From Thioalkalivibrio sp. XN279 (GTDB taxonomy: Bacteria; Pseudomonadota; Gammaproteobacteria; Steroidobacterales; XN24), in contig NZ_JAANBD010000023.1 in assembly GCF_011089885.1 (NCBI RefSeq), forward strand, positions 124,001 to 188,000: a stretch of 64,000 bases of DNA, written 5' to 3'. Below the pieces are notes generated by a model that searched no databases, had not been told where the DNA came from, and saw nothing but the letters and a program-made list of their open reading frames with translations. The position numbers and the translations under genes are program-made. Positions 1 through 64,000 of the stretch are shown here, piece after piece. Position 1 is the first letter of the stretch; each line of letters starts with the position of its first letter.

Positions 1-1611
1 CTGCTCAATAAGGGCTCGGGTTTCACGCCGCAGGAGCGCGTCCTGCTCGGCCTCGACGGCCTTTTGCCCAGCCGGGTCAATACCATGGCGCAGCAGGCGC
101 GCCGCGTGCACATGACGCTCGACCGGCTGCGCGACCCCTTCGACAAGTACCTCGAGCTTTCGGCCCTGCAGGACCGCAACGAGCAGCTGTTCTACCGCGT
201 GCTGTGCGACCAGCTGAAGCAGCTGATGCCGGTGATCTACACGCCGACCGTGGGCAAGGCGACGCGCGAGTTCAGCCACGTCTTCCGCCGCGGCCGCGGT
301 GTCTGGATCACGCCCGATCATCGCGGCCGCGTCGCGGACGTGCTGCGCAACGCCACCCAGGGCCGGCCGGTGAAGCTCATCGTCGCCACGGACAACGAGT
401 CCATCCTCGGCATCGGCGACCAGGGCGCCGGCGGCATGGCCATCGCCATCGGCAAGCTCTCGCTGTATTGCGCCGCGGCCGGCATCCACCCCGCCTACAC
501 GCTGCCGGTCAGCCTCGACGTCGGCACCGACAGCGCCTCGCTGCTGGAAGACGAGATCTACCTCGGCTGGCCGGCGCGCCGGCTGCGCGGCGAGGCCTAC
601 GACGCCCTCGTCGAGGAGTTCGTCACGGCGGTGTGCGAGGTCTTCCCCGGCGCCCTGCTGCAGTGGGAGGACTTCCGCAAGGACAACGCCTCGCGGCTGC
701 TCGATCGCTACCGCGACCGGCTGCCGTCCTTCAACGACGACATCCAGGGCACCGGCGCGGTGTGCCTGGCCGGCGTGCTCACCGGCCTCATGGGCTGCGG
801 CGCCGAACTGGCCGAGCAGCGCGCCGTGGTGCTCGGCGCCGGCGCTGCGGGGCTCGGCATCACGCGCCAGCTGGCCGGCGCCATCCGCGACGCCGGCGGC
901 GACGACTATCCCGTGGCGGTGCTGGACAGCCGCGGCCTGCTGGTGGGCGACAACTTCCGCGACGAGTACAAGGTCGAGCTGGCCTGGCCGACGGAGGTGT
1001 CGGTGGCACGCGGCTTCGGCGAGCAGGCGGGCGCGGACCTCCTCGAGGTGGTGCAAAAGTTTCGCCCCACCATCCTGGTCGGCGTCGCCGGGCAGCCGGG
1101 CGCGTTCACCGAGGCGGTGGTCAAGGCCATGGCGGAGAACACGCAGCGGCCCATCATCATGCCGTTGTCCAACCCGACCGATTACGCCGAGGCGCGGCCG
1201 GAAGAGATCCTGCGCTGGACCGAGGGCAGGGCGCTGGTCGCCACCGGCAGCCCCTTCGCCGACGTGGTCATGGACGGGCGGCGCCATCTCATCGGCCAGG
1301 GCAACAACGTCTTCATCTTCCCCGGCCTGGGCCTCGGCGCGCTGCTGAGCGAGGCGCGCCAGGTCTCCGACGGCATGATCGCCGCCGCGGCGCGCACGCT
1401 GGCCGACGTGGTGCGCCAGGAGTCGCTGGGCGAGAGCCGGCTCTACCCGCGGGTGGCCTGGCTGCGCCAGAGCACCCGCGCCGTGGCCACCGCGGTGATG
1501 CGCACTGCCGTCGCCGAGGGGCTGTCCCCGCCGCTGGACGAGGCCGACATCGAGCGGCGCCTGGACGCCGCCCACTGGGAGCCGGAGTACCCGCCTTACG
1601 AGGCGGGTTGA
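1..1611 (+). CDS. maeA: NAD(P)-dependent malic enzyme, 5' end outside window
   Basis: This enzyme oxidatively decarboxylates malate to pyruvate and links the TCA cycle to pyruvate metabolism in the cytosol. The frame is open from base 1, so the true start lies upstream. The visible part opens with the family signature LLNKGSGFT. It then shows PVIYTPTVG with the catalytic Tyr, AIGKLSLY with the catalytic Lys, the metal ligands in WEDF and NDDIQGT, and a dinucleotide-binding GAGAAG. It resembles E. coli MaeA and lacks the C-terminal phosphotransacetylase domain of the longer MaeB type. NAD or NADP preference cannot be read from these motifs. The downstream gene is convergent. Confidence 0.93.
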   Translation: MLNKGSGFTPQERVLLGLDGLLPSRVNTMAQQARRVHMTLDRLRDPFDKYLELSALQDRNEQLFYRVLCDQLKQLMPVIYTPTVGKATREFSHVFRRGRGVWITPDHRGRVADVLRNATQGRPVKLIVATDNESILGIGDQGAGGMAIAIGKLSLYCAAAGIHPAYTLPVSLDVGTDSASLLEDEIYLGWPARRLRGEAYDALVEEFVTAVCEVFPGALLQWEDFRKDNASRLLDRYRDRLPSFNDDIQGTGAVCLAGVLTGLMGCGAELAEQRAVVLGAGAAGLGITRQLAGAIRDAGGDDYPVAVLDSRGLLVGDNFRDEYKVELAWPTEVSVARGFGEQAGADLLEVVQKFRPTILVGVAGQPGAFTEAVVKAMAENTQRPIIMPLSNPTDYAEARPEEILRWTEGRALVATGSPFADVVMDGRRHLIGQGNNVFIFPGLGLGALLSEARQVSDGMIAAAARTLADVVRQESLGESRLYPRVAWLRQSTRAVATAVMRTAVAEGLSPPLDEADIERRLDAAHWEPEYPPYEAG

Positions 1612-1690
1612 ATTGGCAAGGAAAGTGTCCTGTTAAAGCAAGGCGCAAGGTCGCGATCGACGTCTTGCGCGCGGTGAATCCCTTTGGGGT

Positions 1691-1721
1691 GGCCAGCCGC
1701 CGGGTGTCCCGGCTGCCGGCC
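1691..1721. other. GC-rich hairpin between convergent genes
   Basis: Two 14-base arms match at 12 of 14 positions around a 3-base loop. The hairpin sits between the stop of the malic enzyme gene and the convergent stop of the DUF748 gene. No T-tract follows on either strand, so it is at best a weak or Rho-assisted 3' end. A shorter inverted repeat (GCGCAAG/CTTGCGC, 1643-1670) precedes it. Confidence 0.35.
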
Positions 1722-1758
1722 ATGTACGCGCCCTAGGGGCTGCCCTTACCGGCGAACG

Positions 1759-4758
1759 TTACTGCCCGACACCGAGCTCCAGCTGCAAGAACACCAGGTT
1801 CTCGTCCGCGCGCGGCGCCTCGTCCGGCTCCGCCACCGCGATCCGCGCTGCATCCAGGCCGCCGCTCTCCACCAGGTAGTTGCGTACCGACGCGGCGCGT
1901 TCCATTCCGAGCAGGCGGAACTCCTGCGCCTCGACGGTCTGCAGCTCGAGCAGCGCCGCGCGCAGCGCCTCGATGTAGGCGGTCTCGTCCAGCACCGGCT
2001 TGTCGCTGCCTTCCGGAATCGACGAGTGCTCCGCCTGCAGCGTGGCCGGCGCCTCGGCCCCAGCGGCCTCGGCGTACATCGCTTCCATGATCAGCCGCAC
2101 CGGGTCGCCGTCCTTGCCGCTGCCTTCGCCGGCCTCGAAGCGCGCCGAGATGGCGTCGTCCAGCAGACGCTGGCGGATGGCGCGGCCGTCGCGAGCCTCG
2201 TCGAAGGCGGCGCCGATCTCGAGTTGCAGCTCGGGTCGCTGCACCAGCGCCTCGGCAAGCTTGGACAGGTCCTCCGCCTCGGGTCCGCGCAGGGTCACGT
2301 CGCCGGCGACGAAGCCGACGAATTCGAGGTCCGCTTCCTCCGCACCGCCGCCCAGCAGGGAGGCGAGGAAGCGGAACGGCGCGGTGACGATCTTGCCGAG
2401 CACGTTGCCCAGCGCCCTGAACACCAGCGGCGCATAGCGGAACTGCGGGTCGGTGATGTCGCCGGAGACCGGCACCTCGAGGTCGATGCGGCCCTGCGTG
2501 TCGGTCAACAGCGCGACGGCCAGGTCCAGCGGCAGGCTCATCGCGCCGGGCGAATCGACCTTGTCACCGAGCTTGAGGTCGTTGATCAACATGCGGTTCC
2601 GGGCCTCGAGCTGGCCATCGCGGATGATCCAGCTGAGGTCGACGTCAATCGTGCCCGCGGCAATTTCGCGGCCGGCGAACTTGACCGTGTAGGGCGTGAG
2701 GTCACGCATCTCGATGTTGCGGAAGTCGAGTTCCAGTTCCATCACGCGCGTCGGCTCGAACACGTCGAGCGTGCCGCGGATGGTGGCGGCGCCGTACTCG
2801 TTCACGTCGCCGTCGAACTCGACGCGCGCCGGGGTCGGGCTGCCGGACGTGATGGCCGCGATCGAGCCGCGCATCGGCTGCACCAGTGCGGCGAAGGGGA
2901 TGGGCAGGCTGAGGTCGGTGAAGTCCATGGTGCCGTCCGCGATATCGACCCGCCCGACGCCGACAGCGAAGGGCTCGGCGGCCGCCCCAGCGTCCGGCGC
3001 CTCAGCGTCTGGCGCCCCGGCGTCCGGCGCCCCGGCGTCCGGCGCTGCTTCGCCTGCGGTGCTGCCCGGCGCGATCGCGGTGAGATTCAGGTCGCCGTCC
3101 TCGTTGACCAGTACCTTGAGGAAGGGCTCCGACACCGCCACCTTGCCGATGCGCAGGGCACGCCCCGCCAGCGACAGGTCGATGCCCTCCGCATCCAGCA
3201 CCTGCCAGCCGACCAGCTGCGTTTCTTCGTCCGGCAGCCGGCTTTCGAGCGCGCGCAGCGCCGCCTTGCCGGTGAAGGCGAACGGCTCCTCGTCGCTCAG
3301 CGTGATGCGGCCCGCGGCATCGGCGAGCAGGCTCGCCACCTCGAGATTCATCGCCCCGTCGGTGTAGGGCAGCGCGGGGAGCAGGGACAGTCCCTCGATG
3401 CCGACGTCCAGCCCCACCTGCAGCGGCAAGGCGCGCACCGCGCCGGACACCGCCAGCGTGCCGCCGGAGGCCGCGGCGGCGTTGAGTTCCACGTCGGCGC
3501 GATGGCCGTCGGCGCTGCGGTAGTCGGTGACGGCCAGCACGAGGTCTTCCAGCGCGACCTGCACCGGGCGCGGCGCCATGCGATCCTCGAAGGCCACGCG
3601 GCCGCCGTCGATGCGCAAGGCGCCGAGCCGGATGGCGAGGCCGGACGCCGCTGCCTCACCGTCGCCGCTTTCCGCTTCGGGCCCTTCCGCGTCTTCCGTG
3701 GCCTCTTCCGCGGCGCTCCCCGGCGGCGTCAGCGCCGCCACCAGGTCGATGGTCCCGTCCTCCAGCTGGCGCAGCTCGAGGCCCGGCTGGGAGAGTTCGA
3801 CGCTGCCGACGTCGAGCGTGCCCTGCGCCAGGTCGAACTCGATGCCGTCTGCCGCGGTGCGCGGCAGGGCGAGGAGCGGCGCGCCGGAGCTGCGCTGCGC
3901 CACCTCGAGGCCCGTCAGCGTGGCGCGACCGCGCTGCACCCGTAAGTCCAGCGCCTCGCTGCTGCCGTCCAGCGCGTAGTCGAAGCCCAGGGCCAGGCGT
4001 GCTTCCCCGGTGAAGGCGGCGTCATAGTCGTGGCGCACGTACTCCCAGAACGGCGCCAGCGCCAGGTTGTCCAGCTCGACGCTGCCGGCGGAAGCCAGCG
4101 GATCCACCGCGAAGCTGCCGTTCCAGCGCATCCTGCCGCCGCGTGGGCCGGTGACTTCGAGCGTGTACGCGCCTTCGCCCTCGGGCAGCGTGGCGAAGTG
4201 CTCCATGGCGAAACTGACCGGGCCGAAGGCCAGCGACCAGTTCTCGGGATGCGCCTCGTCGGCGACGGCGAGACGGCCTTCCACCAGCGTGACGTTGTGC
4301 AGCACCAGCCGCGGCGGGGCCGCATCCGGGTCGGGCTCGGCGGGCTCTGCCGGGGGCGGCAGGCGGTCGAACATGCGCTTGAAGTTGACGATGCCGTCGG
4401 CGCCGCGCTGCAGCCGCAGCTGCGGGTGCTCCAGCGCCAGCTCGCCGAAAGTCCAGGCCCGCCGCCAGGCGCTGGAGAGGGAGAAGTCCACCACCAGGCG
4501 GCGGAAGTCCAGCATCGGCCCCGACTCCGGGTCCTCGAGCGACAGTCCCTCGACCGTGAGCTTGAACAGGTAGGGGTTGAAGCGAACCTTCTCGATCGAC
4601 AGGTCGACGCCGAGCCGTTCCTGCGCCAGCTTCGGCGCCTGGTTGTGCGCCAGCCAGGGCAGGAACAGGAAGCCGACGAGGGTGTAGGCGAGCACCGCCG
4701 CCAGCGCCCAGAGTCTCCATCCCTGGAGTTTCATCTTGCTGCGCCAGGCGGCGGTCAT
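1759..4758 (-). CDS. DUF748 (AsmA-like) envelope protein
   Basis: A 999-residue protein with an N-terminal membrane anchor (about residues 13-33, ALAAVLAYTLVGFLF) and a very long periplasmic part. Motifs near the anchor and the repeated VELDNL/DGTIDLV-type beta segments match DUF748, a relative of AsmA-type bridge proteins thought to act in envelope lipid transport. The last 120 residues carry an OmpA-like pattern (RNYLVESGGLDAARI). A mid-protein linker contains tandem APDAG units. The start at 4758 is chosen for a GGGGA nine bases upstream; Met9 has no ribosome site. It starts 16 bases after the rpoD stop, so it is probably cotranscribed with the rpoD operon. Family membership is clear; the cellular role is inferred. 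Confidence 0.8.
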   Translation of the reverse strand: MTAAWRSKMKLQGWRLWALAAVLAYTLVGFLFLPWLAHNQAPKLAQERLGVDLSIEKVRFNPYLFKLTVEGLSLEDPESGPMLDFRRLVVDFSLSSAWRRAWTFGELALEHPQLRLQRGADGIVNFKRMFDRLPPPAEPAEPDPDAAPPRLVLHNVTLVEGRLAVADEAHPENWSLAFGPVSFAMEHFATLPEGEGAYTLEVTGPRGGRMRWNGSFAVDPLASAGSVELDNLALAPFWEYVRHDYDAAFTGEARLALGFDYALDGSSEALDLRVQRGRATLTGLEVAQRSSGAPLLALPRTAADGIEFDLAQGTLDVGSVELSQPGLELRQLEDGTIDLVAALTPPGSAAEEATEDAEGPEAESGDGEAAASGLAIRLGALRIDGGRVAFEDRMAPRPVQVALEDLVLAVTDYRSADGHRADVELNAAAASGGTLAVSGAVRALPLQVGLDVGIEGLSLLPALPYTDGAMNLEVASLLADAAGRITLSDEEPFAFTGKAALRALESRLPDEETQLVGWQVLDAEGIDLSLAGRALRIGKVAVSEPFLKVLVNEDGDLNLTAIAPGSTAGEAAPDAGAPDAGAPDAEAPDAGAAAEPFAVGVGRVDIADGTMDFTDLSLPIPFAALVQPMRGSIAAITSGSPTPARVEFDGDVNEYGAATIRGTLDVFEPTRVMELELDFRNIEMRDLTPYTVKFAGREIAAGTIDVDLSWIIRDGQLEARNRMLINDLKLGDKVDSPGAMSLPLDLAVALLTDTQGRIDLEVPVSGDITDPQFRYAPLVFRALGNVLGKIVTAPFRFLASLLGGGAEEADLEFVGFVAGDVTLRGPEAEDLSKLAEALVQRPELQLEIGAAFDEARDGRAIRQRLLDDAISARFEAGEGSGKDGDPVRLIMEAMYAEAAGAEAPATLQAEHSSIPEGSDKPVLDETAYIEALRAALLELQTVEAQEFRLLGMERAASVRNYLVESGGLDAARIAVAEPDEAPRADENLVFLQLELGVGQ

Positions 4759-4774
4759 GGCGTGGGTCCCCGCG

Positions 4775-6688
<1,914 letters not shown>

Positions 6689-6724
6689 TCAGAGGCCCTC
6701 GTGCCGGTAAAAAACGAATCGCAC

Positions 6725-6752
6725 AGTATAGCACCGTGCACACACTTTTCGA
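6725..6752 (-). promoter_or_regulatory. Internal sigma-70-type promoter for rpoD
   Basis: Read on the minus strand, TCGAAA is followed after 16 bases by TATACT, in the gap between dnaG and rpoD. This fits an operon-internal promoter that lets rpoD be expressed apart from rpsU and dnaG. A T6 run lies between it and the rpoD start. The -10 match is good (5/6) and the -35 moderate. Confidence 0.55.
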
Positions 6753-6761
6753 CGCCTGAAG

Positions 6762-8513
6762 TCACCCCGGGGTTCCACTGCGGCGGGCCAGGCGGGCGTC
6801 CAGGGTCTTCAGCTCCGCGCGCTGCTCCGGGTTCAGCGGCTGCGCGCGCGAGATTTCGAACAGTTCTTCGTGGCGGAGCCGGATGCGCTCCTCTTCGAGG
6901 CGATCGAGGCAGTCCTGCAGCTCGGCGGCCGCCACGTCCTCGGTGGCCACCATTTCCGCCGTGGCCAGCTTCTGCAGGTGCGGGAAGGCGTCGTGTTCGC
7001 GCCAGCGCTCCAGCAGGCCGCCGGTGGTCATGCGCGGGCCGACGTCCGCCAGCAGCGCCTGCAGCAGGTCCATGCCGGGGCGCTCCAGCCCCGCCAGGCC
7101 TTCCGGCAGCTTCACCTGCGCGGCCTGGGCCGGGAAATGCACCACCAGCGCCACGGCCCGGCGTACCAGGCTGCTGCGCCCCGGCACCGGCCGCGGTTGC
7201 CGGGCCGGCCGGCCGGGGGCCTGCGGCGCGGCGCCGGCAGCGGCGTCCACGAAGCGTCCGTAGGCGGCCTCATCCATGCCGACAGCCCTGGCGATGCGCC
7301 GCACCAGCAGGGCGCGGAACACGCCTTCCGGCACCTTCGCCACCAGCGGCTTGGCCAGCTCGGCGAGCCGGGCGCGGCCGTCCATGCTGTCCATGTCGAC
7401 CCGGGCGGCGAGCTCGTCGTGCAGGTAATCCGACAGCGGCAGCGCGCGCGCCAGGCGGGCGGTGAAGGCCGCAGCGCCCTCGGCGCGCACCAGCGAGTCC
7501 GGGTCCTCGCCCTCGGGCAGGAACAGGAAGCGCACCTGGCGCCCCTCGCCCAGCGTCGGCAGGGTGTTCTCCAGCGCGCGCCAGGCCGCTTGCCGCCCGG
7601 CGCGGTCGCCGTCGAAACAGAACACCACTTCCTCCGTCACCCGGAACAGCCGCTCCAGGTGCTCCGGCGTGGTGGCGGTGCCCAGCGTGGCCACCGCCCA
7701 CGGGATGCCGGCTTCGCGCAGCCCGACCACGTCCATGTAGCCTTCCACCACCAGCAGGCGGTCGACCTGCCGCAGCGCCTGGCGCGCCTCGTACAGGCCG
7801 TACAGCTCGCGGCCCTTGTGGAACAGCGGCGTCTCCGGGGAGTTCAGGTACTTCGGCTCGTCCTTGCCCAGCACGCGCCCGCCGAAGGCGATCACCCGGC
7901 CGCGGGCGTCGCGGATGGGGAACATGACGCGGCCGCGGAAGCGGTCGTAGTGGCCGCCGCCGTCGCGCTCGATGAGCAGTCCCGCGGTGGCGAGGCGCCT
8001 GACGGTCTCCTCGTCGCGGCCGAAGCGCTTCAGCACCGCGTCCCAGGCCTCCGGCGCCCAGCCGAGGCCGAACGTCGCCGCCGTCGCGCCGCTCACCCCG
8101 CGCGCCTTCAGGTAATCCACGGCCGGGGCATGGCGCTTGAGCTCGTCGCGATAAAAAGCCGCCACGGCGTCGAGCAGGCCGTACAGGTCGACGCGCCGCT
8201 CGCCCTCCGGCGACTGTTCGCGCGGCACTTCCAGCCCGGCCAGCGAGGCCAGCTCCTCCACCGCCTCGGGGAAGCTGAGATGCTCGAAGTCCATGAGGAA
8301 GCCGAGCGCGGTGCCGTGGGCGCCGCAGCCGAAGCAGTGATAGAACTGCTTGTTCGGGCTGACGGTGAAGGAGGGCGTCTTCTCGCCGTGGAAGGGGCAG
8401 CAGGCCTTGTACTCGCGTCCGGCCTTCTTCAGCGGCACACGGGCGTTGATGACCTCCACGATGTCCGTGCGGCCCATCAGTTCGTCGATGAAGCTGGCCG
8501 GGATCAGGCCCAT
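6762..8513 (-). CDS. dnaG: DNA primase DnaG
   Basis: The primase makes the RNA primers for chromosome replication at the DnaB fork. At 583 residues it shows the N-terminal CHC2 zinc finger (CCPFHGEKTPSF, then HCFGCGAHG), a Toprim catalytic core (VVEGYMDVVGL, FCFDGDRAG) and a C-terminal helical DnaB-binding region. The start is placed at the Met of MGLIPASFID, the conserved DnaG N terminus. The frame runs nine codons further upstream, but those residues are not conserved in the family. It lies between yqeY and rpoD in the macromolecular synthesis operon. Confidence 0.97.
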   Translation of the reverse strand: MGLIPASFIDELMGRTDIVEVINARVPLKKAGREYKACCPFHGEKTPSFTVSPNKQFYHCFGCGAHGTALGFLMDFEHLSFPEAVEELASLAGLEVPREQSPEGERRVDLYGLLDAVAAFYRDELKRHAPAVDYLKARGVSGATAATFGLGWAPEAWDAVLKRFGRDEETVRRLATAGLLIERDGGGHYDRFRGRVMFPIRDARGRVIAFGGRVLGKDEPKYLNSPETPLFHKGRELYGLYEARQALRQVDRLLVVEGYMDVVGLREAGIPWAVATLGTATTPEHLERLFRVTEEVVFCFDGDRAGRQAAWRALENTLPTLGEGRQVRFLFLPEGEDPDSLVRAEGAAAFTARLARALPLSDYLHDELAARVDMDSMDGRARLAELAKPLVAKVPEGVFRALLVRRIARAVGMDEAAYGRFVDAAAGAAPQAPGRPARQPRPVPGRSSLVRRAVALVVHFPAQAAQVKLPEGLAGLERPGMDLLQALLADVGPRMTTGGLLERWREHDAFPHLQKLATAEMVATEDVAAAELQDCLDRLEEERIRLRHEELFEISRAQPLNPEQRAELKTLDARLARRSGTPG

Positions 8514-8589
8514 GGTCGCTCGCGTCGCGGCTCGCGCCACATGGCTGGGTGGAAGTGGGGGTTCGGGCTGTGCACCCGATATAAATAGC

Positions 8590-9033
8590 TCAGCCGAGCC
8601 TGCTTTTCACCTGCGCGCTCAGCGCCGCCATGTCGGCGCGCCCCTGGGCGCGGTGGCGCAGCTCCGCCATGACCTTGCCCATGTCCTTCATGGAGGTGGC
8701 GCCGGTCGCCGCGACCACTTCGTCCACCAGGGCCGCCAGCTCGGCTGCATCCAGCGGCTCGGGCAGGTAGGCCGAGAGCAGCTCGATCTCGGCGGACTCC
8801 TTGTCCACCAGGTCCTGGCGACCGCCGGCGCGGTACTGCTCCACCGACTCGCGGCGCTGCTTGATCATCTTCTCGATCACGCCCAGCACGCCGGCGTCGT
8901 CGAGCTCTATGCGCTCGTCGACTTCACGCTGCTGGATGGCGGCCAACGCCATGCGCACCACGCCGAGGCGGGCCTTGTCGCCGGAGCGCATGGCCTGCTT
9001 CATGTCTTCGCGGAGCTGGTTCTTGACGGACAC
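8590..9033 (-). CDS. yqeY: GatB/YqeY domain protein
   Basis: A 147-residue protein of the YqeY family, related to the tRNA-binding tail domain of the GatB amidotransferase subunit. Typical motifs are MKQAMRSGDKARLGVVRMAL, EIELLSAYLPEPL and SMKDMGKVMAEL. The biochemical role is not firmly known; a tRNA-linked function is assumed from the GatB homology. The start chosen is a GTG (VKNQLRED) with GGGA about ten bases upstream. An ATG at 9093 would overlap rpsU and add non-conserved residues. The position between rpsU and dnaG is a common arrangement in gammaproteobacteria. Confidence 0.9.
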   Translation of the reverse strand: MSVKNQLREDMKQAMRSGDKARLGVVRMALAAIQQREVDERIELDDAGVLGVIEKMIKQRRESVEQYRAGGRQDLVDKESAEIELLSAYLPEPLDAAELAALVDEVVAATGATSMKDMGKVMAELRHRAQGRADMAALSAQVKSRLG

Positions 9034-9061
9034 CGTTCGGGTCCCGGGGGAAGGCGGGGGA

Positions 9062-9277
9062 TCAGTACAGGCGCTTGCGCCGGGACTGCTCACGCTGCAT
9101 GCGCTTCGCGTGACGCTTCACGGCTGCGGCCTTCTTGCGCTTGCGTTCCTGGGTCGGCTTCTCGTAAAACTCACGGCGACGAAGCTCGGTCAGGACGCCG
9201 GCCTTCTCACAGGCCCGCTTGAAGCGCCGCAGGGCGGCGTCAAAATATTCGTTTTCGCGTACGCGTACACCAGGCAT
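9062..9277 (-). CDS. rpsU: 30S ribosomal protein S21
   Basis: A 71-residue, very basic protein of the small ribosomal subunit that helps the 30S subunit contact mRNA near the anti-Shine-Dalgarno region. The sequence starts [10 protein letters not shown] and includes [27 protein letters not shown] and the Arg-rich tail, matching S21 along its full length. It is the first gene of the rpsU-yqeY-dnaG-rpoD operon. A purine-rich site (AGGATGGTGAG) precedes the ATG. A strong hairpin with a T6 tail lies in the leader about 40 bases before the start. Confidence 0.98.
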
Positions 9278-9316
9278 TAAAGCTCACCATCCTAAAGGGT
9301 TGGGCTGGGTTGTCTG

Positions 9317-9339
9317 AAAAAACCGGCCACATGGGCCGG
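9317..9339 (-). terminator. Terminator-like hairpin in the rpsU leader
   Basis: On the minus strand CCGGCC and GGCCGG pair around a 5-base loop and are followed at once by TTTTTT, the form of an intrinsic terminator. It lies 40 bases before the rpsU start codon and just downstream of the apparent -10 TACAAT. No minus-strand gene lies upstream to be terminated, so an attenuator or 5' stabilising hairpin for the operon is the simplest reading. Confidence 0.5.
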
Positions 9340-9352
9340 GTAAAGACCGACC

Positions 9353-9358
9353 ATTGTA
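9353..9358 (-). promoter_or_regulatory. -10 element upstream of rpsU
   Basis: TACAAT on the minus strand is a 5/6 match to the sigma-70 -10 element. The -35 region 17 bases upstream (TGGCTT) is poor. A start about 7 bases downstream would place the T-tailed hairpin within the first 30 transcribed bases. Confidence 0.45.
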
Positions 9359-9402
9359 GCGGCGCCCCGGCATGAAAGCCAGTAGGGCGCCAGGAGACGA
9401 AC

Positions 9403-10428
9403 TTGAAGGTTCTCGGCATCGAAACCTCCTGCGACGAGACCGGCGTGGCCGTGGTCGACTCGGAGGCCGGCCTGCTGGCCCACGCGCTCTACAGCCAGGT
9501 GCGGCTGCACGCCGAGTTCGGCGGCGTGGTGCCCGAGCTGGCCTCGCGCGACCACGTGCGCAAGCTCCTGCCGCTGGTGGAAAAAGTGCTGGCGGAGGCG
9601 GGCCTCGCCCCGGCGCAGATCGACGGCGTCGCCTACACCACGGGCCCCGGGCTGATCGGCGCGCTGCTGGTGGGCGCCTGCGCCGGGCGCAGCCTGGCGT
9701 GGGCCTGGGGCGTGCCGGCGGTGGGCGTGCACCACATGGAGGGGCACCTGCTGGCGCCCATGCTGGAGTCGCCGGCACCGGAGTTTCCCTTTATCGCGCT
9801 GCTGGTCTCCGGCGGCCACAGCATGCTGGTGGAAGTGCGCGGCCTGGGCGAGTACCGCGTGCTGGGCGAGACCCTGGACGATGCCGCGGGGGAGGCCTTT
9901 GACAAGACCGCCAAGGTGCTGGGCCTGGGCTACCCGGGCGGCCCGGCGCTGGCGCAGCTGGCGAGCAGTGGCGGGCCCGGCCGCGTCAGCCTGCCGCGGC
10001 CGATGCTGAAACGGCCCGGGCTGGACTTCAGTTTCAGCGGCCTGAAGACCGCCGTGATCACCGGAATCCGCGACCTGGAGCTGGACGAAAGGGCGAGGGC
10101 GGACGTGGCCTGGGAGTTCCAGGAAGCCATCGTCGAGGTGCTGGTGGGCAAGAGCCTGCGCGCCGTGCAGCAGACCGGCATCCGGCGCCTGGTGATCGCC
10201 GGCGGCGTGGGCGCCAACCGGCGGCTGCGCGAGCGCCTCGCGGCGGATGCCGCGGCGGCCGGCGCCGAGGTGTTCTATCCGCGGCTGGAGTTCTGCACCG
10301 ACAATGGCGCCATGATCGCCTACGCGGGTATGCTGCGTCTCAAGGCCGGCGAGACCGCGTCATCCTCCATCGAGGCGCGAGCCCGGTGGGATCTTGAAAC
10401 CCTGCGCCCGCCGGGCGCCAGCGTCTAG
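9403..10428 (+). CDS. tsaD: tRNA N6-threonylcarbamoyladenosine transferase TsaD
   Basis: TsaD transfers the threonylcarbamoyl group to A37 of ANN-decoding tRNAs, together with TsaB and TsaE. At 341 residues it starts [18 protein letters not shown] and shows the metal-binding HMEGHLLAP, the ASKH ATPase fold motif [12 protein letters not shown] and the C-terminal [11 protein letters not shown]. The start codon is TTG, supported by AGGAG six bases upstream. It diverges from rpsU, a widely kept arrangement, and is followed ten bases later by folB. Confidence 0.97.
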
Positions 10429-10437
10429 AGGACCTGG

Positions 10438-10803
10438 GTGGACACTATTTTCCTCAACGACCTCCGGGTCGAGACCGTCATCGGGATCTACGACTGGGAA
10501 CGGCGCATCCGCCAGACCGTCAGCATCAACCTCGAGATCGCCGCCGACATCCGCCGCGCCGCGGCCTCGGACAGCATCGAGGACACGCTGAACTACAAGG
10601 CCGTGGCCAAGCGCCTGATCGAGTTCGTCGAGGGCTCCAGCTTCCAGCTGGTGGAGACCCTGGCGGAACGCATCGCCGGCATCGTGGTCACAGAGTTTGA
10701 CGTCAGTCGCGTCAAGGTGACCCTCAACAAGCCCGGGGCGATCCGCGGCGCGCGCGACGTCGGCGTGTGCATCGAGCGGACCACGGCGGATTTCCATGCC
10801 TGA
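10438..10803 (+). CDS. folB: Dihydroneopterin aldolase FolB
   Basis: FolB cleaves 7,8-dihydroneopterin to 6-hydroxymethyl-dihydropterin and glycolaldehyde in folate synthesis. At 121 residues it has the family size and shows LRVETVIGIYDWERRIRQ at the N terminus, the LNYKAVAKR segment, QLVETLAERIA and LNKPGAIRGARDVGV with the catalytic Lys. The start is GTG with AGAGGA upstream. The gene overlaps folK by 8 bases, so the two enzymes of consecutive steps are translationally coupled. Confidence 0.95.
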   Translation: MDTIFLNDLRVETVIGIYDWERRIRQTVSINLEIAADIRRAAASDSIEDTLNYKAVAKRLIEFVEGSSFQLVETLAERIAGIVVTEFDVSRVKVTLNKPGAIRGARDVGVCIERTTADFHA

Positions 10804-11302
10804 AGTCTTCGTCGGCGCCGGCAGCAACATCGAGCCCCGCAAGCACCTGGGGGCGGGACTGCGGGCCCTGGCGGAGCATTTCGGCCTGCTGCGCCTGTCG
10901 CCGGTGTACCGCAACAGCGCGGTCGGCTTCGAGGGCGAGGATTTCCTCAACCTGGTGATTTCCTTCGAGACCGAGGCGCCGGTGGGCGCGGTGGCGGCGG
11001 TGCTGGCGCGCATCGAGGCGGACAACGGCCGCCAGCGCGGCGAGGCGAAGTTCGCCCCGCGCAGCCTGGACCTGGACCTGCTGCTGTACGGCGACGTCGC
11101 GGGCATGGTGGACGGGATCGAGCTGCCGCGCGACGAGATCACGCGTTACGCCTTCGTCCTCAAGCCGCTGGCGGACCTGGTGCCGGACCAGGCGCACCCG
11201 GTGCTCGGCCGCAGTTACGCCGAGCTGTGGGAAGAATTCGACGACACGCGCCACCCCCTCGAGCGGGTGGCCGGTGACTTTGCCGCGGAGGTGGCACTAT
11301 GA
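10796..11302 (+). CDS. folK: 2-amino-4-hydroxy-6-hydroxymethyldihydropteridine pyrophosphokinase FolK
   Basis: FolK transfers pyrophosphate from ATP to the FolB product, giving the substrate for dihydropteroate synthase. The 168 residues show the N-terminal FVGAGSNIEP, the substrate segment LSPVYRNSAVG and the signature RSLDLDLLLYGD with the metal-binding Asp pair. Its first codons overlap the end of folB and its stop overlaps the start of the S41 protease gene (ATGA), giving a tight folB-folK-protease operon behind tsaD. Confidence 0.95.
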   Translation: MPEVFVGAGSNIEPRKHLGAGLRALAEHFGLLRLSPVYRNSAVGFEGEDFLNLVISFETEAPVGAVAAVLARIEADNGRQRGEAKFAPRSLDLDLLLYGDVAGMVDGIELPRDEITRYAFVLKPLADLVPDQAHPVLGRSYAELWEEFDDTRHPLERVAGDFAAEVAL

Positions 11303-12639
11303 ACAGCGGTACGAGACATGCCAGGCGATTCAAGTCCGTGATGCTGATGCTGGCCAGCGGCGCGCTGGCCGCCTGCGGCAGCAGCTCCGATTCCAGCATC
11401 GTGGGCCCGCCGATCGGCGAATGCTCGGTGGCGGCTCAGAACCAGGCCATCTACGACACCATGCAGCAGTACTACCTCTGGTACGAGGAGCTGCCGAACG
11501 TCGACCCGACGTCCTTCTCCTCGCAGCAGGCCCTGCTCGATGCGCTGCGCTTCCAGCCGCTGGACCGCTTCAGCTACCTCACCACGGTGGCGGAGGAAGA
11601 AGCGCTGTTCGGTTCCAGCCAGTTCATCGGCGTCGGCTTCCGCTCCCAGGCCAGTGAGGATCTCACCGCGCAGGTGGTGCTGGACGTGTTCGAGGACGGC
11701 CCGGCCGACCTCGTCGGCCTGGTGCGCGGCAGCCGCATCCTCGCCGTGGACGGCGTGCCGATCGCGGAGATCCTCGCCAGCGGGACCTTCTCCGAGGCCC
11801 TCGGCCCGGCCGAGGTCGGCTACGAGTTCGAGCTGACCTTCGAGCAGCCCGGCGGCGCGGTGGTCACCGCGACCCTGAGCAAGGACGTGGTCACCATTCC
11901 GCCGGTGACCGCGGCGCGCGTGTTCCAGGTCAACGGCCAGAACACCGGCTACCTGGTGTTCCGCAATTTCGTCACCCCGGGCGTGGCGGCGCTGGACGAG
12001 GTGTTCGCGGAATTCCGCCTCGCGGGGGTGACGCAGCTGATCGTGGACCTGCGCTACAACGGCGGCGGCCTGGTCTCGGTGGTCGAGCACTTCGCCGACC
12101 TGCTGGCCAGCCGCATCGCGCCGAGCCAGCCGTTCGCCAGCTACCAGTACAACGACAAGAACACGGACCGCGACCGCACCTTCTTCCTCGACAGCACCGC
12201 TCCGCCGGAGGCGCTGCTGCTGGACAAGCTGGTGTTCATCACCACCGAGGCCACCGCCTCGGCGTCCGAGATGCTGGTCAACGGCATCCCGCCGTACCTG
12301 CCCACGTCGACGGCGGTGGTCGGCGCGCCGAGCTTCGGCAAGCCGGTGGGGCAGCTGGGGTTCACGATCTGCGAGAACGTGCTCCGCCCGGTGTCTTTCG
12401 CCGTGGTGAACGGCCTCGGCGTCGGCGACTATTTCGACGGCCTGCCGGTGGACTGCCCGGCCGCGGACGACACCGCGTTCGGTTTCGGCGAGGCCGGCGA
12501 GGAGTCGTTCGATGCGGCCGTGCACTGGCTGCAGTTCGGCTTCTGCCCGCAGACCACGATGCAGGCTGAGATGCTCATGGACCGGGTGCCGGATGCGGAA
12601 GGCCCGCAGCCGATGTGGCGCCTGAACGACGCCTACTGA
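11299..12639 (+). CDS. S41 family (C-terminal processing) serine protease, lipoprotein
   Basis: A 446-residue secreted protease. A short signal ends in the lipobox LAAC with Cys26, followed by GSSSDSS, so it is probably anchored in the outer membrane or periplasm as a lipoprotein. A PDZ-like segment (about residues 110-170, DVFEDGPADLVGLVRGSRIL) precedes the S41 core, with the LRYNGGG strand, the nucleophile region TASASEM (about residues 315-320) and the Lys-bearing FGKPVG about 25 residues later. The DAVHWLQ helix lies near the C terminus. It is coupled to folK by an ATGA overlap, which is unusual for an extracytoplasmic protease. The substrate is unknown. Confidence 0.88.
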   Translation: MNSGTRHARRFKSVMLMLASGALAACGSSSDSSIVGPPIGECSVAAQNQAIYDTMQQYYLWYEELPNVDPTSFSSQQALLDALRFQPLDRFSYLTTVAEEEALFGSSQFIGVGFRSQASEDLTAQVVLDVFEDGPADLVGLVRGSRILAVDGVPIAEILASGTFSEALGPAEVGYEFELTFEQPGGAVVTATLSKDVVTIPPVTAARVFQVNGQNTGYLVFRNFVTPGVAALDEVFAEFRLAGVTQLIVDLRYNGGGLVSVVEHFADLLASRIAPSQPFASYQYNDKNTDRDRTFFLDSTAPPEALLLDKLVFITTEATASASEMLVNGIPPYLPTSTAVVGAPSFGKPVGQLGFTICENVLRPVSFAVVNGLGVGDYFDGLPVDCPAADDTAFGFGEAGEESFDAAVHWLQFGFCPQTTMQAEMLMDRVPDAEGPQPMWRLNDAY

Positions 12640-12644
12640 CCAGG

Positions 12645-12674
12645 AGCCCGGGCATCAGAAGCCCGGGCATCAGA
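12645..12674. repeat. Two 15-bp tandem units across a stop codon
   Basis: The unit AGCCCGGGCATCAGA occurs twice in direct succession, followed by a partial third (AGCCCAGG). The second unit contains the stop codon of the pteridine reductase gene on the minus strand; the first contains a further copy just beyond it. Confidence 0.8.
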
Positions 12675-13461
12675 AGCCCAGGTGGCGCCCGCCGTCGACG
12701 GCGATGACCTGGCCGTTGACGTAGGCGCCCGGGCCGGCGAGGTAGAGCACGCAGGCGGCGATATCCTGCGGCGTGCCCGTGCGCCGCAGGGGGATCCCCG
12801 CCAGCGTCGCCGTCTTCTCCGCCTCGCCCACCCCGGCCTCGGGCCACAGGATGGCGCCCGGCGCGACGCCGTTCACCCGCACCTCGGGGCCGAGTTCCAG
12901 CGCCAGGCTGTAGGTGAGCATTTCCAGCCCGGCCTTGGCGGCGCAATACACCGGGTGGCGCGCCATGGGCCGGCGCGCGTGCACGTCCACCAGGTTGACG
13001 ATCAGCCCGCCGCGCTGGCGCAGCCAGGGCGCGGCGGCCTGGGCGAGAAACAGCGGCGCCTTCAGGTTGCTGCCCACCAGCTCGTCCCAGTGCTGCTCCG
13101 TGATCGTGCCCACGGGGGTGGGGTAGAAGCTGGAGGCGTTGTTCACCAGCACGTCGAGGCCGCCGAAGGCGTCCGCCACCTGCGCCACCAGGCGCGGCAG
13201 GGCGGGCGTGTCGAGCAGGTCGGCCTGCAGGGCGAGCGCGGAAGCGTCGCGGCGCGCGTTCAGCCGCGCCACCAGCGCCTCGGCCGCGGCGGCCGAACCG
13301 CGGTAGTGCACCGCGACGGCAGCGCCGGCCTCGTGCAGCGCCTCGGCCACGGCCGCGCCGATGCGTCGCGCGCCGCCGGTGACCAGCGCCACACGCCCGG
13401 CCAGGTCCTGGTCGCTGTCGCCCTGGTTGTGGGTGCCGTGGTTGTCGGCGTCTGTGCTCAT
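12670..13461 (-). CDS. Pteridine reductase, SDR family (FolM/PTR1 type)
   Basis: A 263-residue short-chain dehydrogenase. The cofactor motif is TGGARRIG, the TGX3RXG form typical of pteridine reductases rather than the usual TGXXXGXG. The other landmarks are NNASSFYPTP, the catalytic YCAAK and the C-terminal GQVIAVDGGRHLGF. It probably reduces dihydrobiopterin or dihydrofolate with NADPH. The start at MSTDADNH is supported by GGGGA nine bases upstream; longer frames add non-conserved residues. Its place beside folB and folK fits a pterin/folate role. It diverges from the methyltransferase gene. Confidence 0.88.
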   Translation of the reverse strand: MSTDADNHGTHNQGDSDQDLAGRVALVTGGARRIGAAVAEALHEAGAAVAVHYRGSAAAAEALVARLNARRDASALALQADLLDTPALPRLVAQVADAFGGLDVLVNNASSFYPTPVGTITEQHWDELVGSNLKAPLFLAQAAAPWLRQRGGLIVNLVDVHARRPMARHPVYCAAKAGLEMLTYSLALELGPEVRVNGVAPGAILWPEAGVGEAEKTATLAGIPLRRTGTPQDIAACVLYLAGPGAYVNGQVIAVDGGRHLGF

Positions 13462-13487
13462 GTAGCATTCCCCGTGCTTCGGCCGCC

Positions 13488-14663
13488 ATGCAGGCGGCGC
13501 CATTGTGGCCAACTTTGCACCCAGTGTCCTCCAATCCCGCCGACTGGCCCGCGCCGGATGCTGACGCGCGGACGCGCAGCGCGGCGTTGCTGGCGACCCT
13601 GCGCGCGGAAACAGTTCGCGCCGGCGGCGCAATCAGCTTCAGGCGCTTCATGGAGGCGGCGTTGTACGCGCCCGGGCTGGGTTACTACAGCGGCGGCGCC
13701 GCCAAGCTCGGGCCGGCCGGCGACTTCGTCACCGCGCCTGAGCTCTCGCCGCTGTTCGGCCGCTGCGTGGCGCGCCAGGCCCGCGCGGTGCTGGAGGCCA
13801 TCGGCGGCGGCGCGGTGCTGGAACTCGGCGGCGGCAGCGGTGCGCTGGCGGAGGCGGCGCTGGCCGAGGTCGGCGAGCTGCGCTGGCTGATGCTGGAGCC
13901 GAGTCCTGAGTTGCGCCAGCGCCAGCAGCAGCGCCTGGGCGACCGCGCCGAGTGGCTCGACACCCTGCCGCAGGATTTCCGCGGCGTGATCCTCGCCAAC
14001 GAGGTCGCCGACGCGCTGCCGGTGGAGCGCTTCACGGTGCAGGCGGGCGAGGTGCACGCGCTCGGCGTGCGTTTCGACGCCGACGGCGTGCCGGCCTGGG
14101 CCCTGCTGCCTCCGGCGCCGGAGCTCGCGGCGGCCGTGCGCGCGCTCGAGACTGCGCGCGGCGCGCCTTTCCCCGACGGCTACGTGTCCGAGTTCAGCCC
14201 GCTGTTGCAGCCCTGGGTGTGCAGCCTGGCCGACAGCCTCGCCGCCGGCCTGCTGCTGGTGATCGACTACGGCCTGCCGCGCGCGGAGCTGTACGCGCCG
14301 GAGCGCAGCATGGGCACGCTGATGTGCCATTACCGTCATCGCGCCCACGACGACCCGTTCCTCTGGCCGGGGCTGCAGGACATCACCGCCTGGGTGGATT
14401 TCACCGCCATGACCGAGGCGGGCGTGGAACGGGGTCTGACCCTCGAAGGCTATACCACCCAGGCGGCGTTCCTCGCCGGCAACGGCCTCGAGGCCATGCT
14501 GCAGGAGGGCGGCAGCACAGCGGGTATCATGCAGGCCCAGCAGGCCCGCCGGCTGCTGCTGCCGGCGGAAATGGGCGAGCGCTTCCGCGTGCTCGGCCTG
14601 AGCCGGGCGCTGGCGCCGGCGCTGGACGGTTTCGGCCTGCTGGACCTGGCCAACCGCTTGTAG
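13488..14663 (+). CDS. MidA/NDUFAF7-type SAM-dependent methyltransferase (DUF185)
   Basis: A 391-residue methyltransferase of the family that includes human NDUFAF7, which methylates an arginine of complex I. Visible landmarks are the N-terminal ISFRRFMEAALYAPGLGYYS, the SAM motif VLELGGGSGAL, the ILANEVADALPVERF segment and VIDYGLPRAELY. In bacteria the target protein is not established. The ATG at 13488 has only a weak ribosome site, and a start some 15-20 residues later would also be acceptable. It lies 13 bases before uppP. Confidence 0.87.
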   Translation: MQAAPLWPTLHPVSSNPADWPAPDADARTRSAALLATLRAETVRAGGAISFRRFMEAALYAPGLGYYSGGAAKLGPAGDFVTAPELSPLFGRCVARQARAVLEAIGGGAVLELGGGSGALAEAALAEVGELRWLMLEPSPELRQRQQQRLGDRAEWLDTLPQDFRGVILANEVADALPVERFTVQAGEVHALGVRFDADGVPAWALLPPAPELAAAVRALETARGAPFPDGYVSEFSPLLQPWVCSLADSLAAGLLLVIDYGLPRAELYAPERSMGTLMCHYRHRAHDDPFLWPGLQDITAWVDFTAMTEAGVERGLTLEGYTTQAAFLAGNGLEAMLQEGGSTAGIMQAQQARRLLLPAEMGERFRVLGLSRALAPALDGFGLLDLANRL

Positions 14664-14676
14664 GAGCGAACGACGC

Positions 14677-15474
14677 ATGGACCTGGTGCAGGCATTGGTG
14701 CTGGCGGTGGTGCAGGGCTTCACGGAATTCCTGCCGATCTCCAGCTCGGGCCACCTGGTGCTGGTGCCGGTGGTGCTGGGCTGGACCGACCAGGGCCTGC
14801 CCTTCGACGTTGCGGTGCATCTCGGCACCCTGGCCGCGGTGGTGTTCTATTTCCGTCACGAGCTGTGGCCGATGGCGCGCGACGCGCTCGGCACGCTGCG
14901 CGGGCGCGCGCGCACCCCGGACTCGGACCTGGCCTGGTGGGTGGTGCTCGGCACCATCCCCGCGGTCGTCTGCGGTGCCCTGTTCGGCGGCCAGGTCGCG
15001 ACCCTGGCGCGCTCGCCGCTGGTGATCGCCACCACCACCGCGGCCTTCGGCGTGCTGCTGTGGGTCGCCGACGCGCGCGGCGCGCGCACGCGCGACGAGC
15101 GCCACATCGGCTGGCGCGAGGCGCTCATCGTCGGCCTGGCGCAGGCCGTGGCGCTGATTCCTGGCACCTCGCGCTCCGGCATCACCATCACCGCGGCCCT
15201 GTTCCTCGGCCTCAACCGCCAGGCCGCGGCGCGCTTCTCCTTCCTGCTGTCCATCCCGGTGATCCTCGCCGCGACCTGCTACGAGCTGCTCAAGCTGGCG
15301 CAGGACCCGCAGCCGGCGGACTGGCCGGCGCTGGCGGTGGGCGCGGTCGGCGCGGGCGTGGTGGCTTATATCACCATCCGCGGCTTCATCGCCCTGCTCG
15401 GGCGCATGGGCATGGCGCCCTTCGCCGTCTACCGGCTGTTGCTGGCCGCGGTGCTGTTCTGGATCTATCTCTGA
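14677..15474 (+). CDS. uppP: Undecaprenyl-diphosphatase UppP (BacA)
   Basis: This integral membrane enzyme dephosphorylates undecaprenyl pyrophosphate so that the lipid carrier for peptidoglycan and O-antigen can be reused. At 265 residues it has the usual length and carries the two active-site motifs, [17 protein letters not shown] near the N terminus and [18 protein letters not shown] around residue 165-180, with about eight hydrophobic segments. An AGGAGCG purine site lies upstream of the ATG. It is convergent with cca. Confidence 0.96.
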
Positions 15475-15493
15475 GTCGGGCCTGGCCCCGGGG

Positions 15494-16726
15494 TCAGCCC
15501 TCGAGGTCGCGCGGGCAGGCGGCGGTGATGGCGGCGATGCGCAGCTCGCGCAGCTTCTCCCCCAGCGCCTCGCCCGCCAGGCCCGACTCGAGCAGCGGGC
15601 CCGGCGCCACGCTCGCTGCAGCCGCCAGCGCCCGGCGCAGCAGCGCGGCCTGCGGATAGGGCGCGTCCTCGAGGCCGGCACGCCCTTTCATGTCGGCCTC
15701 GCAGGCGCCGAGAAACTGCTCGAAGCGCTCCGGCCGGCGCAGGGCGTCGCAACCCTCCAGCAGCCTGAGCACGGTCGCCGGCCTGAGCTCCGCGGCGCGG
15801 TGGCACAAGCCGTGATAGCGCGCCACGATCTGCGCCAGCTCGCGGTATGCAGTGGGCACCTTGAGCCGCGCGCACAGGCGCTTGAGCAGCGTCACGCTGC
15901 GTTCCTCGTGGCCGTGGTGCGCCGGCCAGTACTCGCGCGGCGTGGTGCCCTTGCCCAGGTCGTGGGTGAGCACCGCAAAGCGCGCCTCGGCGTCGAGACC
16001 CAGGCGCGCGGCCGCGCGCAGGCACAGCAGCAGGTGCCGGCCGGTATCCACCTCGGGATGCCAGCGCGCCGGCTGCGGCACGCCGAACAGGGCGTCGAGC
16101 TCCGGGAACACCACCGCCAGCGCGCCGCAGTCGCGCAGCACGCGCACGAACTGGTCCGGGTGCTGCGTCTCCAGCGCGCGGCGCGTCTCCTGCCACACGC
16201 GCTCCGGCACCAGCGCGTCCACCTCGCCGGCCGCCACCATGTCACGCATCAGCGCCAGGGTGTCCTCGGCCACGGTGAAGCCCTGCGCGGCGAAGCGCGC
16301 GGCCAGGCGCGCCGTGCGCAGGATGCGCACCGGGTCCTCGGCGAAGGCGGGCGAGACGTGGCGCAGCAGGCGTGCCTCCAGGTCCGCGCGGCCACCCCAG
16401 GGATCGACCAGGGTGCCGTCGGCGGCGCGCGCCATGGCGTTGATGGTGAGGTCGCGCCGCTGCAGGTCCTCCTCCAGCGTCACCTCCGGCGAAGCGTTCA
16501 CGACGAAGCCGCGGTAGCCCGGCCCCGTCTTGCGCTCGGTGCGCGCCAGGGCGTACTCCTCGCCCGTCTCCGGGTGCAGGAACACCGGGAAGTCGCGTCC
16601 CACCGCCTTGAAACCGGCGCGCTCCATGTCCGCCTGCGTCGCGCCCACCACGACCCAGTCGCGGTCGCCCACCGGGAGGCCCAGCAGTTCATCGCGCACG
16701 GCGCCGCCGACGAGGTAGGTTTCCAT
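15494..16726 (-). CDS. cca: Multifunctional CCA-adding enzyme with HD domain
   Basis: Cca adds or repairs the 3' CCA of tRNAs. The 410-residue protein starts [16 protein letters not shown], carries the catalytic Asp pair in [11 protein letters not shown], the [10 protein letters not shown] helix and the [15 protein letters not shown] segment. Its C-terminal half has an HD phosphohydrolase motif ([11 protein letters not shown]), as in the E. coli-type multifunctional enzyme. The start is fixed by the conserved METYLVGGA. It is preceded directly by TACAAT six bases upstream and no ribosome site, so the mRNA may be leaderless. Confidence 0.96.
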
Positions 16727-16787
16727 GGCGGCATTGTATACGCGGGGTTGGACCGCACAGCATGCCGGGCCGCAGGCCCAGACGCAC

Positions 16788-16866
16788 GCGGCGCCGGACC
16801 GCACACGGCGCCCTTCACTCGGAAGTCTTTATCTCGTTCAGTGCGCCGTGTGCGTTCCGGCGCCGC
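16788..16866 (+). repeat. Hairpin element A of a structured repeat family
   Basis: Two 24-base arms (16788-16811 and 16843-16866) are complementary except for one C/T mismatch at arm position 12. The 31-base centre (16812-16842) contains TCTTTATCTC and a 2-bp/2x2-mismatch ladder. Copies B and C downstream share the architecture although several arm positions differ. It lies between the divergent cca and aminopeptidase genes, upstream of the apparent -10 of each, so it is not obviously part of either mRNA. Confidence 0.85.
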
Positions 16867-16915
16867 TGCCGATGCCCTGCTGCCGGCGCTCTGGGTCCCT
16901 GCTATCTTGACGCGC

Positions 16916-18013
16916 ATGAAGCTTCGCCTTCCCAAGCGGCCGCAGCGCGTCGGCGTCGCACCGTTGCTGTTGCCGATGCTGTTGCTGCTGCTGCCACTGG
17001 CGGGCTGCAGCACTGCGGGGTACTACGCCCAGGCGGTGTCCGGCCATCTCGGGCTCATGGCCGCGCGCGAGCCCATCGACGAGGTCATCGCCGATCCCGC
17101 CACGCCCGCGGCGGTGCGCGAGCGGCTCGAGCTGGCGCAGGCCGCGCGCCGCTTCGCCATCGACGAGCTGGGCCTGCCCGACAACGGCAGCTACACCCGC
17201 TACGTGCAGCTCGACCGTCCCGCCGTGGTCTACAACGTCTACGCCGCGCCCGCCTTCTCGCTCGAGCCGAAGCGCTGGTGCTTCCCGATCGCCGGCTGCG
17301 TCGTCTATCGCGGCTATTTCAAGCGCGCGGACGCCGAGCGCACCGCCGCGCGGCTGGAAGCGGACGGCTGGGACACCTGGGTCGGCGGCGCGTCGGCGTA
17401 CTCCACGCTGGGCCGCTTCGAGGACCCGGTGCTCTCGAGCATGCTGTATCGCGACGACGCCCGCCTGGCCGGCCTGCTGTTCCACGAGCTCGCGCACCAG
17501 CGGCTCTACGTCAAGGACGACTCGGCGTTCAACGAGGCTTTCGCCACCACCGTCGAGGAAGAGGGCGTGCGCCGCTGGCTGCTCGCCACCGGGCGCGAGG
17601 AAGACCTGGCGACATGGCGCGAATCGCGCCGCCGTGCCGCGGCCTTCCAGTTCCTCCTCGCCCGCACCCGCGGCCAGCTGCAGGCGCTGTACGCCTCCGG
17701 CGCCGACGAGCCCGAGATGCGCGCCGGCAAGGCCGCCGCGTTCGCGCAGCTCGAGGCCGAGTACCGCGCGCTCAAGGCCTCGTGGGACGGCTGGACCGGC
17801 TTCGACCGCTGGTTCGAGGCGCCGCTGAACAACGCCCGCCTGATTCCCTCGGCCACCTACCGCGGGCTGGTCCCGGCCTTCCGCCTGCTGCTGGTGGAGG
17901 CCGACGGGGACCTCGAGGCCTTCTATACGGCGGCCGAGCGGCTCGGCAACCTGCCGCAGGCGGAGCGCGACGCCGAGATGCGACGCCTGCTCGCCACGGC
18001 CGCGCAGCGCTGA
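16916..18013 (+). CDS. Putative zinc aminopeptidase lipoprotein (COG4324)
   Basis: A 365-residue predicted metallo-aminopeptidase. A signal peptide ends in the lipobox LAGC (Cys31). The zinc motif HELAH with LYVKDDSAFNEAFAT follows around residues 190-210; the FNEAFA Glu is the likely third ligand. WCFPIAGCVVYRGYF is another family landmark. The substrate is unknown. The ATG at 16916 has no ribosome site but has TATCTT seven bases upstream, consistent with a leaderless transcript. Hairpin element A lies just upstream and elements B and C just downstream. Confidence 0.85.
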   Translation: MKLRLPKRPQRVGVAPLLLPMLLLLLPLAGCSTAGYYAQAVSGHLGLMAAREPIDEVIADPATPAAVRERLELAQAARRFAIDELGLPDNGSYTRYVQLDRPAVVYNVYAAPAFSLEPKRWCFPIAGCVVYRGYFKRADAERTAARLEADGWDTWVGGASAYSTLGRFEDPVLSSMLYRDDARLAGLLFHELAHQRLYVKDDSAFNEAFATTVEEEGVRRWLLATGREEDLATWRESRRRAAAFQFLLARTRGQLQALYASGADEPEMRAGKAAAFAQLEAEYRALKASWDGWTGFDRWFEAPLNNARLIPSATYRGLVPAFRLLLVEADGDLEAFYTAAERLGNLPQAERDAEMRRLLATAAQR

Positions 18014-18051
18014 CCCCGGCTCCATCGCTACCGGTGACCCTGCTCCTGGCC

Positions 18052-18130
18052 GCGGGGCCGGGCCGTGCAAGGCGCCCTTCGTTCGGAAATCTTTATCTCA
18101 CTCAGTGCGCCTTGCACGTCCCGGCCCCGC
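18052..18130 (+). repeat. Hairpin element B of a structured repeat family
   Basis: Arms 18052-18075 and 18107-18130 are complementary at 23 of 24 positions, with a C/T mismatch at arm position 12, the same place as in element A. The 31-base centre matches that of A at 26 of 31 bases; the swapped dinucleotides AC/GT and GT/AC keep their pairing. Outside a further C/T mismatch the stem can continue for four base pairs (TGGC/GCCA). It begins 38 bases after the aminopeptidase stop. Confidence 0.87.
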
Positions 18131-18270
18131 TGCCATGTTTCAGGGGGCGGGGTTCGGTTGCGCACCGGAGTTTCGGGGTCAGGGCCGACGGTTCCGGTCT
18201 GGGAGCGGCGGGCTGGCGGCGGCCTCGGCGGTGCCGTGCGCCAGCGAATCCTTACGCGTGCAACCCAGCA

Positions 18271-18350
18271 GCGGGGCCGGGACGTGCAATGCTCACCGAG
18301 CGATATTGAAATTTTTTGAGCGAGGGGAGCATTGCACGTCCCGGCCCCGC
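18271..18350 (-). repeat. Hairpin element C of a structured repeat family, inverted
   Basis: Arms 18271-18294 and 18327-18350 are perfectly complementary over 24 bases, with a 32-base centre. The outer half of the arms equals that of element B. Read on the minus strand, the centre has the same ladder as A and B: an edge C/T mismatch, 2 bp, a 2x2 TC/CT mismatch, 2 bp, a 2x2 TC/CT mismatch. The base pairs themselves differ (CC/GG and GC/GC). It ends ten bases from the slt stop codon. Confidence 0.87.
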
Positions 18351-18360
18351 GGTCAGGTCT

Positions 18361-20325
18361 TCAAGGCGAAGGGTCCCGGTGCGGTCGCGGCGGCACCGGC
18401 TGCATGACGTCGGCCAGGCGCGCCGTCTGCCCGGTCATGCGCCAGTGGAACACCGCCTCGGCCGCCAGCACCCGCTGCACGTAGGCGCGGGTCTCGCTGT
18501 AGGGCACCGAGTCGACCCAGGCGTCGGCCGGCAGGGCGGCGTTTTCCGGCAGCCAGCGGTCGACGCGGCTTGGCCCGGCGTTGTAGGCGGCCGTGGCGAG
18601 CACGCGGTGGCCGTCGTAACGCGCCAGCATGTCGGCCAGGTAGGTGGTGCCGAGGGTGATGTTGGTGTCGGGGTCGATGAGCGTCGGGCTGCCGTTCCAG
18701 GGCAGGCCCGCGCGGCGCGCCAGCTGGCGCCCGGTGGCCGGCATGAGCTGCATCAGCCCGAGGGCGCCGGCGCTGGAGCGGGCGTCGGGTACGAACAGGC
18801 TTTCGCTGCGCGCCACGCCGTACACCCATGCGCTGTGGATGCCGGCGCGCTGGCTGCGTTCTTCGAACAGCGGCCGCCAGGCCAGCGGGAAGCGCAGCTC
18901 GAGGGCGTCGTGCGCGGCGGCGCTGCTGGCCGCGGTGATGGCGCGCGAGTACCAGCCCCAGCGTTGCGCGATGATGGCTGCCTGGGTGCGCTCGTCCGGG
19001 GACATGCGCGCCAGCGCCTGCTGCCACTCGAGACGGCCGTAGGACTCGAGGCCGACGTGGAACAGCTCGCGGCTGCGGATGATGTCCGGGCGCTGCTCGA
19101 GCGTGGCGATCACTTCGTCGCGGGCCGGCACCGGGTCGGCGCTCCAGCGGTAGTCGGCGCCGAGCCGGTCGGCGGCCATGAAGCTGTAATAGCCGCGCTC
19201 GCCGGCGAGGGAGGCGTAGACCATGCGCGCCTGGTCGCTGCGGCCGGTGGCCTCGAGCATGCGCGCCAGCCAGTAGCGCCATACGGGTTCTCCTGCTGCG
19301 TCGGCGGACAGCGCCGCGAGGGCGTGCTCCACCGCGGCCCAGTGCTGCTGGCGCAGCGCCACGCGCACGGCCCAGGCCCGCGTGTCTGCATCCCGGCTCG
19401 CCTCGGGCAGTGCCTCGAGCAGCCTGGCCGCCTCGGGCAGGTGCCGCCAGGCATGGACCAGGGCAATGCGGCGGTCGATCGCGGCCTGCTCGCCGGGCGT
19501 GAAGGCGAAGTGCTCGCGGAACGCCGGCCAGTGTTCGGCGGCGATATCGGGGTGCGTGGAGGCCATGCGGCGGAAGCCGTACAGGACCAGGGCGCGCTGG
19601 CGCGGGTCGTCGCGCCGGCCGGAAGGCGTGCGCAGGCGGCCGACCGGGTCGTCGTGCACTGCCTGCCAGCGCGTCACCTCGGCCAGCGCGGCGTCGCCCA
19701 GCGGTCGCGCCAGCCAGCGCGCGAGGCGGAACTCCCCGGCCTCCAGCGCCAGTTCCATGCGGGCGCGTCGCGTGGCGTCGTCGATGCCGTCGCGGGCGGC
19801 GAACCATGCGAAGGCCGGATCACAGGCATCGGGCTGGCTGGTGGGGGCCGTCCAGCGCGCGCGCACCGCGTCCTCCAGGCCCTCGCTGCGTCCCAGCGCG
19901 ATGCGCGCGGTGAAGGCATGGCACTCGAGCACCGTGTCGCGGGTGCCGGCGTAATGCGCCTCGTACAGCGCCAGGTAGTCGCGCCAGGCCTTGCGCCGTG
20001 CCAGCGAGGCCGCCCACTGGCGTCGCAACGCCGGTGCGAAGCCGAGCTCTGCATGCGCGGCGAGGAACTGCGCGACCTCGGCGTCGGGCACCTGCCCGAG
20101 GCGGCTGCGCAGCCAGGCGGCGCGCAGGTCGGGCAGCAGGGGATAGCCGTCGAGCTCGGCCAGCCGCGCGTCCACCCCGGCCCATTGCCCGGCCTCCGCC
20201 AGCGGCAGGACGGCGCGGAACACCTCCCGCTGGGCTTCCAGCCTGGCGTCGGAAGCCATGTTCGCGCTCGCGGGCGTGCCGGCGCTGAGCAGCGCCAGCA
20301 GGATGAGCAGGCCGATGTGGGGCAT
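18361..20325 (-). CDS. slt: Soluble lytic murein transglycosylase
   Basis: A periplasmic enzyme that cleaves peptidoglycan glycan strands to 1,6-anhydro ends. It is 654 residues long, close to E. coli Slt70, with a signal peptide (MPHIGLLILLALLSAGTPASA), a long helical superhelix domain and a C-terminal catalytic SLT domain. The catalytic Glu is in VARSESLFVPDARS, followed by GLMQLMPATG and AAYNAGPSRV. A GGGAG site lies about ten bases before the ATG. It diverges from the TauE/SafE gene. Confidence 0.94.
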   Translation of the reverse strand: MPHIGLLILLALLSAGTPASANMASDARLEAQREVFRAVLPLAEAGQWAGVDARLAELDGYPLLPDLRAAWLRSRLGQVPDAEVAQFLAAHAELGFAPALRRQWAASLARRKAWRDYLALYEAHYAGTRDTVLECHAFTARIALGRSEGLEDAVRARWTAPTSQPDACDPAFAWFAARDGIDDATRRARMELALEAGEFRLARWLARPLGDAALAEVTRWQAVHDDPVGRLRTPSGRRDDPRQRALVLYGFRRMASTHPDIAAEHWPAFREHFAFTPGEQAAIDRRIALVHAWRHLPEAARLLEALPEASRDADTRAWAVRVALRQQHWAAVEHALAALSADAAGEPVWRYWLARMLEATGRSDQARMVYASLAGERGYYSFMAADRLGADYRWSADPVPARDEVIATLEQRPDIIRSRELFHVGLESYGRLEWQQALARMSPDERTQAAIIAQRWGWYSRAITAASSAAAHDALELRFPLAWRPLFEERSQRAGIHSAWVYGVARSESLFVPDARSSAGALGLMQLMPATGRQLARRAGLPWNGSPTLIDPDTNITLGTTYLADMLARYDGHRVLATAAYNAGPSRVDRWLPENAALPADAWVDSVPYSETRAYVQRVLAAEAVFHWRMTGQTARLADVMQPVPPRPHRDPSP

Positions 20326-20415
20326 GTGTGCGGGGCTCCCGGGCGCGACGCGCCCTCGCGGGGTGAGTGGCGAACCATTATGCTCGCGTCCCAGTCGTTC
20401 TCAACCGGAGCGCGG

Positions 20416-21225
20416 ATGCCGGCGCCGCTCGTCCTGCTGTTGCTGTTCCCTGCCATCGGCGCGCTCTCGGGCCTGCTGGCGGGCCTGTTCGGCATCGGCG
20501 GCGGGCTGGTGATCGTGCCGGCGCTGAATGCCGCCTTCGTGGCCGGGCTGGTGGCGGTCGACCCCGCGGTGCGCATGCACGTCGCCATCGGCAGTTCGCT
20601 GGCGGTGATCGTGTTCACGGCCGTATCCTCGGTGCGCGCGCACCACGGTTACGGCGCCGTGCTGTGGCCCGCGGTGCGCGGGCTGGCGCCCGGCGTGGTG
20701 GTCGGCGCGCTGCTCGGCGCATGGGTGGCGGATGCGTTGGCGACGCGCGCGCTGGAGGTGGTGTTCGGCGTCTTCGTGCTGCTGATGGCGGCGCACATGG
20801 CGCTGTCGCCGCGCGTGGCAGCGGCCGAGGTCCAGCGCATGCCCGGGCTGGCGAAGAACCTCGGCGCCGGCGCCGGAATCGGCACCGTCTCGGCGCTGGG
20901 CGGCATCGGCGGCGGCATCATGACGGTGCCTTACCTGGCGTGGCACGGCGTGCCGTTGCGCACCGCGGTGGGCACCGCGGCCGCCTGCACGCTGCCGGTG
21001 GCGCTGTCCGGGGCCGCAGGCTATGCGTGGGCGGGGTGGACGGCACAGACGCCGCCGTGGTCGCTCGGTTACCTGTACTGGCCCGCCATCGCGGGCATTG
21101 CCGTGGCGGCGGTCCTCACCGCGCCGCTGGGCGCGCAGCTGGCGCACCGTCTGCCGGTGCGCCAGCTGCGCCGGTTGTTCGCCCTGCTGCTGGTCGTCGT
21201 CGCCGTCGACATGCTGCGCGGCTGA
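20416..21225 (+). CDS. TauE/SafE (TSUP) family permease
   Basis: A 269-residue inner-membrane protein with about eight hydrophobic segments. It shows the two half-repeat signatures of the family: GLLAGLFGIGGGLVIVPAL near the N terminus and GTVSALGGIGGGIMTVPYL in the second half. Members export sulfite or sulfonate compounds or move other small organic anions; the substrate here is not evident. The start is supported by GGAG five bases upstream. It is convergent with the DegQ-type gene. Confidence 0.88.
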   Translation: MPAPLVLLLLFPAIGALSGLLAGLFGIGGGLVIVPALNAAFVAGLVAVDPAVRMHVAIGSSLAVIVFTAVSSVRAHHGYGAVLWPAVRGLAPGVVVGALLGAWVADALATRALEVVFGVFVLLMAAHMALSPRVAAAEVQRMPGLAKNLGAGAGIGTVSALGGIGGGIMTVPYLAWHGVPLRTAVGTAAACTLPVALSGAAGYAWAGWTAQTPPWSLGYLYWPAIAGIAVAAVLTAPLGAQLAHRLPVRQLRRLFALLLVVVAVDMLRG

Positions 21226-21247
21226 CGCGTCCCGCCCAGGGCCCTGC

Positions 21248-22615
21248 TCAACGGATGGGCAGGATCAGGTTGGCGTTGCCGCGGCGGATGTTGAGCAGCA
21301 GCGACTGGCCCTCCGCCGCATGGCTGCGCAAGTCCGCCAGGTTCTCCACCTTCTGGCGGTTGACGCCGGTGATGATGTCGCCGGGACGCAGGCCGCGCTG
21401 CGCGGCCGGGCTGCCCGGCGCCACGTTCGCGACCAGCACGCCGGCCTGGCCTTCGAAGCGCGGCGAACTCGCGTCGAGCGTCTCCAGCTCGGCGCCCTGC
21501 AGGCCCGGGTGCAGGTCCGCGGCCGCCACCTGCTCGCTGGCAGCCTGCTCGCCGAGCCTGGCGCGAATGGTGCGCTCGCGGCCGTCGCGCAGCACTTCGA
21601 GCACCACGGTGTCGCCGCTGCGCTTGAGGCCGACGGCGTTGCGCAGCGCGTTGGCGTCGTCGATGGTCTTGCCGTCGACCTTGCGGATGATGTCGCCGGC
21701 CTGGACGCCGGCCTTCTCGGCCGCCGAGTCGGGCATCACCTGGGACACCAGCGCGCCCTTGTTGTCCTTGACGCCGTAGGCCTCGGCGATGTCCGGCGTG
21801 ATGGTGTAGATGTTCACGCCCAGCAGCCCGCGGCGCACTTCGCCGAACTCGAGCAGCTGGTCCATCACGCTGCGCGCCATGTTGGCGGGGATGGCGAAGC
21901 CGATGCCGATGTTGCCGCCGCCGCGCGAAATGATGGCCGAGTTGACGCCCACCAGTTCGCCGCGCAGGTTCACCAGCGCGCCGCCGGAGTTGCCCGGGTT
22001 GATCGAGGCGTCGGTCTGGATGAAGTCTTCATAGCCTTCCGGGTTGATGCCGGAGCGGCCCAGCGCGCTGATGATGCCGGAGGTCACGGTGTGGCCGAGG
22101 CCGAAGGGGTTGCCGATGGCGACCACGAAGTCGCCGACGCGGGCCTCGGCGGAGTCGGCCATTTTCAGCTCGGCCAGGTTCTCGGCCGGGATGCGCAGCA
22201 ACGCGATGTCGGAGGCGGGGTCGGTGCCGATGACCTCGGCCTTGAAGTTGCGGTCGTCCTGCAGCGTGACGTCGATCTCGTCGGCGCCGTCGACCACGTG
22301 GGCGTTGGTCAGCACCAGCCCTTCCTTCGCATCGACGATGACGCCGGAGCCCGCGCTCTGCGTCTGGCGGCGCTGCGGCTGGTCGGGCATGTCGAAGAAG
22401 CGCCGGAAGAAGGGGTCGTCCATGAACGGGTTGCTGCCGCGCAGTTCGACGCTGCCCCGCGTGGCGATGTTGACGACGGCCGGCGCAGTGCGCTCGACCA
22501 TGGGCGCGAGCGACGGCATGGGCGTGCCGTCGACCATGGACGGCAGCTGCGCATGGGCGGGCGCTGCGGCCAGGGCGGTAAAGGCCGCCAGGACGGCGAA
22601 GGGGCGTGCAGTCAT
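21248..22615 (-). CDS. Periplasmic serine endoprotease, DegP/DegQ family
   Basis: An envelope quality-control protease and chaperone. The 455 residues comprise a signal peptide ending AHA, a trypsin-like domain with the His in TNAHVVDG, the Asp in SDIALLR and the Ser in NPGNSGGAL, and two PDZ domains (about residues 265-350 and 370-455). The Q-linker is short, so it is nearer DegQ or MucD than DegP. It lies downstream of hsp20 on the same strand, separated by a strong hairpin. A GGAGAG site precedes the start. Confidence 0.94.
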   Translation of the reverse strand: MTARPFAVLAAFTALAAAPAHAQLPSMVDGTPMPSLAPMVERTAPAVVNIATRGSVELRGSNPFMDDPFFRRFFDMPDQPQRRQTQSAGSGVIVDAKEGLVLTNAHVVDGADEIDVTLQDDRNFKAEVIGTDPASDIALLRIPAENLAELKMADSAEARVGDFVVAIGNPFGLGHTVTSGIISALGRSGINPEGYEDFIQTDASINPGNSGGALVNLRGELVGVNSAIISRGGGNIGIGFAIPANMARSVMDQLLEFGEVRRGLLGVNIYTITPDIAEAYGVKDNKGALVSQVMPDSAAEKAGVQAGDIIRKVDGKTIDDANALRNAVGLKRSGDTVVLEVLRDGRERTIRARLGEQAASEQVAAADLHPGLQGAELETLDASSPRFEGQAGVLVANVAPGSPAAQRGLRPGDIITGVNRQKVENLADLRSHAAEGQSLLLNIRRGNANLILPIR

Positions 22616-22665
22616 GGGATCAGTCTCTCCAGCTGTGGGTCCGGGTATGGCCCGGTCTAAGAGAT

Positions 22666-22694
22666 GCCGCTGCGACCGGAAAGGTCGCAGCGGC
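22666..22694 (-). terminator. Hairpin between hsp20 and the degQ-type gene
   Basis: A perfect 12-bp stem (GCCGCTGCGACC and its complement) encloses a 5-base loop, placed after the hsp20 stop and before the protease gene, both on the minus strand. The following minus-strand bases, ATCTCTTAG, are only moderately T-rich. It may partly terminate the heat-shock transcript. Confidence 0.5.
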
Positions 22695-22737
22695 GACGTG
22701 TGGGCTTCGACCGGTGTCGCGGCCCGCAGTTCACTCC

Positions 22738-23178
22738 CTAGTTGACGTCGACGTTGATCCGGCGCGGCATGACCCGCTCGTGCTTCGGGATCACGACCTC
22801 CAGCACGCCGTTGTGGCTCTTGGCGGTGATGCCCTCGGCATTGGCCGTGTCGGGCAGGGTGAAGCGGCGGAAGAAGCGGCCGGAGACGCGTTCGACGCGG
22901 CGGTAGCCGCCCTGGTCTTCGGCGCGGGTCTCGGCGCGGCTGCCGCTGATCGTCAGCACGCCGTTCTCCATCGTCACCTCGATGTCCTCCGGCTTTACGC
23001 CCGGGATGTCGGCGTGCAGCAGGAAGCGGTTCTCCTCCTCGCGGATGTCCACCGGCGGGGTCCAGTTGGCGACGCTGCCGCTGGTCTCGTCGAGGCCGAG
23101 CCGCTGCTCGAACAGGCGGTCGATGTCTTCATGCAGGGAGCGCATCAGCCCCCAGGGCTGGTAACGGATGAGGCTCAT
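22738..23178 (-). CDS. Hsp20/alpha-crystallin small heat shock protein
   Basis: An ATP-independent holdase that binds unfolding proteins. At 146 residues it has the N-terminal segment MSLIRYQPWG, the alpha-crystallin domain (about residues 38-140) and the C-terminal part GVLEVVIPKHERV, with an IPK-type motif. The start at 23178 has a strong GAGGAGG site; an upstream Met 13 codons earlier lacks one. A sigma-32-like promoter lies about 45 bases upstream. The downstream gene is a DegQ-type protease, so the two genes form an envelope and cytosol proteostasis pair. Confidence 0.93.
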   Translation of the reverse strand: MSLIRYQPWGLMRSLHEDIDRLFEQRLGLDETSGSVANWTPPVDIREEENRFLLHADIPGVKPEDIEVTMENGVLTISGSRAETRAEDQGGYRRVERVSGRFFRRFTLPDTANAEGITAKSHNGVLEVVIPKHERVMPRRINVDVN

Positions 23179-23224
23179 GGTTGCCCTCCTCGTTGGGGTC
23201 GGGTTGAAGTGGATCATGTGCCGC

Positions 23225-23253
23225 TAAATAGGGGCTGGAGCGGGTTTTTCAAG
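23225..23253 (-). promoter_or_regulatory. Sigma-32 (RpoH) type heat-shock promoter of hsp20
   Basis: On the minus strand CTTGAA is followed after 13 bases by CCCCTATTTA. This is a near-consensus RpoH promoter (CTTGAA, 13-15 bases, CCCCAT-T) at the right distance from the small heat shock gene. The expected start is about 40 bases before the hsp20 ATG. Confidence 0.8.
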
Positions 23254-23296
23254 CCCCCGGAGGGCGCGGACGGGGCGCCCCGGGGACGGCGCCGGG

Positions 23297-23312
23297 ACAC
23301 AATATCTTGTGC
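23297..23312. promoter_or_regulatory. NrdR box 1 (distal)
   Basis: ACACAATATCTTGTGC is an imperfect palindrome matching the NrdR box consensus ACACWATATATWGTGT at most positions. NrdR represses ribonucleotide reductase genes according to dATP/ATP level. It lies 276 bases before nrdJa and 44 bases upstream of the hsp20 -35. Confidence 0.8.
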
Positions 23313-23434
23313 TGCGTCGCAACAGGTTTTTTTTTGAATCGCTGCGGCCGGAATCATAGAAGAATTCTATAAAAATCTTGTAATAGCCTGTTTTATTTAG
23401 ATAAAGATCCGCACAGGCGATTCCGCATAAATGC

Positions 23435-23463
23435 TTGACAGCACCCCGCCCGGCCCTTACCTT
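23435..23463 (+). promoter_or_regulatory. Sigma-70 promoter of nrdJa
   Basis: A perfect -35 TTGACA is followed after 17 bases by TACCTT, a weak -10. The expected start falls near 23470, immediately before NrdR box 2, which suits repression by promoter occlusion. The leader would be about 100 bases. Confidence 0.6.
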
Positions 23464-23475
23464 AACCGTCCCGTA

Positions 23476-23491
23476 ACACAACATATTGTGT
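23476..23491. promoter_or_regulatory. NrdR box 2 (promoter-proximal)
   Basis: ACACAACATATTGTGT is a near-perfect NrdR palindrome just downstream of the predicted nrdJa start point. Its centre is 179 bp from that of box 1, close to 17 helical turns. Confidence 0.85.
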
Positions 23492-23572
23492 TTGGCCGGA
23501 GGCGGCATCTCGCTCGGCCCGCAGGGAAGACCAAGAACACGGCAAGCACCGCCCGGGGGGGTACCAGGCATA

Positions 23573-25729
23573 ATGAAAACCGCGCTGCAGGAACAGGTGA
23601 TTCCAGTGGAATCCGTCAACGACATCCCATTCCAGGCCGCGTCCCTGGACATCTGGGAGAAGAAGTACCGTCTCGTCGCCAAGGACGGGACCGTGCTCGA
23701 CCGGACCATGGACGACACCTACAAGCGCATCGCCCGTGCGCTGGCGGACTGCGAGCGCGAGGATCGCCGCGAGCACTGGTACGAGCGCTTCACCTGGGCG
23801 CTGCGCAACGGCGCCATCCCCGCCGGCCGCATCGTCTCCAACGCCGGCGCGCTGGCGCACAAGCCCGCCACCTCGACCATCAACTGCACCGTGTCCGGCA
23901 CCATCCGCGACTCTATGGACGACATCCTCGACAAGGTGCACGAGGCCGGGCTGACGCTGAAGGCCGGCTGCGGCATCGGCTACGAGTTTTCCACGCTGCG
24001 GCCGCGCGGCGCCTACGTCTCCGGCGCCGGCGCCTATACCTCCGGGCCGCTGTCGTTCATGGATATCTACGACAAGATGTGCTTCACGGTGTCCTCCGCC
24101 GGCGGCCGTCGCGGCGCCCAGATGGGCACCTTCGACGTCGGCCACCCCGACGCCATGGAGTTCGTGCGCGCCAAGCGCGAGAACGGCCGCCTGCGGCAGT
24201 TCAACCTCTCGCTGCTGATCACCGACGAGTTCATGCAGGCCGTGGCCAATGACGATCCCTGGCGCCTCGCTTTCCCCATCAGCCTGAAGGAGCTCAAGGA
24301 CGAGAACATCGACCTCGAGAACGAGGAGCAGGTGGTGTGGCGCGAGTGGCCGACGGACGGCGACTACGTGCGCAACGAGTCCGGACTGGTGGCCTGCAAG
24401 GTCTACAAGACGGTGCCGGCGCGCCGCATGTGGGACGTCATCATGACGTCGACCTACGATTTCGCGGAGCCGGGCTTCGTGCTCATCGACCGCGTCAACG
24501 AGATGAACAACAACTGGTGGTGCGAGAACATCCGCGCCACCAACCCCTGCGGCGAGCAGCCGCTGCCGCCCTACGGCTCCTGCCTGCTGGGCTCGGTGAA
24601 CCTGACCCGGTTCGTGGTCGATCCCTTCACGCCGCAGGCGCGCTTCGACTGGGAGCGCTTCCGCGACGTGGTGCAGGTGTTCACCCGCATGCTGGACAAC
24701 GTGGTCGAGATCAACGGCCTGCCGCTCGGCCCGCAGCGCGACGAGATCTTCCGCAAGCGGCGCCACGGCATGGGTTTCCTCGGGCTCGGCTCGACCATCA
24801 CCATGCTGCGCATGAGCTACGGCGACAAGCCCTCGGTGGCCTTCACCCAGGACGTGGCGCGCGAACTGGCGCTGGCCGGCTGGGAGACGGCGCTGGAACT
24901 GGCGCGCGAGAAGGGCCCGGCGCCGATCATGGAAGAGGAGTTCACCGTCACCGAGGAGATGCTGCGCAAGCGTCCCGAGATGAAGGCGGACGGCTGGCGC
25001 GTGGGCGCCCGCATCAAGGGCCGCGTGCTGCACGCCCGCTACAGCCGCTACATGCAGCGCGTGGCGGACGTGAGCCCCGAGCTGGTCGACGAGCTGGCCG
25101 AGGTCGGCGCGCGTTTCACGCACCACAGCTCGATCGCGCCCACCGGCACGATCTCGCTGTCGCTGGCCAACAATGCTTCCAACGGCATCGAGCCGTCCTT
25201 CGCCCACCACTATTTCCGCAACGTGATCCGCGAGGGCCGCAAGACCAAGGAAAAGGTCGACGTGTTCTCCTTCGAGCTTCTGGCCTACCGTTCGCTGGTC
25301 AACGAGGGCGCCATGCCCGGCTCGGACAAGGAAGGCGAAAAGCTGCCCGATTACTTCATCACGGCCGACGACATCACGCCGCGCCAGCACGTCGACATCC
25401 AGGCCGCGGCGCAGATGTGGGTGGACTCCTCGATCTCCAAGACCGCGAACGTCCCGACGGATTATCCCTACGAGGACTTCAAGGACATTTACACCTACGC
25501 CCACGAGCAGGGGCTCAAGGGCTGCACCACCTTCCGCTTCAACCCGGCAGCCTTCCAGGGCGTGCTCGTCAAGGAGCAGGACCTCAAGAACACGACCTAC
25601 GTCTTCGAGCTCGAGGACGGCAGCACGGTCGAGCTCAAGGGGGACGAGGAAGTCGAATACGACGGCGAGCTGCACACCGCGGCCAACCTGTTCGACGCCC
25701 TCAAAGAAGGCTATTACGGAAAGTTTTGA
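23573..25729 (+). CDS. nrdJa: Class II (adenosylcobalamin-dependent) ribonucleotide reductase, large part NrdJa
   Basis: It reduces ribonucleotides to deoxyribonucleotides using a B12-derived radical, independent of oxygen. The 718-residue barrel domain shows Cys105 in STINCTVSG and the active-site NPCGEQ, with Cys326 and Glu328, plus the C-terminal TTFRFNPAAF. The usual C-terminal redox-cysteine tail is absent and is encoded by the next gene, as in the split NrdJa/NrdJb of Pseudomonas aeruginosa. The start at MKTALQEQ fits the family; longer frames add unrelated residues. The stop is a single in-frame TGA directly before nrdJb. NrdR boxes upstream indicate NrdR control. Confidence 0.95.
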   Translation: MKTALQEQVIPVESVNDIPFQAASLDIWEKKYRLVAKDGTVLDRTMDDTYKRIARALADCEREDRREHWYERFTWALRNGAIPAGRIVSNAGALAHKPATSTINCTVSGTIRDSMDDILDKVHEAGLTLKAGCGIGYEFSTLRPRGAYVSGAGAYTSGPLSFMDIYDKMCFTVSSAGGRRGAQMGTFDVGHPDAMEFVRAKRENGRLRQFNLSLLITDEFMQAVANDDPWRLAFPISLKELKDENIDLENEEQVVWREWPTDGDYVRNESGLVACKVYKTVPARRMWDVIMTSTYDFAEPGFVLIDRVNEMNNNWWCENIRATNPCGEQPLPPYGSCLLGSVNLTRFVVDPFTPQARFDWERFRDVVQVFTRMLDNVVEINGLPLGPQRDEIFRKRRHGMGFLGLGSTITMLRMSYGDKPSVAFTQDVARELALAGWETALELAREKGPAPIMEEEFTVTEEMLRKRPEMKADGWRVGARIKGRVLHARYSRYMQRVADVSPELVDELAEVGARFTHHSSIAPTGTISLSLANNASNGIEPSFAHHYFRNVIREGRKTKEKVDVFSFELLAYRSLVNEGAMPGSDKEGEKLPDYFITADDITPRQHVDIQAAAQMWVDSSISKTANVPTDYPYEDFKDIYTYAHEQGLKGCTTFRFNPAAFQGVLVKEQDLKNTTYVFELEDGSTVELKGDEEVEYDGELHTAANLFDALKEGYYGKF

Positions 25730-25738
25730 GTGAAGACC

Positions 25739-26440
25739 ATGGCAGCAATGAAGATTGGCAAGAAGATCGTCGGTTACCACGTCGCCAAGCCGGAGGAGAA
25801 GCCCGCCGCGCCGAAGCCGCGCGTGGAGGAGGGCACCGAGGGCAAGGTCATCCGGATGCACGAGAAGCTCGAGCGCCCGGAGATGCTCATCGGCGCCACC
25901 TACAAGATCAAGCCGCCGGTGGCCGAGCACGCCATGTACGTGACCATCAACGACATCGTGCTCAACTACGGCACGGAGCACGAGAGCCGGCGCCCCTTCG
26001 AGATCTTCATCAACTCGAAGAACCTCGACCACTACCAGTGGATCGTGGCGCTGACGCGGATCATGTCCGCCGTGTTCCGCAAGGGCGGCGACGTGACCTT
26101 CCTGGTGGAAGAACTCAAGGCGGTGTTCGACCCGCGCGGCGGCTACTGGAAGCCGGGCGGCAAGTACATGCCCTCCCTCATCGCCGAGCTCGGCGAGGTG
26201 GTGGAGAAGCACCTCATCAGCATCGGCATGATGCCGGCGCCGGGGCTGGACGAGCACCAGCGCGCGCTGATCGAGCAGAAGCGCGCCGAGTTCGAGGCCC
26301 GCGCCGCGCAGCAGGACGCCTTCGCCGAGAATGCGTTCCCCGAGGGCGCGCAGCTCTGCGCCAAGTGCAACACCACCGCGGTGGTGATGATGGACGGCTG
26401 CATGACCTGCCTGAACTGCGGCGATTCGAAGTGCGGCTAG
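25739..26440 (+). CDS. nrdJb: Class II ribonucleotide reductase, small C-terminal part NrdJb
   Basis: This 233-residue protein corresponds to the C-terminal part of a full-length NrdJ. It ends in a cysteine cluster (CAKC, then CMTCLNC and a last Cys) that provides the tail needed for re-reduction of the active site and possibly binds zinc. It lies in the same frame as nrdJa, separated only by its TGA. Possible starts are GTG 25730, ATG 25739 and ATG 25748. I chose 25739 because GAG stands eight bases upstream. In P. aeruginosa both proteins are needed for activity. Confidence 0.92.
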   Translation: MAAMKIGKKIVGYHVAKPEEKPAAPKPRVEEGTEGKVIRMHEKLERPEMLIGATYKIKPPVAEHAMYVTINDIVLNYGTEHESRRPFEIFINSKNLDHYQWIVALTRIMSAVFRKGGDVTFLVEELKAVFDPRGGYWKPGGKYMPSLIAELGEVVEKHLISIGMMPAPGLDEHQRALIEQKRAEFEARAAQQDAFAENAFPEGAQLCAKCNTTAVVMMDGCMTCLNCGDSKCG

Positions 26441-26461
26441 CCTAGGCCACACCTAGGCCAC
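26441..26461. repeat. 11-bp tandem duplication between convergent stops
   Basis: CCTAGGCCACA is directly followed by CCTAGGCCAC. The second unit carries the TAG stop of the CBS-domain gene on the minus strand. Confidence 0.75.
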
Positions 26462-26875
26462 GATGCCCTCGGCGGTCTTTGCCGCGATCTTGCGTTCATG
26501 TCGGCGCAGGACGTCGCCGAGGGAAATAACGCCGCACAGCTTCTTGTTGTCCCGGTCATCCAGCACGACCAGCCGGTAGACCTTCTGTTCGCCCATGCTT
26601 GCGACGGCATCCTCGACGTCGTCGTCCTTGAAGCAGTAGAGGACCTTGTCGGTCTCTACTGCAGAGACGCAGGTCGTGTCCGGGTCGCAGCCCTCGGCGA
26701 CGCCCCGGATGGCGATGTCGCGGTCGGTCACGACGCCTTCCAGGCGCTGTTCCCGCGAATCCGCCACGGGCAGGAAACCGACGTCCAGGTCGCGCATCTT
26801 GCGTGCGGCTTCGCGCAGGGTGGTGTTCGTGTGGATGTATTCCGGCTTGGCGGTCATGAGTTCGCTTACTTGCAT
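26453..26875 (-). CDS. Stand-alone CBS-pair protein
   Basis: A 140-residue protein made of two CBS motifs. The first (about residues 5-62) contains VSELMTAKPEYI and GVVTDRDIAIRGV; the second (about 70-130) contains VYRLVVLDD and GVISLGDVLRRH. CBS pairs bind adenosine nucleotides and act as energy sensors; there is no fused effector domain. The start at MQVSELM has GAGGAGG eight bases upstream. It lies 35 bases downstream of a 51-residue membrane protein gene on the same strand, suggesting a two-gene operon. Confidence 0.9.
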   Translation of the reverse strand: MQVSELMTAKPEYIHTNTTLREAARKMRDLDVGFLPVADSREQRLEGVVTDRDIAIRGVAEGCDPDTTCVSAVETDKVLYCFKDDDVEDAVASMGEQKVYRLVVLDDRDNKKLCGVISLGDVLRRHERKIAAKTAEGIVA

Positions 26876-26910
26876 CCTCTTGAGCCTCCTCGGGTTCAAG
26901 CGCTCGGGGT

Positions 26911-27066
26911 TCAAACGATGGCCAGGCCGATCAGGATGAAGGCGATGGCCACACCTGCCAGGATCCACATGTTGCGGCTGTTCATCCGCCGCCATGAGAA
27001 GGGATGCCACTGGCTTTTCTGCTCGACGTGGCTTTCCTGCGAGTGTCTTGTGTGAGCATGTTGCAT
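26911..27066 (-). CDS. 51-residue single-pass membrane protein
   Basis: A small ORF with a very good ribosome site (AAAGGAGG, six bases before the ATG). It encodes a His/Gln-rich polar N terminus (MQHAHTRHSQESHVEQKSQW), a basic WRRMNSRN segment and one C-terminal transmembrane helix (WILAGVAIAFILIGLAIV, residues 34-51). The gene ends 35 bases before the CBS protein start, on the same strand. I do not recognise a family. The polar, basic side probably faces the cytoplasm. A role as membrane partner of the CBS protein is inferred from position only. Confidence 0.7.
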   Translation of the reverse strand: MQHAHTRHSQESHVEQKSQWHPFSWRRMNSRNMWILAGVAIAFILIGLAIV

Positions 27067-27269
27067 TTCGTGCCTCCTTTCGTGACATGTCGTGACAAGG
27101 AATCAACAGATCCCCTGACCGGATGCGTGCGTGCACCCAGCCTATGCCTCTTACTATTTGGAACAGCAGGGCAAATCGGAGTTCAATGTGATTTCTCATG
27201 GCATCGTGTGAAGCGACGCACCGGCGCGCTACACTCGCCACCGCGCACTCGACCCGAGACTCGTAGCGA

Positions 27270-27728
27270 ATGAAGTACTGGCTGCTGCTCATGTTCTTGC
27301 TGGGGTGCCAGGCCGCCGCCGCCTGCAACCCCGCACCGCCGCGCCCGCCGATCCTGGAGGGTTACCGCTACGACGCCATGGCCGCGGGCGCCCTGCTGCG
27401 CGACGCCGACGCGGTGGTCGGCGCGCGACTGCAGCTGCGCATCGACACCATGCTGGGGCCGGGCGAGGCGCCGGACCAGGCCGGCTACGTGTTCGAGGTC
27501 ATCGAGGGCTGGAAAGCCGTGCTCCCCAGGCGTCTCACGCTGTCAGGCGTCTGGGTGGACTGCGCCCTGCCGCTGGAGACCGGCCAGGTGTTCCTGCTCT
27601 ACCTGGCGGGGGAACGGCTGCTGCATGCGGTGCCGGCCGAGACGCTGGACTTCGAGCTCGACCTGCTGGGCGACCCGGCCTGGTTCTACGACGCCGGCGG
27701 GCGCCTGGTGCAGGACGAGGCGGACTAG
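27270..27728 (+). CDS. Secreted protein of unknown function
   Basis: A 152-residue protein with a short hydrophobic signal (MKYWLLLMFLLGCQAAAA). The signal may be cleaved before Cys13 as a lipoprotein (LLGC, a weak lipobox) or after AAA. The mature part has an YEVIEGWK-like beta core (YVFEVIEGWKAVLPRRL, then SGVWVDCALPLETGQVFLLYL). I do not assign a family. It is followed six bases later by a second secreted-protein gene, so the two may function together. Confidence 0.7.
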   Translation: MKYWLLLMFLLGCQAAAACNPAPPRPPILEGYRYDAMAAGALLRDADAVVGARLQLRIDTMLGPGEAPDQAGYVFEVIEGWKAVLPRRLTLSGVWVDCALPLETGQVFLLYLAGERLLHAVPAETLDFELDLLGDPAWFYDAGGRLVQDEAD

Positions 27729-27734
27729 CGTCCC

Positions 27735-29228
27735 GTGCGCGGTGCCTTCCCTGTTTGCGGCCTGCTGGCTTGCCTCTTGCTGGTGCACGCGGCCGCGCCG
27801 GCCCGTGCCGCCGCGGCCCAGGAGCCGGTTGCAGAGGTGGACCTGGTCGCCGACCTCTCGGGCATCAGCCTGCGGCAGGCCCGGGTCATCGGGCGGCTGA
27901 TCGAGGCGGCCCGCGCCACTGAGGACCTCTACCGTCGCCAGCTCGAGCCGGGTGGTTTCTACCCGGCGGACATGTCGCGCGAGGAGTTCGAGGCCTGGGC
28001 TGATCCGCGCGCGGTGCCGCAGGCCACGCACCCGCACTTCGCGATTCGCCGCCGCCCGGACGGCGGCCTCGAGGCCGTGCCTTACCACGAGGCGTGGCCC
28101 GCAGAGACAGGGCGCATCGCGCGCCTGCTGGCGGAGGCCGCCGACATCACTGACGACGAGGCGCTCAAGCATTACCTCGCGCTGCGCGCCCGCGCGCTCA
28201 TCGTCGGCGACTACCCGCGCGCCGAGGCGGCGTGGCAGGCGCTGCACCACAGCGACATCGACATCCTCATCGGCCCGCTCGGCACCGGGGACGACGCCCG
28301 CTTCGGCCTGAAATCTGCCTTCGGCGCTTACGTGCTGCGGCGTGACTGGGCCTGGGGGGCGCGGCTCGCGCGTTTCACGGTGTCCCTGCCCGAGCTCCAG
28401 CACGCGCTGCCCGTTTCGGCGGCGTTCAAGGATGCCGTGCCCGAAGTGAACATGAAGCTTGCGGTCTTCGACCTGCTCTATCACGGCGGCTACGGCATGC
28501 CGCGCACGTCCGCGACCCCGGACTCGGCACGGGACCGGCGCGTGCGCCTGGAACGCGGGCCGCGGCAGCTGCAGCTGCGCAACGTCATGCAGGCCCGCTT
28601 CGACGTGCTGGTGCACCCGGCGGCCGAGTTGCTGCTCGCCGCCGAGGACCAGGCCGCGGTCCGCTTCGAGCCGTTCTTCCTCAATATCATGCTGCGCGAC
28701 ATGGCCCACGCGCTGGGCCTGGTGCACACGGTGGACGGCCGCGACACCGTGGCGGCGGCGCTGGGCGAGCATGCGGCAGTGATCGAGGAGGCCAAGGCGA
28801 CGATCCTGTCGCTGTGGCTGGCCGAGCGCCTGCACGAGCGCGGCGAGCTGCCCGAGACCCGGCCGCAGGAGCACTACGCCAGCTTCCTCGCCGGCATCCT
28901 GCGTGCGGTGCACCTCGACCCGGACGGGGTGGCAGGGCGGGCGCGGCTGGTGGCCTTCAACCACCTGCGGGACTGGGGCGCGGTGCGCCGTGACGCGCCC
29001 GGCGGGCGCTACCGCGTCGACCCTGCGCGCATGCCGGAAGCCATCGAGGCGCTCGCGGCCCAGCTGCTGACGCTGCAGGGCAGCGGCGACCGGGCGGGCG
29101 CTGCGGCGCTGCTGGAATACGGCGGCGGCCTGCGCGCGGAGCTGGCGCAGGACCTGGCGCGACTCGATACCGCGGCGCTGCCGACGGCCATCCTGTTCCG
29201 CCAGGGCGAGGCGCTGCTGGGCCTGTGA
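27735..29228 (+). CDS. Secreted M49-like (dipeptidyl peptidase III-related) protein, altered zinc motif
   Basis: A 497-residue protein with a signal peptide ending in ARA. The C-terminal half resembles the DPP III-like fold also fused to plant Nudix proteins. After the pattern MAHALGLVH it has, about 30 residues later, EEAKATILSLWL, the second zinc-ligand helix of these enzymes. The first helix, normally HExxH, reads RDMAH here, so the leading His and Glu are missing and only the last His remains. It may be an inactive or differently acting relative. The GTG at 27735 is used. Assignment rests on motif spacing read by eye. Confidence 0.55.
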   Translation: MRGAFPVCGLLACLLLVHAAAPARAAAAQEPVAEVDLVADLSGISLRQARVIGRLIEAARATEDLYRRQLEPGGFYPADMSREEFEAWADPRAVPQATHPHFAIRRRPDGGLEAVPYHEAWPAETGRIARLLAEAADITDDEALKHYLALRARALIVGDYPRAEAAWQALHHSDIDILIGPLGTGDDARFGLKSAFGAYVLRRDWAWGARLARFTVSLPELQHALPVSAAFKDAVPEVNMKLAVFDLLYHGGYGMPRTSATPDSARDRRVRLERGPRQLQLRNVMQARFDVLVHPAAELLLAAEDQAAVRFEPFFLNIMLRDMAHALGLVHTVDGRDTVAAALGEHAAVIEEAKATILSLWLAERLHERGELPETRPQEHYASFLAGILRAVHLDPDGVAGRARLVAFNHLRDWGAVRRDAPGGRYRVDPARMPEAIEALAAQLLTLQGSGDRAGAAALLEYGGGLRAELAQDLARLDTAALPTAILFRQGEALLGL

Positions 29229-29272
29229 AGGTCCGCTAGAATGTCCGGCACTGGACCGGCCGGGAGCCGCTG

Positions 29273-29809
29273 ATGCGCGCCCTTGTATTGTCACTTGCTG
29301 TACTGGTCGCCGGCGCCGTGCTCGGCGCTGCGGCGCCCGCACGCGCGGACCGCGCCCAGGCGCCGGGAGCGTCCGGGCACTTCCCGATGGCGGACGAGGT
29401 GGTGGTGCTCAAGTCCGAGCGCCGGCTGGAACTGCGGCGCGACGGCGAGGTCATGCGCAGCTTTCCCATCGCGCTGGGCGGCAATCCCGAGGGCCACAAG
29501 CAGCAGGAGGGCGACCAGCGCACGCCGGAAGGCCGCTATTTCCTGGACACCCGCAATCCCAACAGCGCCTTCTTTCTCGCCCTGCGCGTGTCCTATCCCA
29601 ACGGCGACGACCTGCGCAGCGCGCGCCAGCGCGGCGTCGACCCGGGCAACAACATCATGATCCACGGCCTGCCCAACGAGCCGAAGCACCCGTCCCGGCA
29701 GTACCTGCAGTCGGACTGGACCGACGGCTGCATCGCCGTGAGCAACGCCGCGATGATCGACATCTGGCTGTCGGTGCACGACGGCACGCCGATCACCATC
29801 CTGCCGTGA
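29273..29809 (+). CDS. L,D-transpeptidase (YkuD family)
   Basis: A 178-residue periplasmic enzyme that forms 3-3 crosslinks or attaches proteins to peptidoglycan. After a signal peptide ending ARA it shows the substrate-fold segments FPIALGGNPEG and RTPEGRYFL. The catalytic site follows: IMIHGLPNE with the His, then SDWTDGCIAVSN with the catalytic Cys. GGGAG lies seven bases before the ATG. The downstream response regulator starts near its stop. Confidence 0.92.
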   Translation: MRALVLSLAVLVAGAVLGAAAPARADRAQAPGASGHFPMADEVVVLKSERRLELRRDGEVMRSFPIALGGNPEGHKQQEGDQRTPEGRYFLDTRNPNSAFFLALRVSYPNGDDLRSARQRGVDPGNNIMIHGLPNEPKHPSRQYLQSDWTDGCIAVSNAAMIDIWLSVHDGTPITILP

Positions 29810-29832
29810 GCATCGGCGCGGGACCTGGCGGC

Positions 29833-30924
29833 ATGGAAAAGCCCATCATTCTTATCGTCGATGACGAGCCGGTAAACCTGGCCGTGCTGGCCGAGCTGTT
29901 GCGGCCGGAGTATCGCGTCCGCGCGACGACCTCGGGCGCCGATGCCCTCGTGGTGGCAGCACTCAGCCCCCGCCCGGACCTCATCCTGCTCGACGTGATG
30001 ATGCCGCGCATGGACGGCTACGAGGTCTTGCGCCGCCTGCAGGCCGCGGCAGAAACGCGCGATGTCCCGGTGATCTTTCTCACGGCGCTGGCCGCTCCCT
30101 CGGACGAGGAGCAGGGGCTGGCCGCCGGCGCGGTCGACTACATCACCAAGCCCATCAAGCCGGCGGTGTTGCACGCGCGCGTGAAGACACAGCTCGAGGC
30201 GGCGCGGGCCCGCGTGTTCCTGCGTGACCAGAATGCCTTCCTCGAAGCCGAGGTGCAGCGGCGCATGATGGACCACGAACTGGCGCAGCAAGTCGGGATC
30301 CGCGCCCTGGCCCAGCTGGCCGAGACTCGCGATGCCGAGACCGGCGGGCACATCCGCCGCACCCAGGCCTACGTGGAGCTCCTGGCCGGGGCGCTCCGGG
30401 ATCACCCGAGGTTCAGCGGCTTCCTCACGCCGGAGAACACCAGCCTGCTGGTCAAGTCGGCGCCCCTGCACGACATCGGCAAGGTGGGTATTCCCGACAG
30501 TATCCTGCTGAAGCAGGGCCCGCTCACGCCCGACGAAATGGAGGTGATGCAACGCCACCCCCGGCTCGGCTTCGAGGCGATCGAGCGCGCCGAGGCCGAC
30601 GTGGAGCGCACCGTGCCGTTTCTCGTCCTGGCGAAGGAGATCGCGTGCTGGCACCACGAGCACTGGGACGGCAGCGGCTACCCGGACGGGCTGGCTGGCG
30701 ACGCGATCCCGGTGTCGGCCCGGATCATGGCCGTGGCGGACGTCTTCGACGCCATGACCACGCCCCGTGTGTACAAACCCGCATTGTCCCTGGAGGCTGC
30801 GCGCGACTACATTGCCGGGAATCGCGGCACGCACTTCGACCCGGACGTCGTCGACGCTTTCATGGCCGTGCAGGAACAGTTTTTCGCAGTGGCGCGCCAG
30901 TATGTGGAACCTCCCGGTCACTGA
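29833..30924 (+). CDS. HD-GYP response regulator (RpfG type), c-di-GMP phosphodiesterase
   Basis: A 363-residue regulator. The N-terminal REC domain (about residues 3-120) has IVDDEP and the phospho-acceptor Asp in [13 protein letters not shown]. The C-terminal HD-GYP domain (about 150-350) has the HD in [11 protein letters not shown] (His213) and the signature [14 protein letters not shown]. Such proteins hydrolyse cyclic di-GMP. The ATG at 29833 with GGGA nine bases upstream is preferred; a GTG at 29806 overlapping the previous stop is possible. Its end overlaps the hybrid kinase gene by 23 bases, so that kinase is its likely partner. Confidence 0.93.
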
Positions 30925-33900
30925 AATACTTTTCGGCCTGCTCGGCCTTGGCGTCGGCCTGCTGGCCGGCCGAGGCCTGCGAGGGCGCCGGAGCAGCGCG
31001 CCTGCGGACCCGTTGCATGACGACGAACGCATCCGATTCGCGCTCGAATCCAGCGGCCTGGGCGCCTGGGACCACGACCTGCAGGACCAGACCGGGGTGC
31101 GCACTCTCAGGCACGACCAGATCATGGGCTATGCCACCAGGCTGCCACGGTGGACGTACGACATGTTCATGGAGCAGGTCCACGCCGACGACCGGGAACG
31201 GGTCGGCCAGTGTTACCGGACGGCCGTCCGGGACGGCACGGAGCTGCGTTTCGAATGCCGCATCTGGCGGCCGGACGGCGAGTTGCGCTGGGTCCTGGTG
31301 CATGGGCGCCATGTCCGCGACAAACCGGATGGCCGCCGGCGCATGGCGGGCATCATCCAGGACATCACTGAGCAGAAGTCGGCCGAGGCGAGGCTGCGCG
31401 AGCACGAGGAGCAGCTGCAACTGTCGATCGAGCACGTCCCGGTGCCGATGGCGATTTTCGACCGCGAGATGCGCTATATCGCCGTCAGCCGCGTGTGGCG
31501 CGAAACCTACGGCGGCGGCGACCGGGAAGTGCGCGGGCGTTTGCACTACGAAGTTTTTCCGCACCTGGACGAGGAGCGCAAGGAAGCACACCGTCGTGCC
31601 CTGGCCGGCGAGGTTTTGAGCAGCCATGAAAGCCCCTTGGCCATGCCGGACGGCACGCAGCGCTGGTTCGACTGGGAAGTGAGGCCGTGGCGGTCGGCGG
31701 ACGGCGAGGTTGGCGGGATCATCATTTTCACCGAGGACGTCACGGAGCGTCGTGCTTTCCAGCGGGCGCTGGTGCAGCAGGCCCTGCGCGCGGAGGCCAT
31801 GCTGGAGCTGCCGCGTGCCGCCGAGGTGATGGCGGAAGACGTGTTCCTGCGGCATGTGCTGGAGCTCGCCGAGGAGCTGACCGGGAGCCGCGCCGGATGC
31901 ATCCATGTCGTGGGCGCGGAATCGGGCCAGGCGGTCAGCACCACCTGGTCGCGTCGCGCGATCGAGGCGCACGGCGAGCTGACGGAAGAAGATGCGGCCG
32001 CGGAGCGCGGCGCCTGGGAGGAGGCGTGCGAGCGCATGGAACCGCTGGTCAGCAACGAGCCCGGGCGCCTGCAGGCCGAAGCGGCGCTACCCGAGAGTTC
32101 TCCGCTGGCCGGGCGCTTCGTGCGCGTGCCGGTGGTCGAGTCGCGGCGCGTGGTGATGCTGGTGGCGGTCGCGGGCAAGGACGGGGACTACACGGCCTTC
32201 GACCTGGAGACGCTGCAGCTGATGGCGGACCAGGCGTGGCGTATCACGCAGCGGCGGCGCAGCGAGGAGCGGCTGCGCGAAATCTCCCTGGCCATCGAGC
32301 AAAGTCCGGACAGCATCGTCATCACCAACCTCGCCGCAGAGATCGAGTATGTCAACGACGCGTTCCTGCGCGTAACCGGCTACGAGCGCGACGAGGTGAT
32401 CGGGCGCAACCCGCGCATCCTCCAGTCCGGCAAGACCCCGCGCCACCACTACGAGGCCATGTGGGCCGACCTCACCGACGGCCGCCCGTGGAAGGGCGAG
32501 TTCTTCAATCGGCGCAAGGACGGCACAGAGTACGTCGAGTTCGGTCACGTGGCCCCGCTGCGACAGCCCGATGGACGCATCACCCACTACGTCGCGGTGA
32601 AGCAGGACATCACGGAGAAAAAGCACCTCGAAGCCCAGCTCCAGCGTCACCAGCACCAGCTCGAGGAACTGGTGGTGGAGCGCACGCAGCAGCTGGTCGA
32701 GGCGCGGCATCGCGCTGAGGCCGCGAGCCGGGCCAAGAGCGCCTTTCTCGCCAACATGAGCCACGAGATTCGCACGCCGTTGAACGCCATCGTCGGCCTG
32801 GCGCACCTGCTGCGCCAGGACGCGGTGTCGCCCGAGCAGGCAGAGCGCCTGCAGAAGGTGGACCACGCGGCGCGCCACCTGCTCTCCATCATCAGCGACA
32901 TTCTCGACGTGTCGAAGATCGAGGCGGGCAAGTTCGTGCTGGACCACCGCGATTTTCACCTCTCTGTAGTCCTGGATCATGTGCGCTCGCTGATCTCCGA
33001 TGCTGCCCGCGCCAAGGGGCTCGAGGTGGAGACGGATCCGGACGGCGTGCCGCAGTGGCTGCGCGGAGACCCGACGCGCTTGCGCCAGGCCCTCCTCAAC
33101 CTCGCCGGCAACGCCGTCAAGTTCACGCATGAGGGCAAGATCCGCATCGCCGCCTTTTTGGTGGGCGAGGACGATGACGGCCTGCTGGTGCGTTTCGAGG
33201 TAGAGGACACCGGCGTGGGCATCGCCGAGGACCGGCTGCAGCATCTCTACGAGGCATTCGAGCAAGGCGACACCTCGATCACGCGCGAGTATGGCGGCAC
33301 CGGTCTCGGGCTCTCGGTGACACGCGGCCTGGCCCAGCTCATGGGCGGCCGCGTGGGCGTGGACAGCAGGCCTGGCGAGGGCAGCCGGTTCTGGTTCGAG
33401 GTCCACCTGGCGCGAGGACACGGCGTGGCCCCGGCAACCCCGGATCCCGAACGCATCATGGACCGGGACACCGACTATTTCGCGCGCTTGGCCGGGGTGC
33501 GCGTGCTGCTCGCCGAGGACAACCCGATCAACGCCGAGGTGGCGTCGCAGCTGCTGCACGGCGTCGGCGTCGCCGTTGACCTCGCCGAAAACGGCCGCAG
33601 GGCCGTCGAGATGGCGGCCGCGAAGCGCTACGACGCGGTGCTGATGGACGTGCAGATGCCTGACATGGACGGACACGAGGCGACACGGCGGATTCGCGTC
33701 CTGCCGGGCTGGGAGTCCGTGCCCATCCTCGCGATGACGGCGAACGCATTCGAGGAAGATCGGCGTGCAGCCTTCGAGGCCGGGATGAGCGGCTTCGTCG
33801 CCAAGCCCGTTGAGCCCCATGTCCTTTACCAGGCCCTGGTCGATTCCGTGCCGCGGCCGCGCGGCGCCGCACGCGCCGGATCCGGTGCCGCGACGCTGGC

Positions 33901-34507
33901 GACCGCCGATGCCGCGTTGGAGCGGATCGACGGGCTCGACGTCCGCGCCGGGCGCGAGGCCTGCGGCGGTGATCCAGTGGTGTACCGGCGCATGATGCGC
34001 CAGTTCATCGAGCGCCACCGCGGCGACCCGGTGGAGTTGCGGCGCGAGTTCGATGCCGGGGAGAGAGCGGCCGCGGGCCAACGCGCTCATTCGCTCAAGG
34101 GTGCGGCTGCCAATCTCGGCGCCACTGCCATCTCGGCGGCGGCGGCGGCGGCGCAACGCCTGGCGACACGCGCCGACTTCGACCCGGACATGGCGGAGCC
34201 GGTGCTGGCGCAGCTCGAGACCGGACTGGCTGTGCTGGAACGGGGACTGTCCGAGGCCGAGGCCCACCTGCCGGAGGAGCCTGGCGCTGAGCCGGCAGAG
34301 GTGGCCGACGCTGACCGGCTCGCAGTGGTGCTGGACCGGTTCGAGGCGTTGCTCGCGGATTACGACACAGCGGCCACGGAGCTGGCGCGCCGCCACCGCC
34401 AGGCCCTGCTGGCGCAGGGCCCCGCCGGCGAGGAGATCATCGCCTGCATCGAAGCCTTCGATTTTCGCGGCGCGGCGTTGCGCCTGGAGAAGCTCCGCCG
34501 CGGTTGA
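30902..34507 (+). CDS. Hybrid sensor histidine kinase with PAS, GAF, REC and Hpt domains
   Basis: A 1201-residue kinase with one N-terminal hydrophobic segment (about residues 7-23). Then come a PAS/PAC pair (about 40-165, with VHADDRERV), a second PAS (about 175-285), a GAF-like domain (about 300-455) and a third PAS (about 460-580, with [10 protein letters not shown]). HisKA follows with His621 in [11 protein letters not shown], then HATPase_c with NLAGNAVKF and GTGLGLS. A REC domain has Asp916 in [11 protein letters not shown], and a C-terminal Hpt has His1063 in [10 protein letters not shown]. All residues for a four-step phosphorelay are present. The start ATG lies within the end of the HD-GYP gene. 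The signal sensed is unknown. Confidence 0.93.
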
Positions 34508-34549
34508 GGTGCCTGCGGCGATGCGGAGCTGCCGTGTAAGATTGGCCGC

Positions 34550-35929
34550 ATGAGCGAGCACCTCCCGGCGAAACTGCCCGAAAGTGTCACCATCTACCCT
34601 CTCGGCAGCATGGACCTGTTGTCGCAGCTGGAAGTCGCCAAGCTGCGCGATATCGGCGCGGGCGAGCTGCGCGAGCGCTTCCGGCGCTGCGCGCTGGCGG
34701 TGCTGAACACCGGCAGCGACCTGGACGACGCGCGCGCCGTCTACGAGCACTTCGCGGACTTCGAGATCGAGCTGCTGCAGGTCGAGCGCGGCGTGCGCCT
34801 GCGCATGCGCAACGCCCCGGCGCAGGCGTTCGTGGACGGCAAGCTGGTGCGCGGCATCCGCGAGCACCTGTTCGCGGTGCTGCGGGACATCGTCTACTAC
34901 AGCACCGAGATGGAAGGTCGCATCGGCGCCGACGACTCGGCGCAGATCACCGATGTGGTGTTCCAGCTCTTGCGCAACGCGCGCGTGCTGCGCACCCGGG
35001 TGGAGCCGGACCTCGTGGTGTGCTGGGGCGGCCACTCCATCAGCCGCGAGGAGTACGACTACTCCAAGGCCGTGGGCTACCACCTCGGGCTGCGCGGGCT
35101 CAACGTCTGCACCGGCTGCGGGCCCGGCGCCATGAAGGGGCCGATGAAGGGCGCCGCCGTGGCGCACGGCAAGCAGCGCATCAGCGACGGGCGTTACGTC
35201 GGCATCTCGGAGCCGGGCATCATTGCCGCCGAGCCGCCCAACCCGATGGTCAACGAGCTGGTCATCATGCCGGACATCGAGAAGCGCCTCGAGGCCTTCC
35301 TGCGCTTCGGCCACGGCATCGTCGTCTTCCCGGGCGGGGTCGGCACCACGGAGGAGCTGTTCTACGTGCTCGGCGTGCTGCTCAATCCGCACAACGCCGA
35401 CATGCCCTTTCCCCTCGTGCTGACGGGACCGTCCTCGGCTGCCGCCTATTTCGAGCAGGTGGACGATTTCCTGCGCGGCACCATCGGCGAGGAGGCGGCG
35501 CGGCGCTACCAGGTGGTGCTGGACGACCCGGAGCGGGTGGCGCGGATCATGAAGACCGGCATGGGCCGGGTGCGGGACTTCCGCCGCGACCAGGGCGACG
35601 CCTGGTACTTCAACTGGCGCCTCAAGGTCGAACACGAGTTCCAGCAGCCCTTTGCCGCCACCCACGAGGCGATGGCGGCGCTGGACCTGCGCCGCGACCA
35701 GCCGGCGCACCGGCTCGCCGCCGACCTGCGGCGCGCCTTCTCCGGCATCGTCGCCGGCAACGTCAAGGACGAGGGCATCCGCCGCATCGAGGCGCACGGC
35801 CCCTTCGAGCTGCGCGGCGACCCGGCGCTCATGCGCCTGATGGACCGGATGCTCGAGTCCTTCGTGCAGCAACAGCGCATGCGCCTGCCGGGCGTGGAGT
35901 ACCAGCCCTGCTACCGGCTGGTGGGCTGA
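34550..35929 (+). CDS. ppnN: Nucleotide 5'-monophosphate nucleosidase PpnN (LOG family)
   Basis: PpnN cleaves purine and pyrimidine nucleoside monophosphates to base and ribose 5-phosphate; the E. coli enzyme binds (p)ppGpp. The protein is 459 residues, like E. coli YgdH/PpnN. It has the N-terminal DUF4478-like part, the central Rossmann LOG domain with CTGCGPGAMKGPMKGA and VFPGGVGTTEELFYVLG, and a C-terminal DUF3412-like domain. The ATG has no ribosome site and is preceded by TAAGAT seven bases upstream, a candidate leaderless start. Confidence 0.93.
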   Translation: MSEHLPAKLPESVTIYPLGSMDLLSQLEVAKLRDIGAGELRERFRRCALAVLNTGSDLDDARAVYEHFADFEIELLQVERGVRLRMRNAPAQAFVDGKLVRGIREHLFAVLRDIVYYSTEMEGRIGADDSAQITDVVFQLLRNARVLRTRVEPDLVVCWGGHSISREEYDYSKAVGYHLGLRGLNVCTGCGPGAMKGPMKGAAVAHGKQRISDGRYVGISEPGIIAAEPPNPMVNELVIMPDIEKRLEAFLRFGHGIVVFPGGVGTTEELFYVLGVLLNPHNADMPFPLVLTGPSSAAAYFEQVDDFLRGTIGEEAARRYQVVLDDPERVARIMKTGMGRVRDFRRDQGDAWYFNWRLKVEHEFQQPFAATHEAMAALDLRRDQPAHRLAADLRRAFSGIVAGNVKDEGIRRIEAHGPFELRGDPALMRLMDRMLESFVQQQRMRLPGVEYQPCYRLVG

Positions 35930-36069
35930 GGCCCGGCTGCCTTCGTGACCCCCTTCACATTCCCGCGCCCTGGCCGGATTTGCGGCTGCGCGGGTGTGAA
36001 TCAGGTCACGGTGCCGGCGGGACGTCACTCGGGAGAATGGCGCTCGATCTCGAGCACAGGACGCCTTTC

Positions 36070-36267
36070 ATGGCGGAATCCCCGCGCAAGCGCACGTTAC
36101 CAAAGAGCCGCCTGCCTCTCGCCGCCGCCACGGTGCCGGGCGCGGTGGGCCGTATCGGCCATCTCGGGCGTCGACCGCCCGTGCTCGAGGACGATTCCAT
36201 CTATACCCTGCGCGGCTACAAGGCGTGGGCAGCCCGGGTCAAGGCGGCCTGGGATGCCGAGTCCTGA
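36070..36267 (+). CDS. Small basic hypothetical protein
   Basis: A 65-residue ORF (MAESPRKRTLPKSRLPLAA at the start, WAARVKAAWDAES at the end), rich in Arg, Lys and Ala. AGGA lies eight bases before the ATG. An ATG at 36037 in the same frame would add 11 residues but has its ribosome site too close. No family recognised. It is followed by another small ORF. Confidence 0.5.
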   Translation: MAESPRKRTLPKSRLPLAAATVPGAVGRIGHLGRRPPVLEDDSIYTLRGYKAWAARVKAAWDAES

Positions 36268-36299
36268 GCCCCGCACACTTGCCCACGGAGCCGAAAGCG

Positions 36300-36476
36300 A
36301 TGAATGCAGAGGCGGCGGGAGACGCCGGGGATTACCCCTGTTCCGGACCCACCCTGGATGCCTGGTCGTGGATCGCGCGCGCGCGCGCCGCGGCCCAGCG
36401 CGCCGTGCAGTCTGCCGAGCCCACGGTGCGGGAGGCCGATGATGAGCCCGAGCTGCCGGAGAACGCGCCCGGCTAG
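36300..36476 (+). CDS. Small acidic hypothetical protein
   Basis: A 58-residue ORF starting MNAEAAGDAGDYPCSGPTLD and ending DEPELPENAPG, with GGAG about ten bases before the ATG. It is acidic, whereas its upstream neighbour is basic. No family recognised; coding status rests on position, start signal and composition only. Confidence 0.4.
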   Translation: MNAEAAGDAGDYPCSGPTLDAWSWIARARAAAQRAVQSAEPTVREADDEPELPENAPG

Positions 36477-36518
36477 CCGCTCGCTGCGCGAGCGGCGACC
36501 CGACCCGGGACACGCCCC

Positions 36519-37340
36519 GTGCCGGCGCTGAGCCTGCTCCTGCTGCTGCCGCTGCTGGCCTTCCTCGGCTGGCTGGCGCGGGGGCGGCGCCTGCGCGGCG
36601 AGCGCAACCAGCGCATCCACGACGTGCTGCTGCAGACCAACGTCGGCGACGAGTGCTTCGTCGCCGAGACCCTGGGCACGCTGCCGTTCCCGGCCGAAAA
36701 GTACCTCCGCCATGCCGTCCCGCCCGGCGCGCCGCTGGCGCGCTCCGCCGACGTGCGCATGCGCGGCACGCTGCGGGTGGGTCCGGACGACTGGGTCCCC
36801 TTCGAGGCGCGCGAGCGCATCAGCGCCGAGCGCGGCTTCCTGTGGGAAGCGCGCGTGGCCGTGCTCGGGCGGCTGGTGGTGGAGGGGGCGGACTGGCTGC
36901 TGGCGGACGAGGCGGGCATCGACTATGCGCTGGCCGACTGGTGGCCGGCGTTACGGCGGCGCGGGCCCGAGCTGGCGCGCTCGGCGACGGGGCGGATGAT
37001 GGTGGAGCTGGCCTGGCTCCCCGCGGCGCTGACGCCGCAGCGCGGCGCGCGCTGGAGCCGCGGCGACACCGACCGGGCGGTGGTCACCGTGCCCGGGAGC
37101 ACCACGCCGATGACGGTGCTGGTGAGCGACGACGGCCGCCTGCTGGAGGCCAGCGTGCTGCGGCGACGCCTGGCGCCGGACGGGCGCAGCGCCCTGGCGC
37201 CCTACGGCATCGTGGTCGAGGCCGAGGCGCGCTTCGGCGATTTCACCGTGCCCAGCGAGCTGGTGGCGGCCTGGGGCATCGGTACCGACGACCGCTACGA
37301 CTTCATGCGCGTGTTCGTCGAGGACATCGACTGGCTCTAG
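36519..37340 (+). CDS. DUF6544-like membrane-anchored protein
   Basis: A 273-residue protein with an N-terminal membrane segment (LSLLLLLPLLAFLGWLA). The body shows EKYLRHAVPPG, a VRMRGTLRVGPDDWVPFEARE strand region, GFLWEARVAV and MVELAWLPAALTP, matching the pattern of the DUF6544 family of unknown function. The GTG start has GGGA about ten bases upstream. The stop codon lies in the first unit of a 12-bp tandem repeat. Confidence 0.7.
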   Translation: MPALSLLLLLPLLAFLGWLARGRRLRGERNQRIHDVLLQTNVGDECFVAETLGTLPFPAEKYLRHAVPPGAPLARSADVRMRGTLRVGPDDWVPFEARERISAERGFLWEARVAVLGRLVVEGADWLLADEAGIDYALADWWPALRRRGPELARSATGRMMVELAWLPAALTPQRGARWSRGDTDRAVVTVPGSTTPMTVLVSDDGRLLEASVLRRRLAPDGRSALAPYGIVVEAEARFGDFTVPSELVAAWGIGTDDRYDFMRVFVEDIDWL

Positions 37341-37376
37341 GACTGGCTCCAGGATTGGCTCCAGGACTGGCTCCAG
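37329..37376 (+). repeat. Four 12-bp tandem units across a stop codon
   Basis: The unit GACTGGCTCCAG is present four times in direct order, with one base change in unit 1 (CTCTAG) and one in unit 3 (GATTGG). Unit 1 carries the TAG stop of the preceding gene. The units keep the reading frame and would read Asp-Trp-Leu-Gln if the stop were lost. Confidence 0.9.
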
Positions 37377-37450
37377 CCGGCTTGCGCGCCGCGCCGCGCC
37401 TGCACTAAGGTGCCTGCTTCCCTGATTCCAAAGCTGTTGCAGGAGCACCC

Positions 37451-37893
37451 ATGCGCCGATTCGCCATGCTGACCGCCACCTTCCTTGCCCCCGCCCTGAC
37501 GGGCTGTGCCCCGGGCGGCGAGGGCCCGGCCGAGCCGCCCGCGGAGCCGCCCGCCGAGCTCGTGATCATCGAGGTGGCCCCGGGCCAGGGCCCGGAAATC
37601 GCCGCCGGCAGCACCGCGGTGGTGCACTACACCGGCTGGCTGTTCGACCCCGCCGCCGCCGACCGCAAGGGCACCAAGTTCGACAGCTCGGTGGACCGCG
37701 GCCAGCCCTTCCGCTTCCCGCTCGGTGCCGGGCGCGTGATCCGCGGCTGGGACGATGGCGTGGCCGGGATGCAGGTGGGCCAGAAGCGCACGCTCATCAT
37801 CCCGCCCGAGCTCGGCTACGGCAGCCGCGGCGCCGGCAGCGTGATCCCGCCGAACGCGACGCTGGTGTTCGACGTCGAGCTGCTGGGTATCGA

Positions 37894-37897
<4 letters not shown>
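37451..37897 (+). CDS. FKBP-type peptidyl-prolyl isomerase lipoprotein
   Basis: A 148-residue envelope foldase. The signal ends in the lipobox LTGC (Cys19). A Pro/Glu-rich linker leads to one complete FKBP domain with [41 protein letters not shown] and [16 protein letters not shown] precedes the ATG. Its stop overlaps the start of the amidohydrolase gene (ATGA). Confidence 0.92.
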
Positions 37898-39212
<1,315 letters not shown>

Positions 39213-39216
<4 letters not shown>

Positions 39217-39674
39217 GCCGGCCGCTGCAGTTCCTCGGCTTCGCGGCCGCGGCGACCGTGGTGGTGGTCGCGCTGATGGTCGGCGTGATGTGGGGCTTCG
39301 GGCTGTTCGAGCAGCCCGCGGACGAGCTGGAGGCGCACCCGGTCGAGCTGCTGTCGCAGACCGACCGGGTGGACCTCGGCGCACTGCTGCGGCCCGAGGT
39401 GCCGCGGCCGCCCGAGCGGCCGCCGACGCCCATCGAGCCGCTGGAGATTCCCGCACGGCAGGTCTCGGGCTTCGTGCAGGTCGAGGTCGAGACCGACGCC
39501 GAGGGGCGGATCACGCGCGCCGAGGTGGTGAATGCGCTGCCCGCCGGCGTGTACGAGGCGCAGGCGCTCGAACAGGTGCGCCAGCGCCGTTACCCGCCGC
39601 GCGCCGGCGGCGGCAGCTACGTCGAGGTGGTGCCGTTCCGGGTCAGTCCCGACGCGGTGCCGCCGCAGCCCTGA
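39213..39674 (+). CDS. TonB C-terminal-domain protein
   Basis: A 153-residue protein with one N-terminal transmembrane helix (about residues 9-30), a short Pro-rich stretch ([16 protein letters not shown]) and a C-terminal TonB-like domain (about 80-145, with [20 protein letters not shown] and [12 protein letters not shown]). The periplasmic linker is short for a classical TonB, so it may serve in envelope integrity or a local transport system. The gene converges on the YbhB gene with one base between the two stop codons. Confidence 0.78.
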
Positions 39675-39675
39675 C

Positions 39676-40308
39676 TCAGCCCGCCGGCACGTCCGGATTG
39701 AGCGAGTAGATCCCGGTCACTTTCGCGCTGGCCAGCACGTGGCCGATGAGCGCGGTCTCCACTTCTTCGGCCGTGAACGCGCCTTCCACCGGGCAGCGCT
39801 CCAGGTCCGTGGCGTAGAGGATGAAGTGATAGTGATGCGGGATCTCGTCGTTCCAGGGCGGGCACGGCCCGTCGTAGCCGAGGTACACGCCGCCCATTTC
39901 CGCGTCGCCGTCGAACCACGCGGTGTAGTCGTTGCGCCCCTGGCGCGCGCCCTCGGGCCCCTGCGGCGAGGTCTTGCCGCGCGCCGTCACGCCGCGGCTG
40001 CAGGCGCCCTCCGGAAAGCCGCCTGGCGTCGGCGGCAGGTCGACCATCACCCAGTGATAGAACTTGCCGCGCGGCAGTGAGGCCGGCACGGTGCGCCCTT
40101 CCTGGTTGACGTCGTCGGGCTTCGTCGGCACGTCGTCGTCGACGCAGATCAGCACCAGGGTCCTGGTGCCCTCGGGCAGTCCGTCCCAGCGGACGCCCGG
40201 GCTCAGGTTCTCCCCGAGCCGCACGTGGCTGGCCTCGTCCTGCACCCCGAAGGCGAATTTCTCCGGGATGGGCTTGCCGTGGTCGATGCCTTCGACGATC
40301 AGTTTCAT
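39676..40308 (-). CDS. YbhB/YbcL (Raf kinase inhibitor-like, PEBP) protein
   Basis: A 210-residue protein of the phosphatidylethanolamine-binding fold. It shows LSPGVRWDGLPEGTRTLVLICVD-type strands, FYHWVMVDLP and YDGPCPPWNDEIPHHYHF with the ligand-pocket residues. The cellular role in bacteria is unclear. It starts at MKLIVEGID and overlaps the rocD stop by 4 bases (ATGA), so the two are cotranscribed. Confidence 0.9.
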   Translation of the reverse strand: MKLIVEGIDHGKPIPEKFAFGVQDEASHVRLGENLSPGVRWDGLPEGTRTLVLICVDDDVPTKPDDVNQEGRTVPASLPRGKFYHWVMVDLPPTPGGFPEGACSRGVTARGKTSPQGPEGARQGRNDYTAWFDGDAEMGGVYLGYDGPCPPWNDEIPHHYHFILYATDLERCPVEGAFTAEEVETALIGHVLASAKVTGIYSLNPDVPAG

Positions 40309-41513
40309 GGCCGCAGTCCTCCTTCTGTCAGCACGGCGCGCAGCTGTGCCACCGCCCATTCCAGCAACTCCATCGGAATCGCCAGGGGCGGCGCCAGCCG
40401 CACCACCGTGGCGTGGGTTTCCTTGCTCAACAGCCCGCGCGCCATCAGCGCCAGCACGACTTCGCGCGCGCTGGCCTGCGCCGGGTCGATCTCGATGCCG
40501 ATGAACAGCCCGCGGCCGCGCACCTCGCGCACCAGCGGGCTGTCGATGCGGTGCAGTTCCTCCAGCAGCCACGCGCCCTTGGACGCGCTCTGCCCGGCCA
40601 GGTCCTCGTCCTCCAGCACCTGCAGTGCTTCGAGGCCGACCGCAGCAGCCAGCGGGTTGCCGCCGAAGGTGCTGCCGTGGTCGCCCGGGCGGAACACCGC
40701 CATCAGCTCGCGCCGGGCGAGGAACATGGACACCGGCAGCACGCCGCCGCCCAGCGCCTTGCCGAGCACCAGGCCGTCGGGCTTCACGCCCTCGTGCTCG
40801 CACGCCAGCAGCTTGCCGGTGCGGCCCAGCCCGGTCTGCACCTCGTCGGCAATGAGCATGACGTCATGGCGGCGGCAGATCTCGGCGCAGGCGGCGAGAT
40901 AACCCGCCGGGGGAATGACGATACCGCCCTCGCCCTGGATGGGCTCGACCAGGAAGGCGGCGGTGCGCGGCGTGATGGCCGCTTCCAGCGCCGCAGCGTC
41001 GCCGTAGGGCACGGTCTTGAGGCCGGGCGGGAAGGGGCCGAAGCCCGCGCGGTACTGCTGCTCGGTCGACAGGCCGCAGATGGCGATGGTGCGGCCGTGG
41101 AAGTTGCCCGCGCAGGCAATGATTTCCTGCTCGCCGTCGGGCACGCCCTTGACCTGCCAGGCCCACTTGCGCGCCGCCTTCATGGCCGTCTCGACGGCCT
41201 CCGCGCCGGTGTTCATCGGCAGCGCCATGTCCTGGCCGGTGAGGCGGCAGGCGCGCGCCAGGAACTCGCCGAGACGGTCGCTGTGGAAGGCGCGCGAGAC
41301 GATGTTGAGCGTGCGCGCCTGCTCGACGAGCGCGTTGACGATGCGCGGGTGGGCGTGGCCGTGGCTCACCGCCGAGTAGGCGCTCATCATGTCGAGGTAG
41401 CGCCGGCCCTGGTCGTCCCACACGTACGGACCGTCGCCGCGCACCAGCACCACCGGCAGCGGATGGTAGTTCTGCGCGCAGTGTCGGCCTTCGAGTTCGA
41501 TCAGCGGGTGCAT
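40305..41513 (-). CDS. rocD: Ornithine aminotransferase RocD
   Basis: A PLP enzyme that converts ornithine and 2-oxoglutarate to glutamate semialdehyde and glutamate. At 402 residues it shows MMSAYSAVSHGH, LPMNTGAEAVETAMKAARKW, EPIQGEGGIVIPP, the DEVQTGLGRTG loop and LGKALGGGVLPVS with the PLP Lys. The first two motifs are specific to ornithine transaminases among class III enzymes. GAGGA lies nine bases before the start, and a TACAAT -10 lies about 40 bases upstream. Confidence 0.92.
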   Translation of the reverse strand: MHPLIELEGRHCAQNYHPLPVVLVRGDGPYVWDDQGRRYLDMMSAYSAVSHGHAHPRIVNALVEQARTLNIVSRAFHSDRLGEFLARACRLTGQDMALPMNTGAEAVETAMKAARKWAWQVKGVPDGEQEIIACAGNFHGRTIAICGLSTEQQYRAGFGPFPPGLKTVPYGDAAALEAAITPRTAAFLVEPIQGEGGIVIPPAGYLAACAEICRRHDVMLIADEVQTGLGRTGKLLACEHEGVKPDGLVLGKALGGGVLPVSMFLARRELMAVFRPGDHGSTFGGNPLAAAVGLEALQVLEDEDLAGQSASKGAWLLEELHRIDSPLVREVRGRGLFIGIEIDPAQASAREVVLALMARGLLSKETHATVVRLAPPLAIPMELLEWAVAQLRAVLTEGGLRP

Positions 41514-41549
41514 GGCGCGGCTTCCTCGCCTTGCGGCATCCTATGCGTC

Positions 41550-42236
41550 ATGAACGCATTGTACCGTGATCAGCCGTGGCGGCCGCCGCGGCCCGAAGCG
41601 CTGGAAATACCGGGCCCGGCCGGTCCCCTGGAAGCCATCGTCGAAGACCCCGCGACGCCGGACGGCGCGGAACCCCCGGCGCTGGCGGTGGTCTGTCATC
41701 CCCATCCGCTGTACCAGGGCACCATGCGCAACAAGGTGGTGCACACGGTGGCACGGGCCGCCAACCGCCTCGGCGCGCCGTCGGTGCGCTTCAACTTCCG
41801 CGGCGTCGGCGCCAGCGCCGGCGCCTGGGACGAGGGGCGCGGCGAGACCGAGGACGCGCTGGCGGTGATCGAGTGGGCGCGCCGGCGCTGGCCGGGCCTG
41901 CCGCTGTGGCTGGCCGGGTTCTCTTTCGGCAGCTACGTGGCGCTGCGGGCGGCGCCGCAGGCGCGGCCCGCGGCGCTGGTGACGGTGGCGCCGCCGGTGC
42001 AGCGTTTTCCGCTCGGCGGCGCCTGGCAGCCCGGGGCGCCGTGGCTGGTGGTGCAGGGCGAGGCGGACGAACTGGTCGACTGGCACGCGGTGCGTGACTG
42101 GGCGCTGGCGCAAACGCCGCCGCCGGAGCTGGTGCTGTTGCCCGAGACCAGCCACTTTTTCCATGGGCGCCTCGGCGAGCTGCAGCAGTCGGTGCAGGAT
42201 TTCCTCGGGCGCTTTGCAGACGGGAGCGAAGCATGA
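41550..42236 (+). CDS. Alpha/beta hydrolase (serine carboxylesterase-like)
   Basis: A 228-residue cytosolic hydrolase. It shows VCHPHPLYQGTMRNKVV, the oxyanion region FNFRGVGASAG, the nucleophile elbow GFSFGSYVAL, an Asp in VVQGEADELVDW and the catalytic His in ETSHFFHGRL. This resembles the small COG2945-type hydrolases. No ribosome site is visible at the ATG. It diverges from rocD and overlaps the TerB-like gene by 4 bases. Confidence 0.87.
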   Translation: MNALYRDQPWRPPRPEALEIPGPAGPLEAIVEDPATPDGAEPPALAVVCHPHPLYQGTMRNKVVHTVARAANRLGAPSVRFNFRGVGASAGAWDEGRGETEDALAVIEWARRRWPGLPLWLAGFSFGSYVALRAAPQARPAALVTVAPPVQRFPLGGAWQPGAPWLVVQGEADELVDWHAVRDWALAQTPPPELVLLPETSHFFHGRLGELQQSVQDFLGRFADGSEA

Positions 42237-42700
42237 TTGCGAAACTGAAGGAGCTGTTGCGCGAGTCGCTCGGCGCGCCGGCTGACGGGGAGGCGGGTGG
42301 CGGACACGACCTGCGCCTCGCCACCGCGGCGCTGTTGCTAGAAATGGCGCGCGCCGACCGCGACGAGACGGAACAAGAGCGGCGCGCCGCGGGCGCGGTG
42401 CTGGCGCGGCATTTCGCGTTGGAACAGGGGGCGGCCGAGGCGCTGCTGGCGCGCGCCGACAGCAGTCTCGAACACACGGTGTCGCTGTACGAGTTCACGC
42501 GCGTGCTGAACGACACCCTGTCGCCTGAAGAGCGGCGGGAAGTGGTGCGGCTGGTGGCGGAGGTGGCGGCGAGCGACGGCGTGTTCGACAAGCACGAGCA
42601 GCACCTGCTGTCGAAGCTGGCCGACCTGCTCCACCTGCGGCGGGCGGAGTACGCAACGATAAGGGCGTCCGTGCTTCGCAGCACGGACGCCCTCGATTAG
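42233..42700 (+). CDS. TerB-like helical protein
   Basis: A 155-residue all-helical protein with the TerB/DUF533 pattern: LATAALLLEMARADRDETEQE near the start and LVAEVAASDGVFDKHEQHLLSKLADLL in the second half, carrying Asp/Glu residues that may bind metal. No tellurite-resistance genes surround it. The 3' end of the gene contains a perfect 13-bp inverted repeat. It is coupled to the hydrolase by an ATGA overlap. Confidence 0.82.
   Translation: MIAKLKELLRESLGAPADGEAGGGHDLRLATAALLLEMARADRDETEQERRAAGAVLARHFALEQGAAEALLARADSSLEHTVSLYEFTRVLNDTLSPEERREVVRLVAEVAASDGVFDKHEQHLLSKLADLLHLRRAEYATIRASVLRSTDALD
42662..42693. other. Perfect 13-bp hairpin in the 3' end of the terB-like gene
   Basis: AGGGCGTCCGTGC and its complement flank a TTCGCA loop. 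The hairpin lies inside the last codons of the TerB-like gene, ending five bases before its stop, in the gap facing the convergent HU gene. No T-tract follows on either strand. It may shape the mRNA end. Confidence 0.7.
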
Positions 42701-42725
42701 ACGGGTCCGGAAGGAGCCTACAGGC

Positions 42726-43055
42726 TCAGATCATGTCCTTCAGGCCCTTCAGCGGGCTGACCTTCACGGCCTTGCGCGCCGGCTTCGCCTTGATGGTGAT
42801 CTCTTCACCCGTGAACGGGTTCTTGCCGAGGCGCGCCTTGGTGGCGGGCTTCTTCACCACTCGGACCTTCATCAGCCCGGGCATGGTGAACTCGCCGGCG
42901 GACTTCAGCGACTTCTTGATGATGACGTTGAGTTCGTCGAACACTGCGCCGACGTCCTTCTTCGTCTGACCGGTCTTGTCAGCGATCTGGGTGATGATCT
43001 CAGCCTTGGTCGGCGGCTTCTTGGCGACCGGGACTGCCTTTTTCTTTGCGGCCAT
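42726..43055 (-). CDS. HU-family DNA-binding protein
   Basis: A 109-residue nucleoid protein. Residues about 16-105 form the HU fold with KAEIITQIADKTGQTKKDV and the DNA-binding arm GKNPFTGEEITIKAKPARKA. The first 15 residues are a Lys/Ala-rich extension (MAAKKKAVPVAKKPP) that may add non-specific DNA contacts. GGGAGA lies before the ATG. An AT-rich leader with three direct repeats precedes it. Whether it is the main HU or a paralogue cannot be judged here. Confidence 0.92.
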   Translation of the reverse strand: MAAKKKAVPVAKKPPTKAEIITQIADKTGQTKKDVGAVFDELNVIIKKSLKSAGEFTMPGLMKVRVVKKPATKARLGKNPFTGEEITIKAKPARKAVKVSPLKGLKDMI

Positions 43056-43102
43056 GAATGTCTCCCTTCAGTTCTTTGGAGTGAGGCAAGCTCGCGCTTG
43101 AA

Positions 43103-43136
43103 CCTGAGTAAACCCTGAGTAAAAACCCTAGTAAAC
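43103..43136. repeat. Three direct repeats in the HU gene leader
   Basis: CCTGAGTAAA, CCTGAGTAAA and CCTAGTAAAC start at 43103, 43114 and 43127, about one helical turn apart, between the HU start codon and a TATAGT -10-like element (43151-43156, minus strand). They look like binding sites on one face of the DNA or a leader motif. Confidence 0.65.
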
Positions 43137-43218
43137 CGTTTAACGGCGTAACTATAGCTTAAACAAAAGCGTTCGGCGCGGCCGACGAGCGAGATTTTAT
43201 AAGGATATTTACTAGGTC

Positions 43219-43767
43219 TCAGGCCAGGTAGCCCGGCAGGCGGATCATGATGAGCAGCGCCTGCAGGCCGATGAGCACGAACAGCGGCGACAGGTCGAGC
43301 CCGCCGATGGGCGGCACGAGGCGGCGCAGCGGCCGCAACACCGGGTCGGCCAGGCTGTGCAGCACGCTGATGAGCGGGTTCCAGTGGCCCGGGCTGACCC
43401 AGCTGATGACGACGTGGGCGAGGATGACCACGAAATACAGCTGGATCACGCCGACGATGATTCTCAGCACCGTGTAGTAGAGCAGCATCCCGGCGCCGAC
43501 CACCGCGCCGGTGGCGAGGAACAGCAGTCCCGCCGTCACCACCAGCTGCAGCAGGAGCAGCGCCACCAGCGAGGACATGTCGAGCCCGCGCCAGCCCGGC
43601 ACCACGCGGCGCAGCGGCCGCACCACCGGGTCGGTGATGCGCAGGATGAACTGCGACAGCGGGTTGTGGAAGTCCGCGCGCGACCACTGCAGCAGGAACC
43701 TGAGGATGTAGGCCATCAGGTAAAGGTTCAGCAGCGTCTTGACGACGAAAAACAGTGCCGCGCTCAT
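43219..43767 (-). CDS. YggT family membrane protein
   Basis: A 182-residue membrane protein made of two similar halves, each with a hydrophobic helix pair and the motif DPVVRPLRRVVP or DPVLRPLRRLVP. YggT proteins are linked to osmotic stress and cell-division membranes; the mechanism is not known. It follows proC by 19 bases, the same order as in Pseudomonas (yggS-proC-yggT). Confidence 0.92.
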   Translation of the reverse strand: MSAALFFVVKTLLNLYLMAYILRFLLQWSRADFHNPLSQFILRITDPVVRPLRRVVPGWRGLDMSSLVALLLLQLVVTAGLLFLATGAVVGAGMLLYYTVLRIIVGVIQLYFVVILAHVVISWVSPGHWNPLISVLHSLADPVLRPLRRLVPPIGGLDLSPLFVLIGLQALLIMIRLPGYLA

Positions 43768-43786
43768 GACGATGTCGTACTCCGGT

Positions 43787-44614
43787 TCATTCCTGGGCGA
43801 AACGGTCGGCCAGCTCGCGCGAGCGCGCCTCGGCCCGCTGCAGCGCGGTGGCCACCAGCGTCCTGAAGTCTCCCGCCTCGAGTGCGTCCAGCGCCGCCTC
43901 GGTGGTGCCGCCGGGCGAAGTGACGCGCCGTCGCAGCGCGGCCACGGGTTCGTCGCTCTCCAGCGCCATGCGTGCCGCGCCCAGCGCGGTCTCGACCGCC
44001 AGCAGGCCCGCCAGGTCCTGCGGCAGCCCGAGCTCGGCGGCGGCGTCCGCCATGGCCTCGATGAGCAGGAAGAAGTACGCCGGGCCGCTGCCGGACAGCG
44101 CCGTGACCGCGTCCATCTGCGTTTCGCGTTCCACCCAGCTGACCGAGCCGACCGCGCGCAGGATGGATTCCGCCAGCTCGCGCTGCGCCGGCGCCACGCC
44201 GTCCCCTGCGTACAGCACGGTGGCGCCGCAGCCCAGCAGCGCCGGCGTGTTTGGCATCGCGCGCACCACCGCGGTGCCGGCGCCCAGCCAGCGCAACAGT
44301 TCCGCGGTGCGGATGCCGGCAGCGATCGAGATCACCAGCGCGCTGCGCGCGGCGAGCGACGGCGCCACCGCGCGTGCCGCCTGCGGCATCACCTGCGGCT
44401 TCACCGCCAGCACGACCACTTCGGCCTGCGCGGCCGCCGCCGCGTTGTCGGCAAAAACCTCGATGCCAAAGTCGCGTTGCAATGCCGCGCGCCGCGCCGC
44501 GTCCGGCTCGGCGGCGCCCAGCCGTCCCGGCGGCACGCCGTCGGCAACCAGCCCGCCGACCAGGCTGCGCGCCATGTTGCCGCCGCCGATGAAAACGATG
44601 CGCGTGGACTCCAT
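43787..44614 (-). CDS. proC: Pyrroline-5-carboxylate reductase ProC
   Basis: ProC performs the last step of proline synthesis, reducing pyrroline-5-carboxylate with NAD(P)H. The 275 residues show the Rossmann start IVFIGGGNMARSLVGGL, VVVLAVKPQVM, RAMPNTPALLGCG and the signature DAVTALSGSGPAYFF plus TSPGGTTEAAL. The start at MESTRIVF suits the family; an ATG four codons upstream is possible. It lies 18 bases after yggS. Confidence 0.96.
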   Translation of the reverse strand: MESTRIVFIGGGNMARSLVGGLVADGVPPGRLGAAEPDAARRAALQRDFGIEVFADNAAAAAQAEVVVLAVKPQVMPQAARAVAPSLAARSALVISIAAGIRTAELLRWLGAGTAVVRAMPNTPALLGCGATVLYAGDGVAPAQRELAESILRAVGSVSWVERETQMDAVTALSGSGPAYFFLLIEAMADAAAELGLPQDLAGLLAVETALGAARMALESDEPVAALRRRVTSPGGTTEAALDALEAGDFRTLVATALQRAEARSRELADRFAQE

Positions 44615-44632
44615 GGCGCAAAGCATAGCGGA

Positions 44633-45343
44633 TCAGGCGCGGGGGCCGAAGATGGCCGTGCCGATGCGCACCATCGTCGCGCCCTCCGCCACCGCCGCCT
44701 CGAGGTCGTCCGACATGCCCATCGACAGGGTGTCCAGCGCCATGCCCTCCTGCTGCAGCGCGAAATAAAGCGCCGCCAGCTGGCGGCACCAGGCGCGCTG
44801 GCGCGCCGGGTCGGTCTCCGGCGGCGGCACTGCCATGAGCCCGCGCAGCCTGAGCTGCGGCAGCGCCGCCACGCGCCGGGCGAGGTCGCCGGCCGCGGCC
44901 AGCGGTGCGCCGGACTTGCTGGCCTCGGCGCCGACGTGCACCTGGATGCAGACGTTGAGCGGCGCCAGTGCGGCAGGCCGCTGGCGCGACAGGCGCTCGG
45001 CCAGCTTGAGCCGGTCCACGCTCTGCACCCAGTCGAAGCGCGCCGCGACGGCCGCGGTCTTGTTCGACTGCAGGGCGCCGATGAAATGCCACGCCGCCGG
45101 CCCCGCCCCGGGCGCGTGACCGAGCTCGTCCATCTTGGCGACGGCTTCCTGCACGAAGTTCTCGCCGAGGTCGGCGAGGCCGGCGTCGAGCGCGGCCCGG
45201 ATCGCCGCCACGGGCTGGCGCTTGCTCACGCCCACGAGGCGGATTTCCGCCGCGTCGCGGCCGGCAGCACGGGCCGCCGCCGCCACCCTTTCGCGCACGC
45301 TGTGCAGCCGTGCGGCAACCGACTGATCTGAGAACCCGGTCAT
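44633..45343 (-). CDS. yggS: YggS-type PLP homeostasis protein
   Basis: A 236-residue single-domain PLP-binding protein that buffers cellular vitamin B6 and affects amino acid pools. It shows VGVSKRQPVAAI with the PLP Lys, DLGENFVQEAVAK, WHFIGALQSNK, LRGLMAVPPPE and LSMGMSDDLEAAV. The start at MTGFSDQS has a modest GGA upstream. It faces pilT across 90 bases and leads yggS-proC-yggT. Confidence 0.94.
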   Translation of the reverse strand: MTGFSDQSVAARLHSVRERVAAAARAAGRDAAEIRLVGVSKRQPVAAIRAALDAGLADLGENFVQEAVAKMDELGHAPGAGPAAWHFIGALQSNKTAAVAARFDWVQSVDRLKLAERLSRQRPAALAPLNVCIQVHVGAEASKSGAPLAAAGDLARRVAALPQLRLRGLMAVPPPETDPARQRAWCRQLAALYFALQQEGMALDTLSMGMSDDLEAAVAEGATMVRIGTAIFGPRA

Positions 45344-45433
45344 GTTCCGGACCCACAGGTTATGTATACTGCGAAAGACCTTCGGGACCACCTGCGCGGC
45401 GGTCCGATCAGGCGGCAAAACAAGGGATTAGCG

Positions 45434-46474
45434 ATGGCTGTAGACATCGAGCAACTGCTCCGTTTCTCCGTCAAGAATGGCGCCTCGGACCTGCACCTGT
45501 CGGCGGGCGTGCCCCCGCTGATCCGCATCGACGGCGACGTCAAGCGGATCAACATGCCGCCGCTGACGCACAAGGAAGTGCACAGCATGGTCTACGACAT
45601 CATGAACGACAAGCAGCGCAAGGACTACGAAGAGTTCTTCGAGACTGACTTCTCGTTCGAGATTCCCGAGCTGGCGCGCTTCCGCGTCAACGCCTTCAAC
45701 CAGCATCGCGGCGCCGGCGCCGCCTTCCGCACCATTCCCTCGAAGATCCTGTCGCTCGACGACCTCAACGCGCCGAAGATCTTCAAGGACATCGCCATGT
45801 ACCCGCGCGGCATCGTGCTGGTGACCGGCCCCACCGGCTCCGGCAAGTCCACCACGCTGGCGGCGATGATCGATCACGTGAACAACAACCGGCCCGATCA
45901 CATCCTCACCATCGAGGACCCGATCGAGTTCGTGCACGAGAGCAAGAAGGCGCTGATCAACCAGCGCGAAGTGCATCGCGACACCCTCGGGTTCGCCGAG
46001 GCGCTGCGCTCGGCGCTGCGCGAGGACCCGGACGTGATCCTGGTCGGCGAGATGCGCGACCTCGAGACCATCCGCCTGGCGCTGACCGCGGCCGAGACCG
46101 GCCACCTCGTGTTCGGCACGCTGCACACCAGCTCCGCCGCCAAGACCATCGACCGCGTCGTCGACGTGTTCCCGGCCGGCGAGAAGGAAATGGTGCGCTC
46201 CATGCTCTCCGAGTCGCTGCGCGCCGTCATCAGCCAGACCCTGCTGAAGAAGGTGGGCGGCGGGCGCGTCGCGGCGCACGAGATCATGATCGGCACCGCC
46301 GCGATCCGTAACCTCATCCGCGAGGGCAAGATCGCGCAGATGTACTCCGCCATCCAGACCGGCCAGTCCACGGGCATGCAGACGCTGGACCAGTGCCTGA
46401 CGGAGCTGCTGCGCAAGGGCATGGTCAGCCGTGAAGAGGCCCGTTACAAGGCCCAGAACAAGGAAGCATTCTGA
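45434..46474 (+). CDS. pilT: Type IV pilus retraction ATPase PilT
   Basis: PilT is the hexameric ATPase that drives pilus disassembly and twitching. At 346 residues it has the N-terminal PAS-like domain (SDLHLSAGVPPLIRIDG), Walker A GPTGSGKSTT, the Asp box with TIEDPIEFVH, Walker B ILVGEMRDLET and the His box GHLVFGTLHTSSA. It ends with the PilT-type AIRNLIREGKIAQM, part of the retraction motif. AAGGGA lies seven bases before the ATG. The pilU start overlaps its stop by one base. Confidence 0.97.
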   Translation: MAVDIEQLLRFSVKNGASDLHLSAGVPPLIRIDGDVKRINMPPLTHKEVHSMVYDIMNDKQRKDYEEFFETDFSFEIPELARFRVNAFNQHRGAGAAFRTIPSKILSLDDLNAPKIFKDIAMYPRGIVLVTGPTGSGKSTTLAAMIDHVNNNRPDHILTIEDPIEFVHESKKALINQREVHRDTLGFAEALRSALREDPDVILVGEMRDLETIRLALTAAETGHLVFGTLHTSSAAKTIDRVVDVFPAGEKEMVRSMLSESLRAVISQTLLKKVGGGRVAAHEIMIGTAAIRNLIREGKIAQMYSAIQTGQSTGMQTLDQCLTELLRKGMVSREEARYKAQNKEAF

Positions 46475-47643
46475 TGGAACGCGACCAGGCTATACGGTTC
46501 ATCCATGAACTGCTGCGCAAGATGATCCAGGTCAACGGCTCCGACCTGTTTCTCACCGCCGGCTTCCCGCCCGCCATCAAGGTCGACGGCCGCGTCAAGC
46601 CGGTCACCGACCAGCCGCTGACGCCGCAGCAGAGCGCGGCGCTGGTGCGCTCGATCATGAACGACAAGCAGACGCGCGAGTTCGACGCCACCAAGGAGTG
46701 CAACTTCGCCATTGCACCCCCGCGCATCGGCCGCTTCCGCGTCAGCGCCTTCATCCAGCAGAACCATGCCGGCGCCGTCCTGCGCACCATCAACACCACG
46801 ATTCCGACCATCGAGGAGCTGGAGCTGCCGCCCATCCTCAAGGACGTGGCGATGACCAACCGCGGCCTGGTGCTGGTGGTCGGCGGCACCGGCAGCGGCA
46901 AGTCCACCACGCTGGCGTCGATGGTCGGCTACCGCAACGAGAACTCCAAGGGCCACATCATCACCATCGAGGACCCGGTGGAGTACGTGCACACCCACAA
47001 GAACTGCATCGTCACGCAGCGCGAAGTGGGCATGGACACCGATTCCTGGCACGTGGCGCTGAAGAACACCCTGCGCCAGGCGCCGAACGTCATCCTCATC
47101 GGCGAGATCCGCGACCGCGAGACCATGGAGTACGGCATCCAGTTCGCCGAGACCGGCCACCTCTGCCTCGCCACGTTGCACGCCAACAGCGCCAACCAGG
47201 CGCTGGACCGCATCATCAACTTCTTCCCGGAAGAGAAGCGCGACCAGCTGCTGATGGACATGTCGCTGAACATCAAGGGCATCATCGCCCAGCGCCTGCT
47301 GCCGCGCGCCAGCGGCAGCGGCCGCATCGCGGCGATGGAGATCATGCTGGCCTCGCCGCTGATCTCGGACCTGATCTTCAAGGGCGAGGTGACCGGCATC
47401 AAGGAAGTGATGGCGCGCTCCAACCGCCTCGGCATGAAGACCTTCGACCAGGCCCTGTTCGACCTGTTCGAGGACGGCAAGATTTCCTACGAGGACGCGC
47501 TGCGCAACGCCGACTCCCGCAACGAGCTGCGCCTGCGCATCAAGCTCGAGAGCAAGCGCGATTTCAAGGCGCGCGACGAAGGTTCGGAGAGCCTGCGCCT
47601 GGCAGACGACGCGAAGGCCCAGCAGTATGGCAAAGACGCCTGA
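46474..47643 (+). CDS. pilU: Type IV pilus retraction ATPase PilU
   Basis: PilU is the accessory retraction ATPase that works with PilT. The 389-residue protein has SDLFLTAGFPPAIKVDG, Walker A GGTGSGKSTT, TIEDPVEYVH, Walker B ILIGEIRDRET and GHLCLATLHANSANQALDR. ECNFAIAPPRIGRFRVSAF and the long acidic C-terminal tail are typical of PilU. It follows pilT with a TGATG overlap and runs 17 bases into the third ATPase gene. Confidence 0.93.
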   Translation: MERDQAIRFIHELLRKMIQVNGSDLFLTAGFPPAIKVDGRVKPVTDQPLTPQQSAALVRSIMNDKQTREFDATKECNFAIAPPRIGRFRVSAFIQQNHAGAVLRTINTTIPTIEELELPPILKDVAMTNRGLVLVVGGTGSGKSTTLASMVGYRNENSKGHIITIEDPVEYVHTHKNCIVTQREVGMDTDSWHVALKNTLRQAPNVILIGEIRDRETMEYGIQFAETGHLCLATLHANSANQALDRIINFFPEEKRDQLLMDMSLNIKGIIAQRLLPRASGSGRIAAMEIMLASPLISDLIFKGEVTGIKEVMARSNRLGMKTFDQALFDLFEDGKISYEDALRNADSRNELRLRIKLESKRDFKARDEGSESLRLADDAKAQQYGKDA

Positions 47644-48736
47644 GGACACCGCCGTCACGGCGCCGCCGCGGCCGTCGCTGTTCAATCTCAAGCCCTACCT
47701 GAAGCTGATGGCGGACAAGGGGGCTTCGGACCTCTTTTTCACGCCGCAGGCCCCGATCAAGATCAAGATCGAGGGCCAGATCATGCCGGTGGGCAGGGAA
47801 ATCCTCACCGTCGAGCTGGTGAACGAGATCGTGATGTCGGTGATGACCGAGGAGCAGAAGCGCCACGTCGAGCGCGAGCTGGAACTCGACTTTGCCATCT
47901 CCGAGCAGGGTCTCGGGCGCTTCCGCGCCAACGTCTTCAAGCAGCGCGGCAACTACGCCATGGTGCTGCGCTACATCACGCTGGACATGCCGCGGCTCGA
48001 GGACCTCGGCCTGCCCAAGGTGCTGGCGGACCTGGCGCTGAAGAAGCGCGGCCTGATCCTGATGGTCGGCGCCACCGGCTCCGGCAAGTCGACCACCCTG
48101 GCGGCGATGATCAACCATCGTAACGAGTCCTCCAGCGACCACATCATCACCATCGAGGACCCGATCGAGTTCCTGCACCCGAACAAGCGCTCCATGGTCA
48201 ACCAGCGCGAGCTCGGGCTGGACACGCTGTCCTACGCGCGTGCGCTGAAAAGCGCCATGCGCGCGGCGCCGGACGTGGTGCTGATCGGCGAGATTCGCGA
48301 CCAGGAGACCATGGAGGCGGCCATCACGCTGGCCGGCACCGGCCACCTGTGCATCGCGACGCTGCACGCCAACAACGCCTCGGAGACGCTCGACCGCATC
48401 ATCAACCTGTTCCCGCAGGCGCAGCACCGCCAGGTGCTGATGGACCTGTCGCACTACCTCAGCGCGATCATTGCGCAGCGGCTGGTGGTGGGAAAGGGCG
48501 GCAAGCGCGTGGCGGCGGTCGAGGTGCTGCTGAACACGCCGCACATCTCCGACCTGATGCTCAAGGGCGACATCGGCGGCATCAAGCAGGCACTGCGCGA
48601 GACCTCGCAGGGCGACATGCAGACCTTCGACCTGGCGCTCTACAAGCTCTACAAGGAAGGCGTCATCGACCTCGAGCGGGCGCTGGCCTACGCCGATTCC
48701 GCGGTCGACCTGGAGGCCAAGATCAACTTCGGCTGA
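47627..48736 (+). CDS. Third PilT/PilU-type ATPase (PilU paralogue)
   Basis: A 369-residue ATPase of the same family, with SDLFFTPQAPIKIKIEG, Walker A GATGSGKSTT, TIEDPIEFLH, Walker B VLIGEIRDQET and GHLCIATLHANNASETLDR. By GHLCIATLHANN and the QALRETSQGDMQTFD segment it is closer to PilU than to PilT. It carries a Pro-containing N-terminal extension and lacks the acidic PilU tail. All catalytic residues look intact. It overlaps pilU by 17 bases, so the three ATPases form one operon. Confidence 0.9.
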   Translation: MAKTPEDTAVTAPPRPSLFNLKPYLKLMADKGASDLFFTPQAPIKIKIEGQIMPVGREILTVELVNEIVMSVMTEEQKRHVERELELDFAISEQGLGRFRANVFKQRGNYAMVLRYITLDMPRLEDLGLPKVLADLALKKRGLILMVGATGSGKSTTLAAMINHRNESSSDHIITIEDPIEFLHPNKRSMVNQRELGLDTLSYARALKSAMRAAPDVVLIGEIRDQETMEAAITLAGTGHLCIATLHANNASETLDRIINLFPQAQHRQVLMDLSHYLSAIIAQRLVVGKGGKRVAAVEVLLNTPHISDLMLKGDIGGIKQALRETSQGDMQTFDLALYKLYKEGVIDLERALAYADSAVDLEAKINFG

Positions 48737-48745
48737 CCGGTCTTC

Positions 48746-48773
48746 TTGCAAACAAGAATCATTCTCATATAGA
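48746..48773 (+). promoter_or_regulatory. Promoter with Fur box before the Fur/Irr-like gene
   Basis: TTGCAA and TATAGA stand 16 bases apart. The interval, read on the minus strand, gives ATATGAGAATGATTCTTG, a good Fur-box match (compare ATGAGAATGATTATC). A bound Fur-family repressor would cover the whole promoter. GGAG lies six bases before the downstream ATG. Confidence 0.75.
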
Positions 48774-48803
48774 CTGCGGGCGTCCCCTGGCCCGGAGTCC
48801 GTC

Positions 48804-49511
48804 ATGAACCCGACCCACTGGCAACTCGAAGTGCAGCGCAGCGGCCGCGACGCCCAGCTGCGCCTGGCCCATCCTTCCGGCCTGTGCCGCGAATGGGACG
48901 GCGACGTCGCCTGCCGCCTGTGCCAGCGCCTCGGCCTCGACACCGGCCGCTATCCCTGTCCCAAGTCCAGCGCCTGGCGGCTGTTCCTGCTGGCGCGCGA
49001 CCTCGAGTCCGAAGTGGAGCCCACGTCGGCGCCCGCGCCGGCGCCCGAGACCGACTGGGACGCACGGCTGCGCACCCACGGCCTGCGGCCGACGCCGGCG
49101 CGCCGCGCCATCGCCGCGCTGCTGCTCGGCGGGCCGCGCCACGTCACCACGGAGGAGGTGAGCGGGGAGCTGGCGCGCGCCGGTTACCGCTATGCGCTCA
49201 GCACGGTCAGCCGCACGCTGAAGGAATTCGCCGACTGGGACCTGCTGCAGGTGCTCGACCTCGGCGGCGGCGTGGTCTTTTACGACACCGTCACCACGCC
49301 GCATCCCCACGTCTACAACGTCGACACCGGCGAGCTGTCCGACCTCAGCCCGGAGGAGGCGTGGGTGAGCGGCCTGCCCGAGCTGCCCGCGGGCGTGCGG
49401 CTGGAAGGGATCCAGCTGGTGTTCCGCGTGCGCGGCGCCGCGGCTCAGTCGAAGCGCAGCGCCCCGAAGGTGCAGTCGTCGGGCCCGCGGAAGTCCGCCG
49501 GGCAGGCGTAG
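48804..49511 (+). CDS. Fur-family (Irr-like) regulator with extra N-terminal domain
   Basis: A 235-residue protein. Residues about 85-215 form a Fur-type winged helix and dimer domain (RPTPARRAIAALLL, LSTVSRTLKEFADWDLLQV). In place of the HHHHL...CxxC zinc region of Fur it has TPHPHVYNVDTGELSDL, which resembles the Irr/heme-linked subgroup. The first about 80 residues are unusual, with four Cys (CREWDGDVACRLCQRLG and YPCP) that might bind metal or heme. A Fur box overlaps its promoter, suggesting iron-dependent autoregulation. The 3' end overlaps the convergent lipoprotein gene by 67 bases. Confidence 0.82.
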   Translation: MNPTHWQLEVQRSGRDAQLRLAHPSGLCREWDGDVACRLCQRLGLDTGRYPCPKSSAWRLFLLARDLESEVEPTSAPAPAPETDWDARLRTHGLRPTPARRAIAALLLGGPRHVTTEEVSGELARAGYRYALSTVSRTLKEFADWDLLQVLDLGGGVVFYDTVTTPHPHVYNVDTGELSDLSPEEAWVSGLPELPAGVRLEGIQLVFRVRGAAAQSKRSAPKVQSSGPRKSAGQA

Positions 49512-50164
49512 GTCCCGAGGAACAACAGGTCGGGGCTCATCAACGCGCCCGCGATGCCCGCCTGGCCGAGCGAGTCGGAGAATTCGCCGCGGTACATGCC
49601 GAAGTCATCGTCCAGCACGTCGAACCACAACGTGGCGGACACGCCGCCGGCCTCGGCGACGTCACAGCGCCCGGCGCCGCACAGCATCCAGGCCGAATCG
49701 ATTACGTCCGGCGCCCAGTCGAGCCACGCGTTGCGGCCGCTCCAGTGGCCGTCCAGGTCGCTGAACAGGTAGCCCGGCAGGCCGACGGCGCCGCGCTCGA
49801 GCACGCTGAATTCGAACACGTCGTTCACCATCACGAGGTGGCGCCGCGCCGCGTCGGTGAGCACGCGGAAGTCCGTGCCGTCGCTCAGCGTGCCGCGCCA
49901 GGCGCCGGCGCCGGCCTGCCACAACCGGCCGGACACGCTCGAGGCGAAGCCGTTCACGTATTCGCGCACGATGCGGTCGCCGCAGATCTCCCATTCAAGG
50001 GTGAACAGCGTCCCGCTGTCGTCTTCCATGGCGCCGTACCAGGCGCCGTCCAGCCCGAGGTCGGGCCCGAGGCAGTCGACGACGACGATCTCCGTCTCGT
50101 CGGAGCAGCCTGCCAGCGCCAGCAGCGCGACCAGCAGGGCGCCGGTTTTCAGGTATGCAGCCAT
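49445..50164 (-). CDS. Lipoprotein of unknown function
   Basis: A 239-residue protein with a clear lipoprotein signal (MAAYLKTGALLVALLALAGC, lipobox LAGC, Cys20), then acidic, Trp-rich beta-type segments (LDGAWYGAMEDDSGTLF, DLDGHWSGRNAWLDW) and several Cys that may form disulfides. I do not recognise a family. It follows the PyrK-like gene on the same strand after 92 bases. Its 3' end lies antisense to the Fur-like gene. Confidence 0.72.
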   Translation of the reverse strand: MAAYLKTGALLVALLALAGCSDETEIVVVDCLGPDLGLDGAWYGAMEDDSGTLFTLEWEICGDRIVREYVNGFASSVSGRLWQAGAGAWRGTLSDGTDFRVLTDAARRHLVMVNDVFEFSVLERGAVGLPGYLFSDLDGHWSGRNAWLDWAPDVIDSAWMLCGAGRCDVAEAGGVSATLWFDVLDDDFGMYRGEFSDSLGQAGIAGALMSPDLLFLGTYACPADFRGPDDCTFGALRFD

Positions 50165-50256
50165 CTCTGTCTCCCGTGCAACGGATCGTCATTGCTTCGG
50201 GGACAGAGTCTGCAGGCGCGAACCTGAACGAAAGCTGAGCGCCGCCTGGACCGGAT

Positions 50257-51156
50257 TCAGTGCTGCATCGCCGCCCAGTCCACCGCCGCGGCCTCGAACA
50301 CCGGCCCGTCCACGCACACCCGCTGCATCGCCGGCCCGGACGGCGTGTTGACGCGCACCACGCAGCCGGCGCAGCCCCCCACCGCGCAGGCCATATACTC
50401 TTCCAGCGACACCTGGCAGGGCAGGTCGAAGTCGCGCGCCAGCGCGGCGGCGGCCTTGAGCATGGGCGTCGGGCCGCAGGCGAAGATCTCGACCTCGCGC
50501 AAGGCGGCGGCGTCCAGCGCGCGCAGCCACTCGCGGCCGAGCTCAGTGACGTAACCGGCGTAGCAGCCGTCGAATCCCGCCAGCGAGGCGAGGCGGCTCG
50601 GCACCCCGAGGTTCTCCATCAGCGGCATGGCGGCCGTCACGCCCTGCGGCAGGCCGTCCACCGCGATGCGCGACGCCGCGGGCGCGAAGGGGAAGGGCAC
50701 TTCCGATCCCATCAGCACCAGGCCGGCGCGCGCTGCCGGGCCCAGCGTCTCGGCGAGGAACACCATCGGCGGGATGCCCACGCCGCCGCCGATGAGCAGC
50801 GGCCGGGGGCGGCCCGGCGTGGGCGCGAAGGGCTTGCCGATCGGGCCCATGACGCTGACCTTTTCGCCCGGGCGGCGCTGCGACAGCAGCCGCAGGCCGT
50901 CGCCGACGATCTTGAACAGGAACTCGATCACGCCGGAGCCGGGATCGGCGCGCATCAGCGACAGCGGCCGGCGCATGGGCAGGGCGGGATCGCAGGTGAC
51001 GTGCGCGAAGCTGCCGGCACGGGCATGGGCGGCGCACTGCGGCGCCACCAGGCGCATGATGAACTGCTCGCCCGGCCAGGCCTCGATGTCGAGCACTTCG
51101 GCGTCCTCGACGAAAATGGTGCCGCGGTGCGGGCGGTCGGGCGCGGCTTCAGCCAT
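50257..51156 (-). CDS. PyrK-like electron transfer flavoprotein
   Basis: A 299-residue reductase like the electron transfer subunit of NAD-linked dihydroorotate dehydrogenase. It has an N-terminal FAD-binding barrel (MRRPLSLMRADP), an NAD-binding part (LIGGGVGIPPMVFLAE, EIFACGPTPMLKA) and a C-terminal [2Fe-2S] site (MACAVGGCAGCVV and the fourth Cys in VCVDGPVF). Its start overlaps the pyrB stop by 8 bases, tying it to pyrimidine synthesis, but no catalytic PyrD subunit lies in the window. It may serve another dehydrogenase. Confidence 0.85.
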   Translation of the reverse strand: MAEAAPDRPHRGTIFVEDAEVLDIEAWPGEQFIMRLVAPQCAAHARAGSFAHVTCDPALPMRRPLSLMRADPGSGVIEFLFKIVGDGLRLLSQRRPGEKVSVMGPIGKPFAPTPGRPRPLLIGGGVGIPPMVFLAETLGPAARAGLVLMGSEVPFPFAPAASRIAVDGLPQGVTAAMPLMENLGVPSRLASLAGFDGCYAGYVTELGREWLRALDAAALREVEIFACGPTPMLKAAAALARDFDLPCQVSLEEYMACAVGGCAGCVVRVNTPSGPAMQRVCVDGPVFEAAAVDWAAMQH

Positions 51157-52102
51157 GGAGCGTCTCCATCACGGTCTGCATCACGGCCATGCGCACGGCG
51201 ACGCCGTTGGTGACCTGCTCGGTGATCACCGACTGCGGCGCGTCGGCGACGCTGCCGGCGATCTCGACCTCGCGATTCATCGGGCCCGGGTGCATGACGA
51301 TGGCATGGGGTTGCGCCAGCGCCAGGCGCTCCGGCGTGAGGCCGAACTGGCGATGGAACTCGGCGGCGTCGGGGCCGTGGCCCTGCTCCATGCGCTCGCG
51401 CTGGATGCGCAGGCACATGACGACGTCGGCGCCGCGCACGCCGTCCTCGATCGAGTCCAGCAGGGTCGCGCCCGGGAACTCGCTGGCGTCCGGCGCCAGC
51501 GTCGGCGGCGCCACCAGCCTGAGCTCGCCCACGCCCAGTGTCATGAGGGCGTGATGGGCGGAGCGCGCCACGCGCGAGTGCTGGATGTCGCCGGCGATGG
51601 TCACCACCTTGTCGGCCAGGTCGCCGAGATGGCGGCGCATGGTGAGCACGTCGAGCAACCCCTGGGTGGGGTGGTTGAGATGCGACTCGCCGGCGTTGAG
51701 CACCGCGACGTGCGGCGCGACGTGGTCGCAGATGTACGCCGGCACGCCCGATTGCGCGTCGCGGATGACGAAGATGTCGATCTGCATCGCCTGCAGCGTG
51801 TAGATGGTGTCGAGCAGGCTCTCGCCCTTGGCGCGCGAGGAGGTGCTGACGTCGAGGCTCAGCACCTCCGCGCCGAGGCGGCGCGCGGCGAGCTCGAAGG
51901 AGGCGCGGGTGCGCGTACTGGGCTCGAAGAACAGGTTGGCGATGGTGCGCCCGGCCAGCGTGTCGTTGCTCGCTGGCTTGGCGCCCGGCGGGGTGAGATA
52001 GGACTCGGCGCGGTCGAGCAGCGCCACCAGCTGCGCGCGCGGCACGTCTTTCAGGGTGACCAGGTGCCGGAGCCGTCCTTGCGCGTCGAACTGCGATGCC
52101 AT
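51149..52102 (-). CDS. pyrB: Aspartate carbamoyltransferase catalytic subunit PyrB
   Basis: PyrB condenses carbamoyl phosphate and aspartate, the committed step of pyrimidine synthesis. The 317-residue protein shows the carbamoyl-phosphate site FFEPSTRTRASFELA, SLLDTIYTLQAM, the HPTQGLLDVLTM loop and VMHPGPMNREVE. It lies seven bases after ruvX. No pyrI gene is adjacent; in this gene order PyrB is usually of the Pseudomonas type. Confidence 0.96.
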   Translation of the reverse strand: MASQFDAQGRLRHLVTLKDVPRAQLVALLDRAESYLTPPGAKPASNDTLAGRTIANLFFEPSTRTRASFELAARRLGAEVLSLDVSTSSRAKGESLLDTIYTLQAMQIDIFVIRDAQSGVPAYICDHVAPHVAVLNAGESHLNHPTQGLLDVLTMRRHLGDLADKVVTIAGDIQHSRVARSAHHALMTLGVGELRLVAPPTLAPDASEFPGATLLDSIEDGVRGADVVMCLRIQRERMEQGHGPDAAEFHRQFGLTPERLALAQPHAIVMHPGPMNREVEIAGSVADAPQSVITEQVTNGVAVRMAVMQTVMETLHG

Positions 52103-52109
52103 GGGTGCC

Positions 52110-52553
52110 TCAGGTGTTCTTGTCCAGCCAGTCTTGCAGGATCACGGCCGCAGCCGCGCTGTCGATGTCTTGCCTGGCGATGCGGCCGCGGCGTCCCGCG
52201 CGCCGCTCGGCCACCAGGCCCTCGTATGCCGCCGCGGAACTGAGGCGCTCGTCCACCAGCTCCACCGGCAGGCCGAAGCGGCCGTGCAGCCGGCGCGCGA
52301 AGCGCTGCGCCTCGCTCGCGATGTCGTCGCCCGGCGCGCCGGGAGCGGCGTCATTATACGGGACGCCGACCACCAGCCGGCCCGGCCGCCACTCCTTGAG
52401 CAGGGCGCCGATGCGCGTCCAGTCGGGCCCGGCGTCGGTCGCCGCCACGGTCTCCAGGGCGCGCGCCCGGCCGGTCACGGTGTTGCCCACGGCCACGCCG
52501 ATGCGACGCCGGCCGTAGTCGAAGGCCAGCAGCGTGTCGGTCGCAGCGGCCAT
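52110..52553 (-). CDS. ruvX: RuvX/YqgF-type RNase H-fold nuclease
   Basis: A 147-residue protein of the YqgF family, required for 16S rRNA 5' maturation in E. coli and also called a putative Holliday junction resolvase. It shows LLAFDYGRRRIGVAVGN with the first catalytic Asp, VVGVPYNDAAPG, VELVDERLSSAAA and a C-terminal DSAAAAVILQDWL. It follows yqgE by two bases, an order shared with many gammaproteobacteria. Confidence 0.94.
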   Translation of the reverse strand: MAAATDTLLAFDYGRRRIGVAVGNTVTGRARALETVAATDAGPDWTRIGALLKEWRPGRLVVGVPYNDAAPGAPGDDIASEAQRFARRLHGRFGLPVELVDERLSSAAAYEGLVAERRAGRRGRIARQDIDSAAAAVILQDWLDKNT

Positions 52554-52555
52554 GC

Positions 52556-53122
52556 TCAGGCGTGACCCGCCTCGGAGGAGAGCGCGTTGATGTCGATGCC
52601 GATGAGGCGTGCGGCAGCCTCCCAGCGGCGCTCGAAGGGCACGGAAAAGATGATGTCGGGCGTGGCCGGCACGGTGAGCCAGGAGTTCGCCGCCATCTCG
52701 GCTTCCAGCTGGCCGGCGCCCCAGCCGGCGTAACCGAGCGCGATGACGGCGCGCTGCGGGCCGTTGCCGCTGGCGAGCGCCTCGAGGATGTCGCGCGAGG
52801 TGGTGACCTTGATGCCGTCCTGCACGTCCAGGGTCGCGGAGAAGCCGGCGCCGCCGTCGTCGTGGATGACGAAGCCGCGCTCGGGTTGCACCGGCCCGCC
52901 CTGCAGCACCAGTTGCTCCGCCAGCGCCGGGTCGGGGATCTGCAGGTCCATCTGCGCCAGGATCTCGGCCAGCGACATGTCGATGGGGCGGTTGATGATG
53001 ATGCCGAGCGCGCCCTCGTCGTTGTGCTCGCAGACGTAGGTGACGGTGCGATCGAAATTGGGATCGTCCATGGCCGGCATGGCGATCAGGAATTGCCCCG
53101 TCAGGTACTGGTCCTCGCTCAT
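52556..53122 (-). CDS. yqgE: YqgE/AlgH family protein (DUF179)
   Basis: A 188-residue protein of the conserved YqgE/AlgH family, first linked to alginate regulation in Pseudomonas; its biochemical role is unknown. Signature parts are YLTGQFLIAMPAMDDPNFD, GALGIIINRPI, VLQGGPVQPERGFVIH and IALGYAGWGAGQLEAEMA. The start at MSEDQYLT has TATACT six bases upstream and only a weak AGG, so it may be transcribed leaderless from its own promoter. Confidence 0.93.
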   Translation of the reverse strand: MSEDQYLTGQFLIAMPAMDDPNFDRTVTYVCEHNDEGALGIIINRPIDMSLAEILAQMDLQIPDPALAEQLVLQGGPVQPERGFVIHDDGGAGFSATLDVQDGIKVTTSRDILEALASGNGPQRAVIALGYAGWGAGQLEAEMAANSWLTVPATPDIIFSVPFERRWEAAARLIGIDINALSSEAGHA

Positions 53123-53169
53123 GCGCCTAGTATATCCCCGCGCGGCGGGCGGGGCTCGGCGCGCCCGGG

Positions 53170-53994
53170 TCAGGGCTCGGGCGCGCGCAGCACCCCCGCC
53201 GCGGCCCGCCCGTCGATGAAGCGCCACTCGTAGGCGAAGCGCAGGGTGTCGTATTGCGCGCGCACCGCCGGCGGGAAGGGGTCGAAGGGACTGGCCAGGC
53301 GCACCAGGTCGATGGCGGCCTGGTCCAGGGTGCCGCTGCCGGAGGAGCGCGTGACGCGCACCTCGGCCAGCGTGCCGTCGTCGGACACCGCCACCTCGAG
53401 CACCGGGTTGCGGTCGTGCGCGCGGCGCGCCACGGCAGGGAAGTTCAGCGTGCCGAGCCGCTCCATGCGCGCTTTCCAGCCGGCGAGATACTCGGCGAAC
53501 ACGCTCTCGCGCGCATCGATGGAAATGAAGAACTCGCGCGGGTTGGTGTCGCTGACCCGGGTCAGTCCGCCGTCCGGGCGCGGCTCGACGGGTTGCGGCT
53601 CGGCCTCGCGCTGCGGCGGCGCGATGGCAGCGGCCAGCGGTCCCTGCCACGAGCTCACCAGCGCCTCGGCGGGGCGTTCGGGCGGCGGTGGCTCGGCCTC
53701 CACGGCCTCGGGCGCGGGCGGTTGCTCGTGGAATTCCGGGCGCAGGTCCGCGGCGACGTTGCCGCTGCCCTCCTGGTTGGCCTGGGCCAGGTAGCGCGCG
53801 TCGCTCGGCTCGCGCTCGTCCGGGGTCGGCGACTCCAGCAGGGTCACCTCCAGCGTCGGCACCTCGCTCGGGCCGGCCTGCTGCGGCCCGGAGAAGCTGA
53901 CGCCGAGGATGAACAGCCCGTGCGCGGCCGCGGCGATGAAGATCGCCCAGCTGAGACGCTCGCCCGCCACCCAGCTGCTGCCGGCGGCATTCAT
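53170..53994 (-). CDS. tonB: TonB family energy transducer
   Basis: A 274-residue protein with one N-terminal transmembrane helix (about residues 15-35, WAIFIAAAAHGLFILGV), a Pro/Glu-rich periplasmic spacer (PPAPEAVEAEPPPPERP) and a C-terminal TonB domain (about 180-255, with PVLEVAVSDDGTLAEVRVTRSS). It would pass proton-motive force from ExbBD to outer membrane receptors, although no exbBD genes are near. The position between gshB and yqgE matches the TonB-like gene of Pseudomonas. It overlaps the Gx gene by 4 bases. Confidence 0.9.
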   Translation of the reverse strand: MNAAGSSWVAGERLSWAIFIAAAAHGLFILGVSFSGPQQAGPSEVPTLEVTLLESPTPDEREPSDARYLAQANQEGSGNVAADLRPEFHEQPPAPEAVEAEPPPPERPAEALVSSWQGPLAAAIAPPQREAEPQPVEPRPDGGLTRVSDTNPREFFISIDARESVFAEYLAGWKARMERLGTLNFPAVARRAHDRNPVLEVAVSDDGTLAEVRVTRSSGSGTLDQAAIDLVRLASPFDPFPPAVRAQYDTLRFAYEWRFIDGRAAAGVLRAPEP

Positions 53995-54536
53995 GCGCGC
54001 GCCGCCTCCGGCCCGGCTTCCAGCTTGTCCACCACCACTGCTGCGATCACGCCGCTCACGATACCGAACACCAGCGCCGCGGTCAGCAGGAACGGCGCCA
54101 GCTTCAGGATCGCGGGGTGCGGGATGAAAAGCTGCCAGGCGACCAGCACCTGCGTGCCCATGTGCGCCAGCGCGGCGCAGACGCTGTAGCCGGCGGCGCC
54201 GAGCCAGCGCCCGCCGAGGCGCTGCGCCAGCCACAGCGCCACCAGCGCGGCCGCGGCGCCGCTGGCGCTGAGGATGAAGGTGGGACTGAGAAAGGTGCCG
54301 ACCAGCAGGCTGCCGGCGAGCACCCGGAGGCCGGCCACCCAGGCGGCGACACCCCAGCCCCAGCGCAACAGCACCACCACGGTGATGACGTTGGCCAGGC
54401 CGGGCTTCACCCCGGGCAGCGGGCTGGGCAGCGCCGCCTCGAGGATGTGGATGGCAATGGCCAGCGCGGCGAAGCCGGCGATCAGCCGGTCGCGCTGCGG
54501 CCCGGCGGGCGGGGCGCGCTCAGAAACTGACGGCAT
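53991..54536 (-). CDS. Gx transporter family membrane protein
   Basis: A 181-residue membrane protein with about five hydrophobic segments. It matches the family once called heptaprenyl diphosphate synthase component I and now Gx transporter. Landmarks are LEAALPSPLPGVKPGLANVI, LRVLAGSLLVGTFLSPTF and AALAHMGTQVLVAWQLFI. The substrate is unproven; members often sit with ApbE and NusG-II proteins. The start at MPSVSERA lies within the end of the NusG-II gene (17-base overlap). Confidence 0.82.
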   Translation of the reverse strand: MPSVSERAPPAGPQRDRLIAGFAALAIAIHILEAALPSPLPGVKPGLANVITVVVLLRWGWGVAAWVAGLRVLAGSLLVGTFLSPTFILSASGAAAALVALWLAQRLGGRWLGAAGYSVCAALAHMGTQVLVAWQLFIPHPAILKLAPFLLTAALVFGIVSGVIAAVVVDKLEAGPEAARA

Positions 54537-54888
54537 CGAACTCGCGCCGGCCGCCGGCGACCTCGACCACCACGCCGTTCGGCAGGCAGGCCGCCACCTG
54601 GCCGCTGCGCGACAGCCAGCCGGCATGCACGCACTGGCGTCCGACACAGGGCGAGTCGTTGAAGCGCACGCGGCCGCCGCGCACCTCGATGATGCTGGCG
54701 CCGAGGCGGCCCGTGATCTCGACCACGGTGTCCGCGGCCAGCGCCAGCCGTTGCGGCGCCGCGTCCGGCGCGCTGATCTCGGCGTACTCCGCCGCGCCGC
54801 CGCCGGACCACAGCGCCGCCCACGAGGCGCCGACCAGCAGGCCGGCGGCAACAATCACCACGAGATCTGCCGGGCGCAGGGGTTTCAC
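54520..54888 (-). CDS. NusG domain II-like membrane-anchored protein
   Basis: A 122-residue protein with one N-terminal transmembrane helix (VVIVAAGLLVGASWAALW) and an extracytoplasmic NusG-II-like beta domain. The typical Cys pair is in FNDSPCVGRQCVHAGWLS, followed by GQVAACLPNGVVVEV. It has no transcription factor part. It overlaps apbE by 4 bases and the Gx gene by 17, forming an apbE-NusG-II-Gx unit. Confidence 0.86.
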   Translation of the reverse strand: MKPLRPADLVVIVAAGLLVGASWAALWSGGGAAEYAEISAPDAAPQRLALAADTVVEITGRLGASIIEVRGGRVRFNDSPCVGRQCVHAGWLSRSGQVAACLPNGVVVEVAGGRREFDAVSF

Positions 54889-55925
54889 GGCAGCGGCCGC
54901 ACCCGGGCCTGGCCGCCGTAGGCCGCGTCGGTGAACCAGATGCGCGGCTGCATCGCGGGCGTGAGCTCGATGCCGCCGTCCGCGCGCACCACCATCACCG
55001 CCTCGATGCCGAGCGCCGCGGCGACCGCGGGCCAGGCCTCCGGACCCGCCACCATCAGGGCCGTGGCGGCGGCGTCGGCGCGGCCGGCGTCGGCATGCAG
55101 CACGGTGACGGACACCAGTCCCGCCGTCGGGTAGCCGGTGCGCGGGTCGAGGATGTGGTGGTAGCGCCGGCCGTCATGCTCGAACCAGCGCTCGTAGTCG
55201 CCGGAAGTGAACACGGCCTCGTCGCCAGCCGTCTCCAGCGCCGCCAGCACGCCGGCCGGGTCGCGCGGGGCGCGGATGCCGATGCGCCAGGGCCGGTCGC
55301 CCTTGCGGCCGATGGCGCGCAGGTCGCCGCCGGCGTTGACGATGGCGTGCTCGATGCCGCGCGCGCGCAGCAGGGCGATGGCGCGATCCACCGCCACGCC
55401 CTTGGCGAAACCGCCGAGGTCGACCTGCAGCGGTCGCTCTTCCAGCCAGGCCGCCACGGCCTCGGGCGGCGGCGGCGCGGCCGGCAGGCTCTCGGCGGAA
55501 GCGAAGCCCCACAGCTGCACCAGCGCACCCAGCCCCGGGTCGAACAGCCCGCCGGTGTCCTGCGCCAGGCCGTTGGCCGCGGCGATCAGCATGCCGAGGT
55601 CCGCGTCCACCGCCGCCGGGTCCGTCGCCGGGTCAGCAGCCAGCATGGTGTTGAGGCGGCCGAGCGCGCCGTCTCCCTGCGGCTGCCAGGCGCGGTGCAG
55701 GTCATGGAACAGCCGCTCGACCTCGCGCGCGGCGGTCCCGGCCTCGTCCGCCGGCACGCCGTACACGGTGACGTCGACCAGGGTGCCCATGGCCATGAAG
55801 CGGTGCTGCGTGGCGTTCTCCTGCGCGTCGCGCCCGCAGCCCGCCAGGCCAAGCGCGGCCAGGCCCAGCACGGCAAGGCTGAGCGCCGCCGGCAGCCGCC
55901 ACGCGTGCGGCCAGGCCCGTCTCAA
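54885..55925 (-). CDS. apbE: FAD:protein FMN transferase ApbE, lipoprotein
   Basis: ApbE attaches FMN covalently to threonine of exported or membrane redox proteins such as NqrB/C and RnfG/D. The 346-residue protein has a lipoprotein signal (ALGLAGC), FMAMGTLVDVTVYG, VDLGGFAKGVAVDRAI, IVNAGGDLRAIG, HHILDPRTGYPTAG and the AATALMV helix. No ATG is available; the TTG at 55925 overlaps the gshB stop (TTGA) and gives a standard signal MRRAWPHAWRLPAAL. No FMN-bind-domain target is encoded in this window. Confidence 0.9.
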   Translation of the reverse strand: MRRAWPHAWRLPAALSLAVLGLAALGLAGCGRDAQENATQHRFMAMGTLVDVTVYGVPADEAGTAAREVERLFHDLHRAWQPQGDGALGRLNTMLAADPATDPAAVDADLGMLIAAANGLAQDTGGLFDPGLGALVQLWGFASAESLPAAPPPPEAVAAWLEERPLQVDLGGFAKGVAVDRAIALLRARGIEHAIVNAGGDLRAIGRKGDRPWRIGIRAPRDPAGVLAALETAGDEAVFTSGDYERWFEHDGRRYHHILDPRTGYPTAGLVSVTVLHADAGRADAAATALMVAGPEAWPAVAAALGIEAVMVVRADGGIELTPAMQPRIWFTDAAYGGQARVRPLP

Positions 55926-56887
55926 CGCGCCCCCAGCCGGCGCTCGATGGCGTCGAACAGGCCGCTGCAGATATTGGCGTCGTAGAGCCGGTCGAGCTCG
56001 CGCACGCCGGTGGGGCTGGTGACGTTGACCTCGGTGAGCTTGTCGCCGATGACGTCCAGCCCGGCGAAGAGGATGCCCTTGTCGCGCAGCACCGGCCCGA
56101 CCGCGGCGCAGATCTCGCGCTCGTGCGGCGTCAGGTCGCGGCCCTCGCCCTTCGCCCCGGCCGCCAGGTTGCCGCGGTTCTCGCCCGCCGCCGGGATGCG
56201 CGCCAGGGCGTGGTCGAAGGGCTCGCCGTCCACCAGCAGGATGCGCCGGTCGCCGCCCGCCACGATCTCCGGGATGTACTGCTGGATCATGGCGAAACGG
56301 CTGTCGTGGGCGGTGAGCGTCTCGAGGATGACGCCGGTGTTGGCGTCGCCGGGCTTGAGCACGAAGATGGAGCGCCCGCCCATGCCGTCCAGCGGCTTCA
56401 CCACCGCGGCGCCGTAGCGCTCGACGAAGCGGCGCATGTCGGCCATGGAGCGGGTCACCATGGTCGGCGGCGTGAACTCCGGGAACCACATGGTGAAGGC
56501 CTTCTCGCTCACGTCGCGCAGCGCGGCCGGCTTGTTCACCACCAGCGCGCCGTGCTCCTCGGCGCGTTCCAGCAGGAAGGTGGTGTAGATGTACTCCATG
56601 TCGAAGGGCGGGTCCTTGCGCATCAGGATCACGTCCAGTGCCGCCGGGTCGCCCTCGCGTGCCTCGCCCAGCGCGTACCAGCACTCGGGGTCGTCGCGCA
56701 GCTCCAGCGCGCGCATGCGTGCGCCGAGGCGGCCCTCCAGCACCCACAGGTCGCGCTGGGTCATGTACTCCAGCGCATAGCCGCGCCGCTGCGCCTCCAG
56801 CAGCATCGCCAGCGTGGTGTCCTTGGCGGGCTTGATGTGCTCGATCGGGTCCATGACCACGCCGAGGCGGATCTGCGCTTTGCTCAT
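55922..56887 (-). CDS. gshB: Glutathione synthetase GshB
   Basis: GshB joins glycine to gamma-glutamylcysteine with ATP. At 321 residues it has LGVVMDPIEHIKPAKDTTLAM at the N terminus, the ATP-grasp core VVKPLDGMGGRSIFVLKPGD and ILFAGLDVIGDKLTEVNVTSPTG. The start at MSKAQIRL is supported by AGGAGC, six bases upstream. A TATAGT -10 (56913-56918, minus strand) precedes it. It diverges from pilG as in Pseudomonas. Confidence 0.96.
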   Translation of the reverse strand: MSKAQIRLGVVMDPIEHIKPAKDTTLAMLLEAQRRGYALEYMTQRDLWVLEGRLGARMRALELRDDPECWYALGEAREGDPAALDVILMRKDPPFDMEYIYTTFLLERAEEHGALVVNKPAALRDVSEKAFTMWFPEFTPPTMVTRSMADMRRFVERYGAAVVKPLDGMGGRSIFVLKPGDANTGVILETLTAHDSRFAMIQQYIPEIVAGGDRRILLVDGEPFDHALARIPAAGENRGNLAAGAKGEGRDLTPHEREICAAVGPVLRDKGILFAGLDVIGDKLTEVNVTSPTGVRELDRLYDANICSGLFDAIERRLGAR

Positions 56888-56997
56888 CGGGGTGCTCCTG
56901 TCATAGCCGGCAACTATATCAAGGGGTGAGGCCATGGGCGCATGGCGGGTAGGGGCGCGATATGTTAAAAATCGAGCACTTCAAGCGGAGGATCACG

Positions 56998-57393
56998 GTG
57001 GACGCAGACGAGTCGCGCAGCCTCGAGGGGCTGAAAGTGCTGGTGGTGGACGACAGCAAGACCATCCGCCGGACCGCGGAGACGCTGCTCACCAAGGAGG
57101 GCTGCGAGGTCTATACCGCGGTGGACGGGTTCGATGCCCTGTCGAAGGTGGCCGACCATCACCCCGATATCATCTTCGTGGACATCATGATGCCGCGGCT
57201 GGACGGCTACCAGACCTGCGCCCTGATCAAGCACAACAAGGTCTTCAAGACGACGCCGGTGATCATGCTGTCGAGCAAGGACGGCCTGTTCGACCGCGCG
57301 CGCGGCCGCATCGTGGGTTCCGAACAGTACCTGACGAAGCCTTTCACGCGCGACGAGCTGCTGTCCGCCATCGGCACGCACGTCAAGTCCTGA
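56998..57393 (+). CDS. pilG: Twitching motility response regulator PilG
   Basis: A 131-residue single-domain CheY-like regulator of pilus extension in the Chp system. It has VVDDSKTIRRTAETLL, the phospho-Asp in IIFVDIMMPRLDGYQ, IMLSSKDGLFDRARGRIVGS and LTKPFTRDELL, nearly the same as P. aeruginosa PilG. The GTG at 56998 with GGAGG exactly six bases upstream is preferred. The ATG at 56962 would add 12 residues and overlaps a -10-like TATGTT. Confidence 0.95.
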   Translation: MDADESRSLEGLKVLVVDDSKTIRRTAETLLTKEGCEVYTAVDGFDALSKVADHHPDIIFVDIMMPRLDGYQTCALIKHNKVFKTTPVIMLSSKDGLFDRARGRIVGSEQYLTKPFTRDELLSAIGTHVKS

Positions 57394-57419
57394 GGACCGC
57401 GACCGGCGGAGGAACAAGC

Positions 57420-57791
57420 ATGGCCCTGGTACTCATCGTGGACGATTCCCCGACCGAAGTGCACGTGCTCGGCGGTTACCTGAAGAAGCACGGCTTCGAG
57501 ATCGAGGCCGCCTCCGACGGCCGCGAGGGCATCGAGAAGGCGCGCGCGCTGAAGCCCGACCTGGTGCTGATGGACGTGGTGATGCCGGGCATGAACGGCT
57601 TCCAGGCGACGCGCGAGCTGGCCCGCGCGCCGGACACCGCCGACATCCCGGTGGTGATGGTGACCACCAAGGGGCTGGAGACCGACAAGATCTGGGGCAT
57701 GCGCCAGGGCGCCAAGGACTACCTCGTCAAGCCCGTCTCGGAGACGCAACTGGTGGAGAAGGTAAGGGCGGCCCTGGGCAGCAATGACTGA
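57420..57791 (+). CDS. pilH: Twitching motility response regulator PilH
   Basis: A 123-residue CheY-like regulator, the second output of the Chp system, linked to pilus retraction. It has LIVDDSPTEVHVLGGYLKKHG, the Asp in LVLMDVVMPGMNGFQATREL and the Lys in LVKPVSETQLV. GGAGG stands about ten bases before the ATG. Its 3' end overlaps pilI by 8 bases. Confidence 0.95.
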   Translation: MALVLIVDDSPTEVHVLGGYLKKHGFEIEAASDGREGIEKARALKPDLVLMDVVMPGMNGFQATRELARAPDTADIPVVMVTTKGLETDKIWGMRQGAKDYLVKPVSETQLVEKVRAALGSND

Positions 57792-58347
57792 AGCGTCCTT
57801 CACCGAGCTGCGCGACGATCCATGGGCGCTGCTGCGCGCCATGGAGCAGCGTGCGCTCGCCAGTGCCGAGGCTGCCGACGAGGGCCTGGCGGCGCGCGAG
57901 TGGGTGGGCATCGGTTTCCGCCTCGGCGACGAGCACTTCCTCGCCCCGCGCGAGGAAGTGCGCGAAATCGTGGCCTGCCCGGCGAAACTGGCGCGCGTGC
58001 CCGGGGCGCGGCCCTGGGTGGCGGGCCTGGCCAGCCTGCGCGGCCAGCTGCTGACCGTGATCGACATGAAGGCCTTCCTCGGCGGCGGCGCGACGCGGCT
58101 CGGGCGCGACACCCGCGTGGTGGTCATCAACCATCGCGAGCTGGGCGCCGGGCTGCTGGTCGACGAGGTGTACGGCTTCCGCCGCTTCCCGGACAGCGAG
58201 CGCCTGGAGACGCCGCCCGAGGGCGAGCTGCGCTGCCGGCGCTACCTCTCGGGCGCCTTCCCGCACGGCGACGACGCCTGGCCGGTGTTCGACCTGCAGG
58301 CGCTGGCCGAGAGTCCCAATTTCCTGCACGCGGCGCGTGACGACTGA
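57784..58347 (+). CDS. pilI: CheW-like adaptor PilI
   Basis: A 187-residue CheW-domain protein that links the pilus chemoreceptor PilJ to the kinase ChpA. The CheW fold covers about residues 38-180, with VGIGFRLGDEHFLAPREEV, PWVAGLASLRGQLLTVIDM and LGAGLLVDEVYGFRRF. It is translationally coupled to pilH by overlap and followed 12 bases later by pilJ. Confidence 0.94.
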   Translation: MTEASFTELRDDPWALLRAMEQRALASAEAADEGLAAREWVGIGFRLGDEHFLAPREEVREIVACPAKLARVPGARPWVAGLASLRGQLLTVIDMKAFLGGGATRLGRDTRVVVINHRELGAGLLVDEVYGFRRFPDSERLETPPEGELRCRRYLSGAFPHGDDAWPVFDLQALAESPNFLHAARDD

Positions 58348-58359
58348 GGCGCCGCGGCA

Positions 58360-59630
58360 ATGACTTCCAGTATGGAAAAAAGCATGAGACAGCATTCGCG
58401 GGGCATGGCCCTGTTGCCGATCCTGGGCCTGGTGCTGGTCGCGGTCGTGCTGGCCGCGGCGGTGATGATCTGGCGCGGCCTGCCGCCGGACGCCACGCTC
58501 GGCTCGGGCGCGGCGGCGCCGCTGTGGCTGGCGCTGGGCGCGCTGCTGCTGTCGCTGGGGCTGGTCGCGGCGCTGTTCCGCGGCGAGGAAGTGCGGCGCC
58601 GCTCGGCGGAGCAGGCGCGCCAGAACGAGCGCAACCAGGCCGCCATCCTGCGGCTGCTGGACGAGCTCGGCACGCTGGCCGACGGCGACCTCACGGTGCA
58701 GGCCTCGGTCACCGAAGACATCACCGGCGCCATCGCCGATTCCATCAACTACGCCATCGAGGCCCTGCGCGAGCTGGTGGAGACCATCAACCAGAGCGCC
58801 ATCAAGGTCGACGCCGCGGCGCGCCAGGCCCAGGCCACGGCCACGCACATGTCGGAAGCCAGCGACACCCAGCTGCGCCAGGCCAGCGACGCCACCGAGT
58901 CCATCGCCCGCATGGCGGCTTCCATCGAGGCCGTGTCCGGCGACGCCGAGCGCGCCGCCGACGTGGCGCGCCACTCGGTGGACGTGGCGCACAAGGGCGG
59001 CGCCGCCGTGCGGCGCACCATCCAGGGCATGAACGCCATCCGCGAGACCATCCAGGACACCTCCAAGCGCATCAAGCGCCTCGGCGAGAGCAGCCAGGAG
59101 ATCGGCAACATCGTCGAGCTCATCAACGACATCGCCGAGCAGACCAACATCCTCGCCCTGAACGCCTCCATCCAGGCCTCCATGGCCGGGGAGTCCGGGC
59201 GCGGCTTCGCCGTGGTGGCGGACGAAGTGCAGCGCCTCTCCGAGCGCGCCGCCAACGCCACGCGCCAGATCGAGGTGCTGGTGAAGACCATCCAGTCGGA
59301 CACCAACGAGGCCGTGACCTCCATGGAGCGCAGCACCACCGACGTGGTGGGCGGCGCGCTGCTGGCGGAGAACGCCGGCGCGGCGCTGGACGAGATCGAG
59401 AGCGTGTCCAACCAGATCGCCACGCTGGTGCAGAACATCTCGCGCTCGGCGCGCGACCAGGCCACTGCAGCCACCGACATCACGCGCAACATGAACGTGC
59501 TGCGCGAGATCAGCGAGCAGACGGCCGACGCCACCGGCGCCACCTCGCAGTCCATCAGCAAGCTCGCCGACCTCGCCACCCAGCTGCGTAATTCCGCGGC
59601 CGGCTTCAGGCTGCCGGAGACGCCGCAGAA

Positions 59631-59634
<4 letters not shown>
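58360..59634 (+). CDS. pilJ: Pilus chemoreceptor PilJ, lacking the periplasmic domain
   Basis: A 424-residue methyl-accepting receptor. Two transmembrane helices (about residues 16-38 and 52-72) are joined by only about 14 residues ([14 protein letters not shown]), then follow a HAMP-like segment and a full signalling hairpin ([34 protein letters not shown]). P. aeruginosa PilJ is about 680 residues with a large periplasmic ligand domain, which is missing here. It could still signal through membrane or cytoplasmic cues, or through partners. The gene is otherwise intact, without frameshift. chpA starts at its stop (GTGA). Confidence 0.9.

Positions 59635-64000
<4,366 letters not shown>

Follow-up and report, generated by a model that had tools for sequence, protein, structure and literature searches.

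What kind of element are the long imperfect palindromes of this locus, and in which molecule and on which strand do they fold? The window, that is the whole 64,000 nt stretch of Thioalkalivibrio sp. XN279 DNA that was analysed, contains three of them, designated A, B and C. Hairpin A (16788-16866) is a single copy between the divergent genes for a cca-like protein (15494-16726, minus strand; PolyA_pol head, RNA-binding and HD domains) and a putative aminopeptidase (PF10023; 16916-18013, plus strand). Hairpins B (18052-18130) and C (18271-18350), with conserved feet and a spacer (18139-18262) that is partially similar to the spacers of sites L052 and L056 of the same genome, form a composite element without a strand of its own (18044-18358). 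The strand that folds with G.U and G.A pairs is the minus strand in A and B and the plus strand in C; A and B have the same orientation and C is inverted. B adjoins the stop codon of the aminopeptidase gene, 31 nt before the composite element, and C that of the soluble lytic transglycosylase gene slt (SLT and SLT_L; 18361-20325, minus strand; stop codon 18363-18361), 2 nt after it, the inverted pair filling the 347-nt gap between the two stops.

The hairpins of the window have a length of 79-80 nt, with a stem of about 24 bp per arm, and lie where the preliminary description had placed them. Most of its details were recovered: the five differences between the arms of A and B are present in the 5' arm, both have a C/T mismatch at arm position 12, and the loop-edge mismatch and two 2x2 TC/CT blocks occur in all three. 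The C/T mismatches that it ascribed to all three are found as such in A and B, but in the inverted hairpin C they are C/T only on the minus strand. Folding z-scores range from -6.95 to -10.08, on either strand, and none of 200 dinucleotide shuffles folded as well.

Extent of the family

A blastn search of the 3.1 Mb XN279 genome (G000) with hairpin A gave 13 places, one being A itself read backwards. A covariance model was made from 14 copies, in which 22 of 24 predicted pairs had already changed on both sides; it scores A, B and C with E-values of 3.3e-24, 3e-21 and 4.6e-21, matches that hold by construction since all three were training copies. The rest of the window has no match to it with an E-value below 0.1, save for the opposite strand of A, B and C themselves. 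The first model gave 63 rows in the genome, some of which are one place on both strands, and 51 hairpins in 27 loci were counted upon removal of one coding false hit. A second model added one place, C28:688366.

Further copies in relatives, by which the preliminary description was to be judged, exist in two other genomes of the genus (G001 and G002) and not in 36 other relatives, the first model having matched three of 39 genomes. With the second model three of the seven genomes of the taxonomic family match, again in the genus alone, and in a class sample one of 369 genomes matches, XN279 itself under stricter filters; since at most 108 or 150 candidates per genome were scored, and at most 12 in the class search, diverged forms elsewhere may have escaped. 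In named genomes an exact 22-mer gave no matches and a degenerate 25-mer a single stretch, of Thioalkalivibrio sp. XN8. This stretch contains 125 of 133 non-overlapping 60-mers from one G001 stretch that overlaps it, so that G001 represents XN8 or a nearly identical strain.

The preliminary description recognised no named family, in agreement with which the window has no match at gathering score in Rfam (release 15); permissive E-values returned sub-threshold matches alone, nearly all microRNA precursors. With the terms used, no description of the hairpin family was found in the open-access literature searched. A phage or plasmid source was rejected, the B-C region matching neither collection, and 51 viral stretches with the short loop pattern were taken as chance, the second model giving two partial matches (E 0.19 and 0.24). 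The family appears to be a genus-restricted, dispersed and apparently non-autonomous hairpin repeat. Contigs begin or stop inside or less than 200 nt from a hairpin in three cases (start of G000:C23, start of G001:C17 and end of G001:C3), where the assemblies look broken at the repeat.

Prior to alignment L069:6126 (the coding false hit), L105:4284 (a fragment), L101:1 (cut by a contig end) and L048:763 (weak, E 0.4) were left out. All 105 remaining copies were used for counts of mismatches by strand and of GA blocks. For comparable columns, 15 copies with short or other loop types, one of them with an inverted core, were removed, resulting in a 90-copy alignment. C28:688366 is in neither alignment.

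Folding on one strand

The strand with the GATAAAGATTTCC loop is the folded strand. From the foot, GCAG or GTAG, it runs through a G+C-rich stem crossed by G.A mismatches to a tandem GA/GA block, inward of which come two G-C pairs and another G.A block, the apical loop being rich in A/U. The 5' foot is GCAG in 61, GTAG in 9 and ACAG in 4 of 90 copies. The preliminary description had both 2x2 blocks in every copy, which holds for the three hairpins of the window and not for the family as a whole: the first is GA/GA on the folded strand in 91 of 105 copies, the inner one in 48, another 46 having GG/AA.

Stem cells are paired for 96.9% in the 90 copies, compared with 65.1% in shuffles and 35.9-44.5% in slid structures. 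Each of the 21 stem pairs has changed on both sides; two-sided changes are found in 545 cells, where shuffles give 146.4 +/- 9.0, and the covariation score is 0.823, against 0.209 +/- 0.010. These values bear out the original proposal that selection acts on a folded molecule, either RNA or single-stranded DNA.

The palindrome might nevertheless act as duplex DNA or as a cruciform, for instance as a site for gyrase or a nucleoid protein, or the identity of the arms might be a by-product of template switching. Most copies do have near-perfect arms, and these change in concert, but in duplex or cruciform both strands are equivalent whereas the mismatches are strongly biased. On the strand with the GGAAATCTTTATCTC loop, the 105 copies have 146 A.C/C.A versus 7 G.T/T.G mismatches, 134 C.T/T.C versus 3 A.G/G.A and 72 C.C versus 6 G.G, such that on the folded strand most stem mismatches become G.U wobbles and G.A pairs. 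The tandem GA/GA that had been pointed out on this opposite strand is hence strengthened, the same strand making most other stem mismatches G.U. The 72 C.C count against, as they correspond to G.G on the folded strand and are unpaired there too. With positions of recurrent mismatch excluded, the A.C to G.T ratio on the reverse strand is 80:5, or 68:5 as distinct events, collapsing those with the same position and 7-bp context; per genome it is 19:2, 33:3 and 28:0 (p < 3e-4 each). Predicted RNA energy is lower on the folded strand in 87 of 90 copies. The first model treated G.T as a pair on the C.T-rich strand, so that the bias of the search ran counter to this outcome. As for template switching, self-correction would erase the first GA/GA block, which is kept in the great majority of copies.

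Recent changes point to the same strand. Among near-identical copies, taken within one genome from a minimum spanning tree and at most 12% apart, 31 single transitions are kept as G.U and 4 break a pair (p = 3.5e-6), with ratios of 14:2, 12:1 and 5:1 in G000, G001 and G002. The kept transitions comprise 20 GC/GU and 11 AU/GU changes and, as both kinds are seen, are not explained by deamination of C on one strand alone. Of the double changes 13 keep pairing and one breaks it; 11 single transversions break pairs, which counts against. The biased mismatches together with the 31:4 filter on transitions indicate that one strand, folded as a single strand, is selected rather than duplex or cruciform, and we consider the duplex, cruciform and template-switching readings very improbable.

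One-strand covariation supports a structured element, yet by itself it cannot separate RNA from single-stranded DNA. In RNA a G.U is close to a true pair, whereas in DNA a G.T is much nearer to the other mismatches; a filter of 31:4 in so long a stem is therefore easier to explain in RNA, and harder in DNA. The hairpins are thus kept in one specific folded single-stranded form, which probably is RNA.

Layout, dispersal and possible role

The hairpins form 31 groups in G000, 24 in G001 and 11 in G002. Those of G000 consist of 19 pairs in the order plus then minus, one plus-plus pair and 11 single hairpins. With the three genomes taken together, the order is plus then minus in 35 of 38 multi-hairpin groups and minus then plus in none; the others are one plus-plus, one minus-minus at a contig start and one plus-plus-plus-minus. 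The spacers of paired hairpins measure 32 to 257 nt, and in the same 35 groups the folded strands face outward from the spacer. Base-pairing between the two hairpins of a pair was dropped as an explanation, since hairpins of one pair resemble each other hardly more (mean 0.752, n = 36) than do copies at different G000 sites (0.710).

According to gene calls by an in-house codon-usage script, which are approximate, the G000 groups lie in 23 convergent, 6 codirectional, 1 divergent and 1 undetermined gaps, those of G001 in 16, 5, 1 and 2, and those of G002 in 7, 4, 0 and 0, respectively. In the window, convergent orientation is seen in 9 of 60 pairs of adjacent genes, with gaps below 150 nt in eight cases, the ninth being the B/C gap. 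Since insertion between convergent genes is the least harmful, location alone is no proof of function. In codirectional gaps, three of seven lone hairpins are placed with their folded strand in sense, a lack of bias that counts against a reading as RNA.

Some sites deviate from this layout. At L064:3736-6307 (G000:C29:226235-228806) a DciA (DUF721-like) gene and lpxC enclose two hairpins at a distance of 2.4 kb from each other, and a Fic/DOC-family gene occupies the interval; a transposase was sought there and rejected, the largest open frame coding for the Fic protein. The orthologous hairpin of G001 (L110) is just 184 nt from lpxC. G002 has sites with multiple hairpins (L087:4112-4629 and L085:3683-6703), a part of which have a different loop type that reads ACAAGGAAAAACTC on the reverse strand.

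An element-bearing orthologous region was found in G001 for 22 of the 27 G000 loci, a few being matched by one flank, while the remaining five (L058, L060, L062, L065 and L073) have no match among the element-bearing G001 stretches that were fetched. G001 lacks the hairpin at site A, and in G002 the model found nothing at the aminopeptidase locus. When 35 G000 hairpins were each set against the closest hairpin at the orthologous locus, 30 were closer to another G000 hairpin, even though pairing at the level of loci favours the orthologue; the orthologous hairpin is the best G001 match in nine of the 35. In 18 of 33 pairs the spacer has a match to that of a different site in the same genome, sometimes in reverse; five shuffled sets gave 2-4 pairs with any match. 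This recurrence at unrelated sites shows that the pair is dispersed as a unit, and the greater similarity of stems within a genome that copies evolve in concert, being homogenised or replaced in place, although re-insertion at favoured sites may be an alternative on these sequence comparisons. Twelve hand-picked orthologous hairpin pairs differ by 16 double changes and 10 single changes kept as G.U, with 4 broken. Dispersal of the copies probably predates the divergence of the species in the genus.

At 16740-16759 (unstranded), outside hairpin A, part of its outer 5' arm recurs as a direct repeat identical at 17 of 20 positions; similarly, tandem partial outer-arm copies are seen outside the hairpin at L106 (about four, ~4100-4190, G001:C3) and also at L107, L109 and L075/L084. 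In the second hairpin of L069 (3591-3682) the loop orientation is opposite to that of the feet. The hairpin cores of the orthologous L067:3431-3524 and L114:4005-4097 are opposite, a core flipped in place, and this counts against a reading as RNA.

What could such a unit do? We favour, with a probability of about one half, a REPIN/ERIC-like element that would act as an RNA 3'-end structure, shielding the end of the mRNA and limiting antisense read-through, a role suggested by the sequence patterns. The unit would consist of two hairpins of about 80-95 nt, inverted, with a variable spacer between them. With the folded strands facing outward, each hairpin folds in transcripts that arrive from the spacer side, which in convergent pairs means read-through of the far gene. 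A transcript that overruns the stop codon of a convergent gene would thus meet the near hairpin in its weaker sense; the far one, reached immediately before the opposing gene is entered in antisense, it would read in its folding sense. There the long hairpin could block 3'-5' exonucleases and hinder continued read-through. Transcription of the region, RNA as the folding molecule and the barrier or protective role are what we infer from these patterns.

Ordinary bidirectional intrinsic (Rho-independent) terminators would be sited likewise between convergent stop codons, but a T-rich stretch (5 of 8) in the next 25 nt follows the folded strand in 1 of 90 copies and the other strand in 3 of 90, and a scan of window positions 16600-18500, limited to loops of 3-8, gave no terminator-like sites. 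A U-tract terminator is thereby refuted, and we regard this explanation as exceedingly improbable; factor-dependent termination belongs with the RNA 3'-end structure, against which the missing U-tract and the lack of any direct sign of termination also count. The outward folded strands of the paired groups, and folding specific to one strand, would also suit a small RNA, with the hairpin as all or part of it, that starts at a promoter in the spacer, runs outward and reaches the adjacent gene's 3' end in antisense. A consensus scan of positions 16600-18500 however revealed no sigma-70-like promoter, spacers are strongly diverged, with 15 of 33 matching no other spacer of the same genome, and partnerless single hairpins exist, for which reason a small RNA seems improbable.

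The main alternative, which we consider less likely, is that single-stranded DNA is the form in which the folded strand counts, its structure being recognised by a Y1/HUH-type transposase, as has been proposed for REPINs, with the foot as guide, and the location at stop codons reflecting tolerance. Inverted doublets dispersed in either orientation, with recurring spacers, the GCAG or GTAG foot and the single hairpins without sense bias are as expected for such a substrate, and G001 and G002 each have two Y1_Tnp genes. Yet G000, 99.9% complete and richest in copies, has no match to Y1_Tnp (PF01797) while its stems still filter transitions at 14:2, and the hairpin is absent from all four 3.3-kb Y1_Tnp loci of G001 and G002. 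No transposase for the family was thus found in the three genomes by a search with PF01797 alone. Two Y1_Tnp genes of G001 (C27; L190 and L193) are near short TGGGGACTGTCCC-type palindromes, a different repeat.

The favoured RNA 3'-end structure can be extended, tentatively, to a new class of modules: large inverted hairpins with a tandem G.A core that might mark both ends of a convergent gap and seal or stop both transcripts without U-tracts, perhaps read by a protein. Such modules may have spread as a repeat and then been domesticated genus-wide, their stems drifting by concerted, strand-specific compensation with the core kept.

Comparison with known repeats

REPs, in the passages of PMC3733652 available to us, are 20-40 bp long, carry GTAG or CGTC tags and have stems of 5-13 bp; an excerpt of PMC12306157 gives a size of mostly 20-50 nt. 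The former passages further describe dimers with spacers of mostly 20-100 bp, REPs that in two species lie no more than 20 bp from the 3' end of each of the convergent genes, and CGTC families seemingly without a dedicated transposase. REPINs are presented in part of PMC3116915 as inverted REP doublets tied to RAYTs, with compensatory changes noted, in a study that included Thioalkalivibrio HL-EbGR7. As far as these portions of PMC3733652 and PMC3116915 go, the family resembles REP, REPIN and BIME elements in consisting of interspersed hairpins, often as inverted doublets (35 of the 38 multi-hairpin groups), with variable spacers and heterodimers, in adjoining the 3' ends of convergent genes, 29 of the 31 G000 groups being in convergent or codirectional gaps, and in its compensatory changes; CGTC families likewise lack a dedicated transposase.

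Membership of REP/REPIN is rejected on size, tag and transposase. Hairpins of about 80 nt with stems of about 24 bp exceed the REP dimensions given in the excerpt of PMC3733652, the REP tag GTAG occurs in just 9 of 90 copies as against 61 with GCAG, and no Y1 transposase (RAYT, Y1_Tnp) lies beside a hairpin. The conserved tandem G.A core and A/U-rich loop are also unlike REPs and REPINs, and the spacers, up to 257 nt, are longer than those of REP dimers.

ERIC, according to part of PMC2267715, is a single long stem-loop, whereas other families are double hairpins, and in Yersinia it was reported to act through RNA hairpins. By this description it shares with our family a long, intergenic, multicopy stem-loop, but it is a repeat of enterobacteria, and the present hairpins occur in other taxa, paired, inverted and with a G.A core. 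Bidirectional intrinsic terminators similarly are stable hairpins between convergent genes; here a U-tract is lacking (present in 1 of 90), the stem is much longer and there is a conserved core motif.

The family combines very strong covariation with a folding strand that can be read from the sequence through G.U versus A.C mismatches, a comparison that separates single-strand folding from palindrome or cruciform and is relevant to REP-type repeats generally. If the folding molecule is RNA, it shows a dispersed repeat turning into a two-sided 3'-end signal; if DNA, a REPIN-like lineage with outsized hairpins and a mobiliser yet to be named. The inverted pairs at convergent stops, the dispersal, the concerted evolution and the likeness to REP, REPIN and ERIC went unnoticed in the preliminary description, and in kind the family does have relatives: it is an interspersed hairpin repeat that resembles REP, REPIN and ERIC, larger and with an unusual core, and distinct from them in size, tag and transposase association.
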